Below, in pieces: positions 1 to 64,000 of a stretch of DNA of 64,000 nt. Position 1 is the stretch's first letter. Each line of letters starts with the position of its first letter. A model generated the notes under the pieces. The model made no database searches. It was not told where the DNA came from and saw only the letters and a program-made list of their open reading frames with translations. Location: positions 620,001 through 684,000 of the forward strand of contig NZ_LR593886.1 of the NCBI RefSeq assembly GCF_901538265.1. Reading direction: 5' to 3'. This DNA is from Gemmata massiliana. GTDB taxonomy: Bacteria; Planctomycetota; Planctomycetia; Gemmatales; Gemmataceae. The translations under genes were made by a program, and so were the position numbers.

Positions 1-45
1 ACCTCGACCTACAAGCTGCCCGTCACCGTGACGCCTAGTAACTGA
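1..45 (+). CDS. C-terminal end of an unidentified protein (partial, 5' end outside window)
   Basis: The first 14 codons of the window read in frame 1 as TSTYKLPVTVTPSN followed by TGA at 43-45. The alternating hydrophobic/Thr pattern looks like a terminal beta-strand of a secreted or lipoprotein domain, but there is too little sequence to assign a family. A stop followed at once by a palindromic repeat is consistent with a real gene end. It could also be a chance open frame. Confidence 0.4.
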   Translation, partial: TSTYKLPVTVTPSN

Positions 46-46
46 G

Positions 47-173
47 GAACCTAACCCCCTAACCCCCCTTCCCTAGAAAGGAAGGGGGAACAGGACCACA
101 TACAGCAGACATCAAAATTCCGTGGTCTCAAGCCCCTCCCTTTTTAGGGGAGGGGTTTGGGGAGAGGTTCTTC
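47..173. repeat. Palindromic C-rich/G-rich intergenic element (family A)
   Basis: The left arm (about 47-95) reads GAACCTAACCCCCTAACCCC and continues to a CCCTAGAAAGG centre; the right arm (about 131-173) is its imperfect reverse complement, with a CCCTTTTTAGGGGAGGGG centre and an end complementary to GAACCT. Each arm also folds on itself. A second, better conserved copy lies at 58153-58286 inside a gene. It looks like a non-autonomous palindromic or MITE-like repeat; it may also act as a transcription terminator for the gene ending at 45. Confidence 0.65.
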
Positions 174-231
174 CCCTCCGTGCGTACAATACCCACATCT
201 CTGATTTCGCACACTCACCGATTCGCGACCC

Positions 232-861
232 ATGAATAACTTGGCCGATCAGATTGCCCGCTTTCGCAACATGGCGCAGGAAGACCCCGAGAACGACCTC
301 GCGCACTACCGGCTCGGGCAGTTCCTCCTCGAAGACGGACAGTTCGAGGAGGCGGCGAAGTCCTTCCGGCGCACGCTCGAAATTACCCCGGAGTTCTCCA
401 CCGCGTTCAAGTTTCTCGGCGAGAGCCTGTTGAAACTCGACCGCAAGGACGAGGCGATCGAGGTGTTCACGAAGGGCTGGGCGATCGCGGACGATCGCGG
501 CGATCGAGTGCCGCGCGACGCGATGGCGAAGCATCTGGAACAGCTCGGCGCACCGATCCCCAAGAAGCAGGTGACCGCGCCGGTGGACGACGGCACCCCC
601 GGAACCGGGTTCCGCTGTGAGCGCCCCGGGTGCATGGAGGGCAAGCGCGCCCGGCAGCTCGATAAGCCGCCAGTTCCCGACGCGATCGGGCTGCGCATCC
701 ACCAGGAAATCTGCTCGGCGTGTTGGACGCTGTGGCTGAAAGACCTGAGCGTGAAGGTCGTGAACGAACTGCGCCTCGACCTCAGTTCCGAGGGCGGCCA
801 GCAGGAGTACGACAAGAATATGCGCGAGTTCTTCGGGTTCGAGCCGGAAGCCGCTCAGTGA
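232..861 (+). CDS. TPR domain fused to YggX-like Fe(2+)-trafficking domain
   Basis: 209 aa. Residues about 20-90 contain TPR-type helices (AHYRLGQFLLEDGQFEEAAK and a second unit). Residues about 127-205 match the YggX family: IGLRIHQEICSACWTLWLKD corresponds to the LGKRIYNEISKEAWAQW region of E. coli YggX, followed by the conserved N-E-x-R-L-D-L segment and a Y-D-K-N-M-R-E-F-F end. YggX proteins (about 90 aa) are cytosolic and linked to iron handling and protection of Fe-S enzymes from oxidation. This protein has four Cys in the domain (129, 134, 161, 164) and is twice the usual length because of the TPR part. No strong Shine-Dalgarno is seen before the ATG. It overlaps the next gene by GTGA, so the two are probably translationally coupled. 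The fold assignment is good; the iron role is inferred. Confidence 0.8.
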   Translation: MNNLADQIARFRNMAQEDPENDLAHYRLGQFLLEDGQFEEAAKSFRRTLEITPEFSTAFKFLGESLLKLDRKDEAIEVFTKGWAIADDRGDRVPRDAMAKHLEQLGAPIPKKQVTAPVDDGTPGTGFRCERPGCMEGKRARQLDKPPVPDAIGLRIHQEICSACWTLWLKDLSVKVVNELRLDLSSEGGQQEYDKNMREFFGFEPEAAQ

Positions 862-1532
862 CACCATCCGCACTCGTACAGTTCGGCCGGTCCGGGTTCG
901 TCGGCCGGTTCACCTCGAGCGCCGCGCACCCGCGCAGCGCGCGCGTGATCGTGCGCGGGCCGCGCGGTGTCGAGCCGGGCGTGGTACTGTGCGAACCGGG
1001 CGAGCGGTTCACCCCGGCGCTTTCCACCGAAGGCGAACTGCTTCGCGCCGTGACCACGGAGGACGATTCGCTCATCGCGTCGTTCCCCGTGCGCGAGGCC
1101 GAGCTACTCTCAGCAGCGAACGCGGCCGCTTCCGAATGTGGGCTCCCGCTCACATTTGTGGATGCGGAACTTACGCTCGACGCACACCTCATTCTGCACG
1201 GCCTCGCGTGGGAAGCCTGCGACGCGACTCCGCTGTTCGCCGACCTGTCCACGCGCTTCGGCCTCTCAGTACGGTTGCTCGATCTTTCGCAAACGGCGGC
1301 CACCAAAGATCCCCCACCTCCATCCACAAGTTGCGGTAAACCGGGCTGCGGGTCCGAGGGCGGGGGCTGCTCCTCGTGCGGCACGGACAGCGGCGACGGT
1401 GAGAAGAAGGGCTGTTCGACCAAGTCGTGCTCGAAGGGGAAGGTGAAGTCCGCCGACGAACTGACCGCGTACTTCGCCGACCTGCGCCAAAAGATGGAAC
1501 GGTCCGCGGAAACGCGCACCCCGTTGATGTGA
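858..1532 (+). CDS. PSP1-like domain protein with Cys-rich tail
   Basis: 224 aa from a GTG that overlaps the upstream stop (GTGA at 858-861). Residues about 20-140 show the PSP1 C-terminal pattern: an RGPRGVEPGVV strand, a region of alternating charged residues, then CGLPLTFVDAELTLDAHLI and a DLSTRFGLSVRLLDLS end, matching the usual GLPMKLVDVEYTFDGSKL...RTRIELRQIG layout. PSP1 proteins normally continue with a Cys cluster; here the tail (about 152-190) has ten Cys in CGKPGCGSEGGGCSSCG and CSTKSCSKG, likely a metal site. PSP1-family proteins are poorly characterised cytosolic factors. Its coupling to a YggX-like protein suggests a shared role in metal handling, which is inference only. Confidence 0.6.
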   Translation: MTPSALVQFGRSGFVGRFTSSAAHPRSARVIVRGPRGVEPGVVLCEPGERFTPALSTEGELLRAVTTEDDSLIASFPVREAELLSAANAAASECGLPLTFVDAELTLDAHLILHGLAWEACDATPLFADLSTRFGLSVRLLDLSQTAATKDPPPPSTSCGKPGCGSEGGGCSSCGTDSGDGEKKGCSTKSCSKGKVKSADELTAYFADLRQKMERSAETRTPLM

Positions 1533-1652
1533 GAGCAATTCTTGTTATCCTTGTCGGACGAGTCTTGTTGTTCTCGTAATTCGTGCAGTCTTTGATCCCG
1601 CACGAGCGACAGATCACGTTCTGCGTTCCCACCAAACAGGGAGGCGATTCTT

Positions 1653-2852
1653 ATGCAGCGGTGGACCTGCATCGCGGCCACACTCGCGCTACTCGGTGCC
1701 GCGCTCGCGCTCGCACCGGCGCGCGCGGCCGATGACGACATGACGCGGGCGCTGACCGCGCTCAAGGCGATAACCAAGGAGGGGCGCGGGAACGAAGACG
1801 CCGGCCCTGCGTGGAAAACGCTCGTGAGTCGCGGGGGAACCGCGCTGCTCCCGGCACTCGAAGCGTTCGACGACAACAACCCCACAGCGGCCAACTGGCT
1901 CCGCACAGCGGTGGACGCGATCGCCGAGGGCGAGAAGGCCGCGAATCGCCAGCTGCCGGCCGATAAACTCGAAGCGTTCGTGAAAGACACGAAGAACGCG
2001 GCCAACGCGCGGCTCGTGGCTTACGAACTGCTCGTGGGGCAAGACGCCGCAGCGAAGGAGCGTTTGCTGCCGGGGTTCCTCGACGACAAATCGCCCGATC
2101 TGCGCCGCGACGCGGTCGGCCACCAACTCGACATCCTGGAAAAGTCCACGCGCGCGAACGTCCGGGCCGACCTGGAGAAACTCTTCGCCTTCACACGCGA
2201 CCAGGACCAGGTGGAATCGCTCGCGAAGAAGATCGAGGAGAAGGGCGGGAAGGTCAGCGTCAGCGAGCACTTCGGGTTCGTCACCCACGCGGCCCTGATC
2301 GGCCCGTTCGACAGCACCGCGGGGAAGGGGTTCGACACCGTTTATCCTCCCGAGAGTGCGAAGGACACGGAGGGTAAATTTAAGGGCAAGGAGGACAAGG
2401 AATTGAAGTGGGGCGCGTTCACCACAACCGATAAGTCGGGCACGTTCAACCTGAACAAGATGCTCGCCGCGCACAAGGACGCGGTGACCTACGCGCGGGC
2501 GATCGTTGTCGCGGGGGCCGAGACGCCGGCCGAGATCCGCGTGACCAGCCCGACCGCGGTTCAGATCTTCCTCAACGGCAAGAAACTGTTCGCCCGCGAG
2601 GAGTACCACCACGGCGCGCCGTTCGATGCGAACATCGGAAAGGCTACGCTTCAGAAGGGCGAGAACGTGATTCTGCTGAAGGTGTGTCAGAACAATCAGC
2701 GGGAAGATTGGGCACAAGTTTGGCAGTTCCAGATGCGCGTGTGCGACGCGACCGGTGGCCCGCTCCCGTTGGAGCAGAAGATCACGGTGGACGGCAAGTC
2801 ACAAACGCACAAGCTCGGCTGGCTCCCGGAATCGAAGGAGGAGAAGAAGTGA
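1653..2852 (+). CDS. Secreted HEAT-like repeat protein with C-terminal beta-sandwich
   Basis: 399 aa. A clear signal peptide ends near residue 25 (ALALAPARA-ADDD). Residues about 30-190 are helical repeats of the HEAT type (for example FLDDKSPDLRRDAVGHQLDIL). Residues about 205-385 are beta-rich and resemble the galactose-binding-like modules that carry a FLNGKKLF...NVILLKVCQN pattern, as in the N-terminal domains of family 2 glycosidases. No catalytic motif is visible, so it is probably a periplasmic binding or scaffold protein. The stop overlaps the start of the downstream PQQ-type propeller gene by GTGA, pointing to a two-gene unit. I do not recognise a named family. Confidence 0.6.
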   Translation: MQRWTCIAATLALLGAALALAPARAADDDMTRALTALKAITKEGRGNEDAGPAWKTLVSRGGTALLPALEAFDDNNPTAANWLRTAVDAIAEGEKAANRQLPADKLEAFVKDTKNAANARLVAYELLVGQDAAAKERLLPGFLDDKSPDLRRDAVGHQLDILEKSTRANVRADLEKLFAFTRDQDQVESLAKKIEEKGGKVSVSEHFGFVTHAALIGPFDSTAGKGFDTVYPPESAKDTEGKFKGKEDKELKWGAFTTTDKSGTFNLNKMLAAHKDAVTYARAIVVAGAETPAEIRVTSPTAVQIFLNGKKLFAREEYHHGAPFDANIGKATLQKGENVILLKVCQNNQREDWAQVWQFQMRVCDATGGPLPLEQKITVDGKSQTHKLGWLPESKEEKK

Positions 2853-4051
2853 TTCGCTACCTGCTCGTTTCTGCACTCGCGCTCACGTTCTCTTCCGCGC
2901 TTTTTGCAACGGACTGGCCGCAGTTCCGCGGGCCGAACGCGACGGGCGTCTCCGCGGACAAGAACCTGCCGACCGAGTGGACGAAGGATAAGGGACACAA
3001 GTGGAAGGCGACGCTGCCCGCACGGGGCGTGTCGTCGCCCGTTGTGGTTAGCGACCGGGTGTACGTGACGTGCGCCTCTGGCACGCGCGGCGATCGCCTG
3101 CACGTATTGTGCTTCGACGCAGAGAGCGGAAAGCAACTCTGGCACCGCCAGTTGCAGGCCACGGGGAGCACCGCGTGCCACCCGAAGTCGGGCATGGCCG
3201 CGAACACCCCGGTCGCGGACGAAACCGGCGTTTACGCGCTGTTCGGCACCGGCGACCTCGCGGCGTTCGATAAGGACGGTACTCTGCGCTGGTACCGGTC
3301 GCTAGTCAGCGACTACCCGACCATCACGAACGCCGTCGGGATGGCTGCATCGCCCGTTCTGGTGGCGGGGAAGCTCATCGTGCCGATGGACAATTCGGGC
3401 GAATCGTTCCTCGCGGCCGTGGACACGAAGTACGGCAAGAACATCTGGAAGACCGAGCGCCCGCGCGAGATCAACTGGACCACACCGATCGTGCGCCAGG
3501 TCGGATCGACCACCGAACTGCTTTTCGCGGGGCCGAAGGGCCTGACCGCTTACGACGCCACGAGTGGGGCTGACCGCTGGACGTTTAAGGGCGGCGGCGG
3601 GGCTATTCCGGTCGGCGTGGTGGACGGCGACGCGCTGTACCTACCCGTAGCCGGCGTAAGTAAGTTCAAGATCGACGCGAAGGGCGTAGCCGAGAAGCCC
3701 GAGTGGAACGCGAAGGACATGCAGACCGGGTACCCGTCTCCGGTGGTATACGACGGCCGCGTGTTCACGGTCGGGAGCCAGGGGCTCGCGGTGTGTACGA
3801 ACGCGAAGACCGGCAAAGTGATTTACAAGGAGCGCCTGAAGGGCGCGTACTCGGCGTCGCCGGTCGCGGGCGACGGGAAGGTGTACTTCCTGAACGAAAC
3901 GGGGCTCTGCACCGTGGTGAGCGCGAAGGCCGATGAGTACGAGCCGCTCGCCACCAACGACCTCGGTGACGGCTCTCTCGGCACGCCCGCTATCGCCAAC
4001 GGGCGCATCTACATTCGCACCGACAAGGCACTCTACGCGATCGGGAAGTAG
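2849..4051 (+). CDS. Exported PQQ-type beta-propeller (outer membrane BamB-like) protein
   Basis: 400 aa from GTG 2849, which overlaps the upstream stop and is preceded by GGAGGAGAAG. An N-terminal signal peptide (IRYLLVSALALTFSSALFA) is followed by DWPQFRGPNATGVS, the usual opening of planctomycete PQQ-like propellers. Repeats with the pyrrolo-quinoline-quinone-type pattern (VYVTCASG...LHVLCFDAESGKQLWHRQL; GLAVCTNAKTGKVIYKERL) run through the chain, giving about seven to eight blades. No dehydrogenase heme site is seen, so a scaffold or binding role is more likely than a PQQ enzyme. A similar protein is encoded at 59824-61206. Confidence 0.85.
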   Translation: MIRYLLVSALALTFSSALFATDWPQFRGPNATGVSADKNLPTEWTKDKGHKWKATLPARGVSSPVVVSDRVYVTCASGTRGDRLHVLCFDAESGKQLWHRQLQATGSTACHPKSGMAANTPVADETGVYALFGTGDLAAFDKDGTLRWYRSLVSDYPTITNAVGMAASPVLVAGKLIVPMDNSGESFLAAVDTKYGKNIWKTERPREINWTTPIVRQVGSTTELLFAGPKGLTAYDATSGADRWTFKGGGGAIPVGVVDGDALYLPVAGVSKFKIDAKGVAEKPEWNAKDMQTGYPSPVVYDGRVFTVGSQGLAVCTNAKTGKVIYKERLKGAYSASPVAGDGKVYFLNETGLCTVVSAKADEYEPLATNDLGDGSLGTPAIANGRIYIRTDKALYAIGK

Positions 4052-4158
4052 CCCCGGCGCCCATGTTGTTGACCGCCCGGTGTCGGCGCCATCGAGTGTC
4101 CGGCACCGAGTTAAAGCTATGCCCGAGTGTGAGCCAAGCGTTCGTCGCTCGTGGCGGG

Positions 4159-4467
4159 CTATCGAATCACGTCCAGAATCTCGGCTCCGGTCATTCCCAC
4201 TTGAAGCCCGGCAGTGGCACCACTGGTCGACACGGCCGTGACCTTGGCCACCAGCATGTCGTCGAACGAACGCACCCCGGTAACGATTGCGGCCACTTCA
4301 CCGGTCTTGTCAAACGTGGCGACGGCCAAGTACCCGCAAGCCAACACCCCGCGACTCCCGCGAATCAAAAGCAGCGGGAGCTTCAGGTCGATTCGGTGCT
4401 GTTCCAGTCCGTCCCAGTTCATGGTGTGTTCCCTTTTCGGTTCGGTCGGAGTCGGGGCCAGTTTCAT
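4159..4467 (-). CDS. DUF1805 (YunC-like) protein
   Basis: 102 aa. The region LLLIRGSRGVLACGYL and the continuing VRSFDDMLVAKV...LQVGMTGAEIL match B. subtilis YunC (DUF1805), which has the same MCGALDVA...GVRTIDQLLDAPL...GIKVGMSG layout and a typical length of about 100 aa. The function of the family is not established. An AGGAG lies upstream with 11 nt to this ATG and 8 nt to an in-frame TTG at 4470, so either could be used; a third candidate is the ATG at 4422 preceded by AAGGGAA. The gene converges on the propeller gene and stands alone. Confidence 0.7.
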   Translation of the reverse strand: MKLAPTPTEPKREHTMNWDGLEQHRIDLKLPLLLIRGSRGVLACGYLAVATFDKTGEVAAIVTGVRSFDDMLVAKVTAVSTSGATAGLQVGMTGAEILDVIR

Positions 4468-4589
4468 CAACCGCGAGTCTCCTGATGTAGACCGGCTCTA
4501 TGATCGCATACTGAGGCCGCTGTTCTTCGGCGAATGCCTCTCTGCGTGCTTTATAGTTCCGTCGGTGATCGACCAAAACGAGATAGAAT

Positions 4590-5969
4590 CTACCAGAATA
4601 TTGCGGTGCGAAATCCGAAGACGTGGACCGGTAGGGCCGGCGTCCCGCGCGCCTCTGGCGTGGCCATCGTGTAGTTCAACATGATCCGCGTGTACTCGTT
4701 CAGGTACCAGTTCGCCCCGAATGTCGCCTGTAAGAGACGCGCCCCCTGCGACGCGGACGCGAACGGGCCGCTGGTGGGTTGCGGCAAGTTCGACGACGTG
4801 AAATCGCCCAGAGCGAACCGGGCCGCGAGTTCCACCGCGCCGAACCCAGTTGCAGGTTTACCCGGGGATCGGACTAGCGGGCGCAGCACTGAAACGTTCG
4901 AGAACGCGGCGTCCGTCCGGTTGTACCCGCGGTGTTCGCCGGTCAAAAAGTAACTCGCATCGACATAGAACCCGTGCAAGAAGATCGGTCCACCGCCGAC
5001 TTGTTGGATCGCGGTGCCGAACCATTCGCTCTGCATCGAGAACGGCCCGTAAACGCCCGCGGCCTGAAGGTTGTAGAGCTGCTGGCTGCTCGCGGGGATG
5101 TTGATCGTCGGCAAGAACGGCGAGGCGGGGCTGTCGTTCACGTCGAGGATGTTTGATTGTGCGTCCGGGGCGTAGCGGACCACGCCGTTGAGCGGAACTC
5201 GGTGCGAGAACGCGCCGCCGATGTGAACGAGGCGGAACGTGCCCTCGTCGTCTGTGTAGATCGGCAACCCGGTGAGCCGGGTCGTGACCGCCCAGTTTCC
5301 GCCGTCCCCGCTACTGAACCCGCCGTTGCTCGTACCCACGCGGAACGCCCCGAGCGCGAACGTGGCGCGCTCGTTCTCGCTCCACCACCGGCCCGCAATA
5401 CCCCAATCGCGTGCCGGGTCCAGTTCGTTCAACGGCGAACGTTCCATGAACGTGATGAAGCGCGAACTGGTAGCTCCATCCAAGCTGAACGGCTCGCGGA
5501 AATAGCCCACCTGCAACTCGCGGAGCCCTGGAAGTGCGGTTAGCGCCACGTACAGGTCGCGTGGGCGGAAGTTCCCGTTTGCGAAGTCGACCTCCGCGAC
5601 CCAACGGGTGGAATCCCCTACTATGCCCTGGGCGCCGATGCGCGCGCGACGGAACCCGTAACCGTTTTGTAGATCACCGATTAAGGCTTTACTCGACGTC
5701 GATTGCGAGACCACCACCGCGTCCGCTTCGATGCGCCCGCGGAGTTCAAAGGTCGGTTTCAGTCCCAATCCAAGCCGCTCACTTAGCGGGTTCGTCACGG
5801 ATGCGGGGAGATCGGGAACCGTTGGCGCAACTGTGGTTGGCGCTGGGGCGCTGGGCGGGGCCGGTTCCCCCACGGGCGCAGTCGTTCCCCCCGGGAGGTC
5901 ACCCGCGCTTGCTGGCGCCGAGATCGCTCCCGCGACGACGAGCACACCCCACGCGGCCCAGCGGGTCAT
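4590..5969 (-). CDS. OprP/OprO-type phosphate-selective porin
   Basis: 459 aa with a signal peptide ending near residue 22 (ISAPASA-GDLP), a Pro/Ala-rich spacer (about 30-58) and then a long beta-barrel. The segments FELRGRIEADAVVVSQ, FRRARIGAQGIVGDSTRW and REPFSLDGATSSRFITFMER are the standard first strands of the phosphate-selective porin family (Porin O/P), including the YFREPFSL loop. The chain ends in an aromatic residue (FRTAIFW), as needed for outer-membrane barrel insertion. It is transcribed divergently from the OprB-type porin at 6221, sharing a 251-bp control region. Substrate choice cannot be told from sequence. Confidence 0.85.
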   Translation of the reverse strand: MTRWAAWGVLVVAGAISAPASAGDLPGGTTAPVGEPAPPSAPAPTTVAPTVPDLPASVTNPLSERLGLGLKPTFELRGRIEADAVVVSQSTSSKALIGDLQNGYGFRRARIGAQGIVGDSTRWVAEVDFANGNFRPRDLYVALTALPGLRELQVGYFREPFSLDGATSSRFITFMERSPLNELDPARDWGIAGRWWSENERATFALGAFRVGTSNGGFSSGDGGNWAVTTRLTGLPIYTDDEGTFRLVHIGGAFSHRVPLNGVVRYAPDAQSNILDVNDSPASPFLPTINIPASSQQLYNLQAAGVYGPFSMQSEWFGTAIQQVGGGPIFLHGFYVDASYFLTGEHRGYNRTDAAFSNVSVLRPLVRSPGKPATGFGAVELAARFALGDFTSSNLPQPTSGPFASASQGARLLQATFGANWYLNEYTRIMLNYTMATPEARGTPALPVHVFGFRTAIFW

Positions 5970-6220
5970 GGCACCCCAAAAAATCGCTCAAGATTTCCTG
6001 CTCCATAGTCGGATCACGGTCCGTAATCAACGTCAAGCTGTTCCACATGTAGTAGCCCATTTAACCGGCTTTAATATCTCTCCCCATTTTTCCATCACCG
6101 CCTTCTTTCCGCGGCACCGATAGTTCCCGTGATCGATCGGACGAGTCGCGCTAACAGTGCTTCGAGTCTGGTCCTGGCCCGAGCTGCGCCACGGACGGCG
6201 CGTCGTGAAGGACTCACGCC
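5970..6220. promoter_or_regulatory. Divergent intergenic region between two porin genes
   Basis: The 251 bp between the OprP-type (minus) and OprB-type (plus) starts are noticeably more AT-rich than the flanking genes, especially at about 6040-6100, and must hold both promoters. GAAGGA lies 8 nt before the OprB ATG, and TTGGGG lies before the OprP ATG on the other strand. I saw no clear operator or Pho-box-like direct repeat. Confidence 0.4.
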
Positions 6221-7666
6221 ATGCGGAAACTCTATTTCGGCCTGCTGGCGACGGTCGCCGTGGGCCTGACTCATACGGGAAGGGGGACGGCCCAGAACCC
6301 TCCCGCCGTTCCCCCGGCCGTGTTACCCGACGGGCTTCCGACCGCGGTTCCGGCGGACCCACTCACGGTCACTCAGCCCCCCGCACCTCAACCCGGCTCG
6401 CCGGGGGCGTTTGACGCTCTCCAGGGCATTACGGGCTGCGCGCCTGCGGAACCACCGACTCCCCCCGCGCCACCGCCCTACGGCGGGCCGTTCCTGGAGC
6501 GCCAGAAGTTACTCGGTGGTTGGTTCGGCGCACGGGAGCGCCTGCGCGATCACGGCGTGACTCTCGACATTCACTCAACAAACATCATCAGCGACTTGGC
6601 CAACGGGGGGCTGCGCGAGAGCTTCCAGCAGCGCGGGCGCATCGACTATCTGATGCACGTTGACGGCGAGAAGGCCGGGTTGTGGAAGGGATCGTTCATC
6701 GACCTGCACGCGGAAATGGCATACGGCACCGCGATCAGTGGGTACACCGGCGCTCTGGAACCGGCGAACATCGCGCAGATCCTGCCCACCCCCAATGGGT
6801 ACGTCGGCGCCTTGACGGGGGTGAAATTCACACAGGCTCTATCGGAACGGTTCATTACCTTCTTCGGGAAGATTAACACGGCCGAGGCGTTCAATCAGCC
6901 GTTCACCGGCGGCGCGCTCGGGGTCGACGGGTTCATGAACGGGGGACTAACGATTCCGGCGGTGCTCGTGCGCACCATCCCGTACTCGACCTACGGTGCG
7001 GGCTTTGCGTACCTCAAGGGCACCGATCCCGTCTTCTCGTTCAGCCTCTTCGACGCGAACAATACGCCGACGCGCGACGGGTTCGACACGTTCTTCGATA
7101 ACGGTGTGGTGTTCGTCCCGCAAATCAACATCCCGACCAAGTTCTTTGGACTTCCCGGGCACCAAGGGATCACCGGATCGTACAGCACCAAGCGGTACGG
7201 CATTATCGACCGCACCGCGTTCATCAACCCGATCCTCGGGCTGACCGCACCGACCAAGAGCGGGTCGTGGGCACTGACGTACAACTTCGACCAGACCCTC
7301 TACGCGGCCCCGGATAACCTAAAGCGCTCGTGGGGTACGTTCGGCAACCTCGGCCTCGCGGACCAGAATCCCAGCCCGTTCCGGTGGTTCGCGAACATCG
7401 GTTTCGGTGGGAGCAGCCCGATCGCGTCCCGCAAACTCGACACGTTCGGCGTCGGGTACTACTACTTGGGGCTGAACAACGCCCTCCAGAACCTCGCCCC
7501 GCGCTTGCTGCCGTTCCGCGACCACGAGCAAGGGGTCGAACTGTTCTACAACTGCGCGGTGACCCCGTGGTGCCATCTCACCCCGGACGTGCAGTTCGTG
7601 ATCCCCGCACAAAAAAGAGCCGATGCCCTGACGGTCTTCGGCCTTCGCGCGAAAATCGATTTCTGA
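6221..7666 (+). CDS. OprB-type carbohydrate porin
   Basis: 481 aa. Signal peptide (about 1-24, ending at GTAQ), a Pro-rich spacer (25-90), then the OprB family opening LLGGWFGARERLRDHGVTLD followed by an ISDLANGG-type strand, a pattern shared by the carbohydrate-selective porins. The middle shows FFGKINTAEAFNQPF and the end FGLRAKIDF closes with Phe, as in outer-membrane barrels. Likely passive uptake of sugars across the outer membrane. The gene is preceded by GAAGGA at a good distance. It is followed by a convergent sensor phosphatase gene with 39 bp between them. Confidence 0.85.
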   Translation: MRKLYFGLLATVAVGLTHTGRGTAQNPPAVPPAVLPDGLPTAVPADPLTVTQPPAPQPGSPGAFDALQGITGCAPAEPPTPPAPPPYGGPFLERQKLLGGWFGARERLRDHGVTLDIHSTNIISDLANGGLRESFQQRGRIDYLMHVDGEKAGLWKGSFIDLHAEMAYGTAISGYTGALEPANIAQILPTPNGYVGALTGVKFTQALSERFITFFGKINTAEAFNQPFTGGALGVDGFMNGGLTIPAVLVRTIPYSTYGAGFAYLKGTDPVFSFSLFDANNTPTRDGFDTFFDNGVVFVPQINIPTKFFGLPGHQGITGSYSTKRYGIIDRTAFINPILGLTAPTKSGSWALTYNFDQTLYAAPDNLKRSWGTFGNLGLADQNPSPFRWFANIGFGGSSPIASRKLDTFGVGYYYLGLNNALQNLAPRLLPFRDHEQGVELFYNCAVTPWCHLTPDVQFVIPAQKRADALTVFGLRAKIDF

Positions 7667-7705
7667 TGCCGTGCGGTTCGTGGTGGCGGCTTGGAGCGCC
7701 GTGTT

Positions 7706-9745
7706 TCACTCAGCCCCGACCGGCGGTCCCATTTTGATGACGACGAAGGTCACGTCGTCGACCGACTTGGCGTCTCCGCGGAACGTCGTGAGGTGTTCTC
7801 GAACGGCCGCGGCGATGCTATCAGCCGATCCAGCGGCCGACGCGCGAATCACGTCGCGCAGCCGGTCCTTTCCGAACTGCTCGCCGGTCGCGTTGGGCAT
7901 TTCCCAAACGCCGTCGGTTCCGATGAAGAGAATCCGACCGGGCGGGAACGCGGCGGACGTTTGTTCGCGGTACTGCGTGTCGTCCATCACGCCGAGCGGC
8001 AGATCGCCCTCGCCCACTTCGGCGAAGCTCCCGTCGGCCGGGTCGTAGACGATTACCGGGTCGTGCCCCGCGCTCACCCAGCGCATCGTACCGGTTTTCG
8101 AGTCGATCACCGAGAGGTGCATCGTCATGAACCGGTCGCCGCCGTGGTCGGCCGAAATGAGGCGGTTGAGCCGGCCCATCAGGTCCGCGAGATCCCCCGC
8201 GACGACTGCCCGGTCGCGCAGAACCGCACGCACCCCGGCCATCACGAGCGCCGCAGCGACCCCGTGGCCCATCACGTCCCCCAGCGCGACGAGTACCGCG
8301 TTTGGCGCGGCCTTATCCAACACAAGGAAGTCGTAGTAGTCGCCGCCGGTCTCGTCGCAGTACGTGCTGTGCCCGGCCACATCGAGCCCGCGTACAACGG
8401 GCGCCGCGGTGGGGAGTAGGCGCTGTTGCACCTCCATCGCGATCCCGAGCGAGTGCCGGAGCCGGAGTCGGTCCCGCAGATCCGCAATCATTCGGTTGAG
8501 CGCATCGGCCAGTTGCCGAAACTCGCGACTCCCACCGAACTCGGCTTTCGCTTCCAGGTCGCCTCCACCAACTCGTTGCATGAACCCGATGAGGGCGGAC
8601 ACCGGGCGCGACACGATGTTCGCCAGTGCGAACGCGAGCACGACGGCGGCCAGCACCGCGAGCGCGGCCGCGACGAGCGCGAACACCTGCGTGCGCCACA
8701 CGTCACCCACGAAATCGGACTTCGGCGCGACCACCGCGACGGCCCAGACCAGATCGTCGCCGACCCGGAAAGTCGTGACCGATCCGAGGTAGTCCGTGTC
8801 CGCGTGGCGGAACTCGAAACGGTGGAAATCGTCACCAGCCGCAGCGGTGAGGTATTCGGGCCGAAGATTCGCACGGTACGCATCGACGAGCGGGTCGCCG
8901 ACGTCCGCGAGGGTCAGGATCTTCCCGCTGTCGCGCGCCCCGGACGCTCCCACGCCCCGGTGGTCCGGGTGCGCGAGCAGGCTCCCATCCGCGGTGAAGA
9001 GGAACACGTGCGAGTGGGCGCTCACCGACAGCCCGGAGACGAAATCCGAGAGCGCGTTCAGGTCGAAGTCCACGCTCAGCACGCCGCGAACCGCGCCCGT
9101 GCCGTCTTTCACCGGGTCCGCGCACGAGATACCGGGGACGCCCTGGTTGTAAAACACATACGGCGGGAGCCACACCAACCGCCCCAGCGCCTTCGCCCGA
9201 ACGTAGAACGGGCGCGTCCGCGGGTCGTACCCGCTGTCGTCGTCAGTCTTGAACACCTTCCGGCCGCCACTCGGTAGCACGTCGTACTCGACGAGTTTCG
9301 TCTTCCCGGCCACGATCCGGCTGTGGTTGATGCGGAGTGTACCCTCCGGAGTTCGATATGCACCTGTAAACGTCCCGGCCTCGTCGCCGTAGCTAACCCA
9401 ACTCAGACCGGGGTTCGCACGCAGAACCGCGAGCAGTTGCGCGGCGATGCGGTCGTGGTCGGTTACCGCGAGTCCGTTATCGGCGAGTTGCACGAGCGAT
9501 TCGACGACCGGCGCCGCCCGCAGTACGAATGCGTGCGTGTGCGTCGCGGCCCGCGCGCTGACTTCCCGGAACACCGCACCGGTAAGAGCCTCGGTGCTGG
9601 TTCGCGTGCTGCGGTGCGCGAGCCACAGAACCACGGCACCCGTGAGCAGCACCAGCCCGCACACGCCCAGCACCAACTTCGTGCGGAAGCTCAGCCCGTG
9701 CGCCACGGGCGCGGTGGTCGGCGGCGCGGGTACGATCGGGTTCAT
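7706..9745 (-). CDS. Membrane sensor with extracytoplasmic Cache-like domain, HAMP and SpoIIE/PP2C phosphatase
   Basis: 679 aa from ATG 9745; an in-frame GTG 36 nt further up lacks a ribosome site. TM1 is about residues 23-43, followed by a large periplasmic region (about 45-335) with Cache-type features (ADPVKDGTGAVRGVLSVDFD, DGSLLAHPDH). TM2 is about 340-365, then a HAMP linker (NIVSRPVSALIGFMQRVGGG, about 366-415) and a coiled segment. The PP2C/RsbU-type domain (about 440-670) has GGDYYDF, GDVMGHGVAAALVMAG, SAGHDP, FIGTDGVWE and DDVTFVVIK, so the metal-binding Asp residues are kept. Such proteins dephosphorylate anti-sigma-factor antagonists in partner-switching circuits. No antagonist or anti-sigma gene is nearby. 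Confidence 0.9.
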   Translation of the reverse strand: MNPIVPAPPTTAPVAHGLSFRTKLVLGVCGLVLLTGAVVLWLAHRSTRTSTEALTGAVFREVSARAATHTHAFVLRAAPVVESLVQLADNGLAVTDHDRIAAQLLAVLRANPGLSWVSYGDEAGTFTGAYRTPEGTLRINHSRIVAGKTKLVEYDVLPSGGRKVFKTDDDSGYDPRTRPFYVRAKALGRLVWLPPYVFYNQGVPGISCADPVKDGTGAVRGVLSVDFDLNALSDFVSGLSVSAHSHVFLFTADGSLLAHPDHRGVGASGARDSGKILTLADVGDPLVDAYRANLRPEYLTAAAGDDFHRFEFRHADTDYLGSVTTFRVGDDLVWAVAVVAPKSDFVGDVWRTQVFALVAAALAVLAAVVLAFALANIVSRPVSALIGFMQRVGGGDLEAKAEFGGSREFRQLADALNRMIADLRDRLRLRHSLGIAMEVQQRLLPTAAPVVRGLDVAGHSTYCDETGGDYYDFLVLDKAAPNAVLVALGDVMGHGVAAALVMAGVRAVLRDRAVVAGDLADLMGRLNRLISADHGGDRFMTMHLSVIDSKTGTMRWVSAGHDPVIVYDPADGSFAEVGEGDLPLGVMDDTQYREQTSAAFPPGRILFIGTDGVWEMPNATGEQFGKDRLRDVIRASAAGSADSIAAAVREHLTTFRGDAKSVDDVTFVVIKMGPPVGAE

Positions 9746-9938
9746 GATCCGTCCAGTTTCAAGGAACACAATCACCCGCACGCGCCCGCTGCGGAGATAA
9801 TCGGGAGTTGGACGGACCCCGCAGCGAGAGCGACTACGATTGAGATTGGTTGAGCGCGTACCCGAGGATCATACCCCGTTCCGCGAGCCGGTACGAACGT
9901 ATTTTCGACGTGGAAAAGCGGGAATTCCGCCCGAAACG

Positions 9939-9973
9939 CGAAGGCCCGCCGGAGGTATTCCGGCGGGCCTTCG
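9939..9973 (-). terminator. Strong hairpin behind the DUF1559 gene
   Basis: A perfect 14-bp stem CGAAGGCCCGCCGG with a 7-nt loop lies 19 nt beyond the stop of the minus-strand DUF1559 gene. There is no good T-run, so it may work as a terminator or as a 3'-end stabiliser. Confidence 0.6.
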
Positions 9974-9991
9974 TACCGGTCCGATTTCGGG

Positions 9992-10957
9992 TCAATCGTT
10001 CCCGTTTACTTCGCCGGCCTGAGCGGTCACCATCCGGGCGAACATGCGAATATCCATGCTCTCGCGCAGGAACCGCACCGAGCCGTCGCACAGGCCGACG
10101 CTGATCCCGCCGGTGTGGAACGCATACGGTTCACCGTTGTTCGTGCAGTTCATCGCCTGGAGGCCCGGGCGCGTGTCGTTCGGGGGCGTGCACCCCTGGA
10201 ACCCGAACTCGGACGCCTCGTCGCACCACGCGGCCCCGGGCACCGTGGCCCCGGTGGAGCTGAGACGCCGGTTCGCGCGCCACCCGTTCGGCCGGCCCGC
10301 GTCCTCGACGTAGAAGAGCGTGTTCGACAGCCCGTCCGTTACGCTCGACCAGGTCATGACCCGGTACGTCGAGCCGGTGTTGTACGAGAACGGCCCCCAG
10401 GCGGTCGAGTCGGTGTAGGCGTCCACGTTGTTGGGGAAGCTGCTGACCAGGTCGGCGGACACCCGGTTGATGACCGAGTAGTCGGTCACGGCCGCGTTGT
10501 CGATCGTGAACCCGCCGTGGGTCCAACTCACCGCGACGCGCTCCGAGTTCGGGGTCGACGGGCAGTTGAACACGTTCACCTTGGTCGTAACCGCGGTGCG
10601 GTTGTTCGCGTGCCCGAAGTGGAGCTTGATGTCGTAGGCCTTCCGAATGTTGTCCTGCTCGATGTAGGGCAGAATCCACACCAGCGCGCCCTGGTACGCC
10701 CCGGCGGGGACGCCGAGTTTCGGGAACCCGCCGCCGGCGGACCGCGACGGCGGGACGACACCCGTTGCGTCGTGGAACCCGTGGCACGCGAGCCCGAGTT
10801 GTTTGAGGTTGTTCTGGCACTTCATGCGCGCGGCGGCCTCGCGCACCTTCTGAACCGCGGGCAGAAGGAGCCCGATCAAAATCGCGATGATGGCAATAAC
10901 GACGAGCAGCTCGATGAGCGTGAATCCGCGCTTCGAGCGACGGAAGGAGAGGGGCAT
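9992..10957 (-). CDS. DUF1559 type II pseudopilin-like protein
   Basis: 321 aa. After [20 protein letters not shown], the N-methylation/prepilin peptidase motif with Glu at +5, comes the DUF1559 hallmark [20 protein letters not shown] followed by [13 protein letters not shown]. The C-terminus has the family's [17 protein letters not shown] element. DUF1559 proteins occur in dozens to hundreds of copies in planctomycetes and are thought to form surface or periplasmic pseudopilus-like structures. It follows a small lipoprotein gene (11031-11468) on the same strand with 73 bp between, which mirrors the pair at 33456-34951 but in reverse gene order. Confidence 0.9.
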
Positions 10958-11030
10958 GGGCAGCTCCAGGAAGGGGCAAGGGCGGGAAACAGAATGGGCG
11001 ATTCGGGCGGCCGCTCGGTGGTCGAGCGGG

Positions 11031-11468
11031 TCACTTCAACTTGAACGGCGCGAGTTCGTTCGGGCCGTCCTTGATTGTGGCCTTCAACTTTGTTTGGCCG
11101 GGGTCGCGGTACCGCCCCTTGAGCCGGTCTTCGGCCGAGTCGCGCCCGTCTTCTGGCCACGTCACAGCGACCGAGTACGCCCCGGCCGGGGCACCGTCGT
11201 TCTCGCCGTAAGTGCTCAACTGGAAGTCGCCGTTCGCGTCCACGGTCGCGCGGGGGCGCGGGTCGGGGTTCGTGGTCGGTTCGTTATCCGGGATGAACAG
11301 AACGAACGCACCAGCGGCCGGTTTGTCGGCGATGAAGAGCTTTCCGCGGACGGGGTGAACGGGCTTTTGTCCGTCGGGCACCTGTGTGGAACCGCAGCCG
11401 AACACGAGCAATGACAAAAGGAGGACGGAGCGCCGTGAACGGCACTTGCACCGGGAGAGGGCGGGCAT
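11031..11468 (-). CDS. Small lipoprotein with carboxypeptidase-regulatory/transthyretin-like fold
   Basis: 145 aa. The N-terminus is basic, followed by [13 protein letters not shown], a lipobox with Cys about residue 25, so it should be lipidated and face the periplasm. The rest ([20 protein letters not shown] ... [14 protein letters not shown] ... [15 protein letters not shown]) is the beta-sandwich pattern of CarboxypepD_reg-like lipoproteins that commonly sit beside DUF1559 genes in planctomycetes. It is probably the first gene of a unit with the DUF1559 gene downstream. The upstream region (11469-11739) is AT-rich and likely carries the promoter. Confidence 0.75.
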
Positions 11469-11739
11469 GGTAGTGGACCGACTGTTTATGAAGATTTAGG
11501 GTAGGCGGAGTGAAGATTTATCATAAATATCGGCGATGCCAAGCCCAAAAATGAAAGCGCAAAAGACAAATACAATCTGCGCATCACAGAAGTGTAACCG
11601 CCCAATGAATTTCTGCCGTGTCGTTATTCAGAGCGAAGAATGGAGATCGAGTGGGAAGAGATGAGCTGGGTGTGCGCTATTATGAGTTGTTCGCACCGAG
11701 AGCCGCGAACTGCACGGCCCTCGGGCAGGTAACCTGCTA
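11469..11739. promoter_or_regulatory. AT-rich intergenic region upstream of the lipoprotein gene
   Basis: These 271 bp are unusually AT-rich for the window (for example GATTTATCATAAATATC at about 11513-11529 and a second AT-rich patch at 11540-11580). They probably contain the promoter for the minus-strand lipoprotein/DUF1559 unit and the 3' end of the Gly-rich gene. No convincing gene was found in them. Confidence 0.35.
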
Positions 11740-13029
11740 CTACTTTTCGTCCTTCGGTTCCGGCAGGCGCACCAGGATCATTTGCTGGGTGCTCTCCTTG
11801 CCGTAGTGAACCAGGACCGTCGATTCGTCTTTTGTAAGGTTGTTCAGCCCGGTCTCAAACACGATGTCCTTTTTCTCCCCGATCGACCATGCGACGCGCT
11901 GCGTCTTTTTGTCCACGGACCCATAAACCTGGAGCGTGTTGTCGGCCACGGCGTCGTAGTAGTTACCTCGGAGCACGCCGTCCTTGTTCACCGCGATCTG
12001 GAAGATGCGCTGAGCGACCTTCTCGTCGCCCTGGATCAGCCCGAACACCCCGAGCGGTTGCCACTCGTCGTTCTCCGCCGGCTTCACCGCGCGCCCGGCG
12101 TCGGCGATGGACGTCGCTTGTGTCGCGTACTCCGTCGCGGTACCGGCCGATTCGCCGTTCACGTACACGTTGTCGTCCTGAATGACGACGGTGCTCCCGT
12201 AGTCGTAGTCGACCGGCGCGGCCGAGACGCCGACGAACGTCGAAACCGTGTTCCACACGGGCGGTGCCCATAACGCGGCCCCGACCACGTACCGCGGCGC
12301 TGCCCAAGCGACCGCGTGGGTGCGGTACCACGTCGGCGAGAAGTACGGGTACGGGGTCGCGCGAATACCGACCGCCGCGCCACGAACCGCGACCGGACTG
12401 ACGTACCCGGTGTAGTGCCCGACCGCGCCGACCCGCACGCCCCCTGCGGCATACCCGCCGTAGGGACCGGCGACCGCACCGCGGCGCACACCCCCTGCGG
12501 CGTACCCACCATAAGGGCCGATCGCGGCCCCTCCGCGCACGCCGCCTGCCGCGACCCCGCCGTAAGGCCCAACGGCTACTCCCCCGCGGCGCCCAACGGC
12601 CGCTGCTCCGGCCGGTCCGTTGACCGCCGCACCAGCGGCCCCACCAGCGCGAACCCCGCCCGCCGGACCGACCGCGACCCCGCCTCGGTGCCCCGTTGTG
12701 TACGAGTTCCCGCCCGGCCCGGTGACACGAGTGGCCCCACCCCCTCCGGCGCGAACTCCACCCAGCGGCCCGACTCTGGCCCCACCGCCACCGACGTGCT
12801 GAACCGTCGCACCGCCCGGACCGCTGTACGTTCCGCCGTGAACGTTCCCCGCGCGGACGCCACCATACGGCCCGGTCGCGACCCCGCGTGCGGCACCGCC
12901 CGTGCGAACTCCTCCCCCAGGACCGACCGCGGCTCCTCGGACCGCGCCGCCGCGCCCGAACGCCTGAACCGGGCTGGTTGAAACCGCGACGACCACCCCC
13001 GCGGCCAGCGCGCAAATTGCGAGTTTCAT
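11740..13029 (-). CDS. Secreted Gly/Ala/Val-rich repeat protein with conserved C-terminal domain
   Basis: 429 aa. A signal peptide ends near residue 23 (SPVQA-FGRG). Residues about 25-225 are a degenerate tandem repeat built on units such as GPYGGVRAGG, GPYGGYAAGGVRRGAVA and GPAGGVRAGGAAG, with periods near 17-20 residues. This type is often labelled mu-protocadherin-like in planctomycete genomes. Residues about 235-290 are Trp/Tyr/Pro-rich (YPYFSPTWYRTHAVAW), and 290-429 form a globular domain (DDNVYVNGESAGTATEYA, EWQPLGVFGLIQGDEK, LRGNYYDAVADNTLQVYGSV) that may bind a surface structure. Exported to the cell surface by inference; the function is unknown. It follows the SnoaL-like gene by 65 bp. 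Confidence 0.7.
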   Translation of the reverse strand: MKLAICALAAGVVVAVSTSPVQAFGRGGAVRGAAVGPGGGVRTGGAARGVATGPYGGVRAGNVHGGTYSGPGGATVQHVGGGGARVGPLGGVRAGGGGATRVTGPGGNSYTTGHRGGVAVGPAGGVRAGGAAGAAVNGPAGAAAVGRRGGVAVGPYGGVAAGGVRGGAAIGPYGGYAAGGVRRGAVAGPYGGYAAGGVRVGAVGHYTGYVSPVAVRGAAVGIRATPYPYFSPTWYRTHAVAWAAPRYVVGAALWAPPVWNTVSTFVGVSAAPVDYDYGSTVVIQDDNVYVNGESAGTATEYATQATSIADAGRAVKPAENDEWQPLGVFGLIQGDEKVAQRIFQIAVNKDGVLRGNYYDAVADNTLQVYGSVDKKTQRVAWSIGEKKDIVFETGLNNLTKDESTVLVHYGKESTQQMILVRLPEPKDEK

Positions 13030-13094
13030 ATGTAGTTCCTCTCAGAAGACGCTGTTATGAGTTTCCCAATCGATCCACCCGTGTGACGCCCGCG

Positions 13095-14042
13095 TTACTT
13101 CTTGACGCGCGTGACCTTGACCGGCGGGAGTGCCGGGAGCGGGACGTCGTCGGCCTCCCGGTCCGTAGTCTGCCAGGTGAACGAGTCGGGGCCGAGCGGG
13201 ATGAGGACGTTGACGGAGCTGATCTCCGTTCCGTCCGGGATCACGCCCGTTGCTTCGTTGATCCAGCGCTTGCCGTCACGAACCCAGACGGCGTCGCTCG
13301 TGGTCCCGGAACTGTCGAACATCCACGAGCGCAGCCCGCCGGCCGGGTTCCGCCCGATCACCTGCGTGCCAGACGACACCGTTTTGCCGTCCTTCGTGAT
13401 CGCGTATTTGCCGGTGATGAATACCTTGTTTTCGTCCCACGCATACGTCAGTTTCAGCTCCCCGCCCTCGCCCTTCGCGGTCCATTCGCCGACGAGCCAT
13501 TCGAGATGTTGGGGGGTAACTTCGGTTGCGGGGTCCGGCACCCACTCGCGCACCGACGCGGCGCGCCACACGCCGTCTTCCAGCACGTGGAGCGCGGTGT
13601 ACCGCGACTCAACCGCCGACTCGGTGCCCGGCAACTTCAGCCGCACCACGCCCTCGGCCGACGCGGTCCCGCGCCCGATGAGCCGAATCGATTCGACCTG
13701 AACGTCGGCGGTCGCCTTGGGGTGCTCCTTGAAGAACTCGGCGAGGCTCTTTTCGATCGCCGCGCGCCCCGTCACGGTCTCGTCATCGGCCCCCACGTAC
13801 TCGCCCTCGTCCGTCCAGAGCGCGGACGCGGCCTTGGCGTCGGCCGCGTTGAACGCCTTCGCGTACTCGGCGGTGATCTTCTTGATCCCGGCCTCCGCGC
13901 CGTCCGCCTTCGCGGGTTGGGCCGCGGCCTTTTCCGGTTGCGCCGCCGGTATGTTCGTGAGCGACGGGGCGCGCCCGCCACTGACAAGCACGGCGGCGCC
14001 GGCCGCGGCGACCAGACCCAGAATCATTCGGTGCCGTTTCAT
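13095..14042 (-). CDS. Secreted SnoaL/DUF4440-like (NTF2-fold) protein
   Basis: 315 aa from ATG 14042, which has GAGGAAG 5 nt upstream. The N-terminus is a signal peptide or anchor (MILGLVAAAGAAVLVSGG). Residues about 50-175 match the SgcJ/EcaC/DUF4440 NTF2-like fold: IKKITAEYAKAFNAADAKA, ALWTDEGEYVGADDETVTGR and IEKSLAEFFKEHPKA. Residues about 180-315 contain a second lipocalin-like or NTF2-like half (LEWLVGEWTAKGEGGELKL). The longer open frame to 14666 only reads antisense of batD and was rejected. It starts 20 bp after the batD-like gene ends and may be the last gene of that operon, or have its own signal. Confidence 0.7.
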   Translation of the reverse strand: MKRHRMILGLVAAAGAAVLVSGGRAPSLTNIPAAQPEKAAAQPAKADGAEAGIKKITAEYAKAFNAADAKAASALWTDEGEYVGADDETVTGRAAIEKSLAEFFKEHPKATADVQVESIRLIGRGTASAEGVVRLKLPGTESAVESRYTALHVLEDGVWRAASVREWVPDPATEVTPQHLEWLVGEWTAKGEGGELKLTYAWDENKVFITGKYAITKDGKTVSSGTQVIGRNPAGGLRSWMFDSSGTTSDAVWVRDGKRWINEATGVIPDGTEISSVNVLIPLGPDSFTWQTTDREADDVPLPALPPVKVTRVKK

Positions 14043-14062
14043 CGGTGCTTCCTCGTGAGGGA

Positions 14063-15349
14063 TCACCCGACCGGGTTCAATGGCGGCAGTGCCCGCGCCC
14101 CGGGCCGGGTCGTTGAGGGGCGCAGTGTACGACGGGCAAGTTTGATGCGGGCGAATAGCTGATGCGCGTCCCACGATCCGGGAGCGCCCGCACCCGGGCG
14201 AACATAGACGCGACTTGTCAGGTCCGCAATCGCGCGGGACAGTTCGGGATCGGCGACTCGGTGCTCGAATTCGGCGAGGGACGTGAATCCGAACCAATCG
14301 AGCCATTGTTCCAGGGCCACGAACACAGCGTGTGCGTCGTGAGACCGACAGGCGCGTTGAAATCGGGCGAAATAGGCCGATTCGGACACGCTCCACGCGG
14401 CGTAGCGTCGGGTACCCCACGACCACAGACGCACGGCCAGAAACCCGCCTAGCGCGACCACCCCAACGAGCGCAGCCCCCCAACGCCACCACCGGCCGCG
14501 TGCATTTGAGGCAGTGGAAGTTGTGGTTGGCTCGGGCACGGGTGCTGGAACGGCCGCGACCGTGAACGTCTTGCCGGGCAACTTCACGGTTTTCAGTTCG
14601 TTGGTACCGAGATCGAACCACGTCAGTGTTCGGTCCGGGACGGTCACGGTACCGGCTTCTTTGCACACGTAGGTAACGGTTTCGGTGCGCAGGCCCGTTA
14701 GTGCGCCGCGCTCGGTGCGATCGTTGACGACCGGCTCTTTGGGGTACGCGGCCAGTTCGTCGATCTCGTCGAGCCGGAACGGAGGGAACACCATCCCGGG
14801 CACGCCGTCCGCGGTCACAGTGAACGTCCGCGTGAGCGCGTCACCGACTTTCAGCGCCTTCGAGTTCGGCTTCCAATCATCTGTCACTTTGAGATCGCGC
14901 GCGGCGATCACGGTCCCGAGTCCCTCCGCGCCCGGAGGAATCTTCGCAGTGAATGACGCGCTCTCCGTGGTGACTTGTCGTTGAACAACGGGCTTGCCGA
15001 ATCCGGCGTTCGACTCGAACCGGACCGTGAACGCCGGGATCTGGACGGTTCCCGGTCGCTGTGCGTAAACGGCGAACTCGTGGCGCTGAGTGGTGAAACT
15101 CGTGTCACCGATCGTTTCCGAACCGACGATAGAGCCATTTGGAGGCAGCACGACCGCCCCTGGGATCGGCGGTATATCGAACGACGGCACGCCGGCGAAC
15201 AGATCGGGGGTGTAAAGCGTGATCGTCAGCGTGACCCGCTGACCGACCCACACGCCGTCTTTTGGTGCCAGCTCCACCTTCGTGCGCGCGGGTGGGTCGG
15301 CGGCCGTTACGGGCGCGGCGAACAACAGGAGCGAGACAATGAACCTCAC
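14063..15349 (-). CDS. batD: BatD-like membrane protein
   Basis: 428 aa from GTG 15349, overlapping the upstream batC stop by GTGA. A signal peptide (FIVSLLLFAAPVTA) leads into repeated beta domains (VELAPKDGVWVGQRVTLTIT ... PGTVQIPAFTVRFES ... GTVTVPDRTLTWFD), the BatD layout. One TM (about 288-311, WWRWGAALVGVVALGGFLAV) is followed by a cytosolic helical tail of about 115 residues. BatD belongs to the Bat/MoxR aerotolerance-type operon whose proteins are thought to form a membrane complex for periplasmic folding or stress tolerance. It is ninth in the operon. Confidence 0.8.
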   Translation of the reverse strand: MRFIVSLLLFAAPVTAADPPARTKVELAPKDGVWVGQRVTLTITLYTPDLFAGVPSFDIPPIPGAVVLPPNGSIVGSETIGDTSFTTQRHEFAVYAQRPGTVQIPAFTVRFESNAGFGKPVVQRQVTTESASFTAKIPPGAEGLGTVIAARDLKVTDDWKPNSKALKVGDALTRTFTVTADGVPGMVFPPFRLDEIDELAAYPKEPVVNDRTERGALTGLRTETVTYVCKEAGTVTVPDRTLTWFDLGTNELKTVKLPGKTFTVAAVPAPVPEPTTTSTASNARGRWWRWGAALVGVVALGGFLAVRLWSWGTRRYAAWSVSESAYFARFQRACRSHDAHAVFVALEQWLDWFGFTSLAEFEHRVADPELSRAIADLTSRVYVRPGAGAPGSWDAHQLFARIKLARRTLRPSTTRPGARALPPLNPVG

Positions 15350-15978
15350 GGCGCCTTGCCCTCCGCCGATTGTGTCTGGAACGCGAACTTCGCGCGCAGG
15401 AAGTCCGCCGGCTTCGTCTGCACGCGACGCAACCACAGTCCGCGCAACTGTTCGTCGTTCAGGGGCTCGTCGCCCGCGACCTCGGTTTTCTGTCCGCGGT
15501 TCGCGTTCTTCCCCTTCTCGAAAACGATTTTGTCGGCCTTCACCTGTCCCCCGGTCTCGTCTCCGCCGGTGAGTTTCAACCGGTCGCGCCGCACGACCGC
15601 GACCGCGCGGTTTTCCAGGCACTCGGGCCAGTTGGCGCGCAGATTCAGCGCGCGATCGTAGCTCGCAATCGCGTCGTCGTATTTGCCGAGCATCACGAGA
15701 CTGTTTCCGCGATCGAACGCGGCTTCTGGCGTGCCCACCATGGCGAACGCAGCCGCTGCGTCCTTGAAATGGCCAGCCCGGTAGAGCGCGACACCGCGCC
15801 GGTACGGGTCGACGTAAGCTTGTGCAGCAACTTCAAACTGACCAGCTTGAAACAGTCGATCGGCACGCTGATCCGGTGAAGCCCAGAGGTCCGGGTTGCG
15901 CGCGGAAGCCAGCGCGAGTGCGGCCCCCGCGATTACTAGGGCGCCCGCAAACAACGCGAGCGGTCGGCGCGTGCTCAT
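15346..15978 (-). CDS. batC: BatC-like TPR protein
   Basis: 210 aa. An N-terminal TM or signal (LALFAGALVIAGAALALASA) is followed by TPR units (RADRLFQAGQFEVAAQAYVD, GVALYRAGHFKDAAAAFAM, FDRGNSLVMLGKYDDAIASY). The C-terminus has WLRRVQTKPADFLRAKFAFQ, a signature commonly seen at the end of Bat TPR proteins. It overlaps batB by 4 bp on one side and batD by 4 bp (GTGA) on the other. It probably mediates contacts between the VWA proteins and BatD on the periplasmic face. Confidence 0.8.
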   Translation of the reverse strand: MSTRRPLALFAGALVIAGAALALASARNPDLWASPDQRADRLFQAGQFEVAAQAYVDPYRRGVALYRAGHFKDAAAAFAMVGTPEAAFDRGNSLVMLGKYDDAIASYDRALNLRANWPECLENRAVAVVRRDRLKLTGGDETGGQVKADKIVFEKGKNANRGQKTEVAGDEPLNDEQLRGLWLRRVQTKPADFLRAKFAFQTQSAEGKAP

Positions 15979-16901
15979 GCTTCACCCCCGGCGGACCGCA
16001 CCATCCACCCGCGCCGAAACGACAGCAGCGCCACGAGCGCGAGCGGGAAAACGAGCCAGTAGCCGAAGTCCTTCCAGCGCTCCCCGCCGGCTTGCTCCGA
16101 AACGGTCGAGAACCGCGTGTTGCGGCTGAGGCGCTGCACGTCCGCGTTGTCCGGTGACACGCGCACCACGGGCGCGTCGAGTACGGATGCCGCTTGTTTG
16201 AGCGATTCCAGTTCCGGCCCTTCGCCGGCCACCGCCAGCACGCTTACCGGCGCGCGACCTTCGGCGTGATACTTCTCCAGTGCCTTCTGTTCGTCCGGAG
16301 ACACGCCGTCTGCGATCCACAGTACCCACCCGGCGCGCCCGGACTTCTTCACTGTTTCGTCGGCCGCGGTCAGGGCGGCGCTGGCGTTGGCTCCTTCAAC
16401 GGGCATCACATCTGGCGACAGTTCTGCGGCAAAAGTGGTAACAATTCCCGCGTCGGTCGTGAGCGGCATGACCCGGTGCGCACTACCTGCGTAAGCGAAG
16501 AGTGCGGTCCGCGTTCCCGGACGCAGTTTGAGCAGATCGCGCACCTTCTCCGTTGCGCGGGCGAGACGGTTCGGTTGCACGTCTTCGGCTTTCATCGACG
16601 GCGTGACCTTCACGACGATCGCCAGCACCGCGGTGTCCTCCGCAAACGGGGCCGGTTCGCGCGCCCACGTCGGTCCGGCCAGCGCGATCGTCGCGAGCAC
16701 CCACCCGACGAGCAGCACGGTTACCGGTCGGAACCAACCGCGCTCCTCGCGCCCGGTGAGCAGGTGCGGGAGCAGGTGCGGCGCAACGAGCTTCCGCCAC
16801 GCGCGCCCCGCGTCCTCGGTCGCCCACAATCGCCACGTCAGCGCCCCGGCCGGGACGACCGCGAGCAGCCACCACGGGCGGAGGAAGTGGAACTCCGCCA
16901 T
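15975..16901 (-). CDS. batB: BatB-like VWA membrane protein with degenerate metal site
   Basis: 308 aa from ATG 16901, which overlaps the batA stop (TGATG); the GTG just before it (16904) could also start translation. TM helices lie at about 8-26, 60-80 and near 285-300, the usual Bat VWA layout. The MIDAS position that normally reads D-x-S-x-S is K98-V-T-P-S102 (in AIVVKVTPSMKAEDVQPNRL), so the metal-binding Asp is lost and Ser is replaced by Thr. The neighbouring BatA keeps DLSGS. This suggests BatB is a structural rather than metal-dependent partner. Confidence 0.8.
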   Translation of the reverse strand: MAEFHFLRPWWLLAVVPAGALTWRLWATEDAGRAWRKLVAPHLLPHLLTGREERGWFRPVTVLLVGWVLATIALAGPTWAREPAPFAEDTAVLAIVVKVTPSMKAEDVQPNRLARATEKVRDLLKLRPGTRTALFAYAGSAHRVMPLTTDAGIVTTFAAELSPDVMPVEGANASAALTAADETVKKSGRAGWVLWIADGVSPDEQKALEKYHAEGRAPVSVLAVAGEGPELESLKQAASVLDAPVVRVSPDNADVQRLSRNTRFSTVSEQAGGERWKDFGYWLVFPLALVALLSFRRGWMVRSAGGEA

Positions 16902-17917
16902 CACACCCTCGCGACTTGGGCAGGTGAACGGACGATTGATGGTGTCCGCAAACGGTTCGTCAGCATCCCAACAACCGCGGGTACGAAACTCAGCGCGAAT
17001 CCCGCTGCGAGCGGCCAGTGGAACAGGTCGCGCCGCGGGCGGTGCGAGATCGTTTGAGCCTCGCGCGTGGGCAGTTCGTCGAGCCGCTTGTAGATCGCGT
17101 CCAGTTCAGCCCGGTTACCGGCGTGCGAGTACGTTCCACCGGTGGTGCCCGCGACCCGCTTGAGTACCTCTTCGTCGAGTTTGTCCTCGCCCGCCGCTTT
17201 GGGGTCACCGACCGCGACCGTGTAAACGACGATCCCCTTATCCTTCGCGACCGCGGCGGCCTTTTCGGGTGGCACCTGGCTACCGGTGTCGTTGCCGTCG
17301 GTCAGTACGATCAGCACCTTTTCGGGCACATCGCTCCGATCGAAGACCGTGATCGCCAGCCCGATCGCGTCGCCGAGTGCCGTTTTCGGCCCGGCCATGC
17401 CAACGCGCGTTTCGGCGAGCAGTTCGTGACACACATCGAGATCTTGCGTGAACGGTGCCTGAACGAACGGCGCGTTCCCGAACACGATTAGCCCCACGCG
17501 ATCGCCCTTGCGCCGCGTCAAAAAGTCGTCGAGCACCTGTTTCACTGCGGTGAGCCGGTCCGTGGTCTTTCCGGCCTCATCGGTGAAGTCGCGCGTCCCC
17601 ATCGAGCCGGAGAGGTCCACCGCGAGCATCATGTCGCGGACCGGTACGGTCCGGTTGATCGGCGGTTCGAGCCACTGAGGGCGCACGAGTGCAGACACGA
17701 TGCACAGCCAGCCACCGACGATCGCGAACCCGCGCACCCACCCGCCGCGCAGCACGACCGCACCGGTCGTCGGCTCCTGACCGGTGAGGCGCGCGAGGCG
17801 CGGAACGAACGGTACGCGGAGCGCTTCGCGGTGCTCGCGGTACGCCGGTGCCGCCCACCGCACCAGAAGGGGCAGCGGTAACACGGCGAGCAGCCAGGGG
17901 TAGGCGAGTGTCAGCAT
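16901..17917 (-). CDS. batA: BatA-like VWA membrane protein
   Basis: 338 aa from ATG 17917. Two N-terminal TM helices (about 5-22 and 62-80) precede a VWA domain (about 92-290) with intact MIDAS: D101-L-S-G-S105, MAGPKTALGDAIG (Thr) and VLIVLTDGNDTG (Asp). A C-terminal TM (about 305-325) completes the BatA pattern. VWA proteins of this type work with MoxR ATPases. The start overlaps the DUF4381 gene by 7 bp and the stop overlaps batB. Confidence 0.85.
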   Translation of the reverse strand: MLTLAYPWLLAVLPLPLLVRWAAPAYREHREALRVPFVPRLARLTGQEPTTGAVVLRGGWVRGFAIVGGWLCIVSALVRPQWLEPPINRTVPVRDMMLAVDLSGSMGTRDFTDEAGKTTDRLTAVKQVLDDFLTRRKGDRVGLIVFGNAPFVQAPFTQDLDVCHELLAETRVGMAGPKTALGDAIGLAITVFDRSDVPEKVLIVLTDGNDTGSQVPPEKAAAVAKDKGIVVYTVAVGDPKAAGEDKLDEEVLKRVAGTTGGTYSHAGNRAELDAIYKRLDELPTREAQTISHRPRRDLFHWPLAAGFALSFVPAVVGMLTNRLRTPSIVRSPAQVARV

Positions 17918-18390
17918 CGGTGGTGCGTGATCCAGTGTCGAACGACGGCCGCGAGCTTCGGAACATCGGGCGCTGCGCCCGGTTCCGCGCGCTGGTAAAT
18001 CGTGCCCCCCAAGAGCTGCCCGTCGCCATTGGTGAAAGCGTCCATTCCACCCGTCGCGTCGAGGAACCCGAGCCACGCCGCGCCCGTGAGTGACGCGACG
18101 CGCTCGCGCGGGAACGCTGCGAGCGCCGTTCGCTTCAACAGTTCTGCAATTTCAGCCACAGCCGCGGGTACTTGTGCGCGGTGCGCCATCAGGTCGAGTT
18201 CCCGCAGCGCGTCGCGGCGGTATCGGTTGCGGCGCCAGCGATCCACCAGGACCCACACTCCGACACCGAGCAACACCAGTGCGACCCCCGCGACCACGTA
18301 CCACCCCGGTGCGAGGGGCCACCACGACACCGGAGGTGGAACGGCGATGTCGTGTAGTCGATCGAGACTACCTGGATCAGTATCAGCCAC
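17911..18390 (-). CDS. DUF4381 family membrane protein of the Bat operon
   Basis: 159 aa from GTG 18390, which has GGGAGGG a short distance upstream and overlaps the DUF58 gene by 8 bp. The pattern is that of DUF4381: DIAVPPPVSWWPLAPGWYVV, one TM (about 32-50, VVAGVALVLLGVGVWVLV), then RYRRDALRELDLM and a helical cytosolic part with LLKRTALAAFPRERVASLTG and WLGFLDATG. DUF4381 proteins are regular members between DUF58 and BatA. Exact role unknown. Confidence 0.8.
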   Translation of the reverse strand: MADTDPGSLDRLHDIAVPPPVSWWPLAPGWYVVAGVALVLLGVGVWVLVDRWRRNRYRRDALRELDLMAHRAQVPAAVAEIAELLKRTALAAFPRERVASLTGAAWLGFLDATGGMDAFTNGDGQLLGGTIYQRAEPGAAPDVPKLAAVVRHWITHHRC

Positions 18391-19330
18391 GACGCCCTCC
18401 CGGTCGGGCGCCGAGCGCACGCAGAACCTGGTCGGTCACGTCCGCGTCCGTGCGAACCGGCAGCACGGGAACCTCGCGCGTCAGCAGGAACTTCTTTGCC
18501 GTCGCGAACCGCTCATCGAACTCCCTGCGAAACCCGTTCTGTACAGAGGCGCTGCCGGTATCGACTTCCATTTGCCGCGCGCCGTCCGAAACGACCAGAT
18601 TCCCCGCGGCCGGCAGGTGCGTTTCGAGCGGATCGAACACGAACGCGATCAGGACGTCGTTGTGCCGCGCGACCGTCGTGACGAGTTGTCGCGTACCCGG
18701 GTCCGATCCCGCCGCGTCGGAGATCAGCACCACGAGAAAGTCGTGCGTCGCCACTCGCACCGCGCGCCGCAGGGCCTCGTTCAGCATCTCGGGATCGGGC
18801 TTGGCGGGCGAGTCCGCCCGAAGCTCGCGGTTCCGCTGGGCCACCGTACCCAACAGGTGCATCACGGTGGACCGCGTGCGCTGCGGGCGGATCTCCGTGA
18901 TTTCGGAATCGTTGAACACGATCGCGCCGACGCGGTCCTTCACCGCAACAGTGCGCCACGCGGCGAGTGCGGCGAGTTCGGCCGCAACAACCGACTTCAT
19001 CGCCTTCACGCTGCCGAAGAACATCCCGATCCGCTGGTCGACCACGAGCAGCACCGGGCGCTCGCGCTCCTCGGTGAACACGCGGCTGTGCGGTGATCGC
19101 ATGCGCGCGGTCACCTTCCAGTCGATCGTGCGCGGGTCGTCCCCGGGTAGGTACTTGCGGATCTCCTCGAAATCCAGCCCGCGCCCGCGCAGTTTGGACG
19201 TGTGGCCGCCCGCGAGCAGGCTCGTCACCGGCTGGCGCGGCAGGAAGCTGAACCCCCGCGCCTTGTGCCGGAGGGCCGCGAGTTGTTCCAGGGTGACGTA
19301 CACCCCGGCACTGGCATCGGGGGCGCTCAC
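18383..19330 (-). CDS. DUF58 domain protein of the MoxR/Bat operon
   Basis: 315 aa from GTG 19330, which overlaps the moxR stop by GTGA. The DUF58 signature is present: GFSFLPRQPVTSLLAGGHTS then LRGRGLDFEEIRKYLPGDDP and RTIDWKVTARM, followed by a VWA-like fold (VLLVVDQRIGMFFGS; FLVVLISDAAGSD). The MIDAS-like site reads DQRIG, so metal binding is doubtful, as usual for this family. It is the fourth gene of the operon and probably a partner of the MoxR ATPase. Confidence 0.85.
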   Translation of the reverse strand: MSAPDASAGVYVTLEQLAALRHKARGFSFLPRQPVTSLLAGGHTSKLRGRGLDFEEIRKYLPGDDPRTIDWKVTARMRSPHSRVFTEERERPVLLVVDQRIGMFFGSVKAMKSVVAAELAALAAWRTVAVKDRVGAIVFNDSEITEIRPQRTRSTVMHLLGTVAQRNRELRADSPAKPDPEMLNEALRRAVRVATHDFLVVLISDAAGSDPGTRQLVTTVARHNDVLIAFVFDPLETHLPAAGNLVVSDGARQMEVDTGSASVQNGFRREFDERFATAKKFLLTREVPVLPVRTDADVTDQVLRALGARPGGRRG

Positions 19331-20292
19331 GGTACGGCCACCTTCTTGATGATTTCGGCCACCACCTGATCGGGCGCGGTGCCGTCCGCGGCGGCCTCGT
19401 AACTCAGGATGAGCCGGTGCCGCAAGCATTCCGGCGCGATGGCCCGCACGTCGTCCGGGGTCACGTGGTCGCGCCCCTGGAGCCAGGCGTAGGCCCGCGA
19501 GCAGCGGTCGAGTGCGAGCGTCCCGCGCGGACTGGCTCCGACCTGAATCCACTTCTTGAGATCGGCCGAGAAGTCCCCCGGGCGCCGCGTCGCTGCGATC
19601 ACGCTGACGATGTACTTCTCCAGTGCCTCGGATACGAACACCTTGTGAATTTCCGCCCGTGCATCAGTCACCACCTGTTGCGGTAGTTTCGCGGTTTCGG
19701 GTGGCTTGGTCGCGCCCTCTTCGCCGCGAACGAGCCGGAGGATCTGGCGCTCCTCGTCGTCGGTGCCGTACCCGAGGATAACTTTCATCAGGAAGCGGTC
19801 AGTTTGTGCCTCGGGAAGCGGGTACGTCCCTTCCTGCTCGATGGGATTCTGCGTCGCCATGACGAGAAATAGGGGCGGCAGCGCGTGCGTCGTGCCGGCG
19901 ACGGTCACCTGGCGCTCCTCCATCGCTTCGAGGAGCGCGGCCTGGGCCTTTGCGGGCGCGCGGTTAATTTCGTCGGCCAGCACGAGGTTGCCGAAGATCG
20001 GACCGGGCTGGAACTTGAACGTCCCTTTTCCGCCCTCGTCGTAGTATACCTCGGAACCGGTCACGTCGGCCGGGAGTAGATCCGGGGTGAACTGAATGCG
20101 GCGGAACTCGCTTTCGAGGTTCTTGGCCAGCGTTTTGATGGTGCGCGTCTTCGCCAGCCCGGGCAGCCCCTCCATCAACACGTGCCCGTCGGCCAGGAGC
20201 GCCACGAGCAGCCGGTCGATCGCGGCCTGTTGACCGATGATCGACGTGCCGATGCGCTTTTTCAGTTCCAGAATCGAGTCGCGTGCGGACAT
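19327..20292 (-). CDS. moxR: MoxR-family AAA+ ATPase
   Basis: 321 aa. Walker A is MEGLPGLAKT (about 40-49), the usual MoxR variant; Walker B is NLVLADEINR (about 105), sensor 1 MATQNPIEQEGTYPLPEAQT, followed by DRF. The C-terminal lid holds SPRGTLALDRCSRAYAWLQG, typical of the family. MoxR ATPases remodel or activate client proteins together with VWA partners. Its ATG follows the hlyD stop with no gap (TGA-ATG), and its own stop overlaps DUF58. Confidence 0.92.
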   Translation of the reverse strand: MSARDSILELKKRIGTSIIGQQAAIDRLLVALLADGHVLMEGLPGLAKTRTIKTLAKNLESEFRRIQFTPDLLPADVTGSEVYYDEGGKGTFKFQPGPIFGNLVLADEINRAPAKAQAALLEAMEERQVTVAGTTHALPPLFLVMATQNPIEQEGTYPLPEAQTDRFLMKVILGYGTDDEERQILRLVRGEEGATKPPETAKLPQQVVTDARAEIHKVFVSEALEKYIVSVIAATRRPGDFSADLKKWIQVGASPRGTLALDRCSRAYAWLQGRDHVTPDDVRAIAPECLRHRLILSYEAAADGTAPDQVVAEIIKKVAVP

Positions 20293-21423
20293 TCAGAACC
20301 CCGTGATGTAGTTCAGGTAGCCTTCCATCCGGATGCCCATCTTCTGGATCGCGCCGAGCGGCCGGAGTGTGTGCGTGTAGATCACCGCGGACCCGCCGGC
20401 GCCGCCGGGGAGGAGGGCCATGTCCTCGTCGGAAAGTTTGAGGCGAACGGCGAAGCGCCCTCGCGGTTGAGGCTGAACGACTTCCGGGAGATCGCCGGTC
20501 GGGGTGATTTGCCCCTGCCCGGTGATCGAGATCACGGTTTCGACCTCGGCCTTGAAGACCCGGCCCGGGTACATGGCGAAGATCACCTCGGCCCGGCTAC
20601 CGGGGGCGATATTCTGGAGCGGGTGCTGCGAGTACGTGGCCACCACGGTTCCGCGCTGCGCCGTGCTAACGAACACCATCGCCGGTGTTGCGGGTGCGAC
20701 CATGAGGCCCGGACGGATCGCGAGATCGGTCACGAACCCGTCGTCCGGGGCCGTGACGGTGGTCTGCTCCAGGTTCAGCCGGGCGGTCGCCAGTTGCTGG
20801 CGCACCTCGGCGACCGCGGTGAACTCTCCGCCGACCTTTGACTCCAGCGCGAGTTGCGCGCGGTCGCGGCGAGCGAGCGCCTCCCGGCGGGCGGACGTGC
20901 TGTTGTCGAACCGGGTTTTGGCGTCGAGGTAGTTGGATTCGGACGTGGACCCGGTGGCCCGCAACTGCTCCTGTCGGTCGAAATCCTTCCGGGCGTTTTC
21001 CAGTGTCGCCTCGGCCGTGGCAACGGCCGCCTGCGCGATCTTCAGGTCGGCCTCCAGCTTCGGCAAATCGGTGTTTGCCGCGACGAGGGCCGCTTCCAGG
21101 CGCCGGACCTCGTACTCGTAGGGCCGGGCGTCCACCCGGAACAGCACGTCCCCTTTCTTTAACGGCGTGTTCGGGCGGACCGCGACCTCGACTACCTGGG
21201 CCGGTTTCGGCAGGTACGTCGAGATTGGAACGACGTACCGGAACACCCGAACGTCGGACGAGTGCGGGTGGCTGTAATTGGTCGCGAGCAACAGCCCGAA
21301 CACGATAATCACGCCGGCCAATGCGACCCCGATCTTGTTCGCCAGATTAAACGAGAGCACTTTGAGTCGGAAGTAGACGAGCCAGATCAGGGCGAAGTAG
21401 GCCAGGGTGATGATGACGATCAC
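20293..21423 (-). CDS. HlyD/YiaV-type membrane fusion protein
   Basis: 376 aa from GTG 21423 (GTGA overlap with DUF3302). Two N-terminal TM segments (about 2-18 and 30-48) are followed by a biotinyl-lipoyl-like half (VVEVAVRPNTPLKKGDVLFR), a long coiled-coil hairpin (about 98-215) and the second lipoyl half (TTVTAPDDGFVTDLAIRPGL), then a beta-barrel domain. The double-TM start and the DUF3302 partner match the YiaV-YiaW and YibH families of E. coli rather than a classic RND or ABC adaptor. No transporter gene is adjacent. It is unusual to find it leading a MoxR/Bat operon. Confidence 0.85.
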   Translation of the reverse strand: MIVIITLAYFALIWLVYFRLKVLSFNLANKIGVALAGVIIVFGLLLATNYSHPHSSDVRVFRYVVPISTYLPKPAQVVEVAVRPNTPLKKGDVLFRVDARPYEYEVRRLEAALVAANTDLPKLEADLKIAQAAVATAEATLENARKDFDRQEQLRATGSTSESNYLDAKTRFDNSTSARREALARRDRAQLALESKVGGEFTAVAEVRQQLATARLNLEQTTVTAPDDGFVTDLAIRPGLMVAPATPAMVFVSTAQRGTVVATYSQHPLQNIAPGSRAEVIFAMYPGRVFKAEVETVISITGQGQITPTGDLPEVVQPQPRGRFAVRLKLSDEDMALLPGGAGGSAVIYTHTLRPLGAIQKMGIRMEGYLNYITGF

Positions 21424-21686
21424 GACTTCGCCCCTCCGCTATCCGGAACCGACTGCCCGGGCGCGCGGACGAACGCCCACGCGAACGCGACCGGCCACAG
21501 GATCACGAACAGTAGCCCCACCCACCCGAGCACGGTGACCGCCTCGGCCTGTGGGTGCGACCGCTTGTGCGCGATCGAGCCGGGGAGCGATCCGAGCCAG
21601 ACGAGTCCGACGACCGCGATGGTCAGGATCACCACCAGGAAAACCGCGGCAACGATGTCGAACAGCCAGTCGATGCTGTCGAGCAT
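21420..21686 (-). CDS. DUF3302 (YiaW-like) small membrane protein
   Basis: 88 aa. Two TM helices (about 10-33 and 50-70). The region LPGSIAHKRSHPQAEAVTVL followed by GWVGLLFVILWPVAFAWA corresponds to E. coli YiaW (DUF3302), which reads IPYLIAKKRNHPHADAIHVAGWVS...WPFLWIWA. YiaW pairs with the HlyD-like YiaV, as here, where the two genes overlap by GTGA. It is the first gene of the nine-gene run; the spacer upstream (21687-21770) holds the hairpin that ends the previous gene. Confidence 0.8.
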   Translation of the reverse strand: MLDSIDWLFDIVAAVFLVVILTIAVVGLVWLGSLPGSIAHKRSHPQAEAVTVLGWVGLLFVILWPVAFAWAFVRAPGQSVPDSGGAKS

Positions 21687-21708
21687 GAGATTGATCTCTC
21701 AGAACACG

Positions 21709-21732
21709 CCCGCGGACGCGAATAACCGCGGG
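21709..21732 (-). terminator. Hairpin behind the distal DUF1254 gene
   Basis: A perfect 7-bp stem CCCGCGG/CCGCGGG with a 10-nt loop lies between the DUF1254/DUF1214 gene (stop at 21771) and the DUF3302 gene. It probably separates the sulfatase cluster from the Bat operon on the minus strand. Confidence 0.45.
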
Positions 21733-21770
21733 CTACATGAAACCTCTCGGACCGCGCACGAGATCCGGTC

Positions 21771-23207
21771 TCACTTCACTTCTTCCAGGTCGCCCGGCTT
21801 CCACGATCCGTCGAATGCAGGTTCCTTCGGGCCGTAGATGCGGAAGTACGCGAACCACCCGCGCTCGGGAACCGTTTGAATCCACTGGCCCTCCTTGCCC
21901 GCGGGCGCCTTCGGCCCGAAGTACAGGTCGATCGATTTCGCGTCGCCCGTGTCCTTCAGCTCGAACAGCGAGCGCAGCGCGGCTTTGTCCTGCGCGGTCT
22001 GCACCTCGCTCCGCGTGGCGGCGTCGTAGATCGTGACGGACCAGAACAGCCCTGCGGGTACGGGGAGCGGCACGTTCAGCTTGTACGTTTTCCCGCCATC
22101 CACGAACGCGCCGGTGGAATCGCGGTGACCGAGCCAGTAGAGCGAGCCGGCCCCCTGGGTGCGCCGGAACATCGCGGGCGACGTGACGATGGCCTGCGCG
22201 AACCAGCGGTCCCGGGCCTCCAGATCGATGCCGGCCTTCGTCTCGAACTGCGCGCTCTCCGGAACGAGGCCGAGCCACTCCCACTTCCGGTCCTTCCACG
22301 CGAGTTTGTCGGTTCTAGCGCTATCGAACGCCGACACGAGCATCTGGTTCCGCCCGGCTTTGGCGGCGCTCTCCAGAATGGCCTTCATGCGCGCGTCCGG
22401 CGCGAACGGTTTGCCCTTCTCGATGCCCAGCGCCGACAGCACCCCGTACATGGGCAGGAACTTCGGGTTCAGCGGTTCGGCGTCGGTGATCGCGTGGAGC
22501 TTCTCCCAGTACGCGATGTTGTCCTCCCACCGCAGCGGCGTGCTGTCCATCTTCTTCTCGGTCGTGTCCACCATCTTCACGAGTTTCGGCTCCGCGGCCG
22601 ACACCAGCGGGTAGATTTTCACGGTTTTCAGTGCGTCGATCGCCGCCTTCACGTCCCCATTAGCGGGCAGCGACCGGAGCGCGACGAGCACCTTGTTTGA
22701 TGAGGAATGCCCGACGAAGTACCCCTTCGGTACCTCGCCCGTGTACCCCGGCGGCAGCACGAGGTGCTTTCCGCCCTTACCCTGGTCCGGTCCGGGCAGG
22801 CCCATGTCCAGAATCCACCCCTGGTGATGGTCGTTGGCCAGACCGATGAACGCCCCGGGTGGGACTTCGATCACATAGGGGCCGTCCTTTACGTCGATCA
22901 CGCCCCCGCCGTAGGGCGTGTCCGAGTTCAGCGTGAACCCGACGTGACGCGGGCCGGCCGACAGGATCGGTATGGCCTCGTTGTCATTGATGCCCAGTTC
23001 GCGGTTGCCGTGGAAGATGCCCTCGACGGACACCGTCGGGTACCAGAACCGGTACGCGGTCACCGCGCGCTGGTAGTCGGCCTCGTCGCGCGCCTTCTGC
23101 GCCGCGTCCGGGGCCGGGAACCCACCCTTAAAGGGCGCGGTGTCTTGAGCAACGGCAAGGGCCGCGAGAGCGAGGGCGATGATGGGAAGAGCGAATCGCG
23201 TTCGCAT
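21771..23207 (-). CDS. Exported DUF1254/DUF1214 protein
   Basis: 478 aa with a signal peptide ending near residue 20 (LAALAVAQ-DTAP). The N-terminal half has the DUF1254 features (AYRFWYPTVSVEGIFHGNRE, TLNSDTPYGGGVIDVKDGPY, GWILDMGLPGPDQGKGGKHL) and the C-terminal half the DUF1214 features (GHRDSTGAFVDGGKTYKLNV, FWSVTIYDAATRSEV, YFGPKAPAGKEGQWIQTVP, GWFAYFRIYGP). The family has no settled biochemical role. It is last in the minus-strand sulfatase cluster, 69 bp behind a sulfatase gene. Confidence 0.85.
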   Translation of the reverse strand: MRTRFALPIIALALAALAVAQDTAPFKGGFPAPDAAQKARDEADYQRAVTAYRFWYPTVSVEGIFHGNRELGINDNEAIPILSAGPRHVGFTLNSDTPYGGGVIDVKDGPYVIEVPPGAFIGLANDHHQGWILDMGLPGPDQGKGGKHLVLPPGYTGEVPKGYFVGHSSSNKVLVALRSLPANGDVKAAIDALKTVKIYPLVSAAEPKLVKMVDTTEKKMDSTPLRWEDNIAYWEKLHAITDAEPLNPKFLPMYGVLSALGIEKGKPFAPDARMKAILESAAKAGRNQMLVSAFDSARTDKLAWKDRKWEWLGLVPESAQFETKAGIDLEARDRWFAQAIVTSPAMFRRTQGAGSLYWLGHRDSTGAFVDGGKTYKLNVPLPVPAGLFWSVTIYDAATRSEVQTAQDKAALRSLFELKDTGDAKSIDLYFGPKAPAGKEGQWIQTVPERGWFAYFRIYGPKEPAFDGSWKPGDLEEVK

Positions 23208-23234
23208 GGTGGTTCCCGGTAAGCGTGAAATGTC

Positions 23235-23255
23235 GGGCCGGAAGGTTTCCGGCCC
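23235..23255 (-). terminator. Hairpin between sulfatase and DUF1254 genes
   Basis: A perfect 9-bp stem GGGCCGGAA with a 3-nt loop starts 22 nt after the minus-strand sulfatase stop (23277). Without a T-run it may reduce rather than abolish read-through to the next gene. Confidence 0.5.
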
Positions 23256-23276
23256 GCGAAATATCGAACCGTTACG

Positions 23277-25676
23277 TCATTTCAGATCCACAGTGACCTT
23301 CTCGATCGTGCCCGTGAACTTGAACGGTAGCTTGTAGGTGAAATCCACCGGCGAGCCGACGTCCATGCCGATGTCGAGGCCCTCGCCCAGTGACATTTGA
23401 ATGGGGATCGTCTTCTCCAGTCGACCCTCGGCGATTGCCTTACCGTTGGCGGTCACGGTGATCGCGCCGCCCTTACCCATTCCGCCGCCGTCGTACTTGA
23501 AATCGACGACGAGCTTCGTCTTGCCCTTCGGCAGCGCGTCCTTCGCCGCGAACGTCTTCCGCTCGGTACCGAGGAAGTTGTAAACGAACGTCGGCACACC
23601 GTCGCGCAGGTACAGGCCGTACCCGCCCTCGAGCCCGCCGTGTGTGACGATCATGCCGTTCGTCTTGTCGTCGGTCGCTTCGATTTCGGCGGTGATCGTC
23701 CAAGATTTGTTCGTCATGGGCGGCGAGGCCGCGTCGGGCAGTCCGATGGTGCCGGGGTAGTAGGTCATGGACTTGCGCCCGCGGATCAGGCTGGGGCGGC
23801 CCATCGCCTCGGCGTTCATGCGGATGGTGCCGCGCCAGTCGAGCGGGAGCACGTTGTACTTCGACGCCTCCACCCACCACAAATCCTGAAGCTGGCGGAG
23901 CTTTTCGGGGTGCTTGGCCGCGAGGTCGGTCGCCTGCGAGAAGTCCTCGTTGATGTTGTAAAGCTCCCACTTCTGCTTGTCGGGATCGAACTTGTCGCGG
24001 TTCGGGTTCCACGGTTCGAACGACATCCCGCCCGCGAACCAGCCGTCGTGGTAGATACCGCGGTTGACGCACATCTCGAAATACTGCGTCTTCCGGAACT
24101 CCGGGGCCTTGGCGTCGGTGAACGTCGCCGCGAAGCTGGTCCCCTCGATCGGCTTCTGCTCCACCCCGTTGAGTACCGTCGGTGCGGTGATCCCGCACAC
24201 GTCGTAGAGCGTCGGGACGAGGTCGATGGTGTGGGTGAACTGCGAGCGCAGCCCGCCCCCGTCCTTGATCTTCGCGGGCCACGACACGATCATCGGGTTG
24301 CGGGTGCCGCCGAAGTGACTGGCGATCTGCTTGGTCCACTGGAACGGCGTGTTCATCGCGTGCGCCCACGCGCTCGGGAAGTGGTTGAAGTGCTTCGGGC
24401 CGCCGAGCTCGTCGATGGCCTTGATGTTGTCCTGCCACTTCTCCGGGAACCCGTTGAAGAACATGTTCTCGCACAGCGACCCCTCGATCCCGCCCTCGGC
24501 GCTGGACCCGTTGTCGCCGGCGATGTAGACGAAGAGAGTGTTGTCGGCGCCGGGGAGCTGCTTGACCGCGTCGATCACGCGGCCCATGTGGTGATCGACG
24601 TGCGCGCCGTACCCGCAGAACACTTCCATCATGCGGGCGTAGAGCTTCTTCTGATCGGCGTTGAGCGAGTCCCACGCGGGCAATCCGTGCGAGCGCTCGG
24701 TCAGTTTCGTGCTCTCGGGAACGACGCCGAGCTTCTTCTGGCGGGCGAGCGTTTCCTCGCGGTACTTGTCCCAGCCGCCGTCGAACTTGCCTTTAAATTT
24801 CTCGATCCACTCCTTCGGGGCGTGGTGCGGGGCGTGCGTGGCCCCCGGCGCGACGTAAAGGAAGAACGGCTTGTCCGGCGCGATGCTTTTCATCTTGCGC
24901 GCCCACGCGATCGACTTGTCCGCGAGGTCTTCGGTGAGGTGGTAATTCGGATCGGGCGACGCGGGCACGAGGTTGCGGTTCTCGTACAGGACCGGGTTCC
25001 AGTGGTTCATGTCGCCGGCGTTGAACCCGTAGAAGTAATCGAACCCGAGGCCGTTGGCCCAACGATCGAACGGCCCGGCGTCGCTCGTGTCCCACGGCGG
25101 GGTGTTGTGGTTCTTGCCGACCCAGGCCGTGTTGTAGCCGTTCTGTCGGAGCACCTCGCCGACGGTACCGCAACTCTTCGGCAGGATGCAACTGTACCCG
25201 TCGTACCCGGTGGCCAGTTCGGTGATGCCGGCGAACGCGGCCGAGTGGTGATTGCGGCCGGTAATGAGCGCCGCGCGCGTCGGGCTGCACAGCGCGGTCG
25301 TGTGGAACCGGTTGTACCGCAGCCCTTCGGCCGCGAGCTTGTCCATTGTGGGTGACGGGATGCCGCCGCCGAACGTGGAGAACTGACCGTACCCGGCGTC
25401 GTCGAGCAGGATCAGCACGATGTTCGGCGCGCCCTTCGGAGCCTGCACCGGTTGCGGGAATTGGGCCTTGTCCGAGTCCAGGTACGTGCGCCCGACCGAA
25501 CCCTTAAAGTGAAAGTCGGGGCGCGGGAGCACTTCGGGTGTGCCGCTGGTCGACACCGGTTCCGCTTTTTCCTCCCGAGCAACAACACTGTTCAGCCGGC
25601 CCGATGCGGTCGCCCAGCCGAGCAGCGCGCCGGCGCCGATCAGGGCTAGGGCGGGGAGAATCAATCGCGCTCGCAT
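23277..25676 (-). CDS. Arylsulfatase (Cys-type) with C-terminal beta-sandwich
   Basis: 799 aa. The N-terminus is an anchor-like hydrophobic helix ending in LLGWATASGR (residues 19-27). The sulfatase domain begins at APNIVLILLDDAGYGQFST (metal-binding Asp pair) and has C130-S-P-T-R, the formylglycine signature CxPxR, followed by GRNHHS. Later YIAGDNGSSAEGG and SHFGGTRNPMIVSWP supply the remaining metal and substrate positions. Residues about 650-799 form an extra lectin-like beta domain (SWTITAEIEATDDKTNGMIV, GGYGLYLRDGVPTFVYNFLG). Likely membrane-anchored and periplasmic. The Cys must be oxidised by a formylglycine-generating enzyme, not encoded in the window. Confidence 0.9.
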   Translation of the reverse strand: MRARLILPALALIGAGALLGWATASGRLNSVVAREEKAEPVSTSGTPEVLPRPDFHFKGSVGRTYLDSDKAQFPQPVQAPKGAPNIVLILLDDAGYGQFSTFGGGIPSPTMDKLAAEGLRYNRFHTTALCSPTRAALITGRNHHSAAFAGITELATGYDGYSCILPKSCGTVGEVLRQNGYNTAWVGKNHNTPPWDTSDAGPFDRWANGLGFDYFYGFNAGDMNHWNPVLYENRNLVPASPDPNYHLTEDLADKSIAWARKMKSIAPDKPFFLYVAPGATHAPHHAPKEWIEKFKGKFDGGWDKYREETLARQKKLGVVPESTKLTERSHGLPAWDSLNADQKKLYARMMEVFCGYGAHVDHHMGRVIDAVKQLPGADNTLFVYIAGDNGSSAEGGIEGSLCENMFFNGFPEKWQDNIKAIDELGGPKHFNHFPSAWAHAMNTPFQWTKQIASHFGGTRNPMIVSWPAKIKDGGGLRSQFTHTIDLVPTLYDVCGITAPTVLNGVEQKPIEGTSFAATFTDAKAPEFRKTQYFEMCVNRGIYHDGWFAGGMSFEPWNPNRDKFDPDKQKWELYNINEDFSQATDLAAKHPEKLRQLQDLWWVEASKYNVLPLDWRGTIRMNAEAMGRPSLIRGRKSMTYYPGTIGLPDAASPPMTNKSWTITAEIEATDDKTNGMIVTHGGLEGGYGLYLRDGVPTFVYNFLGTERKTFAAKDALPKGKTKLVVDFKYDGGGMGKGGAITVTANGKAIAEGRLEKTIPIQMSLGEGLDIGMDVGSPVDFTYKLPFKFTGTIEKVTVDLK

Positions 25677-25710
25677 GATGCCATCTCCTAGAGGTCGGTC
25701 CGCGGTCGGA

Positions 25711-26739
25711 TTATTTCACGTGCTGGGCGTCGGGAACCTTCCAGGTGCCGTCGAGGATCTCCTTGCGCGGGCGGTACATGCGGAACACGTAGTTCCACCC
25801 CGGTGTGACGGGCAGGTAGTTCGGCGTGCCCTCGTCGCCGCCGAACTGGATCGTCACCGAGCCGTCCGCGTCCCGCTTCGCGGTGACGTTGTTGAGCGTG
25901 TAAGCGTTTTTCTCGTTCTTCTCGAAGAAGCCGTCTTTGTTGTAAACGCTGACGGACCAGAACCCGTCCACCGGGACGTCCTTGACGGTGAGCCGGTACA
26001 CCGTCTTCCCGTCGTTGAACCGCGGCACCGCGCCCGCGTAGAGCGCCGCGGTGCGCGGGTTCCCGCCCCACCCCGCGGCCGTGCCGATCAGGTGCTGGAC
26101 CGGATCGACCTCGGTCTTGCGCCCGAACATCTTCGACGAGTCCAGCCCGCCATTAGCCGCAGCGAGGGCGAGCAGTGCGTCGCGAACTTTCTTCAGCGAC
26201 TCTTGGTCCCAGTTCGGCACCTTGAACTTGCCCGGCGCCTTTTGCTCCACCTTGATCGCGTCCTGTAAGGCGTGGACCGCTTTGACATCCTCCGCGGAGT
26301 CCGGAATCACGAAGGTCCGGACCGCCAGGCACACGTAGTGCGTGCCGACTTGTTCCTGCGTGAAGGTGTGCGCACCCGGCTTGTAGATCACGTCGAGCGC
26401 GTAGTGGTCCTCGTTGATGACTTGTACCGCCAGGTACCGTTTCCCGGCGTCCGGGAGCGTGATCGTGACCGGCCCGGCACCCAAATCGAACACGCCGAAC
26501 GAGTACAGCGTGTCCCGGTTCAGACGGATCACCGTCTGCTTGTCGATCGGCGCCAGTTCGCGCTCGTGGTGGAATTTGCCGAACCCGCCCTCTTTCACGA
26601 ACCGGGCGAAGTACGTGTCGGTTTCGGCGCGGCAGAAATTGTCCACCGTGACCCGCACGGGCGGGGAATCGTCCGCGCACGCGGGGGGCAACCAGCCGGC
26701 GGCAACGAGTACGATCGGGATCAGGAATCGCGAGCGCAT
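25711..26739 (-). CDS. Exported DUF1254/DUF1214 protein, short form
   Basis: 342 aa with a signal peptide (ending about CADDS, residue 23). DUF1254-like start: TVDNFCRAETDTYFARFVKE, VIRLNRDTLYSFGVFDLGAG. DUF1214-like end: AVPRFNDGKTVYRLTVKDVP, GFWSVSVYNKDGFFEKNEKN, NYLPVTPGWNYVFRMYRPRK. It is about 135 aa shorter than the copy at 21771-23207 and only distantly similar. It is flanked by sulfatase genes on the same strand (34 bp and 64 bp away), so the two families are interleaved. Confidence 0.8.
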   Translation of the reverse strand: MRSRFLIPIVLVAAGWLPPACADDSPPVRVTVDNFCRAETDTYFARFVKEGGFGKFHHERELAPIDKQTVIRLNRDTLYSFGVFDLGAGPVTITLPDAGKRYLAVQVINEDHYALDVIYKPGAHTFTQEQVGTHYVCLAVRTFVIPDSAEDVKAVHALQDAIKVEQKAPGKFKVPNWDQESLKKVRDALLALAAANGGLDSSKMFGRKTEVDPVQHLIGTAAGWGGNPRTAALYAGAVPRFNDGKTVYRLTVKDVPVDGFWSVSVYNKDGFFEKNEKNAYTLNNVTAKRDADGSVTIQFGGDEGTPNYLPVTPGWNYVFRMYRPRKEILDGTWKVPDAQHVK

Positions 26740-26766
26740 GAGTGACTCTGGCTCTAAAGTGGGGGC

Positions 26767-26799
26767 GGTACGGGCCGGGACAAATTCCCGACCCGTACC
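26767..26799 (-). terminator. Hairpin behind the middle sulfatase gene
   Basis: A 13-bp stem GGTACGGGCCGGG with one mismatch lies just beyond the stop of the sulfatase gene ending at 26804 and overlaps no other gene. Confidence 0.5.
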
Positions 26800-26803
26800 A
26801 ATG

Positions 26804-28510
26804 TTACTTGCCCTTCGTTCCGGCTTCGAGCTTCTCGATGACCTGGTCGATCGAGAAACTGGCCGGGCGCTGGCGCGGTGGGAAATCCTTGTAGGTCTTG
26901 AGGTAGGTGGAGACTTTCTCGACCGAGGGGAGCAACAGGTAGGCGTGATCGATCAGCCAGCCGTGGTAGTAGGCCGAGGCGTCGATGGAGTACTCGTAGG
27001 GATCGCTCTTCAGATCGATGACCTGCGGCGTCCGCAGCACCGTGAAGGGCTGGACCCAGACCTCCACGCCCTTCGCGTTCTGTGTCTGGTACGTGTACTT
27101 GAAGCGGTCGTCGCGGTAGGCCACGAGGGCGCCGTCGTCGCTGAAGTAGAAGAACTCGTGCCGGGCGCCTTTGTCGGTTTTGCCGGTGAGGTAGTCGAGC
27201 TGGTTGTAGCCGTCCAGGTGGACCTTGAACTTCTTGTCGCCGGCCTGGACGCCTTTGGTCGCGCGCTCGCGCAGGTTCGGGTCGCCACCGGCCGCGGCGA
27301 CGAGCGTCACCAGCCAGTCTTCCGCGGAGAACAGTTCGGTGAAGTTCGTGCCGGGCTTGATGTGCCCGGGCCAGCGGACCAGCGCCGGGACGCGGAACGC
27401 GCCGTCCCAGTTCGTGTCCTTCTCGGACCGGAACGGGGACGCCCCGCCGTCGGGCCACATGCTCTTCATCGCGCCGTTGTCGGTTGTGTAAAGGACGATC
27501 GTGTTGTCGGCGATCTTGAGGTCGTCAAGCTGCTTCAGCAGCTCACCGACCATCCCGTCGTGCTCGGTCATGCCGTCGGCCTGGGTGCCTAAGCCGGTCT
27601 TGCCCTTCGATGCGGGTTTGAGGTGCGTGAAGATGTGCATCCGGGTGCTGTTGAACCAGCAGAAGAACGGCTTGTCCGCTTTCACGCTGCGGTCGATGAA
27701 GTCCTTCGCTGCGGCCAGGAACTCCTCGTCCACCGTCTCCATCCGCTTCTTGGTCAGCGGTCCGGTGTCGGTGATCTTGCCGTCGGACGTGCATTTCAGC
27801 ACCCCGCGCGGCCCGAACTTCTTCTTGAACTCCGGGTCTTTCGGGTAGTCCTCGTTTTCCGGTTCCTGTTCGGCGTTGAGGTGGTACAGGTTGCCGAAGA
27901 ACTCGTCGAACCCGTGATTGGTTGGGAGAAACTCGTCCTTGTCGCCCAGGTGGTTCTTCCCGAACTGTCCCGTTGTGTAACCGAGTGGTTTGAGGAACTC
28001 GGCGATCGTCGGGTCTTCCTTCTGAAGGCCCACGGGCGCGCCCGGCATACCCACCTTCGTCAACCCGGTCCGGAACGGGGACTGGCCGAGGATGAACGCC
28101 GCGCGCCCCGCGGTGCAGGACTGTTGGCCGTAGTAGTTGACGAACACCCCGCCCTCGCTACCGATGCGATCAATGTTCGGCGTGGTGAAGCCCATTAACC
28201 CGCGGCTGTAGGCGCTGACGTTCGTCTGGCCGATGTCGTCGCCGAAGATGACGAGGATATTGGGCTTCTTGCCGTCCTTTTGCGCGTTCGCGCTCACCTT
28301 CGCGTTGTGCGCGTTGATCGCTGTCAGTGCCGCGGCCTTGTCCGGACTTGCGCAGCACCCACCCTCGGCACACGGGGTAGAATCCGCCGCGGTCGTGGCC
28401 TGCTGCTCAGCGCGCAGCAGTGCGTCGAACTTGCCGCTCGCGCCGGCCCAGCCGCCCGCGGCGCCGATCGCCAGCGCGATCATCACGGGAACGTTCGTTA
28501 CCCGAAACAT
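26804..28510 (-). CDS. Arylsulfatase (Cys-type, CTAGR signature), tandem paralogue 1
   Basis: 568 aa; GGAGGAG lies upstream of the ATG. The N-terminal helix ends in GGWAGASGKFDALLRAE, followed by a Cys cluster CAEGGCCAS (about 47-55) and KAAALTAINAHNAKVSANAQ. The sulfatase domain starts at KPNILVIFGDDIGQTNVSAY; the signature is C132-T-A-G-R, a CxAxR form. FGKNHLGDKDEFLPTNHGFD and VLYTTDNGA complete the active-site pattern. It shares most of its length with the next gene upstream (28580-30304), a clear tandem duplication. Probably membrane-anchored with a periplasmic active site. Confidence 0.88.
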   Translation of the reverse strand: MFRVTNVPVMIALAIGAAGGWAGASGKFDALLRAEQQATTAADSTPCAEGGCCASPDKAAALTAINAHNAKVSANAQKDGKKPNILVIFGDDIGQTNVSAYSRGLMGFTTPNIDRIGSEGGVFVNYYGQQSCTAGRAAFILGQSPFRTGLTKVGMPGAPVGLQKEDPTIAEFLKPLGYTTGQFGKNHLGDKDEFLPTNHGFDEFFGNLYHLNAEQEPENEDYPKDPEFKKKFGPRGVLKCTSDGKITDTGPLTKKRMETVDEEFLAAAKDFIDRSVKADKPFFCWFNSTRMHIFTHLKPASKGKTGLGTQADGMTEHDGMVGELLKQLDDLKIADNTIVLYTTDNGAMKSMWPDGGASPFRSEKDTNWDGAFRVPALVRWPGHIKPGTNFTELFSAEDWLVTLVAAAGGDPNLRERATKGVQAGDKKFKVHLDGYNQLDYLTGKTDKGARHEFFYFSDDGALVAYRDDRFKYTYQTQNAKGVEVWVQPFTVLRTPQVIDLKSDPYEYSIDASAYYHGWLIDHAYLLLPSVEKVSTYLKTYKDFPPRQRPASFSIDQVIEKLEAGTKGK

Positions 28511-28532
28511 GAAGTCACTCCTCCGGTGAGAG

Positions 28533-28558
28533 GCGAGGCGCCCACGTGGGCGCCTCGC
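28533..28558 (-). terminator. Perfect palindrome between tandem sulfatase genes
   Basis: A 26-bp perfect palindrome GCGAGGCGCCCACGTGGGCGCCTCGC lies between the two paralogous sulfatase genes, 22 bp after the first gene's stop. It can form a 11-13-bp stem in RNA and may separate or tune expression of the two genes. Confidence 0.5.
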
Positions 28559-28579
28559 AGAGAGATCGGCGATTGCCGG

Positions 28580-30304
28580 TTAGCGCGGCTTCAACCCTTC
28601 CACCTCTTTGAGCCGCTTCAGCGCGTCCTGCTGTCGAAGCATCCCGTAATTGATGCCGCCCGCGTTGAGTGAGCTGCCAGACTGGTACGGGAACTTGTCG
28701 AAGTCCGAGAAGAATTCCTTGATCTTTCCCTGAACGGGGACGATGAGCCACATGTTCTGGGCGAGGAATTTGATGGCCCCGCCGCCCTCTTCCATCCCGC
28801 GCTCGTAGGGGTCCATGCGCAGGTTCGCGATGAGCGCCCAGGCCGATACCTCGCGGGTGCCGGTCGCGATGTTCCCCTTCGTCGAGGCGAAGCTCAGTTT
28901 CCAGTCGTTCCACCGGAGCGCGTTGAGGTTGCCGCCCTGGTCGAAGTACATGATCGAGTCGCGCGGGCCGGCCTTCTCCTTGCCCTCGAAGTAGGGCATG
29001 AAGTTGTGCCCATCGAGGTGGACCTTGAACTTCTTGCCGTTCGCCTCCGTCCCCGCGGCCATCTTCTCCTTGATGTCCGGCGCGCCCGCGGCGGCGCAGA
29101 GCGTCGGGAACCAGTCGATCAGCGAGATGACGTCGTTGTAAACCGTGCCCGGCTTGACCACGCCCGGCCAGCGCACCATCATCGGGATGCGGAACCCGCC
29201 CTCCCACGTCGTGCCCTTTTCGCCGTGGAACATGGTCATCGCGCCGTCCGGCCACAGCGCCAGTTCTGCGCCGTTATCGGTCGTGTAAAGCACGATCGTG
29301 TCGTCGGCGATCTTGAGGTCGTCGAGCTGCTTCAGCAGTTCACCGACCATTCCGTCGTGCTCCACCATCCCGTCCGCGTGGATGCCCTTACCCGTCTTGC
29401 CCAGCGACTCTTTCTTGAGGTGCGTGAAGACGTGCATGCGGGTGCTGTTGAACCAGCAGAAGAACGGTTTGTTGGCCTTGTGCTGGCGGTCGATGAAGTC
29501 CTTCGCCGCGGCCAGGAACTCCTCGTCCACGGTCGGCATGCGCTTGGTGTTGAGCGGTCCGGTGTCGGTGATCTTGCCGTCGGAGGTACACTTCAGCACC
29601 CCGCGCGGGCCGAACTTCTTCTTGAACTCCGGATCTTTCGGGTAGAAGTATCCCTCCGGTTCTTCCTCGGCGTTGAGGTGGTACAGGTTGCCGAAGAACT
29701 CGTCGAACCCGTGGTTGGTCGGGAGGTGCTTGTCCTGGTCGCCGAGGTGGTTCTTCCCGAACTGTCCGGTCGCGTACCCCTGGGCCTTCAGCGCGTCCGC
29801 GATGGTGGGCATCCAGTCCTGGATACCGTGCGGGTCGCCGGGCATACCGATCGTCAGCAACCCGGTGCGGAACGGTTCCTGGCCGAGAATGAACGACGCC
29901 CGACCCGCGGTGCAGCTCTGCTGACCGTAGGAGTCGGTGAAGAGTGCGCCTTCCTTCGCGATGCGGTCGATGTTCGGCGTCCGGTAACCCATCAGCCCTT
30001 GTGTGTAGGCGCTGATTTGTGGAATACCGATGTCGTCGCCGAAGATGACGAGGATGTTGGGCTTCTTGCCGTCCTTCTGAAGGTTCGCGCTCACTTTTGC
30101 GTTGTGTGCGTTGATCGCTGTCAGCGCGGCAGCCTTATCGAGGCTCGCGCAGCACCCACCCTCAGCACACGCTTCGGTTGTCGCGTTTGTCGTTTTCGGC
30201 TCAGCACGCAGCAGGGAATCGAACTTCCCACTAGCCCCGGCCCACCCACTCACCGCCCCGACCGCTAGTGCGATCACGAGAGCGAAGTTCGACGCTCGGA
30301 ACAT
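28580..30304 (-). CDS. Arylsulfatase (Cys-type, CTAGR signature), tandem paralogue 2
   Basis: 574 aa from ATG 30304, which has GAGAGGGG upstream; a longer frame to 30346 lacks this. Same layout as the 26804 gene: anchor with GWAGASGKFDSLLRAE, CAEGGCCAS cluster, KPNILVIFGDDIGIPQISAY, C131-T-A-G-R, FGKNHLGDQDKHLPTNHGFD and VLYTTDNGAEL. Differences concentrate in the C-terminal quarter, where this copy has SAWALIANLRMDPYERGMEE and a Trp-rich stretch, suggesting divergence in substrate. It is the second gene in the presumed transcript, after the HAD phosphatase. Confidence 0.88.
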   Translation of the reverse strand: MFRASNFALVIALAVGAVSGWAGASGKFDSLLRAEPKTTNATTEACAEGGCCASLDKAAALTAINAHNAKVSANLQKDGKKPNILVIFGDDIGIPQISAYTQGLMGYRTPNIDRIAKEGALFTDSYGQQSCTAGRASFILGQEPFRTGLLTIGMPGDPHGIQDWMPTIADALKAQGYATGQFGKNHLGDQDKHLPTNHGFDEFFGNLYHLNAEEEPEGYFYPKDPEFKKKFGPRGVLKCTSDGKITDTGPLNTKRMPTVDEEFLAAAKDFIDRQHKANKPFFCWFNSTRMHVFTHLKKESLGKTGKGIHADGMVEHDGMVGELLKQLDDLKIADDTIVLYTTDNGAELALWPDGAMTMFHGEKGTTWEGGFRIPMMVRWPGVVKPGTVYNDVISLIDWFPTLCAAAGAPDIKEKMAAGTEANGKKFKVHLDGHNFMPYFEGKEKAGPRDSIMYFDQGGNLNALRWNDWKLSFASTKGNIATGTREVSAWALIANLRMDPYERGMEEGGGAIKFLAQNMWLIVPVQGKIKEFFSDFDKFPYQSGSSLNAGGINYGMLRQQDALKRLKEVEGLKPR

Positions 30305-30394
30305 GGTGCCCCTCTCTGTTGAGTACGGGAACTCGGACGCCCGCAACTTGCGGGTGTCACTCCACGGTCAACGCTCTTGGTGCTTTGGCGAACC

Positions 30395-31399
30395 CTATTT
30401 CTTTGTTGAGAAGACCGTCTTCCAGTCGTCCTTGATGCTCGCGACCACCCACCCGCGATTCGACGCTTCATCCAGTCCGCGGTCCAGTTTCCCGATGGGC
30501 GACTTGCGGTCGTAAGCGAACTCGCGCTCGGTATCGGTGTGGTGGACGAGCAGCCCGAACCGCGGCCCCTTGGCCGTCGTGGTGTATTCGAGCATCTCGA
30601 AGTCGCCGTCCGAGTTCCCGAACGCCATGAGGGGCCGGCGCCCGATCGCGCGGGCGATCCCGACGGGCTTCCCCGCGTGGTCGTCGATCAGATCGATGTG
30701 CGGTTCGATGACGACGGTCGATTTGCCGTCCTTCGCCGCGTACTTCGTTTTGAACGTGGTGCCGACGACCTGTTCGGGCGGCACGCCGTAGACCTTCTCG
30801 GCCCACGGGCGCATGAAATCGGCCGTTCCCCCGGACACGATGAACGTCTTGAACCCGTTGGCCCGCAGGTACGCGAGCACCTCAAGCATCGGCTGGTACA
30901 CGCACTCGGTGTACGGCCGCTCGTATTTCGGGTGCCGTGCGGTCGCGAGCCAGTCCGTTACCGTGGCCTCGAATTCCTCGATCGACATGCCCGTGTGTGT
31001 GGCGATCAGAATCGCCGCCAGCCCCTTCTCCCCGGACGCAGCGAGCGCCTTGTGATCGCCCTCCAGGACGGCCTTGAACGGTTGCTGGTCCTTCCACTCC
31101 GGGTGCTTGTCGGCCAGCGCTTTGACCCGATCGATCGCGAACGCGAATTGGACGTAAATCGGCTGCTCGCACCAGAGCGTGCCATCGTTGTCGAACACCG
31201 CGACGCGCTCGGCGGGCGGGACGAAGTCCGGAGAACCGTCCTTCGTGACTTTCGCGACGAATGCCGTGAGTGCTTTCTTGGGCGCGGTGTCGTTCCACGA
31301 CGGGAGCGGATCTGCGGGCGCAGTTCGGGCGCCCCCAACCGGAGCGGGAAATAAGGCTCCCCCTACGAGCAGGAGGGGGAAGAAGCTCGCGGACCGCAT
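30395..31399 (-). CDS. Exported HAD-family phosphatase
   Basis: 334 aa from ATG 31399. Signal peptide of about 25 residues. Motif I is VAVFDNDGTLWCEQP (D70 nucleophile, D72), motif II TFIVSGGTADFM, and motif IV AIGRRPLMAFGNSDGDFEML with the acidic pair. The layout matches the secreted HAD (phosphoserine-phosphatase-like) proteins that planctomycetes and proteobacteria carry beside sulfatase and DUF1254 genes. It should be the first gene of the minus-strand cluster. The substrate is unknown; a phosphate ester on the same glycan that the sulfatases act on is a reasonable guess. Confidence 0.8.
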   Translation of the reverse strand: MRSASFFPLLLVGGALFPAPVGGARTAPADPLPSWNDTAPKKALTAFVAKVTKDGSPDFVPPAERVAVFDNDGTLWCEQPIYVQFAFAIDRVKALADKHPEWKDQQPFKAVLEGDHKALAASGEKGLAAILIATHTGMSIEEFEATVTDWLATARHPKYERPYTECVYQPMLEVLAYLRANGFKTFIVSGGTADFMRPWAEKVYGVPPEQVVGTTFKTKYAAKDGKSTVVIEPHIDLIDDHAGKPVGIARAIGRRPLMAFGNSDGDFEMLEYTTTAKGPRFGLLVHHTDTEREFAYDRKSPIGKLDRGLDEASNRGWVVASIKDDWKTVFSTKK

Positions 31400-31832
31400 G
31401 GCCACGCCCTGAAAACCGGACAACGGTGCTAGCGGCCGGCCGGTTACCGTCCGCGAGCGGCCCTAAATCCTTGGGCTTCGTGGGCGATCCGTTCGGGAAG
31501 TGCGTGGTAGATGATGCGCCGATCGATCGAGCGTGACAAGCAGAAAGCCGACGAGAAAAATAATTTCAATTGCGGCCCGAATCTTGAGACACACCGATAC
31601 GACGACAAATGACTCGTGGTGCTACTCAGGTGCGCCGCGCAATTGTGGATTGCGAATATTTCAGATCGATTGTCCCAAACGGGATGCGCCTTTGGGTTCG
31701 CGGCAGAAAATTGGTCCGGTAACACTCCGCGCGGTTTCCCGCTCCCCTACCTGAGCGGACGAGGGAACGGTGAGGGTACCGCCCCGGGGTCCGCCTTTAG
31801 ATCCGTGCGGCGGACCGCCGCGGGAGTGTCCT
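31400..31832. promoter_or_regulatory. Divergent intergenic region (433 bp)
   Basis: The region separates the HAD phosphatase (minus) from the LEGRALMS protein (plus). It contains an AT-rich patch near 31545-31580 (AAAAATAATTTCAATT) and a stem-loop just before the plus-strand gene, at 31788-31795/31809-31816 (GGTCCGCC, 13-nt loop). GGGAG lies 6 nt before the GTG start at 31833. No gene is convincing here; short frames have no supporting features. Confidence 0.4.
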
Positions 31833-33083
31833 GTGAAGAAATTGCTTGCCAAGGTTTTTGGTGGTGAAGCCCGGCCCCAGCCGACGCGCCCGACCTCGGG
31901 GTTCCGACCGTCGATGGAGGTGCTCGAAGGGCGCGCGCTGATGTCGGTCGTCGGCCCCGAACTCCACGTGAACACGATCACGTCGCTGTACCAGGATCAG
32001 GTCGCCGTCTCCAGTTCCCCGGCCTCGAACGGCGGGTCCGTGGTGGCGTGGCGGCACCAGTACAACACCACGGGTACCGACACCGACATCCACATCCAGC
32101 GGTACGACCAGTTCGGGAACCGGCTCGGTGGTGAGATCACCGTTGCGGCGGGCATCTACCGGGAGAGCCAGCCGTCCGTGGCAATGGATGGGGCCGGGAA
32201 CTTCGTCGTCGTGTGGGTGGACGACGTCAACAACTCCGGGAACACGAACATTCTGGCCCAGCGGTTCTTCGCCAACGGCAACCGCAACGGCGGCGTGATT
32301 ACCGTGGCTAACGACGCCCGGGCCGAGTACGACCCGGACGTCGCGATGGACTGGGCCGGGAACTTCGCGGTCAGTTACACGCTCCAGTACTCGGCTAACG
32401 ACCGCGACGTGTACGTCCGCCGGTTCGCCGCCAACGGCACCGCGATCGGGTCGAACGTGGTGGCCGGCAGCGGGCTGAATGAGTATTCGGCCAGCATCGC
32501 CCGGACCGCCGATGGCCGGTTCGCCGTGGCCTATCAGATCGACCGGCCGAGCGGCAATTCGATCGATAGCGACATTCTCCTCAACCGGTACACCGCCGCC
32601 GGCGCGCTCCTGACCTCGCAGGCCGTCGCCAACACGGGCCGGAACGAGTACTCCCCGGACATCGCGATGGACGCCTTCGGGAACACGACGCTGGTTTACG
32701 AGGAAGCGTATGCGAACCTCGACCACGACATCCGGGCGCGCCGGATATCGAACACCGGCGCGCTGAGCTCGACGATGTACGTGGACGGCAGCACCGACTA
32801 CGAGTTCGCCCCGGCGGTCGCGGTGAACCCGAGCACGGGCAAGTTCGTGGTCGCGTACCAGCGCCTGCGCAGCAACGGCTCGCAGCTCAGCGGCCCGAAC
32901 CAACAAATCGTCCGCGAGATGACCGCGGACGGGTTGATCTTGAACACGGTGAACTTGGGCGACCGGTTCACCGCCTCGATCGGGATGAACGGGTCCGGTA
33001 CCTACTTCATCGGCGACGTCGGGTACAACGTCCCCGGCGACCAGGGCCTCGGGATCTTCGCCCGCCGCGGTGTCCTGGTTTGA
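31833..33083 (+). CDS. Secreted repeat protein with planctomycete LEGRALMS N-terminal signature
   Basis: 416 aa from GTG 31833 (GGGAG at 6 nt). The N-terminus KKLLAKVFGG...SGFRPSMEVLEGRALMSVV is a lineage signature of large exported planctomycete proteins; it replaces a classical signal peptide. The rest consists of about seven repeats of 45-50 residues with the pattern S-V-A-M-D-x-x-G-N-F-V-V-V-W and a following Q-R-F/Y-x-x-x-G step (for example SQPSVAMDGAGNFVVVWVDD, YDPDVAMDWAGNFAVSYTLQ, YSPDIAMDAFGNTTLVYEEA). This looks like a beta-propeller or VCBS-like surface protein. A stem-loop at 31788-31816 lies in the leader. Function unknown, probably surface exposed. Confidence 0.8.
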   Translation: MKKLLAKVFGGEARPQPTRPTSGFRPSMEVLEGRALMSVVGPELHVNTITSLYQDQVAVSSSPASNGGSVVAWRHQYNTTGTDTDIHIQRYDQFGNRLGGEITVAAGIYRESQPSVAMDGAGNFVVVWVDDVNNSGNTNILAQRFFANGNRNGGVITVANDARAEYDPDVAMDWAGNFAVSYTLQYSANDRDVYVRRFAANGTAIGSNVVAGSGLNEYSASIARTADGRFAVAYQIDRPSGNSIDSDILLNRYTAAGALLTSQAVANTGRNEYSPDIAMDAFGNTTLVYEEAYANLDHDIRARRISNTGALSSTMYVDGSTDYEFAPAVAVNPSTGKFVVAYQRLRSNGSQLSGPNQQIVREMTADGLILNTVNLGDRFTASIGMNGSGTYFIGDVGYNVPGDQGLGIFARRGVLV

Positions 33084-33455
33084 TCGATTGCCTACCGCGA
33101 AGTGGTAACTAGTTTCGCGCCGAGATCGCCCCGCTGCCGCCCGATCCACTTTGATAAGGGATCGAGCGGCGGTGCTTATTTTCCCAGGCGCCCTTCCGCG
33201 CGCTTGAGATGCCCCCAATCACTTGAATCGATGAGTACGGCCATCGGATGAGTTGTGTAGGTCTTCCGCGGACCGAGCGCGCCGTTGGCGACTTCCCAAT
33301 CGGCCCATCACATTGCGAACCGCGTCAATCACAAAGGATTAAGAACTGACGAATCTCATATTGCCAGTGTCGTGTGACGGGCGATAATATTCCACGTCTC
33401 CCAAACTCGCAGGGAGACTCATGTCACATCAGTTTCAGTGCATTTCGAGGCTCTT
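33084..33455. promoter_or_regulatory. Intergenic region with terminator-like hairpin and upstream region of DUF1559 gene
   Basis: 372 bp. A stem built from CCGCTGCCGCCCGATCC and GGATCGAGCGGCGG (33131-33174), followed by TTATTTT, should terminate the upstream gene. The part nearer the DUF1559 gene is AT-richer (CACAAAGGATTAAGAACTGACGAATCTCATATTGCC region, about 33330-33370) and likely carries its promoter. No gene seen. Confidence 0.5.
33131..33180 (+). terminator. Rho-independent-like terminator behind the LEGRALMS protein gene
   Basis: Imperfect GC-rich stem (about 13 pairs, one bulge) with an 11-nt AT-rich loop, followed by GCTTATTTT. The position, 48 nt beyond the stop, and the T-run support a terminator. 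Confidence 0.6.
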
Positions 33456-34412
33456 ATGGACTCTCCCCGTCGCGATCAGCGTGGGTTCACGCTGATCGAG
33501 TTATTGGTCGTGATCGCGATCATCGCGATCCTCATCGGGCTGCTCTTGCCCGCGGTTCAAAAGGTGCGGGACGCCGCCGCCCGCATCCAGTCGGCGAACA
33601 ACCTGAAGCAACTCGGCATCGCCTGTCACTCGGTCAACGACGTCAGCGGCACCCTTCCGCTGGTGTGGAATCCCTGGTGGGGCAACGCATCGCCGTTTCT
33701 CCAGCCGTGGCCCGCAGACAACACCGGGCACCTGATCCTGCTCCCGTTCATTGAACAGGACAACCTCCAGAAGCAGGAGAAACAGTACGGCCCCTGGCGC
33801 GAAACCGGCACCCTCCCCACCGGCACCGCGGCCGTGTGCGAAACGGTTGTAAAAACCTACCAGGCTCCCGCCGGCGGACTCACCGGCGTCCAGACGTTCG
33901 GCGGCAACTACGGGAACGGCAGCGGGGCGTGGTACTCGTGGATGAAGACCAACACGTTCTCCACCACGAATTACGTGCTGAACATCCAGGTCTTCGGGAA
34001 CCCGTCGAACGTGGCGGGCGACGTGTGGGACGGGTGGAACCTCAATAAGACCACGCGCCCGCTCGCGGTGCAGAGGATCTCCGACGGCAGCTCGAACACG
34101 GTGATGTTGGCCGAAAAACTGTCGAGTTGCCCGCTGAGCTGGATGGCCGGCGGGAAGAGCTACGTTACGTTCGCCGGGGCGAGCTACGAGTACCCCAACG
34201 CGCCAGTGTTCCACGGCGGTCAAGGGGCACCCCAATTCGGCGCCACCATCACGAACTGCGACCCGGCCCGCGTTCACGCGCTGTCCACCGGCGTGATGCT
34301 CACCGGTATGGCCGATGGCAGCGTCCGCAACGTGTCGGCCGGCGTCTCGGCCAGCACCTGGGCCATCGCCTGCGGTCCGCAGGACGGCGCGGTACTGCCG
34401 TCCGACTGGTAA
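33456..34412 (+). CDS. DUF1559 type II pseudopilin-like protein
   Basis: 318 aa from ATG 33456 (GAGG at 5 nt). [20 protein letters not shown] is the prepilin cleavage and N-methylation motif, followed by [20 protein letters not shown] and [13 protein letters not shown], the DUF1559 hallmark. The centre has the usual INRx...IEQDN and [12 protein letters not shown] segments; the C-terminus has [20 protein letters not shown]. It is followed by a lipoprotein gene after a hairpin at 34463-34487, matching the common DUF1559-lipoprotein pairing. Confidence 0.9.
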
Positions 34413-34462
34413 CTGCTGTCACCGGTTCCTGAACTTGGAACTGGTTCTATTCACCGTTGCTC

Positions 34463-34487
34463 CGCCCCGGCTTTGAGCTGGGGCGGG
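34463..34487 (+). terminator. Hairpin between DUF1559 and lipoprotein genes
   Basis: CCGCCCC/GGGGCGG with an internal GCT/AGC pair forms a compact stem 51 nt after the DUF1559 stop and 33 nt before the lipoprotein start. There is no T-run, so partial attenuation that makes the lipoprotein less abundant than the pseudopilin is plausible. Confidence 0.45.
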
Positions 34488-34519
34488 CGCGGGGCCGCAC
34501 CACCATACACACAAACACC

Positions 34520-34951
34520 ATGCTGAATTTTCACTCGGGCCGGTCCCGCGCGACCGGGCTTTGTCTCGCGTTTCTCACCGGTCTCGGTGTTCTCGGTTGC
34601 GGGTCGAAGACGCCCACCGGCGAGGTGTACGGAATCGTCACCTACAAGAACGCTCCCGTATCCGCGGGCACGGTCAAGTTCATCCCGGAGAAGGGGGAAC
34701 CGGTGTCCGCAGACCTGGGACCGGACGGTACGTACCGGGCCACGGGAGTACCGGCCGGGAAAGCCAAGATCGCGATCGAAACGATTCGCTTCAAGAACCT
34801 GACACCGCCTCCAGCGGGAATGGCCAAGATGATGGGCGGGCCGAAGATGCACTACGCGCCGATCCCGGACAAGTACGAGAAGGCCGAAACCGCGGACCTG
34901 TCCGTCGACGTGATCGACGGGAAGAAAGAGTGGAAGATCACTCTGGAGTGA
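34520..34951 (+). CDS. Small lipoprotein paired with DUF1559 protein
   Basis: 143 aa from ATG 34520. TGLCLAFLTGLGVLGCGSK contains the lipobox (V-L-G-C, Cys about 28). The mature part TGEVYGIVTYKNAPVSAGTV...FIPEKGEPVSADLGPDGTYR...GVPAGKAKIAIET is a one-domain beta-sandwich of the carboxypeptidase-regulatory or transthyretin-like kind. The likely site is the periplasmic face of a membrane. It differs in sequence from the lipoprotein at 11031-11468 but has the same design. Confidence 0.75.
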   Translation: MLNFHSGRSRATGLCLAFLTGLGVLGCGSKTPTGEVYGIVTYKNAPVSAGTVKFIPEKGEPVSADLGPDGTYRATGVPAGKAKIAIETIRFKNLTPPPAGMAKMMGGPKMHYAPIPDKYEKAETADLSVDVIDGKKEWKITLE

Positions 34952-34958
34952 ATAAGCC

Positions 34959-34996
34959 GCGTCGCAGGCGCCGACCCGGGTTCGCGCCTGCGACGC
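34959..34996 (+). terminator. Strong hairpin behind the lipoprotein gene
   Basis: A perfect 13-bp stem GCGTCGCAGGCGC with a 12-nt loop starts 7 nt after the stop at 34951. No T-run follows, but the stem is very stable. Confidence 0.6.
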
Positions 34997-35244
34997 CCTC
35001 CGAGTCCACGAAGCGCTTCTTATCTGATCCGCGTTATCCGTGTCATCCGTGGCTCTTCTTGCCGCTTCTCACCGTTACTGCGCGTCCCACACTTCTGCTT
35101 GCTTGTTACACGGGCGCAGAGACCGGCTGCAAACCGTGGCACGGTCTCTGATTGCCATGTTCTTTGCTACTGTCATTGCGATCACTTCTTGCGGCATGGT
35201 ACAACTTTCTCTCTCAATTTGATCATCCGTTCAAGAGGGAACCG

Positions 35245-35481
35245 ATGCTCTGCCCGCACTGCTACGGTAAGCACGTCGTTTTGTTGAGCGGGGCGTGGGC
35301 GCCGTGCCCCGAGTGTGCCGGTATCGGGGAGCTGCACTGCTGCGACGGGCTGCGCGAACAGGAAGAGTGTCAGTACACAATGGTTTCGGATCGCGCGTCC
35401 ACAAACTTCGGACCGGCGCCAGCACCGGAAGCCTTTTCTGCTTCCGAGCCAAAGCCGGCCATTCTTCCTTTCCGCGTCTGA
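35245..35481 (+). CDS. Small zinc-ribbon protein
   Basis: 78 aa from ATG 35245, preceded by GAGGGAACCG. The N-terminal half has two CxxC pairs, MLCPHCYGK and WAPCPECAGIG, plus ELHCCDG, together the pattern of a zinc ribbon or DnaJ-type Cys motif. The C-terminal half is Pro/Ala-rich and probably disordered. Similar small CPHCxxG...CPECxGxG...CCDG proteins are common in this lineage, function unknown. The gap upstream (34997-35244) shows no other gene. Confidence 0.6.
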   Translation: MLCPHCYGKHVVLLSGAWAPCPECAGIGELHCCDGLREQEECQYTMVSDRASTNFGPAPAPEAFSASEPKPAILPFRV

Positions 35482-35492
35482 TGTGGGCTTGT

Positions 35493-36896
35493 CTATTTCT
35501 TCGGCGCCGCGAACTTTCTGAGATCGATTTCGCCGGGATTGGGGTCGGCTGAAAATTTAACAGTGTAATAAGTGTGCGATTCGAGTGCCACCCTGTACTT
35601 AACGGGCGGGCGCTCAGTGCGACTGAACGTCGCCTTGGTGTAACCAGCCACTCCACACGCCGCAAATACTGGGTGGAGGTATTCGCTTGAGTGCTCCTTG
35701 TACGCAATCACGCGGAGTTTCTTCGGTCCCTTCGGGTCGTTGAATGCGCGGCTCAGGTATTTGGTGAGAGCGTCCAGGTTGGAACAGGTGATCTCGGCAA
35801 CCCGATCGTTTATCACTTCGCGAATGGTGTAAGCCGCCGGCCCAGCATCTCCAACTACAACCGCGATGTCTTTTCCCAATTCGGCTGCGGCATCCGCTTC
35901 AGCTTTTTCGCGCTTCGCGTCTTCGAGTTTTTGCTTTTCGGCCTTTAATTCTTCGAGCGTGGTGTCGAGGAGTTGTTTCTGCTTTTCCAGATCCGCGAGC
36001 CGTTTTTCGAGCCGCTTCATTGTGTCTGGTTCTTCGGGCACGGTATTCGTTCCGCCCCGGCTGAGCGGCTCGGTCGCCTGAGCAACGTTTTCCGAGCGCC
36101 CCGTCAGACCGAGCCCCAGTACGCCCGTACCAACGACGAGCACGGCGACTACGGTCGCAGTCATGACCTTCTTCATCCAGAACATGCGAAGCACTCCGTC
36201 GGTTAGCCCGGCCACTGCCGGTGACACACCGGTTGCGGCCAGGGTCGAAGTCGAATAAACCGTTGCGGATCGAACGGTGGCGGCCGCCAACCCGGTCGGT
36301 AGAGCCACTGCTGCACCCACCAATGCGGCCGGAACGCCGTTACCCAGACGTGCCCGAAGCCGCTCGAACGCACGATTGAGGCGTGCGGAGAGCGTTCCTT
36401 CGGGACAGCCGAGGCGCTCGGCCGCTTCGCGCCGCGTTAGCCCCTGTAAGTGGCACAGCACCACCGGTTCGCGATACCGCTCCGGCAGCGCGAGTAGCGC
36501 CGCGTCGAGGTCGAGTTTGTTCTCGGCGGTCCCCGTGGCAGGAGCGGGAGCCTCGTGTTCCATTGGTCCTGTAACGACCGTTCGGCGCCGGTTCGCTCGG
36601 TTCACGTTCCGGGCCGTCATCAGCGCAACTCGATACAGCCACGGACCGAGCGGCGTATTACCGTGCAGGTTCTCGGCCCGGCGGAGCAGGACGAGGAACG
36701 TCGCCTGGAACGCATCTTCTGCGTCCTGGGTGTGGGTGAGTGACCTACGGCATGCGCCCCACACGACCCGCCCGTACCGGCGCACGACTTCCGCGAACGC
36801 GGCCTCGTCGCGTGCGGTCAGGAAGCGGTCGAGGAGGTGCCGATCGGTCGCGGCGTCCGCGCGCTGGTCGCGGAGAATCATCAGAACCCGGTTCAT
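35493..36896 (-). CDS. ECF sigma factor with membrane-anchored C-terminal extension
   Basis: 467 aa from ATG 36896 (GGGGG just upstream). Region 2 (about 20-95) shows FLTARDEAAFAEVVRRYGRV, DAEDAFQATFLVLLRRAENL and PWLYRVALMTARN; region 4 (about 125-175) shows LPERYREPVVLCHLQGLTRR and AERLGCPEGTLSARLNRAFE. After an Ala-rich stretch comes one TM (about 238-258, VMTATVVAVLVVGTGVLGLG), a coiled coil (about 290-340, EKRLADLEKQKQLLDTTLEE) and a periplasmic domain of about 120 residues. Fusing sigma factor, TM and sensor in one chain is a planctomycete trait. It may make a separate anti-sigma factor unnecessary. Confidence 0.9.
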   Translation of the reverse strand: MNRVLMILRDQRADAATDRHLLDRFLTARDEAAFAEVVRRYGRVVWGACRRSLTHTQDAEDAFQATFLVLLRRAENLHGNTPLGPWLYRVALMTARNVNRANRRRTVVTGPMEHEAPAPATGTAENKLDLDAALLALPERYREPVVLCHLQGLTRREAAERLGCPEGTLSARLNRAFERLRARLGNGVPAALVGAAVALPTGLAAATVRSATVYSTSTLAATGVSPAVAGLTDGVLRMFWMKKVMTATVVAVLVVGTGVLGLGLTGRSENVAQATEPLSRGGTNTVPEEPDTMKRLEKRLADLEKQKQLLDTTLEELKAEKQKLEDAKREKAEADAAAELGKDIAVVVGDAGPAAYTIREVINDRVAEITCSNLDALTKYLSRAFNDPKGPKKLRVIAYKEHSSEYLHPVFAACGVAGYTKATFSRTERPPVKYRVALESHTYYTVKFSADPNPGEIDLRKFAAPKK

Positions 36897-37076
36897 GCCC
36901 CCATACTGTCCGGAAATCGCCCCGCGCGTGCAGAAAAAATTGGTGCGAGTCGTAATAGCTCGTGGGGGACGTTTGCTTACCTGTGACCGTGAAAGCCACA
37001 AACGCTGTTGCCCAACTGCCAATCTCACTTACGTTCTGGCGGGACAACGGCCCCGGCGAGAGATAAAACCCACCGC

Positions 37077-37880
37077 ATGAACCCCATCGACTCTCTCTTT
37101 CAGCGGCTCCGCGCCGCGAAACGCGCCGCGTTCATGCCGTTCGTGACCGCCGGCGACCCGGACATTGCGTTCACGCGCGAACTCCTTCCCGCCGTTGCCG
37201 ACGCGGGCGCCGATCTCATGGAGATCGGGTTCCCGTTCTCCGACCCGATCGCTGACGGTCCCGTCATTCAGGCGTCGTACACGCGGGCACTGGCGCAGAA
37301 GCTGAAACTCGCGGACGTCTTCGCCGCACTGCGTGACACCACCGCGCGCCCGGGTTGGAGCGCGCCGCTGGTTTCGATGGCGTCGTACTCGCTGATGTTC
37401 AAAATGGGGCCGGCCGCGTTCATCGACGCGGCGAAGGCGGCCGGCGTGAGCGGCGCCGTGGTGCCGGACGTGCCCGTTGAGGAAGCGGAAGAACTCTCGA
37501 AGCTCGCCGCGGACCGGGATTTTAAGCTCGTTCTGCTGGTCACGCCCACTACGTCGCCGCAGCGCGCGGAGAAAGTGGTGAAGGCGTGCGGCGGGTTCGT
37601 GTACGTCGTGAGCGTGGTGGGCATCACCGGCGCGCGCGAAGCGTTACCCTCCGCACTGCGAGAGCAACTCACCCGGCTCCGGACCATGACCGAGCTTCCG
37701 CTGTGCGTCGGGTTCGGGGTGAGCCGGCCCGAACACGTTCGCGAACTGAAGGAAATCGCCGATGGGGTGATTGTCGGCAGTGCTGTGGTGAAGAAACTGG
37801 AAGCCGCCGGGACCGACCGCGCGAAGGGGCTGGCCGACGTGAAGCAGTTGGTGAGCGAATTGCGCGGCGCGCTAGGATAG
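37077..37880 (+). CDS. trpA: Tryptophan synthase alpha subunit
   Basis: 267 aa, the usual length. It cleaves indole-3-glycerol phosphate to indole and glyceraldehyde 3-phosphate, passing indole to TrpB. The signature LMEIGFPFSDPIADGP places the catalytic Glu at 49 and Asp at 60, the same numbers as in E. coli TrpA. FVTAGDP, the phosphate-binding GFGVSRPEHV and ADGVIVGSAVVKKL also match. No trpB or other trp gene is adjacent, so this is a stand-alone trpA. It is divergent from the ECF sigma gene and is followed directly by a palindromic repeat. Confidence 0.96.
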   Translation: MNPIDSLFQRLRAAKRAAFMPFVTAGDPDIAFTRELLPAVADAGADLMEIGFPFSDPIADGPVIQASYTRALAQKLKLADVFAALRDTTARPGWSAPLVSMASYSLMFKMGPAAFIDAAKAAGVSGAVVPDVPVEEAEELSKLAADRDFKLVLLVTPTTSPQRAEKVVKACGGFVYVVSVVGITGAREALPSALREQLTRLRTMTELPLCVGFGVSRPEHVRELKEIADGVIVGSAVVKKLEAAGTDRAKGLADVKQLVSELRGALG

Positions 37881-37885
37881 GCTTG

Positions 37886-37965
37886 TTTTCTGTAGCCGGC
37901 CTCTGCGAGGCCGGTGAGCCACAGACAGCGGATCTCCCGGCCTCGCAGAGGCCGGCTACAGAAAA
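37886..37965. repeat. Perfect 29-bp inverted repeat, MITE-like (family B)
   Basis: Arms 37886-37914 and 37937-37965 are perfect 29-nt reverse complements (TTTTCTGTAGCCGGCCTCTG...), separated by 22 nt. Each arm is itself a palindrome (CCGGCCTC-TGC-GAGGCCGG), so the element can fold as a hairpin or as two hairpins in a cruciform. It starts 6 nt after the trpA stop and could terminate trpA. The nested, perfect symmetry suggests a recently mobilised non-autonomous element. Confidence 0.75.
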
Positions 37966-38024
37966 TCATCGGGTGTCGGAGCGCCGGTGTACCCGATTGT
38001 GGCGGGTTTCACACCGATTCGCAC

Positions 38025-38903
38025 TTACGGGCGCGGGCCTTCCAGTTCCTGAAGTGCCTCGATGAACAGGTCCGGCGGGTCGATGACGGAGTCCCCGTTC
38101 TTCAGCGTGATGAACGGGTGCCACATTCCCTGCCACACCCAGAACACGTCGTCGGTGATCGGGTAGGCGTGTTCGCGGAAGTTTTCCGTCGCGAACAGGT
38201 GCAGCCCGTGAACGTTCTTGATCGCGGGGAACGACACCGGCCACACGGCCAGTTCCTCGCGGCTCGGGATCGCGACCCAGAACCCCGCGGGCGAGTCCGG
38301 CATCAGTTCTTCCAGCAGCAGCGCGCGGGTCGCGTCGTAGCTGTCGCCGGTGTGCCCGATGTAGATATCGTGCTCGGGTGACGCGCGCTCGAAGAAATCG
38401 GCCGGGGTCGCGGTCCGCAGGTTTTCGAGTGCGACATCGAGCAGGTCTTCGCCGCGCTTGCGGCTCCGCTTCAGCATCTCGTCGGTGACGAACGCCATCG
38501 TCTGCGGGAAATCGACCACGAGTGTGATTTCGAGTCCGGTGCCGGGGAGCGGGATGCCCCACGGGTGTGCGACGGTGCGGTCGAAGGGGCGCCCCAGGCG
38601 CGGGCGCAGACGGTCGAGGATCGTGGTGAGGTCGTTCGGGATGTCGGGCGCAGCGACAGCGCGTGCGAGACGATCGAGGAACGAGTGGATCATTTCCGGC
38701 CACTCGGCCGGCTCCGCGGCGCGCACGCGGCGGTGCAAGTTGCTCAGCCCAATGTACTGCTCGTCGCCCCCCTCCGGCGGGCGGACGTTCACGCCGTTCT
38801 GTTCCCAGCCGACGATGGTGTACCCGTCGCTCGCGAGCCGCGCGCTAACGGCCGCCCGGAAGTCTTCGGGGAAGTGAGAAACGGGTTCGTCGGCAGCGGA
38901 CAC
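38025..38903 (-). CDS. DUF1444-like protein
   Basis: 292 aa, soluble. The order ENLRTATPADFF, then HDIYIGHTGDSYDATRALLL and EELMPDSPAGFWVAIPSREE resembles the DUF1444 (UPF0354, YtpQ) family, which has NVRSLST...TNDGYDASRIL...AVAVPHQDVLII in the same order. YtpQ-like proteins have no known function. The N-terminal 90 residues also fit (LHRRVRAAEPAEWPEMIHSF). The start is 17 bp upstream of the neighbouring UspA gene's end on the same strand; whether they are cotranscribed is unclear. Confidence 0.55.
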   Translation of the reverse strand: MSAADEPVSHFPEDFRAAVSARLASDGYTIVGWEQNGVNVRPPEGGDEQYIGLSNLHRRVRAAEPAEWPEMIHSFLDRLARAVAAPDIPNDLTTILDRLRPRLGRPFDRTVAHPWGIPLPGTGLEITLVVDFPQTMAFVTDEMLKRSRKRGEDLLDVALENLRTATPADFFERASPEHDIYIGHTGDSYDATRALLLEELMPDSPAGFWVAIPSREELAVWPVSFPAIKNVHGLHLFATENFREHAYPITDDVFWVWQGMWHPFITLKNGDSVIDPPDLFIEALQELEGPRP

Positions 38904-38919
38904 TTAGAGCCTCCTGCGA

Positions 38920-39351
38920 TCAGGCGCGAGCGGCAACCGGCCGCTCCGGACCCGCCGCGCCCTTCGGCAACTTCACCACCATTACGGAGCACGAAGCCTC
39001 GCGCGTCACGCGCTCGGCCACGCTGCCCATCACGAGCCGGTCGGCCCCGGCGCGCCCGTGCGTGCCGATCACGATCACGTCGATCCCGGCGTCGGCTGCG
39101 TACCGGGTGATCTCGGTCGCCGGGTCACCCTCTAATAGTACGTGGCTCACCGGGATCTTCGGGTTCGCGGGGCGCACCTGTTCCAGTTGGTCCCGCCAGT
39201 GCGCCGCGGAGTCGGGCGCGCCGGGCGCGTGGACGTACACCACGGTCAAGCTCGCACCGGACGCCTCGGCCAGCCCGACCGCGTGGAAGTACGCCTGGTT
39301 CGAGTAGCTCGAAAAATCGGTCGGGTACAGGATGCGCGTGACGCGGATCAT
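38920..39351 (-). CDS. Universal stress protein (UspA family)
   Basis: 143 aa, one Usp domain. ILYPTDFSSYSNQAYFHAVG at the start and DVIVIGTHGRAGADRLVMGS followed by VAERVTREASCSVMVVK at the end contain the ATP-binding motif G-x2-G-x9-G-S/T (GTHGRAGADRLVMGS). Such cytosolic proteins bind ATP and are induced by stress. It lies upstream of the DUF1444-like gene on the same strand with a 16-bp gap, suggesting a two-gene unit. Confidence 0.9.
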   Translation of the reverse strand: MIRVTRILYPTDFSSYSNQAYFHAVGLAEASGASLTVVYVHAPGAPDSAAHWRDQLEQVRPANPKIPVSHVLLEGDPATEITRYAADAGIDVIVIGTHGRAGADRLVMGSVAERVTREASCSVMVVKLPKGAAGPERPVAARA

Positions 39352-39755
39352 TAGTTGGCCCCGCGAAGTCAGGTGGCCCGGTCAACGACCACCGCTCCTA
39401 TCGTACCAACGGAACCGGACGAAGGAAGGCGGGAACTGCGGTTGGTGAACATCACCCGCAAGGGCGGTGGGTGGACTCAAGGACAACAGATGTGCTTATC
39501 GAGGTGTGGTGTGGACGCGCCCGACAAGAGGCAACCCACCCACCGCCCTTGCGGACAGGGTTCACCAATCTGGCACTTTGTGGGAATTGGCGAAGTGGGG
39601 GAAACTCGCCTGAGCGTCCGATTGGCTCGCGAAATTTCCTAAATCGCCGTGCTTTCCACAGCATATAAAGGGCGCGCAAGTCCGTTTAATCCAATCAATC
39701 TATCTCTGCCGATTGTAACAGTGTATGTGTGCGTTCCACGATTTGAGGCGCGGAC
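39352..39755. other. Intergenic region holding a palindromic element
   Basis: 404 bp between the divergent uspA-like and BBP7 genes. Most of the middle is the inverted repeat at 39442-39568. The 3' part (39660-39755) is AT-rich (ATATAAAGGGC, TTTAATCCAATCAATCTATC) and likely holds the BBP7 promoter. The short open frames spanning the repeat show no protein features. Confidence 0.45.
39442..39568. repeat. Imperfect 33-bp inverted repeat, MITE-like (family C)
   Basis: Arms 39442-39474 (TTGGTGAACATCACCCGCAA...) and 39536-39568 are reverse complements with about five clustered mismatches; the arms share CCGCAAGGGCGGTGGGTGG exactly. The 61-nt centre has no symmetry. Terminal inverted repeats with a unique centre and no transposase fit a MITE. 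It lies between divergent genes. Confidence 0.65.
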
Positions 39756-41087
39756 ATGCGGTATCGGTTGTGTGTGACTACAGCGACGCTCGTGTTGCTT
39801 GTAGTCGGCGCACGCGCCGATGAGTACGCAGTGCCGGCGTGGGAGTTACCGCCCCCAAATACCGACCCTTTCAGCACACCGTTTTTTCAACCGTCGAATT
39901 CGTCAGAGCACTCTCCCAACGTGCGGAACTCGGCACTCGTGGACGCCGTTACCACGCACGATCCGCGTGCGGTGACATTGCCCTCCGAGGTCGTTGGGGC
40001 GCGTGCCTGTTGTTGCAACTACACGACGTGGGCCATAATGGAGTTACTGATCGGGCGCACGCGCGGGCCGAGTGTCGCGCCTATCGTGACGACCGGCCCG
40101 GTGTCTGCGGGTGCGTTTGCAGGCGCGATCGGCCAGCCAACCACGCTACCATTATTTGGCGGGAAACGGATTCTCGACGACTGGCGCAGTGGCCTGCGCA
40201 TCGAACTCGGAGCGTGGTTGGACAGCAGCCAGCAGAGTGGCATCGGGCTTCGCTTTTACTCGCTGTTTACAGCCAACGAGCAGTTCCGCTCGGCCTCTAA
40301 CAACCGGATCGTTATCAATGTTCCGCAATCAGTGAGTGCCGGGCCGATCGCGATTCAGATCCCCGCGTTCGTGAACTTCCCCGGAGCGAGTACCGGGCGC
40401 GCCGCGGCCAGTGCCGAGACGATGTTCGCGGGTGGTGACGTGAACTGGCGCTACCTGATCAATCGGAACGAGTGGGGCCGCGTGGACACGCTCGTGGGCT
40501 ACCGGCAACTGCACCTCGTGGACTCGCTCGGGTCGAATTTCAACGTCGCGTCCACCGCACCGGCCAGCGAATCGTTCCTCGCGTCCCCGCAGTACGCAGG
40601 GGCCGACAGCGTACATACACGGGACAATTTCTACGGCCCGCAACTCGGGTTGTGCGCCTCGGTTGGTGTGGGGCGCTTTTGGGTCGAGGGGCACGCGACG
40701 GGCGCGTTGGGGGTGACAGAGAGTTCACTGGATTTCGCACGCTCGCGAACGGGTGTTGTTGCGTCGAACCCGGCCGCGATGCTCGCCACGCTCGGCGCAC
40801 CGGCCTCCGCCACGAACACCGTGATGGCCGCAGCGACGAATCACGTGCCGACGATGCAATCGAACGTGGCGAATCGGTTGTCGTACTTCGGAGTGGTGGG
40901 CGAGGGTGGTGTGCGGGTGAACTGGCGCGCCACGGATCACGTTCGCTTCACGGCCGGGTACAGCTTCCTTTACTGGAACAACGTGCGCCGGGCGCAAGAG
41001 ATGTTCATACTCGGTCCCGTGCTGCGACCGCAAGCGATCGACTTCACCACGCACCTGTTCAGCGTGGGGCTGGATCTGCGCTTCTGA
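39756..41087 (+). CDS. BBP7-type outer-membrane beta-barrel protein
   Basis: 443 aa. Signal peptide (about 1-21, LVLLVVGARA). A short N-terminal domain with ACCCNYTTW is followed by a barrel: RSGLRIELGAWLDSSQQSGI, GLRFYSLFTANEQF, GGDVNWRYLINRNEWGRVDT, LVGYRQLHLVDSLGSNFNVA, FYGPQLGLCASVGVGRFWVE, and a terminal HLFSVGLDLRF with the closing Phe. This is the BBP7 (Pfam 07585) pattern, restricted mostly to planctomycetes. Probably an outer-membrane porin or structural protein. Confidence 0.8.
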   Translation: MRYRLCVTTATLVLLVVGARADEYAVPAWELPPPNTDPFSTPFFQPSNSSEHSPNVRNSALVDAVTTHDPRAVTLPSEVVGARACCCNYTTWAIMELLIGRTRGPSVAPIVTTGPVSAGAFAGAIGQPTTLPLFGGKRILDDWRSGLRIELGAWLDSSQQSGIGLRFYSLFTANEQFRSASNNRIVINVPQSVSAGPIAIQIPAFVNFPGASTGRAAASAETMFAGGDVNWRYLINRNEWGRVDTLVGYRQLHLVDSLGSNFNVASTAPASESFLASPQYAGADSVHTRDNFYGPQLGLCASVGVGRFWVEGHATGALGVTESSLDFARSRTGVVASNPAAMLATLGAPASATNTVMAAATNHVPTMQSNVANRLSYFGVVGEGGVRVNWRATDHVRFTAGYSFLYWNNVRRAQEMFILGPVLRPQAIDFTTHLFSVGLDLRF

Positions 41088-41219
41088 TCTCGCATCGGTA
41101 GCGATTCACGTCAGCTTCCCACTTCGAGAAAGTTTTGTAACAGCGCTCCTACTGAGCTACCGAACCCGCCGAAGCCCAATTACAACCCTCAAATCGCCCA
41201 TCATCTCTGGAGAGTGCTG

Positions 41220-41741
41220 ATGAAGACGGTGCGTTGTTTCTGTGCGGTCGCGTTGGTGGCCGCACTGGTAGCTCCCGCAGCGCGCGGGCAGGATGCTCCC
41301 AAACCCGGTCCGGAGCACGAGATCCTCAAGAAGCAGGAGGGCAACTGGGATCTCGTGATGAAGTTCGGTGGGGGCGAATCCAAGGGGACCGTGACGTACA
41401 AAATGGACCTCGGCGGGCTGTGGCTGTCCGGGGCTCTGGAGAGCGAACTCTTCGGCACGAAGTTCCAGGGTCGGAGCCTCGAAACCTACGACGCCGCCAA
41501 GAAGAAGTACATCAGCGTGTGGGTGGACAGCATGGGCACCCAACCGATGGTGATGGAAGGCACCTACGACAAAGACAAGAAAACGCTGACGTTGACCGGC
41601 GAGCACCCCGGACAGGACGGCAAACCGGCGAAGTGGAAGTCGGTGACCACGCTGACGGACGACAACACGATCAACTTCAGTATGTTCGTGGGCGACGACA
41701 AAGAACCGATGTTCACGATCGTCTACAAGCGGAAGAAATAA
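41220..41741 (+). CDS. Secreted DUF1579-like protein
   Basis: 173 aa from ATG 41220 (GGAG 7 nt upstream). Signal peptide to about residue 24 (VAPAARG-QDAP). EHEILKKQEGNWDLVMKFGG, then DLGGLWLSGALESELFGTKF, RSLETYDAAKKKYISVWVDS and MEGTYDKDKKTLTLTGEHP follow the DUF1579 lipocalin-like layout, in which residues G-x-W-D and the WVDSM segment are typical. Function unknown. A canonical terminator follows at 41764. Confidence 0.8.
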   Translation: MKTVRCFCAVALVAALVAPAARGQDAPKPGPEHEILKKQEGNWDLVMKFGGGESKGTVTYKMDLGGLWLSGALESELFGTKFQGRSLETYDAAKKKYISVWVDSMGTQPMVMEGTYDKDKKTLTLTGEHPGQDGKPAKWKSVTTLTDDNTINFSMFVGDDKEPMFTIVYKRKK

Positions 41742-41763
41742 CTCGGGCGCAGCGCACGTGTGG

Positions 41764-41792
41764 CCCAGGCCCGTTGGCCTGGGTTTTTGTTT
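41764..41792 (+). terminator. Canonical Rho-independent terminator
   Basis: A perfect 8-bp stem CCCAGGCC/GGCCTGGG with loop CGTT is followed directly by TTTTTGTTTT, 22 nt after the DUF1579 stop. This is the clearest intrinsic terminator in the window. Confidence 0.85.
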
Positions 41793-41855
41793 TGGTACGC
41801 CTCACTGCACCCGCTTTATACTGCGGCATCGCTTCACTTCGCCGCAGGTGCTTTC

Positions 41856-42758
41856 ATGTCCGTCACTCGTCGCGAGTTCGTTGCGTCCGCTCTCGCACTT
41901 CCTTTGGCTAACAACGCTCGCTCGGGCGAGACGAAACATCCGGTCGTTGTGGATACGCACCTCCATTGTTTCGCGGGGAAGGGCGACCCCAAGTTCCCCT
42001 ATCACAAAGACGGACCGTACCAACCCGCGGACCCGGCCACACCGGAGCACCTGTTGAAGTGCATGGCCGAGGCCGGAGTTGATTACGCGATCATCGTTCA
42101 CCCGGAGCCGTATCAGGACGACCACCGGTACCTCGAACACTGCCTCACTATTGGCAAAGGGAAGCTCAAAGGAACGTGCTTGTTCTTCGCGGGGCGCGAG
42201 GGTTCGGCCGAGAAGCTGAAGGAGCTGGCGAAGAAGGTGCCGCTCGTTGCGGGGCGAATTCACGCCTACAACCCGGACCGCCTTCCGCCGTTCGGGAAAC
42301 CGGAACTTACGGCACTCTGGAAGCAAATCGCTGAACTCGGACTCGCGGTCCAACTTCACTTCGAGCCGAAATACGCAGAAGGTTTCGAGTCGCTCATCAA
42401 GGAGTTCAAAAGCACCCGCGTCCTGATCGATCACTTGGGGCGCCCGTTTCAGGGCGCTGCGAAGGAATACGAGCGCGTGCTGAGTTGGGCCAAGTACGCG
42501 AACGTGGTGATGAAGTTATCGAGCGTGCCGGACAAAAAGGCGTACCCACATCGCGACCCACAGCCTGTGGTGAAGCAGCTCACCGAGGAGTTCGGCGCGG
42601 ACCGGTTAATGTTCGGTGGCGGTTACAACGAGAAGGCGACTGGTAAGAGCTACCGTGCCGAACGCGAGCGAGTCGCCGGATTACTGGCGCACTTGAGCGA
42701 CGCGGACCGCGCGAAGATTTTCGGCGGCACCGCTGCGAAGCTGTTCAAGTTGGGGTGA
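41856..42758 (+). CDS. Metal-dependent amidohydrolase (amidohydrolase 2 / TIM-barrel type) with Tat-like signal
   Basis: 300 aa from ATG 41856. The start SVTRREFVASALALPLANNA looks like a Tat signal (RREFV). VVVDTHLHCFAG gives the HxH metal ligands; AIIVHPEPYQDDHRYLEHCL, AVQLHFEPKYAEG and RVLIDHLGRPF supply further His/Asp ligands; LMFGGGYNE at the C-terminus replaces the more usual FGSD. Amidohydrolase-2 members act on lactones, decarboxylation substrates or hydroxylated rings; the substrate here is unknown. It lies 3 bp before the next gene, so the two may be co-expressed. Confidence 0.8.
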   Translation: MSVTRREFVASALALPLANNARSGETKHPVVVDTHLHCFAGKGDPKFPYHKDGPYQPADPATPEHLLKCMAEAGVDYAIIVHPEPYQDDHRYLEHCLTIGKGKLKGTCLFFAGREGSAEKLKELAKKVPLVAGRIHAYNPDRLPPFGKPELTALWKQIAELGLAVQLHFEPKYAEGFESLIKEFKSTRVLIDHLGRPFQGAAKEYERVLSWAKYANVVMKLSSVPDKKAYPHRDPQPVVKQLTEEFGADRLMFGGGYNEKATGKSYRAERERVAGLLAHLSDADRAKIFGGTAAKLFKLG

Positions 42759-42761
42759 GCG

Positions 42762-43586
42762 ATGACGGAACAAGAGTGGCTGAACTGCACGGACCTAACG
42801 CCGATGTTGGAGTTCCTTCGGGGGAACGTGAGCGACCGAAAGTTGCGGCTATTTGCCGTGGCTTGTTGCCGTTCGGTTTGGCACTTGGTGAGCGAACCGT
42901 TAGTGCGCAAGGCTATTGAAATCGCCGAGTGTTATGCGGACGGGCAGGTTCTTGACGAAGACATAGACATTGTGCATCGAGAAGTCGCAAATGAAGAAGC
43001 GGGATGGCACTACGGCGGGGGCGGGGTGCAACTTAATACGGCGGCAGCAGCGGCAGCGGCTACGGCCGCCGAGAGATACGAAATTCACTGGGGCAATGGA
43101 AGTGACTGGTACGTCGCCACCACTGCGGAAGCGAGCGCTGGGGCAGCGGGCTCGGCGTGGTTGGTTTACGCTGAAGCTAGTATCGGGTATTACGACGACG
43201 ATGAACTGCGTTCGCAGAGCCAATTCATCGAAGCGGGGAAAGCCTATGCACAAGCACACGCATCAGATAGTGATTTGAGTGATCACAATGAGGGCTTCCT
43301 AAAAATTTGTCGCGTCGAAGAGCAACGGCAATGCGAGTGCCTACGTTGCTTCTTCGGTGATCCCTTCAAACTCACAATCGTCGATCCCTTTTGGTTGACA
43401 TCCACCGTTCTCGCTTTAGTCGAAAGCATCTACGCCGACCGTGCCTTTGATCGGATGCCGATCCTCGCCGATGCCCTTCAGGACGCCGGGTGCGACAACG
43501 CGGACATCCTCGCTCATTGCCGTGACACTCACGCGACACACGGCCGCGGGTGTTGGGTGGTCGACCTACTGACTGGGCGCAAGTGA
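42762..43586 (+). CDS. Gemmata-lineage protein of the MTEQEWL family
   Basis: 274 aa. TEQEWLNCTDLTPMLEFLRG, SDRKLRLFAVACCRSVW at the start, and RAFDRMPILADALQDAGCDN followed by DILAHCRDTHATHGRGCWVV at the end are hallmarks of a large paralogous family in Gemmata-type genomes. The function is unknown; the N-terminal SDRKLRLFACACCR region and the C-terminal half are the conserved parts. The middle has an Ala run (AAAAAAATAAERY) and is variable. The GC content is a little lower than in its neighbours. It is cytosolic by sequence and may share a transcript with the amidohydrolase. Confidence 0.75.
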   Translation: MTEQEWLNCTDLTPMLEFLRGNVSDRKLRLFAVACCRSVWHLVSEPLVRKAIEIAECYADGQVLDEDIDIVHREVANEEAGWHYGGGGVQLNTAAAAAAATAAERYEIHWGNGSDWYVATTAEASAGAAGSAWLVYAEASIGYYDDDELRSQSQFIEAGKAYAQAHASDSDLSDHNEGFLKICRVEEQRQCECLRCFFGDPFKLTIVDPFWLTSTVLALVESIYADRAFDRMPILADALQDAGCDNADILAHCRDTHATHGRGCWVVDLLTGRK

Positions 43587-43732
43587 ACGCCGGCCGCATC
43601 TCCCAACAACTCAACTCACGCGACACCTCATTCCAAAAGCCGGCAAACGTAAACTTCCGCACCGGTGGCGGTGAGAGGCCAGGTATTTCGTTATCGATTT
43701 TCGCTTTGTGCTTACTTCTTGAGCTAATGGTG

Positions 43733-43761
43733 TTGCAGTCGCGAGCACGGCTTGCTAACCT
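43733..43761 (+). promoter_or_regulatory. Possible sigma-70-type promoter of the sigma-54 activator gene
   Basis: TTGCAG (43733-43738), 17-nt spacer, TAACCT (43756-43761). The predicted start of transcription, about 43768, is at the first ATG. If real, the better translation start is the ATG at 43825, which has GGAAG upstream. Confidence 0.35.
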
Positions 43762-43767
43762 AGCTCC

Positions 43768-44928
43768 ATGCGGAGCGACATTCTCTCGACGCCCGCGGCT
43801 TCCTCTCCCGGAAGCGTTTTTTCGATGCCGAAAAGCGAGCAGTTTTTACCGCCGCTACCCGAGATCGTGGGCACCGCGCCGGCCATGCAAGACGTGTTTC
43901 GTCTTGTTCGCCTCGCCGCGCCCCGATCGGCGAACGTTCTGCTCATAGGTGAAACCGGCACCGGCAAAGAAGTTATCGCGAAAGCCGTTCACAAACTTAG
44001 CCGCCGAGCGGACGGGCCGTTCATCCGCGTGAATTGCGGCGCGCTTCACGAAAACCTGCTCGAAAGCGAACTCTTCGGACACATCAAGGGCTCGTTTACC
44101 GGGGCCGTTGAGAACAAGACCGGCCGGTTTGAAGCCGCGCACGGCGGCACCATCTTTCTGGACGAAATCAACAGCACCTCGCACAAGCTCCAGGTGAAAC
44201 TGCTCCGCGTGCTCCAGGAGCGCGAGTTCGAGCGCGTGGGCGAGAGCCGGACGATCCGCGTCGATGTGCGGGTGGTCGCGGCGACGAACACGTCGCTGGA
44301 ACAGGCCGTTGAAGACGGCGAGTTTCGCGAAGACCTCTATTACCGGCTGAACGTCATTCCGATCGCGTTACCCCCTCTGCGCGAGCGCCGCGACGACATT
44401 CCCCTCCTAGCTCAGTTCTTCCTCAAGCGGTACGGCGACTTGCACAAGTGCCCCGTGCCGGAACTGACCCCGATCGCGCTCGACGCACTCAAAGCTCACG
44501 ACTGGCCCGGGAACGTGCGCGAGTTGGAAAACACCCTGGAACGCCTCACGGTGTTCGCCGACGGCGGGCCGCTCACGCCGGAACTGCTCCGGTTCGGGCG
44601 CCCACGCCCGGTCATTCGCGCTTCGCGTGGCAGCGGGGCACCGACCGATGTGCCGTCGCTGATTCACGCACTGGTTCGCGCCGGGATGCACGCGCCGCGC
44701 CCGGCTCACATCAAGCTCCACAAGTTCCTCGTTGACGGCGTCGAACGCGAGTTGATCGAAGAAGTCCTGCGCGAGTGCGGTGACAACCAAGTGAAGGCCG
44801 CCGACAGGCTGGGCATCAACCGCAACACGCTGCACAAGAAGCGGGAAGAGTATCGCAAGGCCGACGCGGGCGGGGTCGACATCCCCTCGAGCGAACCGCC
44901 CGCCGAACCGCCAGCAGCGGCCGGGTGA
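43768..44928 (+). CDS. Sigma-54-dependent transcriptional activator without N-terminal input domain
   Basis: 386 aa from ATG 43768; a start at 43825 (367 aa) has the better ribosome site. The AAA+ domain spans about 33-270: Walker A GETGTGKE (61-68), Walker B GTIFLDEIN, R-finger EDLYYRLNVIPIALPPLRER and the sigma-54-contact loop. That loop reads G108-S-F-T-G-A113 instead of GAFTGA. A short linker leads to an HTH_8/Fis-type DNA-binding domain (LIEEVLRECGDNQVKAADRL, GINRNTLHKKREEYRK, about 330-365). No receiver, GAF or PAS domain precedes the AAA+ module. It overlaps nothing but lies only 3 bp before the precorrin-2 dehydrogenase-like gene. Confidence 0.9.
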   Translation: MRSDILSTPAASSPGSVFSMPKSEQFLPPLPEIVGTAPAMQDVFRLVRLAAPRSANVLLIGETGTGKEVIAKAVHKLSRRADGPFIRVNCGALHENLLESELFGHIKGSFTGAVENKTGRFEAAHGGTIFLDEINSTSHKLQVKLLRVLQEREFERVGESRTIRVDVRVVAATNTSLEQAVEDGEFREDLYYRLNVIPIALPPLRERRDDIPLLAQFFLKRYGDLHKCPVPELTPIALDALKAHDWPGNVRELENTLERLTVFADGGPLTPELLRFGRPRPVIRASRGSGAPTDVPSLIHALVRAGMHAPRPAHIKLHKFLVDGVERELIEEVLRECGDNQVKAADRLGINRNTLHKKREEYRKADAGGVDIPSSEPPAEPPAAAG

Positions 44929-44931
44929 GTC

Positions 44932-45531
44932 GTGTTCCCCATTCTCCTCGACTTGCGTGGGAAGCTCGTTTGCGTGATCGGGGGAGGCGCGGTCGGTTCG
45001 CGCAAAACGCGGGCAGCCGTTGACGCGGGCGCGAGCGTTCGCGTAGTCGATCCACAGGTCACACTTTCACTTCCAGATCCAATCACTCACATCACCGAGC
45101 TGTATCGCGCAGAACACCTCGAAGGCGCGACTCTCGTGTTCGCGTGTGCCACCCCCGAAGTCAACACGCGAGTTGTAGCCGACGCCCACCAACACGGAAT
45201 TTGGGTGAACGCGGCTTCGTCGCCGGACGCGGGCGATTTCACATTGCCCGCAGTCGTGCGCCGCGGAGGGTTAACGCTGGCCGTCAGCACTGAAGGCGCG
45301 TCGCCCGCTCTGGCCCGCCGCATTCGCGAAAAGCTCGAATCTGAGTTCGACAACATATTTGCAGTGTGGGTGCAAATACTCGCCGAGGTGCGGACCGAAG
45401 TGCTTGCGACTGTGGCGGATGAAGTCCGCCGGCGCGAGCTGCTCGATTCCTTCGCTGATTGGTCCTGGCTCACGCGGCTGCGCGCGGAAGGTACTGAGGC
45501 CGTGCGTCAGGCAATGCGGGCCTGTTTGTGA
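44932..45531 (+). CDS. Precorrin-2 dehydrogenase / sirohydrochlorin ferrochelatase-like protein (CysG N-terminal/Met8 type)
   Basis: 199 aa from GTG 44932. MFPILLDLRGKLVCVIGGG is the NAD-binding start of the siroheme synthase N-terminal family (GGGAVGSRKTRAAVDAGASV, Rossmann motif), followed by LVFACATPEVNTRVVADAHQ, IWVNAASSPDAGDFTLPAVV and STEGASPALARRIREKLE, all typical. Members oxidise precorrin-2 to sirohydrochlorin and may insert iron, for siroheme or heme d1. It follows the sigma-54 activator after 3 bp and is likely cotranscribed with it, an unusual pairing. Confidence 0.88.
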   Translation: MFPILLDLRGKLVCVIGGGAVGSRKTRAAVDAGASVRVVDPQVTLSLPDPITHITELYRAEHLEGATLVFACATPEVNTRVVADAHQHGIWVNAASSPDAGDFTLPAVVRRGGLTLAVSTEGASPALARRIREKLESEFDNIFAVWVQILAEVRTEVLATVADEVRRRELLDSFADWSWLTRLRAEGTEAVRQAMRACL

Positions 45532-45894
45532 GAGTGCGATCGCCCTCGCGCTTGCGAGGAGTCGTTTGGGTATAATCAGCTCGTTTCGTCCGTGTCGCGG
45601 AGTATGAAGAATCCGCGTTTCACTCGAACAGAGTAAAGTTCCAGCCGCATTCAACTCTGAGCCTGCAACTGTCCGAATACACGAGTTCGACCCACCGGCG
45701 GTAAAATCGGCAGAGGCGTTAAAAAACAAGTGCGAGGCGCAAACGGACTTGGTAGACCAATTGAGGCTCCAGGGATTGAAACTCAATAGGCACCGAGGTG
45801 GGGAGTCCCAGATTCCAGGGGTTGAAATTCCTGGTTCTGAAAGATGTGAACGCGGAGTTGATGGGTCGGTTTTGATTTCTCGGCAAGGGCGGAC
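45532..45894. other. Intergenic region with TATAAT box and two CRISPR-repeat-like words
   Basis: 363 bp without a gene. TATAAT lies at 45571-45576 but no matching -35 box is seen. CTCCAGGGATTGAAACT (45767-45783) and TTCCAGGGGTTGAAATT (45813-45829) are 46 nt apart and agree in 14 of 17 positions; the second also forms a small hairpin CCAGG...CCTGG. The stretch 45735-45760 (GGCGCAAACGGACTTGGTAG) resembles a tRNA-Leu D-arm but no tRNA can be folded. The region directly before the next ATG has no strong ribosome site. Confidence 0.35.
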
Positions 45895-47976
45895 ATGAAC
45901 CTGCTCGTGACGTGGAAAAAGGTGCTGCTGTTCGGTGCCTTCGGTGCGGTCGGCTGTCTGGCCGGCTGGCTCGTCGGTGAGCCGCTCATGTGGGCGTCCC
46001 GATCGGTCGCGGAGGCGGCCGGGGCCAAGGACGTTCCGTCGCTCATCTCCAAACCGGCGCCCCAATTCGCCGAACCGCCCCCGCTTCCCAGCGACTTCCG
46101 CGAGCGCGTTGAGAAGGCAGGCGGGAAGTCCGGAGACGTGCAGCTCTCGCTCATCTGGTACAACGCCAACGACCTCGACTTGTACTGCAAGGATCCGAAC
46201 GGCGACGTCGTTTTCTACAAGAACCCGCGCGTACCCAGCGGCGGCGAACTGGACGTGGACGCAAATGCCGGCACGACGCGCAGCGGCCTCCCCACGGTAC
46301 TGACCACCGAGCCGGTCGAGAACATTTACTGGCCGAAGGGCGGCGCACCGGCCGGTCGCTATCAGGTGTTCGTCAACTATTTCGCCCACCGCCCGGCGAC
46401 CGGGGCGCCCAACGCGACCAAGTACAAGGTGAACGTCCTCCACGACGGTCAGCGGTACGAGTTTACAGGAACCATCGAGCACGGCGGCACACAGCGGAAC
46501 GAGCGCCTGATTTACGAGTTCGAGTTGAAGCCCCGGCTCGAACTGTTAGCCCCCGACGAAGTGAATTTGCTTCCAGCCGCGCCCGCGATCAAACTTCCGG
46601 TCGCAATCCGGCGGACGTACTACAAGGGACCGGTCGAGGTGCGAGCCGAGAATCTCCCGGAAGGTGTGGCCGCGGGTACACTCACCATTCCCGAAGGCGA
46701 GAACGAGGGCGAAATCGAACTCCAAGCCGTCGAAGGCGCGAAGGAAATCAAGAAGGCCGCCATCAAACTCGTCGCCACCGGCGGCAGTCTCGATTCATCG
46801 GCCAGCGTGCAGGTCGCCACACTCAAGCCGGTCGTCGCGTTCTCTCTTTTCGCAACACTTTCTACTGGCGCATGGACGGCACTACTCGCGATCGGGTTGT
46901 GCCTCGCGCTCCTGGCCGGGCAGAACAAGTACCTCGGCAAACCGTTGTTCGCATCGAGCCGCATTCCGCTGTTGGTCGTGATTCTGGGAGCGGGAGGGGC
47001 CGGCTTCGTGTCGGGGAGCGTCGGACAGTTGCTCTTTTTTGCGCTGCTCGCGAGCGGCGCCGCGAACCTCGGCTTTCTGGTCGGCTGGGTGCTTCTTGGC
47101 GCGCTCCTCGGGTGGGGCATTAGTCGCTTCGTCCCGAACCTGGACGGCCTGAAGGCGGCGCTCGCGGGCCTGGGCGGTGGGTTGCTCGGTGCGGGCGCGT
47201 TCCTGCTCCTGTCCGAACTCGCGCAGTGGACCGGGCGCTTCGGTGGTGCAGTGATACTTGGTTTCTGTATCGGGCTGATGGTCGCGGTGGTCGAAGCCGC
47301 GTTCCGGCGCGCGTGGATCGAAGTGCGCTACGGTGAGCGCGAAGTAATTACCGTGAATCTCGGTGCCGAACCGGTGCGGATCGGTGGGGACTCGAAGGCC
47401 TGCACCGTCTGGGCACGCGGAGCCGCTTCGATCGCTCTCAAATACTGGATTCGCGACGGGCAGGTACAGTGCGCGGACGTGCCTGGGAAGCAAGAAACGC
47501 CCGTCGCGGACGGTGATACGCGGACGGCCGGCAACGTAACTGTGATCGTGCGCACGAGCAGCGCTGTCGCACCAATGGAAGACACCCGGCCGACCGTGGT
47601 ACGCGCGGCCGCGCCCACGGCCCCTGCGCCGGCGCGACCGGAACCCGTGGCGACATCACCGCCGCCTCCCGCGGCGCCCGCTCCGCTCGATTACGACGAC
47701 GGGCTGCCGATGCCGTTGTCACCTCCCCTGCCCGCGCGACCCGCGGTGACGTCCATTCTCGATCTGGACGACGGCCCGGCTCAGACGGTGCGATCGGCTG
47801 GCGCGGCGCCAGCTCCGTCGAAATCCTCCGCTCCGTCAGCACCCGTCGCGGCCCCGCGCCCGGCGCCGACGAGTACACCCAATTCCAGCGCTGTGGACGT
47901 GTGCCCGACGTGCGGTCGGAAGATACCCGGGCGCACCGGCGCCCGATACTGTGTGGTTTGCGACCGGACGTTTTGA
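45895..47976 (+). CDS. Multi-domain membrane protein: DUF2135-like, 6 or so TM, FHA-like and zinc-ribbon domains
   Basis: 693 aa. Order: TM1 (about 11-30); a DUF2135/YfaP-like beta domain (about 80-175; GDVQLSLIWYNANDLDLYCK, NPRVPSGGELDVDANAGT, NIYWPKGGAPAGRYQVFVNY); a second beta domain (215-305); a TM block (about 310-470, rich in Gly, for example GFLVGWVLLGALLGWGISRF); an FHA-like fold (about 475-555; TVNLGAEPVRIGGDSKACTV, ALKYWIRDGQVQ); a Pro/Ala linker (560-665); and a C-terminal zinc ribbon with CPTCG and CVVCD pairs (669-691). FHA domains read phospho-threonine. The FHA call is weak in sequence but fits the neighbours, a VWA protein and a PP2C phosphatase. Confidence 0.6.
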   Translation: MNLLVTWKKVLLFGAFGAVGCLAGWLVGEPLMWASRSVAEAAGAKDVPSLISKPAPQFAEPPPLPSDFRERVEKAGGKSGDVQLSLIWYNANDLDLYCKDPNGDVVFYKNPRVPSGGELDVDANAGTTRSGLPTVLTTEPVENIYWPKGGAPAGRYQVFVNYFAHRPATGAPNATKYKVNVLHDGQRYEFTGTIEHGGTQRNERLIYEFELKPRLELLAPDEVNLLPAAPAIKLPVAIRRTYYKGPVEVRAENLPEGVAAGTLTIPEGENEGEIELQAVEGAKEIKKAAIKLVATGGSLDSSASVQVATLKPVVAFSLFATLSTGAWTALLAIGLCLALLAGQNKYLGKPLFASSRIPLLVVILGAGGAGFVSGSVGQLLFFALLASGAANLGFLVGWVLLGALLGWGISRFVPNLDGLKAALAGLGGGLLGAGAFLLLSELAQWTGRFGGAVILGFCIGLMVAVVEAAFRRAWIEVRYGEREVITVNLGAEPVRIGGDSKACTVWARGAASIALKYWIRDGQVQCADVPGKQETPVADGDTRTAGNVTVIVRTSSAVAPMEDTRPTVVRAAAPTAPAPARPEPVATSPPPPAAPAPLDYDDGLPMPLSPPLPARPAVTSILDLDDGPAQTVRSAGAAPAPSKSSAPSAPVAAPRPAPTSTPNSSAVDVCPTCGRKIPGRTGARYCVVCDRTF

Positions 47977-48053
47977 ATATTGTGAGTGTGGGTACCATCG
48001 AGCGACCGCGAGAAAACTCAGCCTTCCATGAACGAAGACGAGGAGCTTCTGTT

Positions 48054-48950
48054 ATGCCCTACGATATGCAGATCGATCGCTCGAATCCCGGGTGTATTGT
48101 GTTCCTGGTGGACCTGTCCAACTCGATGCTGGACGGGATCGCGGGCACGCAGCGGGCGAAGATGGACACCGTTTCCACCGCCATCAACCGGTTCTTCCAG
48201 GAACTCATCACGAGCTGCGAAAAGGGCGAAGAGAAACCGCGTAATTACTTCGACGTGGGCCTGATCGGGTACACCACCGACGCCAACGGGGTCGCCATCG
48301 TCCGCCCGCTGTTCCAGGGGGCACTGTCCGGGCGCGACCTCGTTTCCATCAGCGAACTGTACGACACCCCGCTCGAAATCGAGCAGCGGCGCAAGAAAGA
48401 ATTCGTGGACGACGGCGCCGGCGGGCTCACGGAAATGGAGCGCCAGATCGCGTTCCCGGTCTGGTTCCGCTCGCCGGCCCAGGGCGAGATGTTCGGCACT
48501 CCGATGTGTACCGCGCTCGGGTACTGCAAGCAGGTGATCCAGACGTGGATCGACGCCCACTCGGGCAGTTTCCCTCCGATGGTCATCAACCTGACCGACG
48601 GCGAGTCCACCGACGGGGTGCCGGTGCCGTTCGCCGAGGAACTCAAGGGGCTGGCGACCGCGGACGGCAACGTGTTGCTGTTCAACTGCCACCTGTCCGG
48701 GCGCGACGCGCAACCCGTGTTCCTCCCGCCGACCGAGGCGCAACTGCCCGACGAGTACGCTCGCGACCTGTTCGGGATGTCCAGCCCGCTGCCGGACAAA
48801 CTGCGGCACATGGCCGAGGTGAAGGGCATTTCCGCGCCTTTGGGGTGCAAGGCGATGGCGTTCAACGCGGACGCGGTGAGCCTGCTCAAGCTCCTGAACG
48901 TCGGCACCCAGGTAGTCGCAGCTGCCACTCTCCCGCCGCACCTGCGGTAA
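48054..48950 (+). CDS. TerY-like cytosolic VWA protein
   Basis: 298 aa from ATG 48054, with GAGGAG upstream. One VWA domain with an intact MIDAS: D20-L-S-N-S24 (VFLVDLSNSMLDGI), Thr about 148 (GTPMCTALGYCKQV) and Asp about 182 (MVINLTDGESTDG). The layout, with RAKMDTVSTAINRFFQEL after the MIDAS and no TM segment, is that of TerY-type VWA proteins, which co-occur with PP2C phosphatases and kinases in predicted phospho-signalling triads. The C-terminal part (DLFGMSSPLPDKLRHMAE) is of unknown fold. It stands 77 bp after the FHA-like membrane gene. Confidence 0.85.
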   Translation: MPYDMQIDRSNPGCIVFLVDLSNSMLDGIAGTQRAKMDTVSTAINRFFQELITSCEKGEEKPRNYFDVGLIGYTTDANGVAIVRPLFQGALSGRDLVSISELYDTPLEIEQRRKKEFVDDGAGGLTEMERQIAFPVWFRSPAQGEMFGTPMCTALGYCKQVIQTWIDAHSGSFPPMVINLTDGESTDGVPVPFAEELKGLATADGNVLLFNCHLSGRDAQPVFLPPTEAQLPDEYARDLFGMSSPLPDKLRHMAEVKGISAPLGCKAMAFNADAVSLLKLLNVGTQVVAAATLPPHLR

Positions 48951-48956
48951 CCAACG

Positions 48957-49050
48957 GTTCCAGGTTCCAAGTCCCAGAGTTCCCGGTTGAAGTCGGGACT
49001 TGGTCTTGTGTGCTTTAAACTTGGAACCTGGGAACTCCGGACCTGGAACT
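48957..49050. repeat. Palindromic element between VWA and PP2C genes (family D)
   Basis: Two nested inverted repeats: CCAGGTTCCAAGT (48960-48972) with ACTTGGAACCTGG (49019-49031), and CCAAGTCCC (48967-48975) with GGGACTTGG (48995-49003). Variants of GGGAACTC and CCTGGAACT recur outside them. The element fills the whole 106-bp gap between two genes that appear to work together, so it could be a processing or attenuation site in one transcript. Confidence 0.6.
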
Positions 49051-49056
49051 CGGATA

Positions 49057-50817
49057 ATGGACCCGATCTCCGCCGATCCGCCCCCCGGCTGTGTCGTACT
49101 GTTGCTCAGCCTGTCGGCCGAGATGACCGCGAACGTGGTCACCGAAACCGGCACTTTGACGGCGGCCGCGGCGGAACGGCGCCTGGCGGCGGGGGTCGTC
49201 GAAGGGTTGGTGAGCGCGGTCGCGGCCGGGCACGCGACGGGGCCGATCGACGTGGCCGTTCTGGGTTGCCGCGCGCTCGAGGACGGGGCATTTCAACTGA
49301 TTTCGCTGTTGCCAGTCGGTGACCCGAAACCGCAATTCCTCCCGCTCGCACAACTCGCGCGAATGTTCGCGCTTGAACACGCAACAACCACGGACCAGCC
49401 GCGCGAGTGGGTCACGGCCCCCGAATGCGAGGGAGAAGCGTGCGCGCCCCCGGCGCTCGCGCGCGTCTACCAGATGGTGTCGGTGTGGCTCACCGGCCGG
49501 TTCGCGTCGCGTGCGCCGGTTGTGGTTCACTGCACCACCGCCGGCGCGCTCAACGAAACGTACTTTCGGACCGCGCGCTCGCTGCGCCTGCTGGCAACGG
49601 CACACGGCACGCCGCGTTTGCTGCACTACGTGTTCGATCCGGAACCGGAGAGCGAGGTCGTCGAGCGGCTCGCGGACGTTTCGGCCGAATTACCCGCGAA
49701 GGATGGCTCAACGCGGCGCGCGGTGTTCGTCAATTCGTGGGACATCCGCGACCCGCTGAGCGCGATTTTCTCCTACGCCCCACGAAGAGACACGATTCCT
49801 TGGCGCCGCGGCCGCGCGGGATTTCGCACGACCACGACGATGTGGACCCAGAAGCTGGGGAACGCGCCGGACCAGTGGGAAGACGCCTTTGCACTGGATG
49901 AATCATCCAGCGCAACGGCCGTGTCCGACGGGGCGAGTGCGGGCATCTTTTGCAGCATTTGGGCGCAGCAGTTGAGCCGGCGGTTCCTGTCCGATCGGCC
50001 CGACGCACGCGATCCGGCCGCCCTGAACCGGTGGGTGAATGATCTGCGTGCCGAGTGGCGCACCGCGATCAATTACGACAACCTGAACTGGTCGAAGCAG
50101 GCGAGAGTCGATCAGGTGGGCGCGGCCGCGACTCTCTTGGGACTGGAACTCGGTCCCGCGGACGCACAAGGCCGGCGCCCGTGGCGCGCGTGTGCGGTCG
50201 GCGACGCGAGCCTCTTTTGGGTCCGCGCCAACCGGTTGCTCGCGACGTTCCCGGTGGTCGCGGCCGACCAGTTCGGGTCCGCGCCGCTTTTAGTTCGATC
50301 GAATCCGGGGTTCCGGACGCTCGCCCTCGTCGCGGCCGGCACGTGCGAACCCAACGACCGGTTCGTGCTCGCGACCGACGCCGTTGCCGCCCGCCTGTTC
50401 CGGAGCATGGTGGCCGACTACGACCTGGATTGGGGCCGGTTCGAGGCGCTCGACGAGGTCGACTGGTGCGCGGAGATGGACGCGCTCCGCAAATCGAACG
50501 ACATGGTGAACGACGACTGCACGCTCATCGTGCTCCGCGTCAGCGAGTTCACGGGCGCGACCGAGGTGCCCGACTTCGGAGACGTTGAAGAACAGGAAGA
50601 CCTTCCGTTTGCCGAAACGGAACCGTTCGCCGAAGACATCGAAGACGCGGAGCCGGCGCACCCAGTCGCCAGTTCCGCGCGTTCGGCCGAAGCGGACTTC
50701 ACCGCGGACGACATCGACGACTCGATGATCGAAGAGCCTTCCGATCTGTTAGAACCGGGACCAGAAGAACTCCCGCCGACCGACGATTCCCCGAAATCAA
50801 CGGACCCGAGCAAATGA
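49057..50817 (+). CDS. VWA-like and PP2C-like phosphatase fusion
   Basis: 586 aa from ATG 49057. The N-terminal third (about 1-240) looks like a degenerate VWA fold: GCVVLLLSLSAEMTANVV takes the place of the MIDAS strand but the Asp is Ser (S-L-S-A-E). Residues about 265-490 are a PP2C domain of the TerY-associated kind: WEDAFALDESSS, ATAVSDGASAG, ACAVGDASLFWV, FVLATDAVAARLF and NDDCTLIVLRV. All five positions carry the expected acidic metal ligands, except that the usual SDG is ATDA. The tail (500-586) is acidic and probably disordered. It should dephosphorylate Ser/Thr in the cassette. No kinase gene is adjacent. Confidence 0.75.
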   Translation: MDPISADPPPGCVVLLLSLSAEMTANVVTETGTLTAAAAERRLAAGVVEGLVSAVAAGHATGPIDVAVLGCRALEDGAFQLISLLPVGDPKPQFLPLAQLARMFALEHATTTDQPREWVTAPECEGEACAPPALARVYQMVSVWLTGRFASRAPVVVHCTTAGALNETYFRTARSLRLLATAHGTPRLLHYVFDPEPESEVVERLADVSAELPAKDGSTRRAVFVNSWDIRDPLSAIFSYAPRRDTIPWRRGRAGFRTTTTMWTQKLGNAPDQWEDAFALDESSSATAVSDGASAGIFCSIWAQQLSRRFLSDRPDARDPAALNRWVNDLRAEWRTAINYDNLNWSKQARVDQVGAAATLLGLELGPADAQGRRPWRACAVGDASLFWVRANRLLATFPVVAADQFGSAPLLVRSNPGFRTLALVAAGTCEPNDRFVLATDAVAARLFRSMVADYDLDWGRFEALDEVDWCAEMDALRKSNDMVNDDCTLIVLRVSEFTGATEVPDFGDVEEQEDLPFAETEPFAEDIEDAEPAHPVASSARSAEADFTADDIDDSMIEEPSDLLEPGPEELPPTDDSPKSTDPSK

Positions 50818-50856
50818 CTGTGGGAGCACACGTGCTCTCCACCCCGCACAAATCGT

Positions 50857-52116
50857 TTACACCGTCGGCAGCTCAAAGCCCTTGCGGTACTCGCGGCCCA
50901 GGAGTTTGTTCGCTTCGGGCGAGTCGGTTGTTTCGGTCTGGGCGTCGAACTTCAGCACTTTACTGGTACGGAATGCAATGTTGCCCAGGTGACACAATCG
51001 CGTGCTCTTGTGCCCCTCCTCGATGTCCGCGTTCGGCTGTGCGTTCCCACGAACCGCGTCGATGAAGTTCTTCTGGTGGGCCTTCAGCATGTCAGGGCCG
51101 CTCGGCTCTTTGGTTTCGTCGCCGTCGCGAACGTGCCAACCGTTGTTGTCGAAAAGGAGCGTCCCCTTCTCGCCGTGCAGGATCACGCCATACGACATTT
51201 TCTCCGGCCCGTTCTTCTCCCACACGCGGTGCTCCCACACCACCGTGCAGCCGGGGAACTCGAACGTCGCGGTTTGCGTGTCGGGTGTTTCCTGATCGTC
51301 GTCGAAGACGTATTTGCCGCCCATTGAAGAGATCCGCGTGGGCGCGTCGAGGCCGAGGACGTTGCGGATCTGGTCCAGCCCGTGGATGCCGTTGTTACCG
51401 AGTTCACCGGTGCCGAGTTCCCAGAACCAGTGCCAGTTGTAATGGAACCGGTTCGCGTTGAACGGGCGCGCCGGCGCCGGCCCTAAAAAGAGGTCGTAGT
51501 CCACACCCTTCGGCGGTGCGGCCTCGTCCGCTTTCTTGCCGATCGGCTTACGGCTCCCCGCGATCCACGTCCGCGCGAACGGCACCTTCCCGAGTTTGCC
51601 AGTTTTGATGAACTCGCGCGCGGCGGCCACGTTGGTGGAACTCCGGCGCTGGGTACCGGCTTGGATCACCACCTTGTACTTGCGCGCGGCCTGCACCATG
51701 CGCCGGCCTTCGAGCAGGTCGTGCGAAACGGGCTTCTCGACGTACACGTGCTTCCCGCGCTCTGCGGCCCAGATTGTCGCGAGTGCGTGCCAGTGGTCCG
51801 GGGCCGACACGACCACCGCCGTCACCGACTTGTCTTCCAACACTTTGCGAATGTCGGTTTCGACCTTCGGTGGCGATTCGGGGTTCTTGAGCGCGTCGAG
51901 TACGGGCTTCACCATTGCCGGGTCGGGGTCAACGACGTGCGAAATCTCAACGCCGGGCACGGACGCGAAGCCGGGAGCGAGTTGCTTGCCGCGCGTGCGC
52001 AGGCCCATCACCGCGAGCCGGACCTTTTCGTTCGGCTTGTCCGCGGCGCGAGAGTATGAGGCCGCGGACAGCGTGAGGGCGGACGTGGCGAGGAACTGAC
52101 GACGAGTTGCGGACAC
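50857..52116 (-). CDS. Gfo/Idh/MocA family oxidoreductase with Tat signal
   Basis: 419 aa from GTG 52116 (GGAG upstream). The start SATRRQFLATSALTLSAASY is a Tat signal. The NAD-binding domain (KVRLAVMGLRTRGKQLAPGF) lacks the tight GxGxxG but keeps the MGLRTRG form; HVYVEKPVSHDLLEGRRMVQ carries the family's EKP motif; the C-terminal domain has FHYNWHWFWELGTGELGNNG and GIHGLDQIRNVLG with the catalytic His region. Members oxidise or epimerise sugars and cyclitols. An extended open frame to 52245 reads only the upstream repeat and was dropped. Confidence 0.9.
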   Translation of the reverse strand: MSATRRQFLATSALTLSAASYSRAADKPNEKVRLAVMGLRTRGKQLAPGFASVPGVEISHVVDPDPAMVKPVLDALKNPESPPKVETDIRKVLEDKSVTAVVVSAPDHWHALATIWAAERGKHVYVEKPVSHDLLEGRRMVQAARKYKVVIQAGTQRRSSTNVAAAREFIKTGKLGKVPFARTWIAGSRKPIGKKADEAAPPKGVDYDLFLGPAPARPFNANRFHYNWHWFWELGTGELGNNGIHGLDQIRNVLGLDAPTRISSMGGKYVFDDDQETPDTQTATFEFPGCTVVWEHRVWEKNGPEKMSYGVILHGEKGTLLFDNNGWHVRDGDETKEPSGPDMLKAHQKNFIDAVRGNAQPNADIEEGHKSTRLCHLGNIAFRTSKVLKFDAQTETTDSPEANKLLGREYRKGFELPTV

Positions 52117-52177
52117 GGCAGCGCTCCGGGGAGGAGATTTGTGACACGAGGCATGGTAACCTGTGCAGCAGACCAGC

Positions 52178-52327
52178 AAAAGACAGAGAACAGAGGTCAG
52201 AAGACAGAGATCAGAAGTCAGAAGACAGAGAACAGAAGAGGGCACAGAAGGCGGAAATCTGGGCGATTTCGCTATTATCCTTTGTACGAAGTGATCTCTG
52301 ATCTCTGTCTTCTGCCTTCTGACCTCT
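52178..52327. repeat. CAGA-rich imperfect inverted repeat (family E)
   Basis: The left arm is made of AGACAGAGA, TCAGAAGTCAGAAGACAGAG and similar units; the right arm (about 52288-52327, TGATCTCTGTCTTCTGCCTT...) is its reverse complement with an indel. The left arm is also internally direct-repeated, so the element is part microsatellite, part palindrome. It lies between divergent genes and is open in one frame, which falsely lengthens the oxidoreductase gene. Confidence 0.65.
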
Positions 52328-52370
52328 CCGGCTTCGACCGTGGCTTATCCCTCGACCTTTGAGGCTCTCC

Positions 52371-54509
52371 ATGACACGCCTTGCGACTCTCCTGTTACTC
52401 CTCGCAACGCCTCCTCTCGCGGCGGCCGATCGCGCCGATGTTCTCGTCGCGGACTTTGAAGGCGACACTTACGCCGACGGTTGGAAGCCTACGGGCACGG
52501 CGTTCGGTAAGGGGCCGGCGAGAGGGACACTCCCGAACCAGATGGCTGTAACCGGCTTTCTCGGTAAGGGGCTGGTGAACAGTTTCGCGGGCGGGGACGA
52601 CAGCACCGGCACGCTCACGTCACCGGAAATCACCATCGATCGCAAGTACATCAACTTCCTCATTGGAGGTGGGAAACACCCGGGGAAGACGTGCATCAAC
52701 TTGCTCGTCGATGGCAAGGCGGTCCGCACCGCGACCGGACCGAACGGCCAAGCCGGTGGGTCCGAACACCTCGACTGGCACACGTGGGACGTGAGCGACC
52801 TCGCGGGCAAGAAAGCGGTTATCGAGATTGTGGACGAGCAGAAGGGCGGGTGGGGGCACATCAACATCGACCACATCGTTCAGAGCGACGCGAAGAAACA
52901 GGCCGAACTGAAATCGCAAGTGCTCGAAATCGGGGAATCGTACCTGCACTTCCCGGTGAAGACCGGCGCCCCGATGCGCCGTGTGAAGTTCCTCGTCGGT
53001 CAGGACGTCGTGCGCGAGTTCGACATCGAGTTGGCCACGCACGGTCAGGCGAGCTTCTGGGCGGCTTCCGACGTGACCGCGTTTAAGGGGAAGAAGCTGA
53101 CCGTCGAAGTCATGCTCCCGGCCGACGCGAAACTCGCGGACCTCATCGTGGCGTCCGACAAGTGGCCAGCGGCAGACAAGGTGTACCAGGAGAAGCACCG
53201 GCCGCTGTTCCACTTCACCAGTCGCGTCGGGTGGCTGAACGACCCCAACGGGCTGGTGTTCGCGGACGGTGAGTGGCACCTCTTCTACCAGCACAACCCG
53301 TTCGGGCGCGAGTGGGGCAACATGCACTGGGGCCACGCGGTCAGCAAAGACCTCGTCCGCTGGAAGGAAGAGGGGATCGCGCTCTACCCGAAGAAGTACG
53401 ACGATTTCGCGTTCTCCGGGTCGGCCGTGCTCGACAAGAACAACACCTCCGGTTGGGGCACAAAAGAGAAACCGGTGCTCGTGCTGGCGTACACGAGCAC
53501 CGGGCGCGGCGAGTGCATCGCGTACAGCACGGACCGGGGGCGCACCTGGAAGGAGCACGACAAGAACCCCGTGGTGAAGCACGCCGGGCGCGACCCGAAG
53601 CTGATCTGGCACGAAAAGGCGAAACACTGGGTGATGGCGGTCTACGACGAAACTGACAAGAAACAGTGGATCGCGTTCTACACGTCGCCGGATCTGAAGG
53701 AGTGGACGTTCACAAGCCGCATCGAGGGATTCTTCGAGTGCCCGGACCTGTTCGAGCTGCCGGTTGGTGGGAAGGAAGTCGCTGGTGCGACGAGCCGTTG
53801 GGTGCTGTACGCGGCCGATGGCAAATACCTGCTCGGCGATTTCGACGGCAAGGAGTTCAAGCCCGACTTCAAGGAGAAGAAGCAGTTCTGGTACGGTCGG
53901 TTCTACGCGGCGCAAACGTTCGATAACGGCCCGGCAACGGGCGAGGGACCGCCGCGGCGGGTGCAAATCGGCTGGGCACAGGGTGTCACGTTCCCCGGAA
54001 CGGCGTTCAATCAGCAGATGACGGTGCCGGTCGAACTCCGGTTGGTTTCCACCCGGAACGGACCGTCCCTGCGAGCACGACCGGTGCAAGAACTGGAATC
54101 GCTGCGGGACACGGACAAGCCGATCGCGCCGATAAAAGACGTGACCAGGAAGGGGGCAACGACCCTGGCCGACGATCTGGACGCATTCGAGTTGCTCCTG
54201 ACGACCAGTTCGGTCCGTGGGTTTACCCTCGATATCCGTGGTACGAAGCTCGTTTTCGACACAGACAAGAAGACACTGACCTGCAACGGTGTAACCGCGT
54301 CCGTCAGCCCCCGGGCCGGCACCCTCTCTCTCAGAGTGTTCGTGGACCGCGGTTCGATCGAGGTGTTCACCAACGACGGGGTGACTGCGATGTCGATCGC
54401 GGCGATTCCCGATGAGAAGAACACGAAGTTGCAGTTCATCCCGGTGACGGACGACACGACCATCGATTCGGCCCAGGTGTACCGTCTGAAGTCCGCGTGG
54501 GGGAAGTAA
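52371..54509 (+). CDS. GH32 family fructan hydrolase (levanase/inulinase-like) with extra N-terminal domain
   Basis: 712 aa from ATG 52371 (GAGG 6 nt upstream). Signal peptide to about residue 19. Residues about 25-170 form a beta-sandwich module (VLVADFEGDTYADGWKPTGT, HTWDVSDLAGKKAVIEIVDE) like those placed before or after levanases. The GH32 five-bladed propeller follows, with WLNDPNG (about 287, nucleophile Asp), GRDPKLIWH (about 405, transition-state RDP) and FFECPDLFEL (about 455, acid/base Glu), then a C-terminal sandwich with RVFVDRGSIEVFTNDG. It likely releases fructose from levan or inulin in the periplasm or outside. It is followed after 3 bp by the zinc-ribbon protein gene. Confidence 0.93.
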   Translation: MTRLATLLLLLATPPLAAADRADVLVADFEGDTYADGWKPTGTAFGKGPARGTLPNQMAVTGFLGKGLVNSFAGGDDSTGTLTSPEITIDRKYINFLIGGGKHPGKTCINLLVDGKAVRTATGPNGQAGGSEHLDWHTWDVSDLAGKKAVIEIVDEQKGGWGHINIDHIVQSDAKKQAELKSQVLEIGESYLHFPVKTGAPMRRVKFLVGQDVVREFDIELATHGQASFWAASDVTAFKGKKLTVEVMLPADAKLADLIVASDKWPAADKVYQEKHRPLFHFTSRVGWLNDPNGLVFADGEWHLFYQHNPFGREWGNMHWGHAVSKDLVRWKEEGIALYPKKYDDFAFSGSAVLDKNNTSGWGTKEKPVLVLAYTSTGRGECIAYSTDRGRTWKEHDKNPVVKHAGRDPKLIWHEKAKHWVMAVYDETDKKQWIAFYTSPDLKEWTFTSRIEGFFECPDLFELPVGGKEVAGATSRWVLYAADGKYLLGDFDGKEFKPDFKEKKQFWYGRFYAAQTFDNGPATGEGPPRRVQIGWAQGVTFPGTAFNQQMTVPVELRLVSTRNGPSLRARPVQELESLRDTDKPIAPIKDVTRKGATTLADDLDAFELLLTTSSVRGFTLDIRGTKLVFDTDKKTLTCNGVTASVSPRAGTLSLRVFVDRGSIEVFTNDGVTAMSIAAIPDEKNTKLQFIPVTDDTTIDSAQVYRLKSAWGK

Positions 54510-54512
54510 CCC

Positions 54513-55457
54513 GTGTCTGTCATTGTCGTCGATTGCCCCGGCTGCCCGGCGAAACTCAGCGCGCCGGAAACGGCCGCGGGGAAACAGATCCGGTGCCCGA
54601 AGTGCGGCGCGGTCGCGACCGTGCCTGCGCTTGTTCAAGCCGAAGAAGTGTCGGTGGTGGACGGAACGCTGGCACCCCCACCACCGAAGCCCCGGCCGAA
54701 ACCGGTCCCGGTCGATGACGACGAGGATTCCGAGCGCCCTCGCACGAGGGCGCGTCGCGCGGAAGACGATGACGAGGAGGACGAACGCCCGCGCAAGAAA
54801 AAGCGCCGACGGGCCGCCGATGACGATGACGACGATCCCCCGCCGCGCAAACGGCGGCGAAAGAGTGGCGGTGTGTCCGCGGGGATCATTGTGCTCGCCG
54901 TGGTCGGTGGCTTGTTGCTTGTGTGTGGGATCGGTTTCGGTATTTATGCGCTCACCGGTAAGAACTCGCTCTTCGCAAAGAAAACGCCGGTGCCGGCCGG
55001 GTGGAAGGAGTTCAGCTACCCGCAGGACGGGTTCAAGGCGTACTTCCCGAGTGAACCGACGACGATGGGGATGAACCTGCAGTTCGGTCAGGGCATGCCT
55101 CTGGCTGGTGGGGGCGAAGTTCCCCAAATGGAATCGATGCGCACGTACATGACTGGCGGGTTTGGCAACAGAGACCGCGTGGACATCACGGTACAGGTGA
55201 TGCGGCTCCGCTCATCGCTCCCACGGGCGTCGCGCGACGCGATGGGAAATATCGGCGGCCGGTTCGCGGGTGGCTCAGCTCGGCGGGTGCGGTGGTTGGG
55301 GGGCGACGCCGCCGAGATGGAGTTGGGCGGGACGTTGACGCGAATCGTGTACCTCGAGAAGATGGTGATCATAGTCCAGATCACCGGGCCGAACGGCACG
55401 CGGGCGAAATCGGAGGAAGAGGCGGCCTTCTTCGACAACTTCGAGGTAACGAAGTGA
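54513..55457 (+). CDS. Zinc-ribbon membrane protein with charged low-complexity linker
   Basis: 314 aa from GTG 54513, 3 bp after the GH32 stop. Residues 1-35 are an MJ0042/zinc-ribbon motif (CPGCPAKLSAPETAAGKQIR followed by CPKCGAVATVP). Residues 55-118 alternate Asp/Glu and Arg/Lys blocks (DDDEDSERPRTRARRAEDDD). One TM (about 121-145, GIIVLAVVGGLLLVCGIGFG) follows, then an exported domain (about 155-314; GWKEFSYPQDGFKAYFPSEP and KMVIIVQITGPNGTRAKSEE). This zinc-ribbon, linker, TM, exported-domain design is common in Gemmata-type genomes. Function unknown. Confidence 0.75.
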   Translation: MSVIVVDCPGCPAKLSAPETAAGKQIRCPKCGAVATVPALVQAEEVSVVDGTLAPPPPKPRPKPVPVDDDEDSERPRTRARRAEDDDEEDERPRKKKRRRAADDDDDDPPPRKRRRKSGGVSAGIIVLAVVGGLLLVCGIGFGIYALTGKNSLFAKKTPVPAGWKEFSYPQDGFKAYFPSEPTTMGMNLQFGQGMPLAGGGEVPQMESMRTYMTGGFGNRDRVDITVQVMRLRSSLPRASRDAMGNIGGRFAGGSARRVRWLGGDAAEMELGGTLTRIVYLEKMVIIVQITGPNGTRAKSEEEAAFFDNFEVTK

Positions 55458-55469
55458 CCGCTGGTCCCG

Positions 55470-57032
55470 CTACGCGCTCGCGAGTTCGACCGCACGCAGA
55501 ACGCGCAGCGGGTGGTCGGTTTGAATGGTGTCGATGCCCCAACTCATGGCCGCGCGGTACTGCTTCACCGATTCGTTAAGCCCGAGCGCGTCGGAGAACA
55601 CCTTGATGCCCTTCTCGTGGCACGCGGCGATCATTTCCTTCGAGAGAATGCGCCAGTTCGCGTCCACGCCGTAGGGTTTGATCTCCGCGACCTGTTCCAA
55701 ATCCGCAACCGTCTTTAGAGGCGGGATCGCGCGCACGCGGGCGTCGAGCTTCATCAACTTCGCGCAGTACGCGACCGACTGGTACACGACGTGGCGCTCG
55801 AACAGGTCGTGTTCCTTGATCGCAGCGAGTAGCGCTTCCGGCGTGATGTCCTTGGCGTCGAGATAGACACCCGTTTTGTTGCCGAGGGCCGCGAGTCCTT
55901 CGGCCAGAGTCGGTACGCGCGTGCCCGCGAACGGTTTGCCGAACCACGAGCCGGCGTCGAGTTTCTGAACTTCTTCCAGCGTGAGATCGCTGACCTTTCC
56001 CGTTCCGTTTGTTGTGCGGTTCACGGTCGAATCGTGCATCAGCACGAACTTGCCGTCCTTCGTCGTGCGAATGTCGATCTCCACGAAATCCGCACCGAGC
56101 GCGACGGCAGTTTTGATGGCGGCGAGCGTATTTTCGGGAGCGTACCGGTTCGCGCCGCGGTGACACGCGACCATCACCGGCCACTTCGTGATTCGCTTCC
56201 GGGCTGCGGCAGTGAGCACACCGGCTGGGTTATCGGTTTGGAGCCAGTCCGCACCCGCCGCGATCATGTTGATCCACGTCTCGCGGTTGTCCCATTCCGG
56301 ACCGAGTACCTTGGCCTGAACGATAATGCCGGCCGCGTGGAACTTCTTGCATAGTTCCGCGGTCACGTCGCTGGCGTCGATCTCGACCGCGGTCGGGGCG
56401 ATGCCTTTCACGAACGTGTCGAAGTCGTCCTTCGGCCGGTACTTGGTCATCGTGGGGATGGTGCCGTTGCTCGCCTTGCGGACTGTGGCAATCGTCGCGG
56501 GGGTGTCGTAGGCGATAACCTGCTTTTCCATTTCCGCTGCCCGGATCTCCTTCACCAACAGTTCAGGATCGACCTTCTTGCAGTCCAGGTAGAGATTCAC
56601 CTTCCCCTTCGCGACGCCGAGAGCTTCTGCGAGCGAGAGTACGCGCGCGTCTTTGAAGCGCGGGGCGATCCACGCCCCGGCGTCGAGCTTCTGAATTTCC
56701 TCCAGCGAAAGATCCGCGACGGGGCCGCGCCCGTTTGTCGTGCGATCCAGGCGCTCATCATGGCAAATGACGTGCTTCCCGTCTTTCGTGAGCCGAACAT
56801 CGATCTCGGCCCACTCGATGTAATCGGCCGCGCACGCTTCGAGCGCGAACCGGGTGTTTTCGGGCACGAGAGCGGCCACCCCGCGGTGCGCCATTACCTG
56901 CACCGGGCGCGGCGGGGCTACCGGCTCGAAGAACGGGAACCGCTTTGGTTGTTCCGCACGAAAGGGGAGCGCGCCGGCCGCAAGCGCGGCCGACGACGCG
57001 AGGAACGACCGGCGCGAGAGGGGAACCGTCAT
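55470..57032 (-). CDS. Tandem glycerophosphodiester phosphodiesterase with Tat signal
   Basis: 520 aa. RRSFLASSAALAAGALP at the N-terminus looks like a Tat signal. Two complete GDPD domains follow. Domain 1 (about 44-285) has AHRG...PENT, EIDVRLTKDGKHVICHD and LDRTTNG; domain 2 (about 290-520) has CHRG...PENTLAAIKTAVAL, FVEIDIRTTKDGKFVLMHD and NRTTNG. Both sets of catalytic His/Glu/Asp residues are kept. Such enzymes split glycerophosphodiesters into an alcohol and glycerol 3-phosphate. Its ATG overlaps the stop of the sulfatase-sialidase gene (ATGA), so the two are cotranscribed. The tandem arrangement is uncommon. Confidence 0.9.
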   Translation of the reverse strand: MTVPLSRRSFLASSAALAAGALPFRAEQPKRFPFFEPVAPPRPVQVMAHRGVAALVPENTRFALEACAADYIEWAEIDVRLTKDGKHVICHDERLDRTTNGRGPVADLSLEEIQKLDAGAWIAPRFKDARVLSLAEALGVAKGKVNLYLDCKKVDPELLVKEIRAAEMEKQVIAYDTPATIATVRKASNGTIPTMTKYRPKDDFDTFVKGIAPTAVEIDASDVTAELCKKFHAAGIIVQAKVLGPEWDNRETWINMIAAGADWLQTDNPAGVLTAAARKRITKWPVMVACHRGANRYAPENTLAAIKTAVALGADFVEIDIRTTKDGKFVLMHDSTVNRTTNGTGKVSDLTLEEVQKLDAGSWFGKPFAGTRVPTLAEGLAALGNKTGVYLDAKDITPEALLAAIKEHDLFERHVVYQSVAYCAKLMKLDARVRAIPPLKTVADLEQVAEIKPYGVDANWRILSKEMIAACHEKGIKVFSDALGLNESVKQYRAAMSWGIDTIQTDHPLRVLRAVELASA

Positions 57033-59710
57033 TTGGCGTCGCCTTCCTTCACCCAGGCTTCAGTAAAGCGAGCGTGTTTCATGCTCTTGCCGTCGGCCAC
57101 GAAGTAGCTGTATACAGCGTGGATACCGCCGTCCTTGGACTGGATGATGGCCGGGTAGTGGTACGATCCGGTGTCGTGCTTTTCCAGGTGCCGCGTCCAC
57201 TTCCAGGTTTTGCCCTCGTCGTCCGAGAGCGACACCGCCAGGCTGCTGCGACCTCGCGTGGTGTCGTTGTAAATGAGAGCCCAGTTGCCGCTCGCGAGGC
57301 GCACGGCGTCCAGTCCGCTGCCGGGGTTCGGCAACTCGCTCGATGTGACCGTGCCCCACGATTCGCCCTTATCCTTCGACTCCGCAACGCGGATCTTCTT
57401 GAACACGCCGTTCTCGCGCATGTATGCGATCAGCGTGCCGTCCTTGCGCTCTAAGACCGCGGGCTGAATGTTGCCGAACCCTGCGATCGGTTGCGACGCG
57501 GTCCACGTCTTTCCGCCGTCGTCGCTGATCGCCATGAGGCCCGCGGAGTACGTGTCCGAGTACAGCGGGAGCAGGATGCGCCCGGAGGCGAGTTGGATCG
57601 GCTTGCAGCGCGGTTGCCAGCCCAGGCGCGAGAGCAGTTTGTCGCCGACGCGCTTCTTCACGACGTCGTCGCCGAGCGAAACCGGGAGCTTGGTCGCGTC
57701 GCTGATCTGCTTCTTCCAGGTGCCGAACTCGCGGAGCATCACTTCCTCGAAGTTCTTCGGCTTGAGCAGGATCGTGTCCTGCCACGTCCACTTCGGTGTA
57801 CCGTCCTTTTGGAAGTCCGACGACACGCGGTATTGCGTGATGCACGACTCCCACGAATTCGCAATAATCACCGGCCAGAACAGCCAGAGTTTGTCGTCCT
57901 TGTCGACCCACATGGTCGTGTTGCAGTCCGGGAACCCGGGCGTGTCGACCATCAGGAACGCGGCGCCCCACTCGGGCGCCTTCACCTTCTTTCGGGCGCC
58001 GTACACGGCGACGTCGTCGGCGGAGCGCTCGCCGCTCCCGCGGTACCACGACACGAGCAGATCCCCGTTGGGGCACTCAATGATCCCCGGTGCGTGGTTG
58101 TGCTGCTTGTGCAACGGGAACACAAGTTCAGATGTGAATTCGGGTTTGTCGCGAAGACCTACCCCCCCGTCTCCCCTCCCTAAAGGGAAGGGGGAGCTGG
58201 CGCGTGAAACCTCTGTGCTGAGAGCTACATCCAAAAGGTCTTTCTCCCCCTTCCCTTTAGGGAGGGGGGATGGGGGGGTAGGTTTCTTCTCCTCCGGCAC
58301 CCGTCCGGGTTCGCGAGTGTTCTTCCCGACGCGCTTGGTGAGCGAGTCGCCCAAGTCCTCGCGTGCGGATTCGGCGAACACGAGTAGGCGCTTCACGACG
58401 TTCGGGTTCGCCTCCGTGACGTTCTTCGATTCGCCCACGTCCGCGTCGAGGTCGTATAGCTCGGGCACCTCGATCTTCACTTGCTTGTACTTGCCCGGTG
58501 TCCCGTCCTTGCCCTGCGGTTGGCCGGCCATCGTGCGGTACGTGTGCGGCAGGATCAGTTTCCATTTGCCGCTGCGGACGGCCTGGAGTTCGTTCGTGTT
58601 GTAGTAGTGGAAGTAAACTTCCTGCGGAGACTTCGCGTTCGGCTCGCCACGAAGGAGTGGGCCGATGTCCTTGCCGTCGATCTTAGTTTTGGGAAGGTCG
58701 GCGCCGATGATCTTGGCAACGGTGGGGAGCACATCGATCGTCATGGCCGGTTCGCGGCACACAGAGCCGGCGGGGATCTTCCCTGGCCAGCGCGCGACGA
58801 ACGGCACCCGGATCCCGCCCTCCCACACAGTACCCTTGCCCTCGCGGAGTTGACCCGTGGTACCGGCGTGGTTGCCGTAACTGAGCCAGGGGCCGTTGTC
58901 GCAGGTGAAGATCACGAGCGTGTTGTCCGCGAGCTTGTGCTCGTCGAGCGCGCTGAGGATCTGGCCCACCGACCAGTCGATCTCCTGGATCACGTCGCCG
59001 TATAGCCCCTGCTTCGACTTACCTTGAAACGCTTCGCTCGCGAACAGCGGGACGTGCGGCATCGAGTGCGCAACGTACAAGAAGAACGGCTCCGACTTGT
59101 GTGCTGCAATGAAACCCAGAGCGTGCTTGGTGTAGCGCTGGGTGAGTTGCGACTGGACCGCCGCGGTCACGTTCGGATCGACGATTTTCTCGTTCTCGAT
59201 GAGCGGGAGCGGCGGGTACGTGCCCTTCTTCGCTTCCGGGTGCTCGGGCCACATGTCGTTGGAGTACGGCAACCCGAAGTAGCTATCGAAACCGTGTTTG
59301 GTGGGGAGGAATTGCGGGTGGTGGCCGAGGTGCCACTTCCCGACCATTCCGGTCGCGTACCCCTTGCTCTTGCACATTTCCGCGAGCGTCGTTTCGTTCG
59401 CGTGAATTCCGTGGCGCGCGTTCGGCCCGAGCGCGCCGTGAATTCCGAGGCGGTTCGCATAGCACCCCGTCAGCAGCGACGCGCGGCTCGCGGAGCAGAC
59501 CGGTTGCGACACGTGGAAGTCGGTGAACTTCGTGCCCTGTTTCGCGAGCTTATCGATGTTCGGGGTCGCGAAGTCTTTCGCGCCGAAGCACCCCACGTCC
59601 CCGTACCCCTGATCGTCGGTGAAGACCACAACGATGTTGGGAGTGTCGGTCGCGCGGAGAGGCGCTGTGAGAAACAGCAGTGCAGCGAGTGCGGGGAGTA
59701 TGTGTTTCAT
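57029..59710 (-). CDS. Sulfatase-sialidase (BNR/Asp-box) fusion interrupted by a palindromic repeat
   Basis: 893 aa from ATG 59710. Signal peptide (about 1-20). The sulfatase domain (about 22-430) has NIVVVFTDDQGYGDVGCFGA, the formylglycine signature C72-S-A-S-R, GMVGKWHLG and FTCDNGPW. Residues about 474-520 are encoded by the palindromic element at 58153-58286 (KPTPPSPLPKGKGE ... RASSPFPLGRGDGGVGLRDK). Residues about 520-893 resemble the sialidase-like BNR propeller, with Asp-box S-x-D-x-G-x-T-W motifs (ISDDGGKTWTASQP, LSDDEGKTWKW, ESKDKGESWGTV) and a FRIP-like region near the start. The frame runs through the repeat without a stop, so the domains are joined in one chain. Confidence 0.85.
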   Translation of the reverse strand: MKHILPALAALLFLTAPLRATDTPNIVVVFTDDQGYGDVGCFGAKDFATPNIDKLAKQGTKFTDFHVSQPVCSASRASLLTGCYANRLGIHGALGPNARHGIHANETTLAEMCKSKGYATGMVGKWHLGHHPQFLPTKHGFDSYFGLPYSNDMWPEHPEAKKGTYPPLPLIENEKIVDPNVTAAVQSQLTQRYTKHALGFIAAHKSEPFFLYVAHSMPHVPLFASEAFQGKSKQGLYGDVIQEIDWSVGQILSALDEHKLADNTLVIFTCDNGPWLSYGNHAGTTGQLREGKGTVWEGGIRVPFVARWPGKIPAGSVCREPAMTIDVLPTVAKIIGADLPKTKIDGKDIGPLLRGEPNAKSPQEVYFHYYNTNELQAVRSGKWKLILPHTYRTMAGQPQGKDGTPGKYKQVKIEVPELYDLDADVGESKNVTEANPNVVKRLLVFAESAREDLGDSLTKRVGKNTREPGRVPEEKKPTPPSPLPKGKGEKDLLDVALSTEVSRASSPFPLGRGDGGVGLRDKPEFTSELVFPLHKQHNHAPGIIECPNGDLLVSWYRGSGERSADDVAVYGARKKVKAPEWGAAFLMVDTPGFPDCNTTMWVDKDDKLWLFWPVIIANSWESCITQYRVSSDFQKDGTPKWTWQDTILLKPKNFEEVMLREFGTWKKQISDATKLPVSLGDDVVKKRVGDKLLSRLGWQPRCKPIQLASGRILLPLYSDTYSAGLMAISDDGGKTWTASQPIAGFGNIQPAVLERKDGTLIAYMRENGVFKKIRVAESKDKGESWGTVTSSELPNPGSGLDAVRLASGNWALIYNDTTRGRSSLAVSLSDDEGKTWKWTRHLEKHDTGSYHYPAIIQSKDGGIHAVYSYFVADGKSMKHARFTEAWVKEGDAK
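58153..58286. repeat. Palindromic element of family A inserted in frame in a coding sequence
   Basis: The left arm 58153-58196 (GAAGACCTACCCCCCCGTCT...) and right arm 58244-58286 are reverse complements over 43-44 nt with three or four differences and share the centre CCCTCCCTAAAGGGAAGGGGGAG. A 47-nt spacer separates them. The same family, more worn, is at 47-173. In the minus-strand reading frame it encodes a Pro/Gly-rich linker (PPSPLPKGKGE, SPFPLGRGDGGVG). Confidence 0.8.
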
Positions 59711-59823
59711 GGGGCACACGATACCCCGCCCGTGTCGGTTCTGCCAGTGGGCGGGTTGTAAGCCGGGCACGGGTTTCTGGTATGATCCCCGAAGACGCTC
59801 GCACGTCTCATCCCGGAGGGCTC

Positions 59824-61206
59824 ATGTTCCGCTTCACCCTTTTCACCGCCGTTGCCGGCGCTCTTGCGTCAACCGCCACCGTGCGGGCCGACGATTGGCC
59901 CCAGTGGATGGGGCCGAACCGCGACGACGTGTGGGCCGAAACCGGCATCGTGAAGTCGTTCCCGGAGAGCGGACTCAAGCCGCTCTGGAGTGTGCCCATC
60001 AGCGCCGGGTACGCGGGGCCGGCGGTGGCCAACGGGCACGTGTACGTTCCCAGCCGCGAACTGGCGAAGGGCGCGAAGAACCCGGACGACCCGTTCGACA
60101 CGAAACAAGAAGTGAAGAGCACCGAGCGCGTGCAGTGCTTCGATGCGAAGACCGGCAAAGAAATCTGGAAGCACGAATACGACTGCCCGTACCAGATCAG
60201 CTACCCGGCCGGTCCGCGTTGTACGCCCACCGTTCACGAGGGGAAGGTGTACACGCTCGGCGCGATGGGGCATCTGTTCTGCCTCAACGCCGCCGACGGC
60301 AAGGTGATCTGGTCGAAGAACTTCATCAAGGACTACAAGGCGAAGGCGCCGACGTGGGGCTTCTGCGGGCACCCGCTCGTTTACAAGAACCTGCTCATCT
60401 GCTTGGCGGGTGGCGAAAAGGCGACCGCGGTCGCGTTCGATAAGGATACGGGTGCGGAGAAGTGGACGGCGCTTGAGGCCCGCGAACCGGGCTATTGCCC
60501 GCCCACGCTCATCAAGGCGGGCGGGGTCGATCAGGTCGTGATCTGGCACGCCGCCGCGCTCAATGGCCTCGATCCGCTTACGGGTAAGGTGTACTGGACC
60601 GTCGGGCTGGAACCGATGTACGGCATGTCGATCATGGGTCCGCGGCAACACGGCGACCGACTGTTCGCGGGCGGGATCGGCACGAGCACGGTGCTGAAAC
60701 TGGAGAAGGACAAACCGGCCGTGACGGTGCTGTGGAAGGAAGCCGCCGACAAGGGCGGCGCGAAGCTGCCGAAGGAGCGTGGGCTGTACCCCGTTAACAT
60801 GACGCCGTTCGTCGACGCGGGCACGATCTACGGCGCCGACCAACCCGGGATGTTCCGCGCGGTCGAACTGGAGACCGGCAAAAAACTCTGGTTCTCGTAT
60901 GTGCCGGTCATCAACAAGGACGAAGCGGAAGATTTCAAAGGAGCCGCTTCGGGCACCGCGTTCGTGGTAAAGAACGGGGACCGATACTTCCTGTTCGCCG
61001 AGACGGGGGATCTTATTATTGCGAAGCTCGCCCCGAACCCGAATCCCAAGGAGGGGTACAAGGAGCTGAGTCGGACCAAGTTACTCGAACCGACCGGGGC
61101 CGCGTTCGGCCGCAAAGTGCTGTGGACGCACCCCGCGTTCGCGAACAAGTGCGTGTTCGTCCGCAACGACAAGGAACTCGCGTGCTTCTCGCTCGCGGAG
61201 AAGTAA
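59824..61206 (+). CDS. Exported PQQ-type beta-propeller protein
   Basis: 460 aa from ATG 59824. Signal peptide (about 1-22, ending TVRA-DDWP). DDWPQWMGPNRDDVWAETG is the typical opening; blade motifs include VQCFDAKTGKEIWKHEYDCP, LFCLNAADGKVIWSKNFIKD and LNGLDPLTGKVYWTVGLEP. It resembles the propeller at 2849-4051 in plan but with larger loops, including a GGAKLPKERGLYPVNMTPFV insertion. No dehydrogenase heme or quinone ligands are obvious. It is divergent from the sulfatase-sialidase gene with a 113-bp shared upstream region. Confidence 0.85.
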   Translation: MFRFTLFTAVAGALASTATVRADDWPQWMGPNRDDVWAETGIVKSFPESGLKPLWSVPISAGYAGPAVANGHVYVPSRELAKGAKNPDDPFDTKQEVKSTERVQCFDAKTGKEIWKHEYDCPYQISYPAGPRCTPTVHEGKVYTLGAMGHLFCLNAADGKVIWSKNFIKDYKAKAPTWGFCGHPLVYKNLLICLAGGEKATAVAFDKDTGAEKWTALEAREPGYCPPTLIKAGGVDQVVIWHAAALNGLDPLTGKVYWTVGLEPMYGMSIMGPRQHGDRLFAGGIGTSTVLKLEKDKPAVTVLWKEAADKGGAKLPKERGLYPVNMTPFVDAGTIYGADQPGMFRAVELETGKKLWFSYVPVINKDEAEDFKGAASGTAFVVKNGDRYFLFAETGDLIIAKLAPNPNPKEGYKELSRTKLLEPTGAAFGRKVLWTHPAFANKCVFVRNDKELACFSLAEK

Positions 61207-61214
61207 CCCCGGAG

Positions 61215-61241
61215 TTCGGCCGGCTCCAAGAACCGGCCGAA
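61215..61241 (+). terminator. Hairpin between convergent genes
   Basis: A perfect 9-bp stem TTCGGCCGG with a 9-nt loop starts 8 nt after the propeller gene's stop and can serve both the plus-strand propeller gene and the minus-strand Lys/Gly-repeat gene. Confidence 0.6.
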
Positions 61242-61288
61242 TAATTCACGCGCGGAGCCGTTCGGTGACTTGCTGGTTGCCGAGCGGC

Positions 61289-61672
61289 TTATTCTTCGTC
61301 GTTCTCGTTGCCCTTGTCCTTCTTCCCCTTCCCGAAGCCGCCCTTTCCGCCTTTGCCGAACTTCTCTTTGAGTTCCTTGAGCTTCTCCGGATCGATCTTG
61401 CTCTTATCGAACCCGCCTTTGCCGAATTTCTCTTTCATCGCCTTGAGCTTTTCCGGGTCGATCTTGCCTTTATCGAAGCCGCCCTTACCGAACTTCCCGC
61501 CGGGACCACCTTTGCCCTCGCCCTTCTTGTCGCCCTTATCACCTTTGTCGCCCTCGCTGTCGCTAACCGAGTTCGGAGTCAATGCCTCTTCGCCCGTGGC
61601 AACGGTGTGAGCGTACAGCGTAATTGTGCAGGCCAGCGCGAGCAGCCCGGCGGCAAACAACTTGCGAGACAT
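61289..61672 (-). CDS. Secreted Lys/Gly-rich protein with a 22-residue repeat
   Basis: 127 aa from ATG 61672. Signal peptide to about residue 22. After a GDKGDKGDKKGEGKGG stretch come two exact-length 22-residue units, KFGKGGFDKGKIDPEKLKAM... and KFGKGGFDKSKIDPEKLKEL..., and a partial third. The matching DNA repeat is 66 bp long. The D-K-x-K-I-D-P-E-K-L-K core resembles the loop and second helix of an EF-hand but lacks the full calcium-ligand set. It is likely a small periplasmic or surface polycationic protein. Function unknown. Confidence 0.65.
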   Translation of the reverse strand: MSRKLFAAGLLALACTITLYAHTVATGEEALTPNSVSDSEGDKGDKGDKKGEGKGGPGGKFGKGGFDKGKIDPEKLKAMKEKFGKGGFDKSKIDPEKLKELKEKFGKGGKGGFGKGKKDKGNENDEE

Positions 61673-61805
61673 GGCTACCTCTGGGATTGGAACCGGAAAT
61701 GTGATCCGTAGTCTCGTAAACACTGCCACGCGGACAGAGTTACGCGCAACAAACTAATAAAATGTCGGAAGTCGTTCGTGGGGCCGAATCGGGAGACCGT
61801 TGTTA

Positions 61806-62720
61806 ATGATTGACCTGTCCTGTACGCTCGGCCGGCTCCGGCTCCGCAACCCGGTTCTGGTGGCCAGCGGTACGTTCGGTTACGCGAAGGAAATGGCTCC
61901 GTTCGTCGATTTCGCGAAACTTGGTGGGGTCGTACCCAAGACCGTGACGCACGCGCCGCGCGCCGGCAATCGTCCGCCGCGCACGGTCGAAACAGCGTCC
62001 GGGATGCTGAACGCGATCGGCCTCGATAACGACGGCCTCGAACACTTCCTCACACACCACCTCCCGTACCTCCGCACGCTCCCGACGGCGATCGTCGGCA
62101 ACATCGCGGGGAAGAGCGAGGACGAGTTCGTGGCGATGGCGGCGCGCGTCCACCAGTCGCGAGAGGGATTGAGCGCGCTGGAACTGAACCTGTCGTGCCC
62201 CAACGTGAGCGGCGGGACCGATTTCGCCGTGGACCCGAAGCTGACACGGGACATCGTTCGCCGGTGCCGCGACGTGTGCCCGGACCTGCCGCTGATTGCG
62301 AAGCTCACACCGAACGTGACCGACATCACCGTCATTGCGAAAGCCGCGGCCGACGGTGGCGCGGACGCGGTGAGCGCGGTCAACACGTTCGTGGGGATGG
62401 CGGTCGATTGGCGGAAGCGAACCCCGATCCTCGGCAACATCACGGGCGGTTTGAGTGGTCCCGCGATCAAGCCGCTCGCGCTGCGTGCGGTGTGGCGGAT
62501 CGCACAGTTGAAAGCGATCCCGGTGATTGCAGTGGGCGGAATCGCAACCCTTAACGACGTGATGGACTTTCTCGTGGTTGGGGCAACTGCCGTTCAGATC
62601 GGCACCGCGAACTTCTATGACCCGACCGCGAGCGTGAAGGTTGTGGACGCGCTTCCCAGCGCGATTGAGTCACTCGGGGCAAGTAGCGTGCGCGAGATTG
62701 TCGGCACGCTGAAGACATAG
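61806..62720 (+). CDS. pyrD: Dihydroorotate dehydrogenase, class 1B catalytic subunit
   Basis: 304 aa from ATG 61806; a TTG six bases upstream is possible. It oxidises dihydroorotate to orotate in pyrimidine synthesis. NPVLVASGTFGYAKEMAPFV, the FMN site GNIAGKSEDEF, and ELNLSCPNVSGG with the catalytic base Cys131 (Ser in class 2 enzymes) identify class 1; the length and SGTFGYAKE form fit class 1B, which normally pairs with PyrK. No pyrK gene is in the window. IPVIAVGGIATLNDVMDFLV and GATAVQIGTANF close the barrel. A hairpin follows at 62731-62753. Confidence 0.93.
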   Translation: MIDLSCTLGRLRLRNPVLVASGTFGYAKEMAPFVDFAKLGGVVPKTVTHAPRAGNRPPRTVETASGMLNAIGLDNDGLEHFLTHHLPYLRTLPTAIVGNIAGKSEDEFVAMAARVHQSREGLSALELNLSCPNVSGGTDFAVDPKLTRDIVRRCRDVCPDLPLIAKLTPNVTDITVIAKAAADGGADAVSAVNTFVGMAVDWRKRTPILGNITGGLSGPAIKPLALRAVWRIAQLKAIPVIAVGGIATLNDVMDFLVVGATAVQIGTANFYDPTASVKVVDALPSAIESLGASSVREIVGTLKT

Positions 62721-62730
62721 ACCACAGCAC

Positions 62731-62753
62731 GTGCCCGGCGTTCCACCGGGCAC
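62731..62753 (+). terminator. Hairpin between pyrD and the convergent coiled-coil gene
   Basis: A perfect 8-bp stem GTGCCCGG/CCGGGCAC with a 7-nt loop, 10 nt after the pyrD stop; it lies in the 43-bp gap between convergent genes and can act in both directions. Confidence 0.6.
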
Positions 62754-62763
62754 GAACTCCCAC

Positions 62764-64000
62764 TTATGCCGCACGGCGAGTGTACGGGAACACCTCGGCC
62801 TCTTCTGTCGCTTGGTCCGCGGCCCACGGCAGGTCGCCCTCGTGCGGTTCCGGCGGTTCCGGCAACTCTGCTTCGAGGAGCAGACCGGCCATGCGCTCGA
62901 CCTCGTTGCGGAGCGCGGACAGTTCCGCCGAAGCCGCTCCGGGGCCGGCATCGTCGGCGACCGGGATCGCGAACGGAATCACGGGTGGGAGCGCGTCCGA
63001 GCCGTTTCCACCGGTACCCGACTCGCGGGCGAGGAGCACCTCTTCGCGCCGGGCGAAGTCCGCTTCGAGTTGCTCGCGTTCCGTGTTCCAGCGCATCTCG
63101 AACGCGACCAGCTTCGATTGCCACGCTTCGAGCCGCAACCGAAACTGCCACAGGTCGTAAGCGTCCTCGCGCCGGCGAACGTCCGCGGCGCTGATGCGCT
63201 GGTCGCGCGAGTCGAGTTCGGACTCGCGCTGCCGGAGCGACTGGGCAAGTTGCTCGATTTCCGCCACGGTCGCGCGCTCGGCGGCTTGCCACCCGGCGCG
63301 GGCCGCGGTGAGCTGCGCGAACTGCTCGCTGAGCAGCCGGCGCTGGTCCCCGATCCCGGCCTTGTCTCGCGCCAGATCCGCGAACAGGGTCGTGACCGTG
63401 GCGCGCTCGACGTTCAGGCGCTCCTCTTTCTTCGCCAGTTCGGTAACCCACTGTGCGAGGTCGCGGTCGGTCGCGCGATCGAGCGCGACCTGGGTGTCGA
63501 CAGGCGTTACTTCGTCCACCGCGACCGGTACGAGTGCCTCGGCCCGCAGTTGTTCGCGCTGTTGTTCGAGTTCCTCGATCACCTGGCGCATGTTGCGCAC
63601 TCGCGATTCGAGTGTCGCGGTCTCTTCTCGCAGCAGTGTCACATCGTGCTGGAGCCGGTCTTTCTCTTCGCTCGCGCCCCGCTCACGTGCGTCGAGGGCG
63701 GCGGCGCGTGCGTCGAGGGCCGTGGCCTGGTCCGCCTGGAACCGGCTCGCCTCGTCCCACTCTTCCACCGAGCGCTTCTGGCGGGCGGCGAGGTCGGTCC
63801 AGGCCTCACGCAGCCGGGCGCGGTCGGCCGCCATCGTGCTGTTGAAGGTCGATTGTGTTTCATTAAAACGCGCGACTCGTGCTTCGAGCACCATGCGGTC
63901 GGCGTCCAGTTGCGCGCGGGCCGAGTCCAGCGTGCGTTCGACGCGGCGCGACAGGCGCCCCGCGATTTTACGGGCGCGGCTCCGCTCGCGCTCGGCGTTG
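62764..64000 (-). CDS. Long coiled-coil protein (partial, 5' end outside window)
   Basis: At least 412 aa; the frame stays open through the window end, adding NAERERSRARKIAGRLSRRV before the first ATG at 63894, so the true start lies outside. Residues counted from that ATG: about 5-130 and 160-290 are heptad-rich helices (ALDARAAALDARERGASEEK, IEELEQQREQLRAEALVPVA, EIEQLAQSLRQRESELDSRD), then a flexible Pro-rich part and an acidic tail (AELPEPPEPHEGDLPWAADQ) ending in YTRRAA. No enzyme or TM motif is present. It is probably a cytoskeletal or scaffold-type protein, function unknown. Confidence 0.7.
   Translation of the reverse strand, partial: NAERERSRARKIAGRLSRRVERTLDSARAQLDADRMVLEARVARFNETQSTFNSTMAADRARLREAWTDLAARQKRSVEEWDEASRFQADQATALDARAAALDARERGASEEKDRLQHDVTLLREETATLESRVRNMRQVIEELEQQREQLRAEALVPVAVDEVTPVDTQVALDRATDRDLAQWVTELAKKEERLNVERATVTTLFADLARDKAGIGDQRRLLSEQFAQLTAARAGWQAAERATVAEIEQLAQSLRQRESELDSRDQRISAADVRRREDAYDLWQFRLRLEAWQSKLVAFEMRWNTEREQLEADFARREEVLLARESGTGGNGSDALPPVIPFAIPVADDAGPGAASAELSALRNEVERMAGLLLEAELPEPPEPHEGDLPWAADQATEEAEVFPYTRRAA

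Follow-up and report, generated by a model that had tools for sequence, protein, structure and literature searches.

Three Genes of the Locus

The window, by which we mean the whole stretch of DNA that was analysed (64 kb), belongs to a genome assembled as a single contig of 10.1 Mb that is 98.86% complete (G000), and Gemmata sp. IIL30 (G009) is a close relative of this source genome. Three genes lie in the order M, TerY and PP2C, all on the forward strand (Table 1), coding for a membrane protein, a TerY-type VWA protein and a fusion of a VWA-like domain with a PP2C phosphatase. The first-pass annotation had described them in these terms, and all three ORFs are confirmed at the positions it gave. 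The best starts of TerY and PP2C are the ATGs at 48051 and 49057, the longer ORFs being upstream extensions. An imperfect inverted repeat occupies the gap between these two genes, and a search of its own genome returned only the self match. NCBIfam gave no useful match to any of the three window proteins. Among the 20 loci of the closest relatives, the three genes stand together in 15, contig edges cut through 3, and 2 have TerY-PP2C without an adjoining M, in agreement with the earlier view that they form one cassette.

Table 1. Features of the locus, in window coordinates
Feature	Position	Strand	Basis or remarks
M, membrane protein, 693 aa	45895..47976	+	Ectodomain, TM region, FHA-fold, Pro-rich linker, Zn ribbon
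M ectodomain, residues 61-310	46075..46824	+	Model; DUF2135 sub-threshold
FHA-fold domain of M, residues ~470-557	47302..47565	+	Fold supported; phosphothreonine signature missing
C-terminal four-Cys Zn ribbon of M	47908..47973	+	Cys pattern in aligned relatives
TerY-type VWA, intact MIDAS	48051..48950	+	PADLOC PDLC02224, 3.5e-77; MIDAS alignment
Imperfect inverted repeat, TerY/PP2C gap	48957..49049	+	Repeat found in sequence
PP2C phosphatase with N-terminal MIDAS-dead TerY-like VWA, 586 aa	49057..50817	+	PADLOC PDLC02222, 1.3e-24; hhalign of N half

Architecture of the Membrane Protein M

A crude hydropathy scan places transmembrane (TM) segments of M at residues 10-28 and, several of them, between ~313 and 470, and the four-cysteine ribbon is found in 15 of the 18 aligned M sequences (two of the others end at contig edges and one lacks the last cysteine), which bears out the description of M as a membrane protein with a C-terminal zinc ribbon. 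This alignment (A6) includes one M2-type paralog (L100); the M of G009, which has one in-frame stop, was left out of alignments A6 and A9, and L140 out of A9. The window genome has its own M2 paralog, at C1:229710. The ectodomain is modelled as DUF2135-like and Ig-like beta-sandwiches (pLDDT 94.1). The Pfam DUF2135 match of the window M is sub-threshold (E=0.036) and 6 of the 18 aligned relatives match (best 1e-4), consistent with the DUF2135-like start read earlier from the window. Foldseek matches to the modelled ectodomain are mostly tandem Ig-like chains with low TM-scores (~0.2-0.35), a result that supports tandem Ig-like sandwiches and nothing beyond. If the N terminus lies inside and the number of TM segments is even, the FHA-fold domain and the ribbon would be cytosolic.

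The FHA-like fold suggested for M is well supported by structure prediction. An AF2 model of residues 460-560, built from 40 sequences, has a mean pLDDT of 88.5, and Foldseek against the PDB gave best E values of 2e-4 to 1e-3 with TM-scores of ~0.6-0.7. Fourteen matches have E<=0.001; nine carry an FHA domain in the title, and the remaining five comprise OdhI (4qcj) and four 2-oxoglutarate dehydrogenase complex chains, which we take to be the FHA partners OdhI/GarA. VIA-align reached a Z of 11.7 (3gqs_B; rmsd 2.0 over 86 residues), and hhalign related the region to 16 FHA domains of the same genome (89.4%, E=2e-6; alignment A10, which holds 16 of the 22 FHA matches of the window genome and leaves out the other 6). 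The PDB sequence search with the profile of the region found no FHA match (best SSB, E=0.15), and Pfam FHA is absent among the matches of alignment A6. The fold is visible from the predicted model alone, and the PDB sequence profile search missed it.

The cassette was further proposed to read phospho-Thr at the membrane, a part of the first-pass annotation that finds no support. The domain has the fold of FHA domains and lacks their phosphothreonine-binding signature (GR, S..H, N): with positions mapped through profile alignment rather than superposed coordinates, the Arg of GR is replaced in 40 of 40 M relatives (by G in 32, S in 7 and D in 1), the His position is A in 39 and T in 1, and the loop that bears the Asn is deleted. 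Both the G and the R are kept in every one of the 16 aligned own-genome FHA domains. Because the Arg is replaced throughout, the His lost and the Asn loop deleted, phosphothreonine reading by M is not supported by the alignments, and we rejected it as an established function.

TerY and the VWA/PP2C Fusion

The window TerY, present as one copy in its genome, matches PADLOC TerY with E=3.5e-77, and the D.S.S, T and D of the MIDAS do not vary in any of the 22 aligned TerYs, two TerYs with stops having been left out. The intact MIDAS attributed to it is thus confirmed. The same holds for the PP2C domain and its acidic ligands: residues 269-496 match PADLOC PP2C (E=1.3e-24), and E275, D276, D291, G292, D383, D441, D486 and D487 are invariant in 18 of 18 sequences. 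Pfam has no match to the window PP2C at E<=1, its PP2C_2 model matches 12 of the 18 relatives, and the PP2C profile found no PDB entry at E<=1. The N half of the fusion aligns with TerY (hhalign 99.1%, E=1e-18) with its MIDAS positions changed; by this alignment the half called VWA-like before is best specified as a TerY paralog whose MIDAS is dead.

A Kinase One Megabase Away

In the six frames of the 64-kb window, the catalytic-loop motif of kinases is absent, a weak negative obtained with a motif of our own making and in line with the reported lack of a kinase gene beside the cassette. The kinase had been supposed to be encoded elsewhere, and indeed the same genome contains an ortholog of the kinase found in the operons of relatives (see below), at G000:C1:9788840-9791737, ~1.01 Mb from TerY (1,011,530 bases if the contig is circular). 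It is the sole match there to the kinase profile A1, built from seven rows that all come from kinase-linked loci and matching in 21 of the 22 genomes searched, and it is the single TerY-P-type kinase of the window genome. The protein has the motifs HGDLQHDN and VDYDG and matches PADLOC STK_OB (E=2e-52) in the kinase half only, at positions 3-289 of 562; the OB-fold half is unmatched, with the STK_OB profile as the sole test, and the paired CxxC of a zinc ribbon occurs in 0 of 22 kinase rows. A PDB search with the kinase profile gave weak matches only, including kinases aligned at the catalytic loop with E 0.42-0.86.

Across the 95 genomes of the family, 21 contain the full-length kinase; precisely these carry the TerY subtype (>=55% identity), and 0 of the other 74 have either (Fisher 1.6e-21, for genomes that are non-independent). 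At a looser cut (kinase E<=1e-40), a TerY-P-type kinase is found in 44 of 46 genomes with TerY vs 3 of 49 others. The co-occurrence is clustered by descent, and since 18 of the 21 genomes belong to one genus, descent explains part of it. G020 was considered as a clean genome with neither TerY nor kinase and was discarded: its PP2C lies at a contig end, just where the next gene would be TerY, and M is present.

The Operon in Relatives and Its Scattering

Gene calling and clustering over the 20 loci around the closest TerY orthologs revealed a larger operon. Its fullest order is GTPase-kinase-GAP1-c5-M-TerY-PP2C-c4, and L127 and L142 show all eight genes arranged in this way. By Pfam and PADLOC the additional members are a TM/zinc-ribbon GTPase-like protein, the kinase and GAP1-N2, with c5 and c4 unnamed. 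GAP1-N2 matches Pfam with 39.7 bits (cut-off 24), and the GTPase-like protein has a sub-threshold double-GTPase match (DO-GTPase2, 21.1 bits vs a cut-off of 27).

The kinase lies on one contig with TerY and <=10 kb from it in 9 of the 20 relatives (G004, G006, G014, G015, G018, G021, G022, G023 and G025, the last counted with only the C-terminal part of the kinase on the TerY contig), so that "a cassette without a kinase" describes the locus of the window genome and not the family. It is unlinked in 5 (G009, G010, G011, G024 and G026), and contig ends leave linkage open in 6 (G012, G013, G016, G017, G019 and G088); in G012, pieces of M at two contig ends point to linkage. Even in the linked relatives, GAP1, c5 and M separate the kinase from TerY. 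The operon is broken at different places, namely M/TerY in G024, c6/c5 in G010 and c7/c6 in G026, and after the breaks M remained next to the kinase in G024 (L099) and next to TerY in G010 and G026; in the window, it kept TerY-PP2C as its neighbours.

In the kinase tree, G000, G009 and G011 form one clade (100/100) nested in the genus, and linked operons occur in other genera and deep clades; the rows of G021, G023 and G025 are truncated, and G004, G006 and G088 have long branches and an unsure placement. Because the window clade is nested and linked operons appear in other genera and deep clades, kinase-TerY linkage is probably ancestral. Comparison of the loci shows the kinase to have been unlinked secondarily, presumably by scattering after a one-operon state.

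Profile searches of G000, G009 and G011 found no GTPase, GAP1, c4 or c5, profiles that are found in 18, 18, 18 and 19 of 22 genomes, respectively. Still present in the window clade are the kinase, M, TerY and PP2C, together with one M2 paralog. In G014, c5 directly adjoins TerY and only M2-type copies were seen; TerY-PP2C is kept there without M, which is thus neither universal nor indispensable. Fusions of a TerY-like VWA with PP2C and of GAP1-N2 with TerY were also found.

Discussion

We consider it reasonably probable that the three genes supply the membrane, VWA and phosphatase components of a switch of the TerY-P kinase/phosphatase type, with the kinase gene lying ~1 Mb away. The window set is best read as a reduced and scattered relative of a GAP1-N2-linked TerY-P system, in which M would be the membrane anchor or receptor. 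The kinase and PP2C would counteract each other on a common target, which the VWA of TerY would hold through its MIDAS together with the dead-MIDAS VWA of the phosphatase. M may sense the cell envelope through its ectodomain and dock the switch proteins at the membrane through its FHA-fold domain and zinc ribbon, and this docking probably involves no phosphothreonine binding of the canonical kind. The switch of the relatives would control the GAP1/GTPase module; because this module is lost in the window clade, it would act there with the reduced set. We infer the binding steps, the direction of the signal and the signal itself. More tentatively, and as a doubtful possibility, a TerY-P switch may have been turned here into a transmembrane receptor: the FHA fold of M would dock the VWA of TerY and the phosphatase's pseudo-VWA independently of phosphate, the zinc ribbon would have moved from kinase to receptor, and an envelope signal would set the balance of kinase and phosphatase despite the loss of the GTPase module and the moved kinase gene.

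Defence against phages by a TerY-P-type system that happens to occupy two loci seems unlikely to us. PADLOC models of all three TerY-P parts do match, one account reports activity of a TerY-P triad against T7-like phages (PMC7699616), and GAP1-N2 systems have been characterised as conflict systems (PMC7159879). However, 18 of the 19 genomes of the genus have TerY, in one copy each and at 80-99% identity, and the nineteenth, G020, has a contig end at the expected place of TerY. Being single-copy and near-universal in the genus, TerY resembles a core gene kept by vertical descent; the missing zinc ribbon and the half-length STK_OB match of the kinase also speak against such a system.

Recognition of phosphothreonine by M through a non-canonical site of its FHA fold, such as the conserved Arg508 (kept in 36 of 40 rows), is in our view improbable. 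The fold itself is supported, but the Arg, Ser/His and Asn positions of canonical FHA domains have been lost or deleted here, and degenerate FHA folds of type III secretion (YscD/MxiG/PscD) are among the Foldseek matches too. We see very little chance that the partner of the three genes is a different Ser/Thr kinase, of the Hanks type, or that they need none, the distant kinase being an unrelated survivor: different genes surround the kinase in the window clade (L095-L097), and other Ser/Thr kinases of the window genome could be a substitute partner, but the distribution of the kinase exactly matches that of the TerY subtype, and the two were probably linked ancestrally.

TerY-P modules are widespread. 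In this lineage a TerY-P-type switch appears tied to a membrane protein with an ectodomain, which bears on what such modules sense, and the switch is kept in nearly every genome of the genus. Through naturally occurring gene losses, a retained core (kinase, M, TerY and PP2C) can be told from dispensable parts (GTPase, GAP1, c4 and c5).

Comparison with Known Systems

We did not find this arrangement described in the literature searched, which comprised CC-licensed PMC papers only and is weak evidence of novelty. TerY-P is presented as a VWA protein, a PP2C and a kinase with a zinc ribbon, or with an OB-fold in the anti-phage version (PMC11090510). The window genome contains all three parts, matching the three PADLOC models: a TerY-type VWA with MIDAS, a PP2C with acidic ligands and a kinase of the triad family. 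It differs from the triad in that the three genes are not adjacent, the kinase being unlinked and without a C-terminal zinc ribbon or a matched OB half, in that the PP2C is fused to a dead TerY-like VWA, and in that the zinc ribbon sits on the membrane FHA-fold protein M.

A parallel of another kind is offered by ArnA-ArnB of Sulfolobales, described as a zinc-ribbon and FHA protein with a vWA partner, Ser/Thr kinases and a phosphatase (PMC10470591, PMC6509490). The resemblance is one of working parts, an FHA-fold protein with a zinc ribbon and a vWA protein both being present in the window. ArnA, a promoter regulator, acts on promoters with ArnB and keeps the Arg/Ser/Asn for phosphothreonine according to the same sources (PMC10470591, PMC6509490), whereas M is membrane-bound and lacks these residues.

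In gene content there is also a likeness to those GAP1-N2 systems that carry a kinase, a PP2C and a standalone vWA, a theme presented as restricted to actinobacteria (Kaur et al. 2020, PMC7159879). Loci related to that of the window join GAP1-N2, the TM/zinc-ribbon GTPase-like protein, kinase, PP2C and vWA in one operon. Unlike the actinobacterial systems, these planctomycete operons add M, c4 and c5, and the window clade differs again in being without GTPase and GAP1 (profiles A2 and A3; G000, G009 and G011). The published kinase/PP2C/vWA theme of GAP1-N2 systems now extends past actinobacteria.

Conservation of the cassette and related loci

Across the genus, TerY, the TerY-type VWA protein, is conserved far above its neighbours: its identity is 80-99%, compared with about 48-60% for the membrane protein M and about 49-63% for the PP2C phosphatase fusion in most rows. 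FHA (PF00498) matches number 22 in the window's own genome. The repeat between TerY and PP2C folds as RNA at -52.5 kcal/mol (z -5.35); in that genome its 106-base query matches only itself.

Coordinates of the features discussed (L, loci cut from relatives' genomes)
Feature	Sequence	Position
TerY	window	48051-48950
Imperfect inverted repeat, TerY-PP2C intergenic	window	48957-49049
M gene, Gemmata sp. IIL30	L117	10001-12076
Kinase-WD40 fusion	L061	10037-13159
TerY-GAP1 fusion	L062	9784-11874

The M gene of Gemmata sp. IIL30 carries one in-frame stop, reflecting either a sequencing error or a broken gene. Outside Planctomycetota, M-like proteins with an FHA-like region and an ectodomain occur in a Pedosphaera MAG (L144), with no match to TerY, PP2C or the kinase in the 21 kb of sequence covered.

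In L061, an STK_OB-type triad kinase carries a fused WD40 propeller, and the fusion adjoins a distant TerY. In L062, as in L067, L070 and L112, a single ORF comprises GAP1-N2/GAP1-M and a TerY-type VWA, so that TerY and GAP1 are covalently joined. The fusion belongs to an additional TerY-P-like locus that some Gemmata genomes carry.
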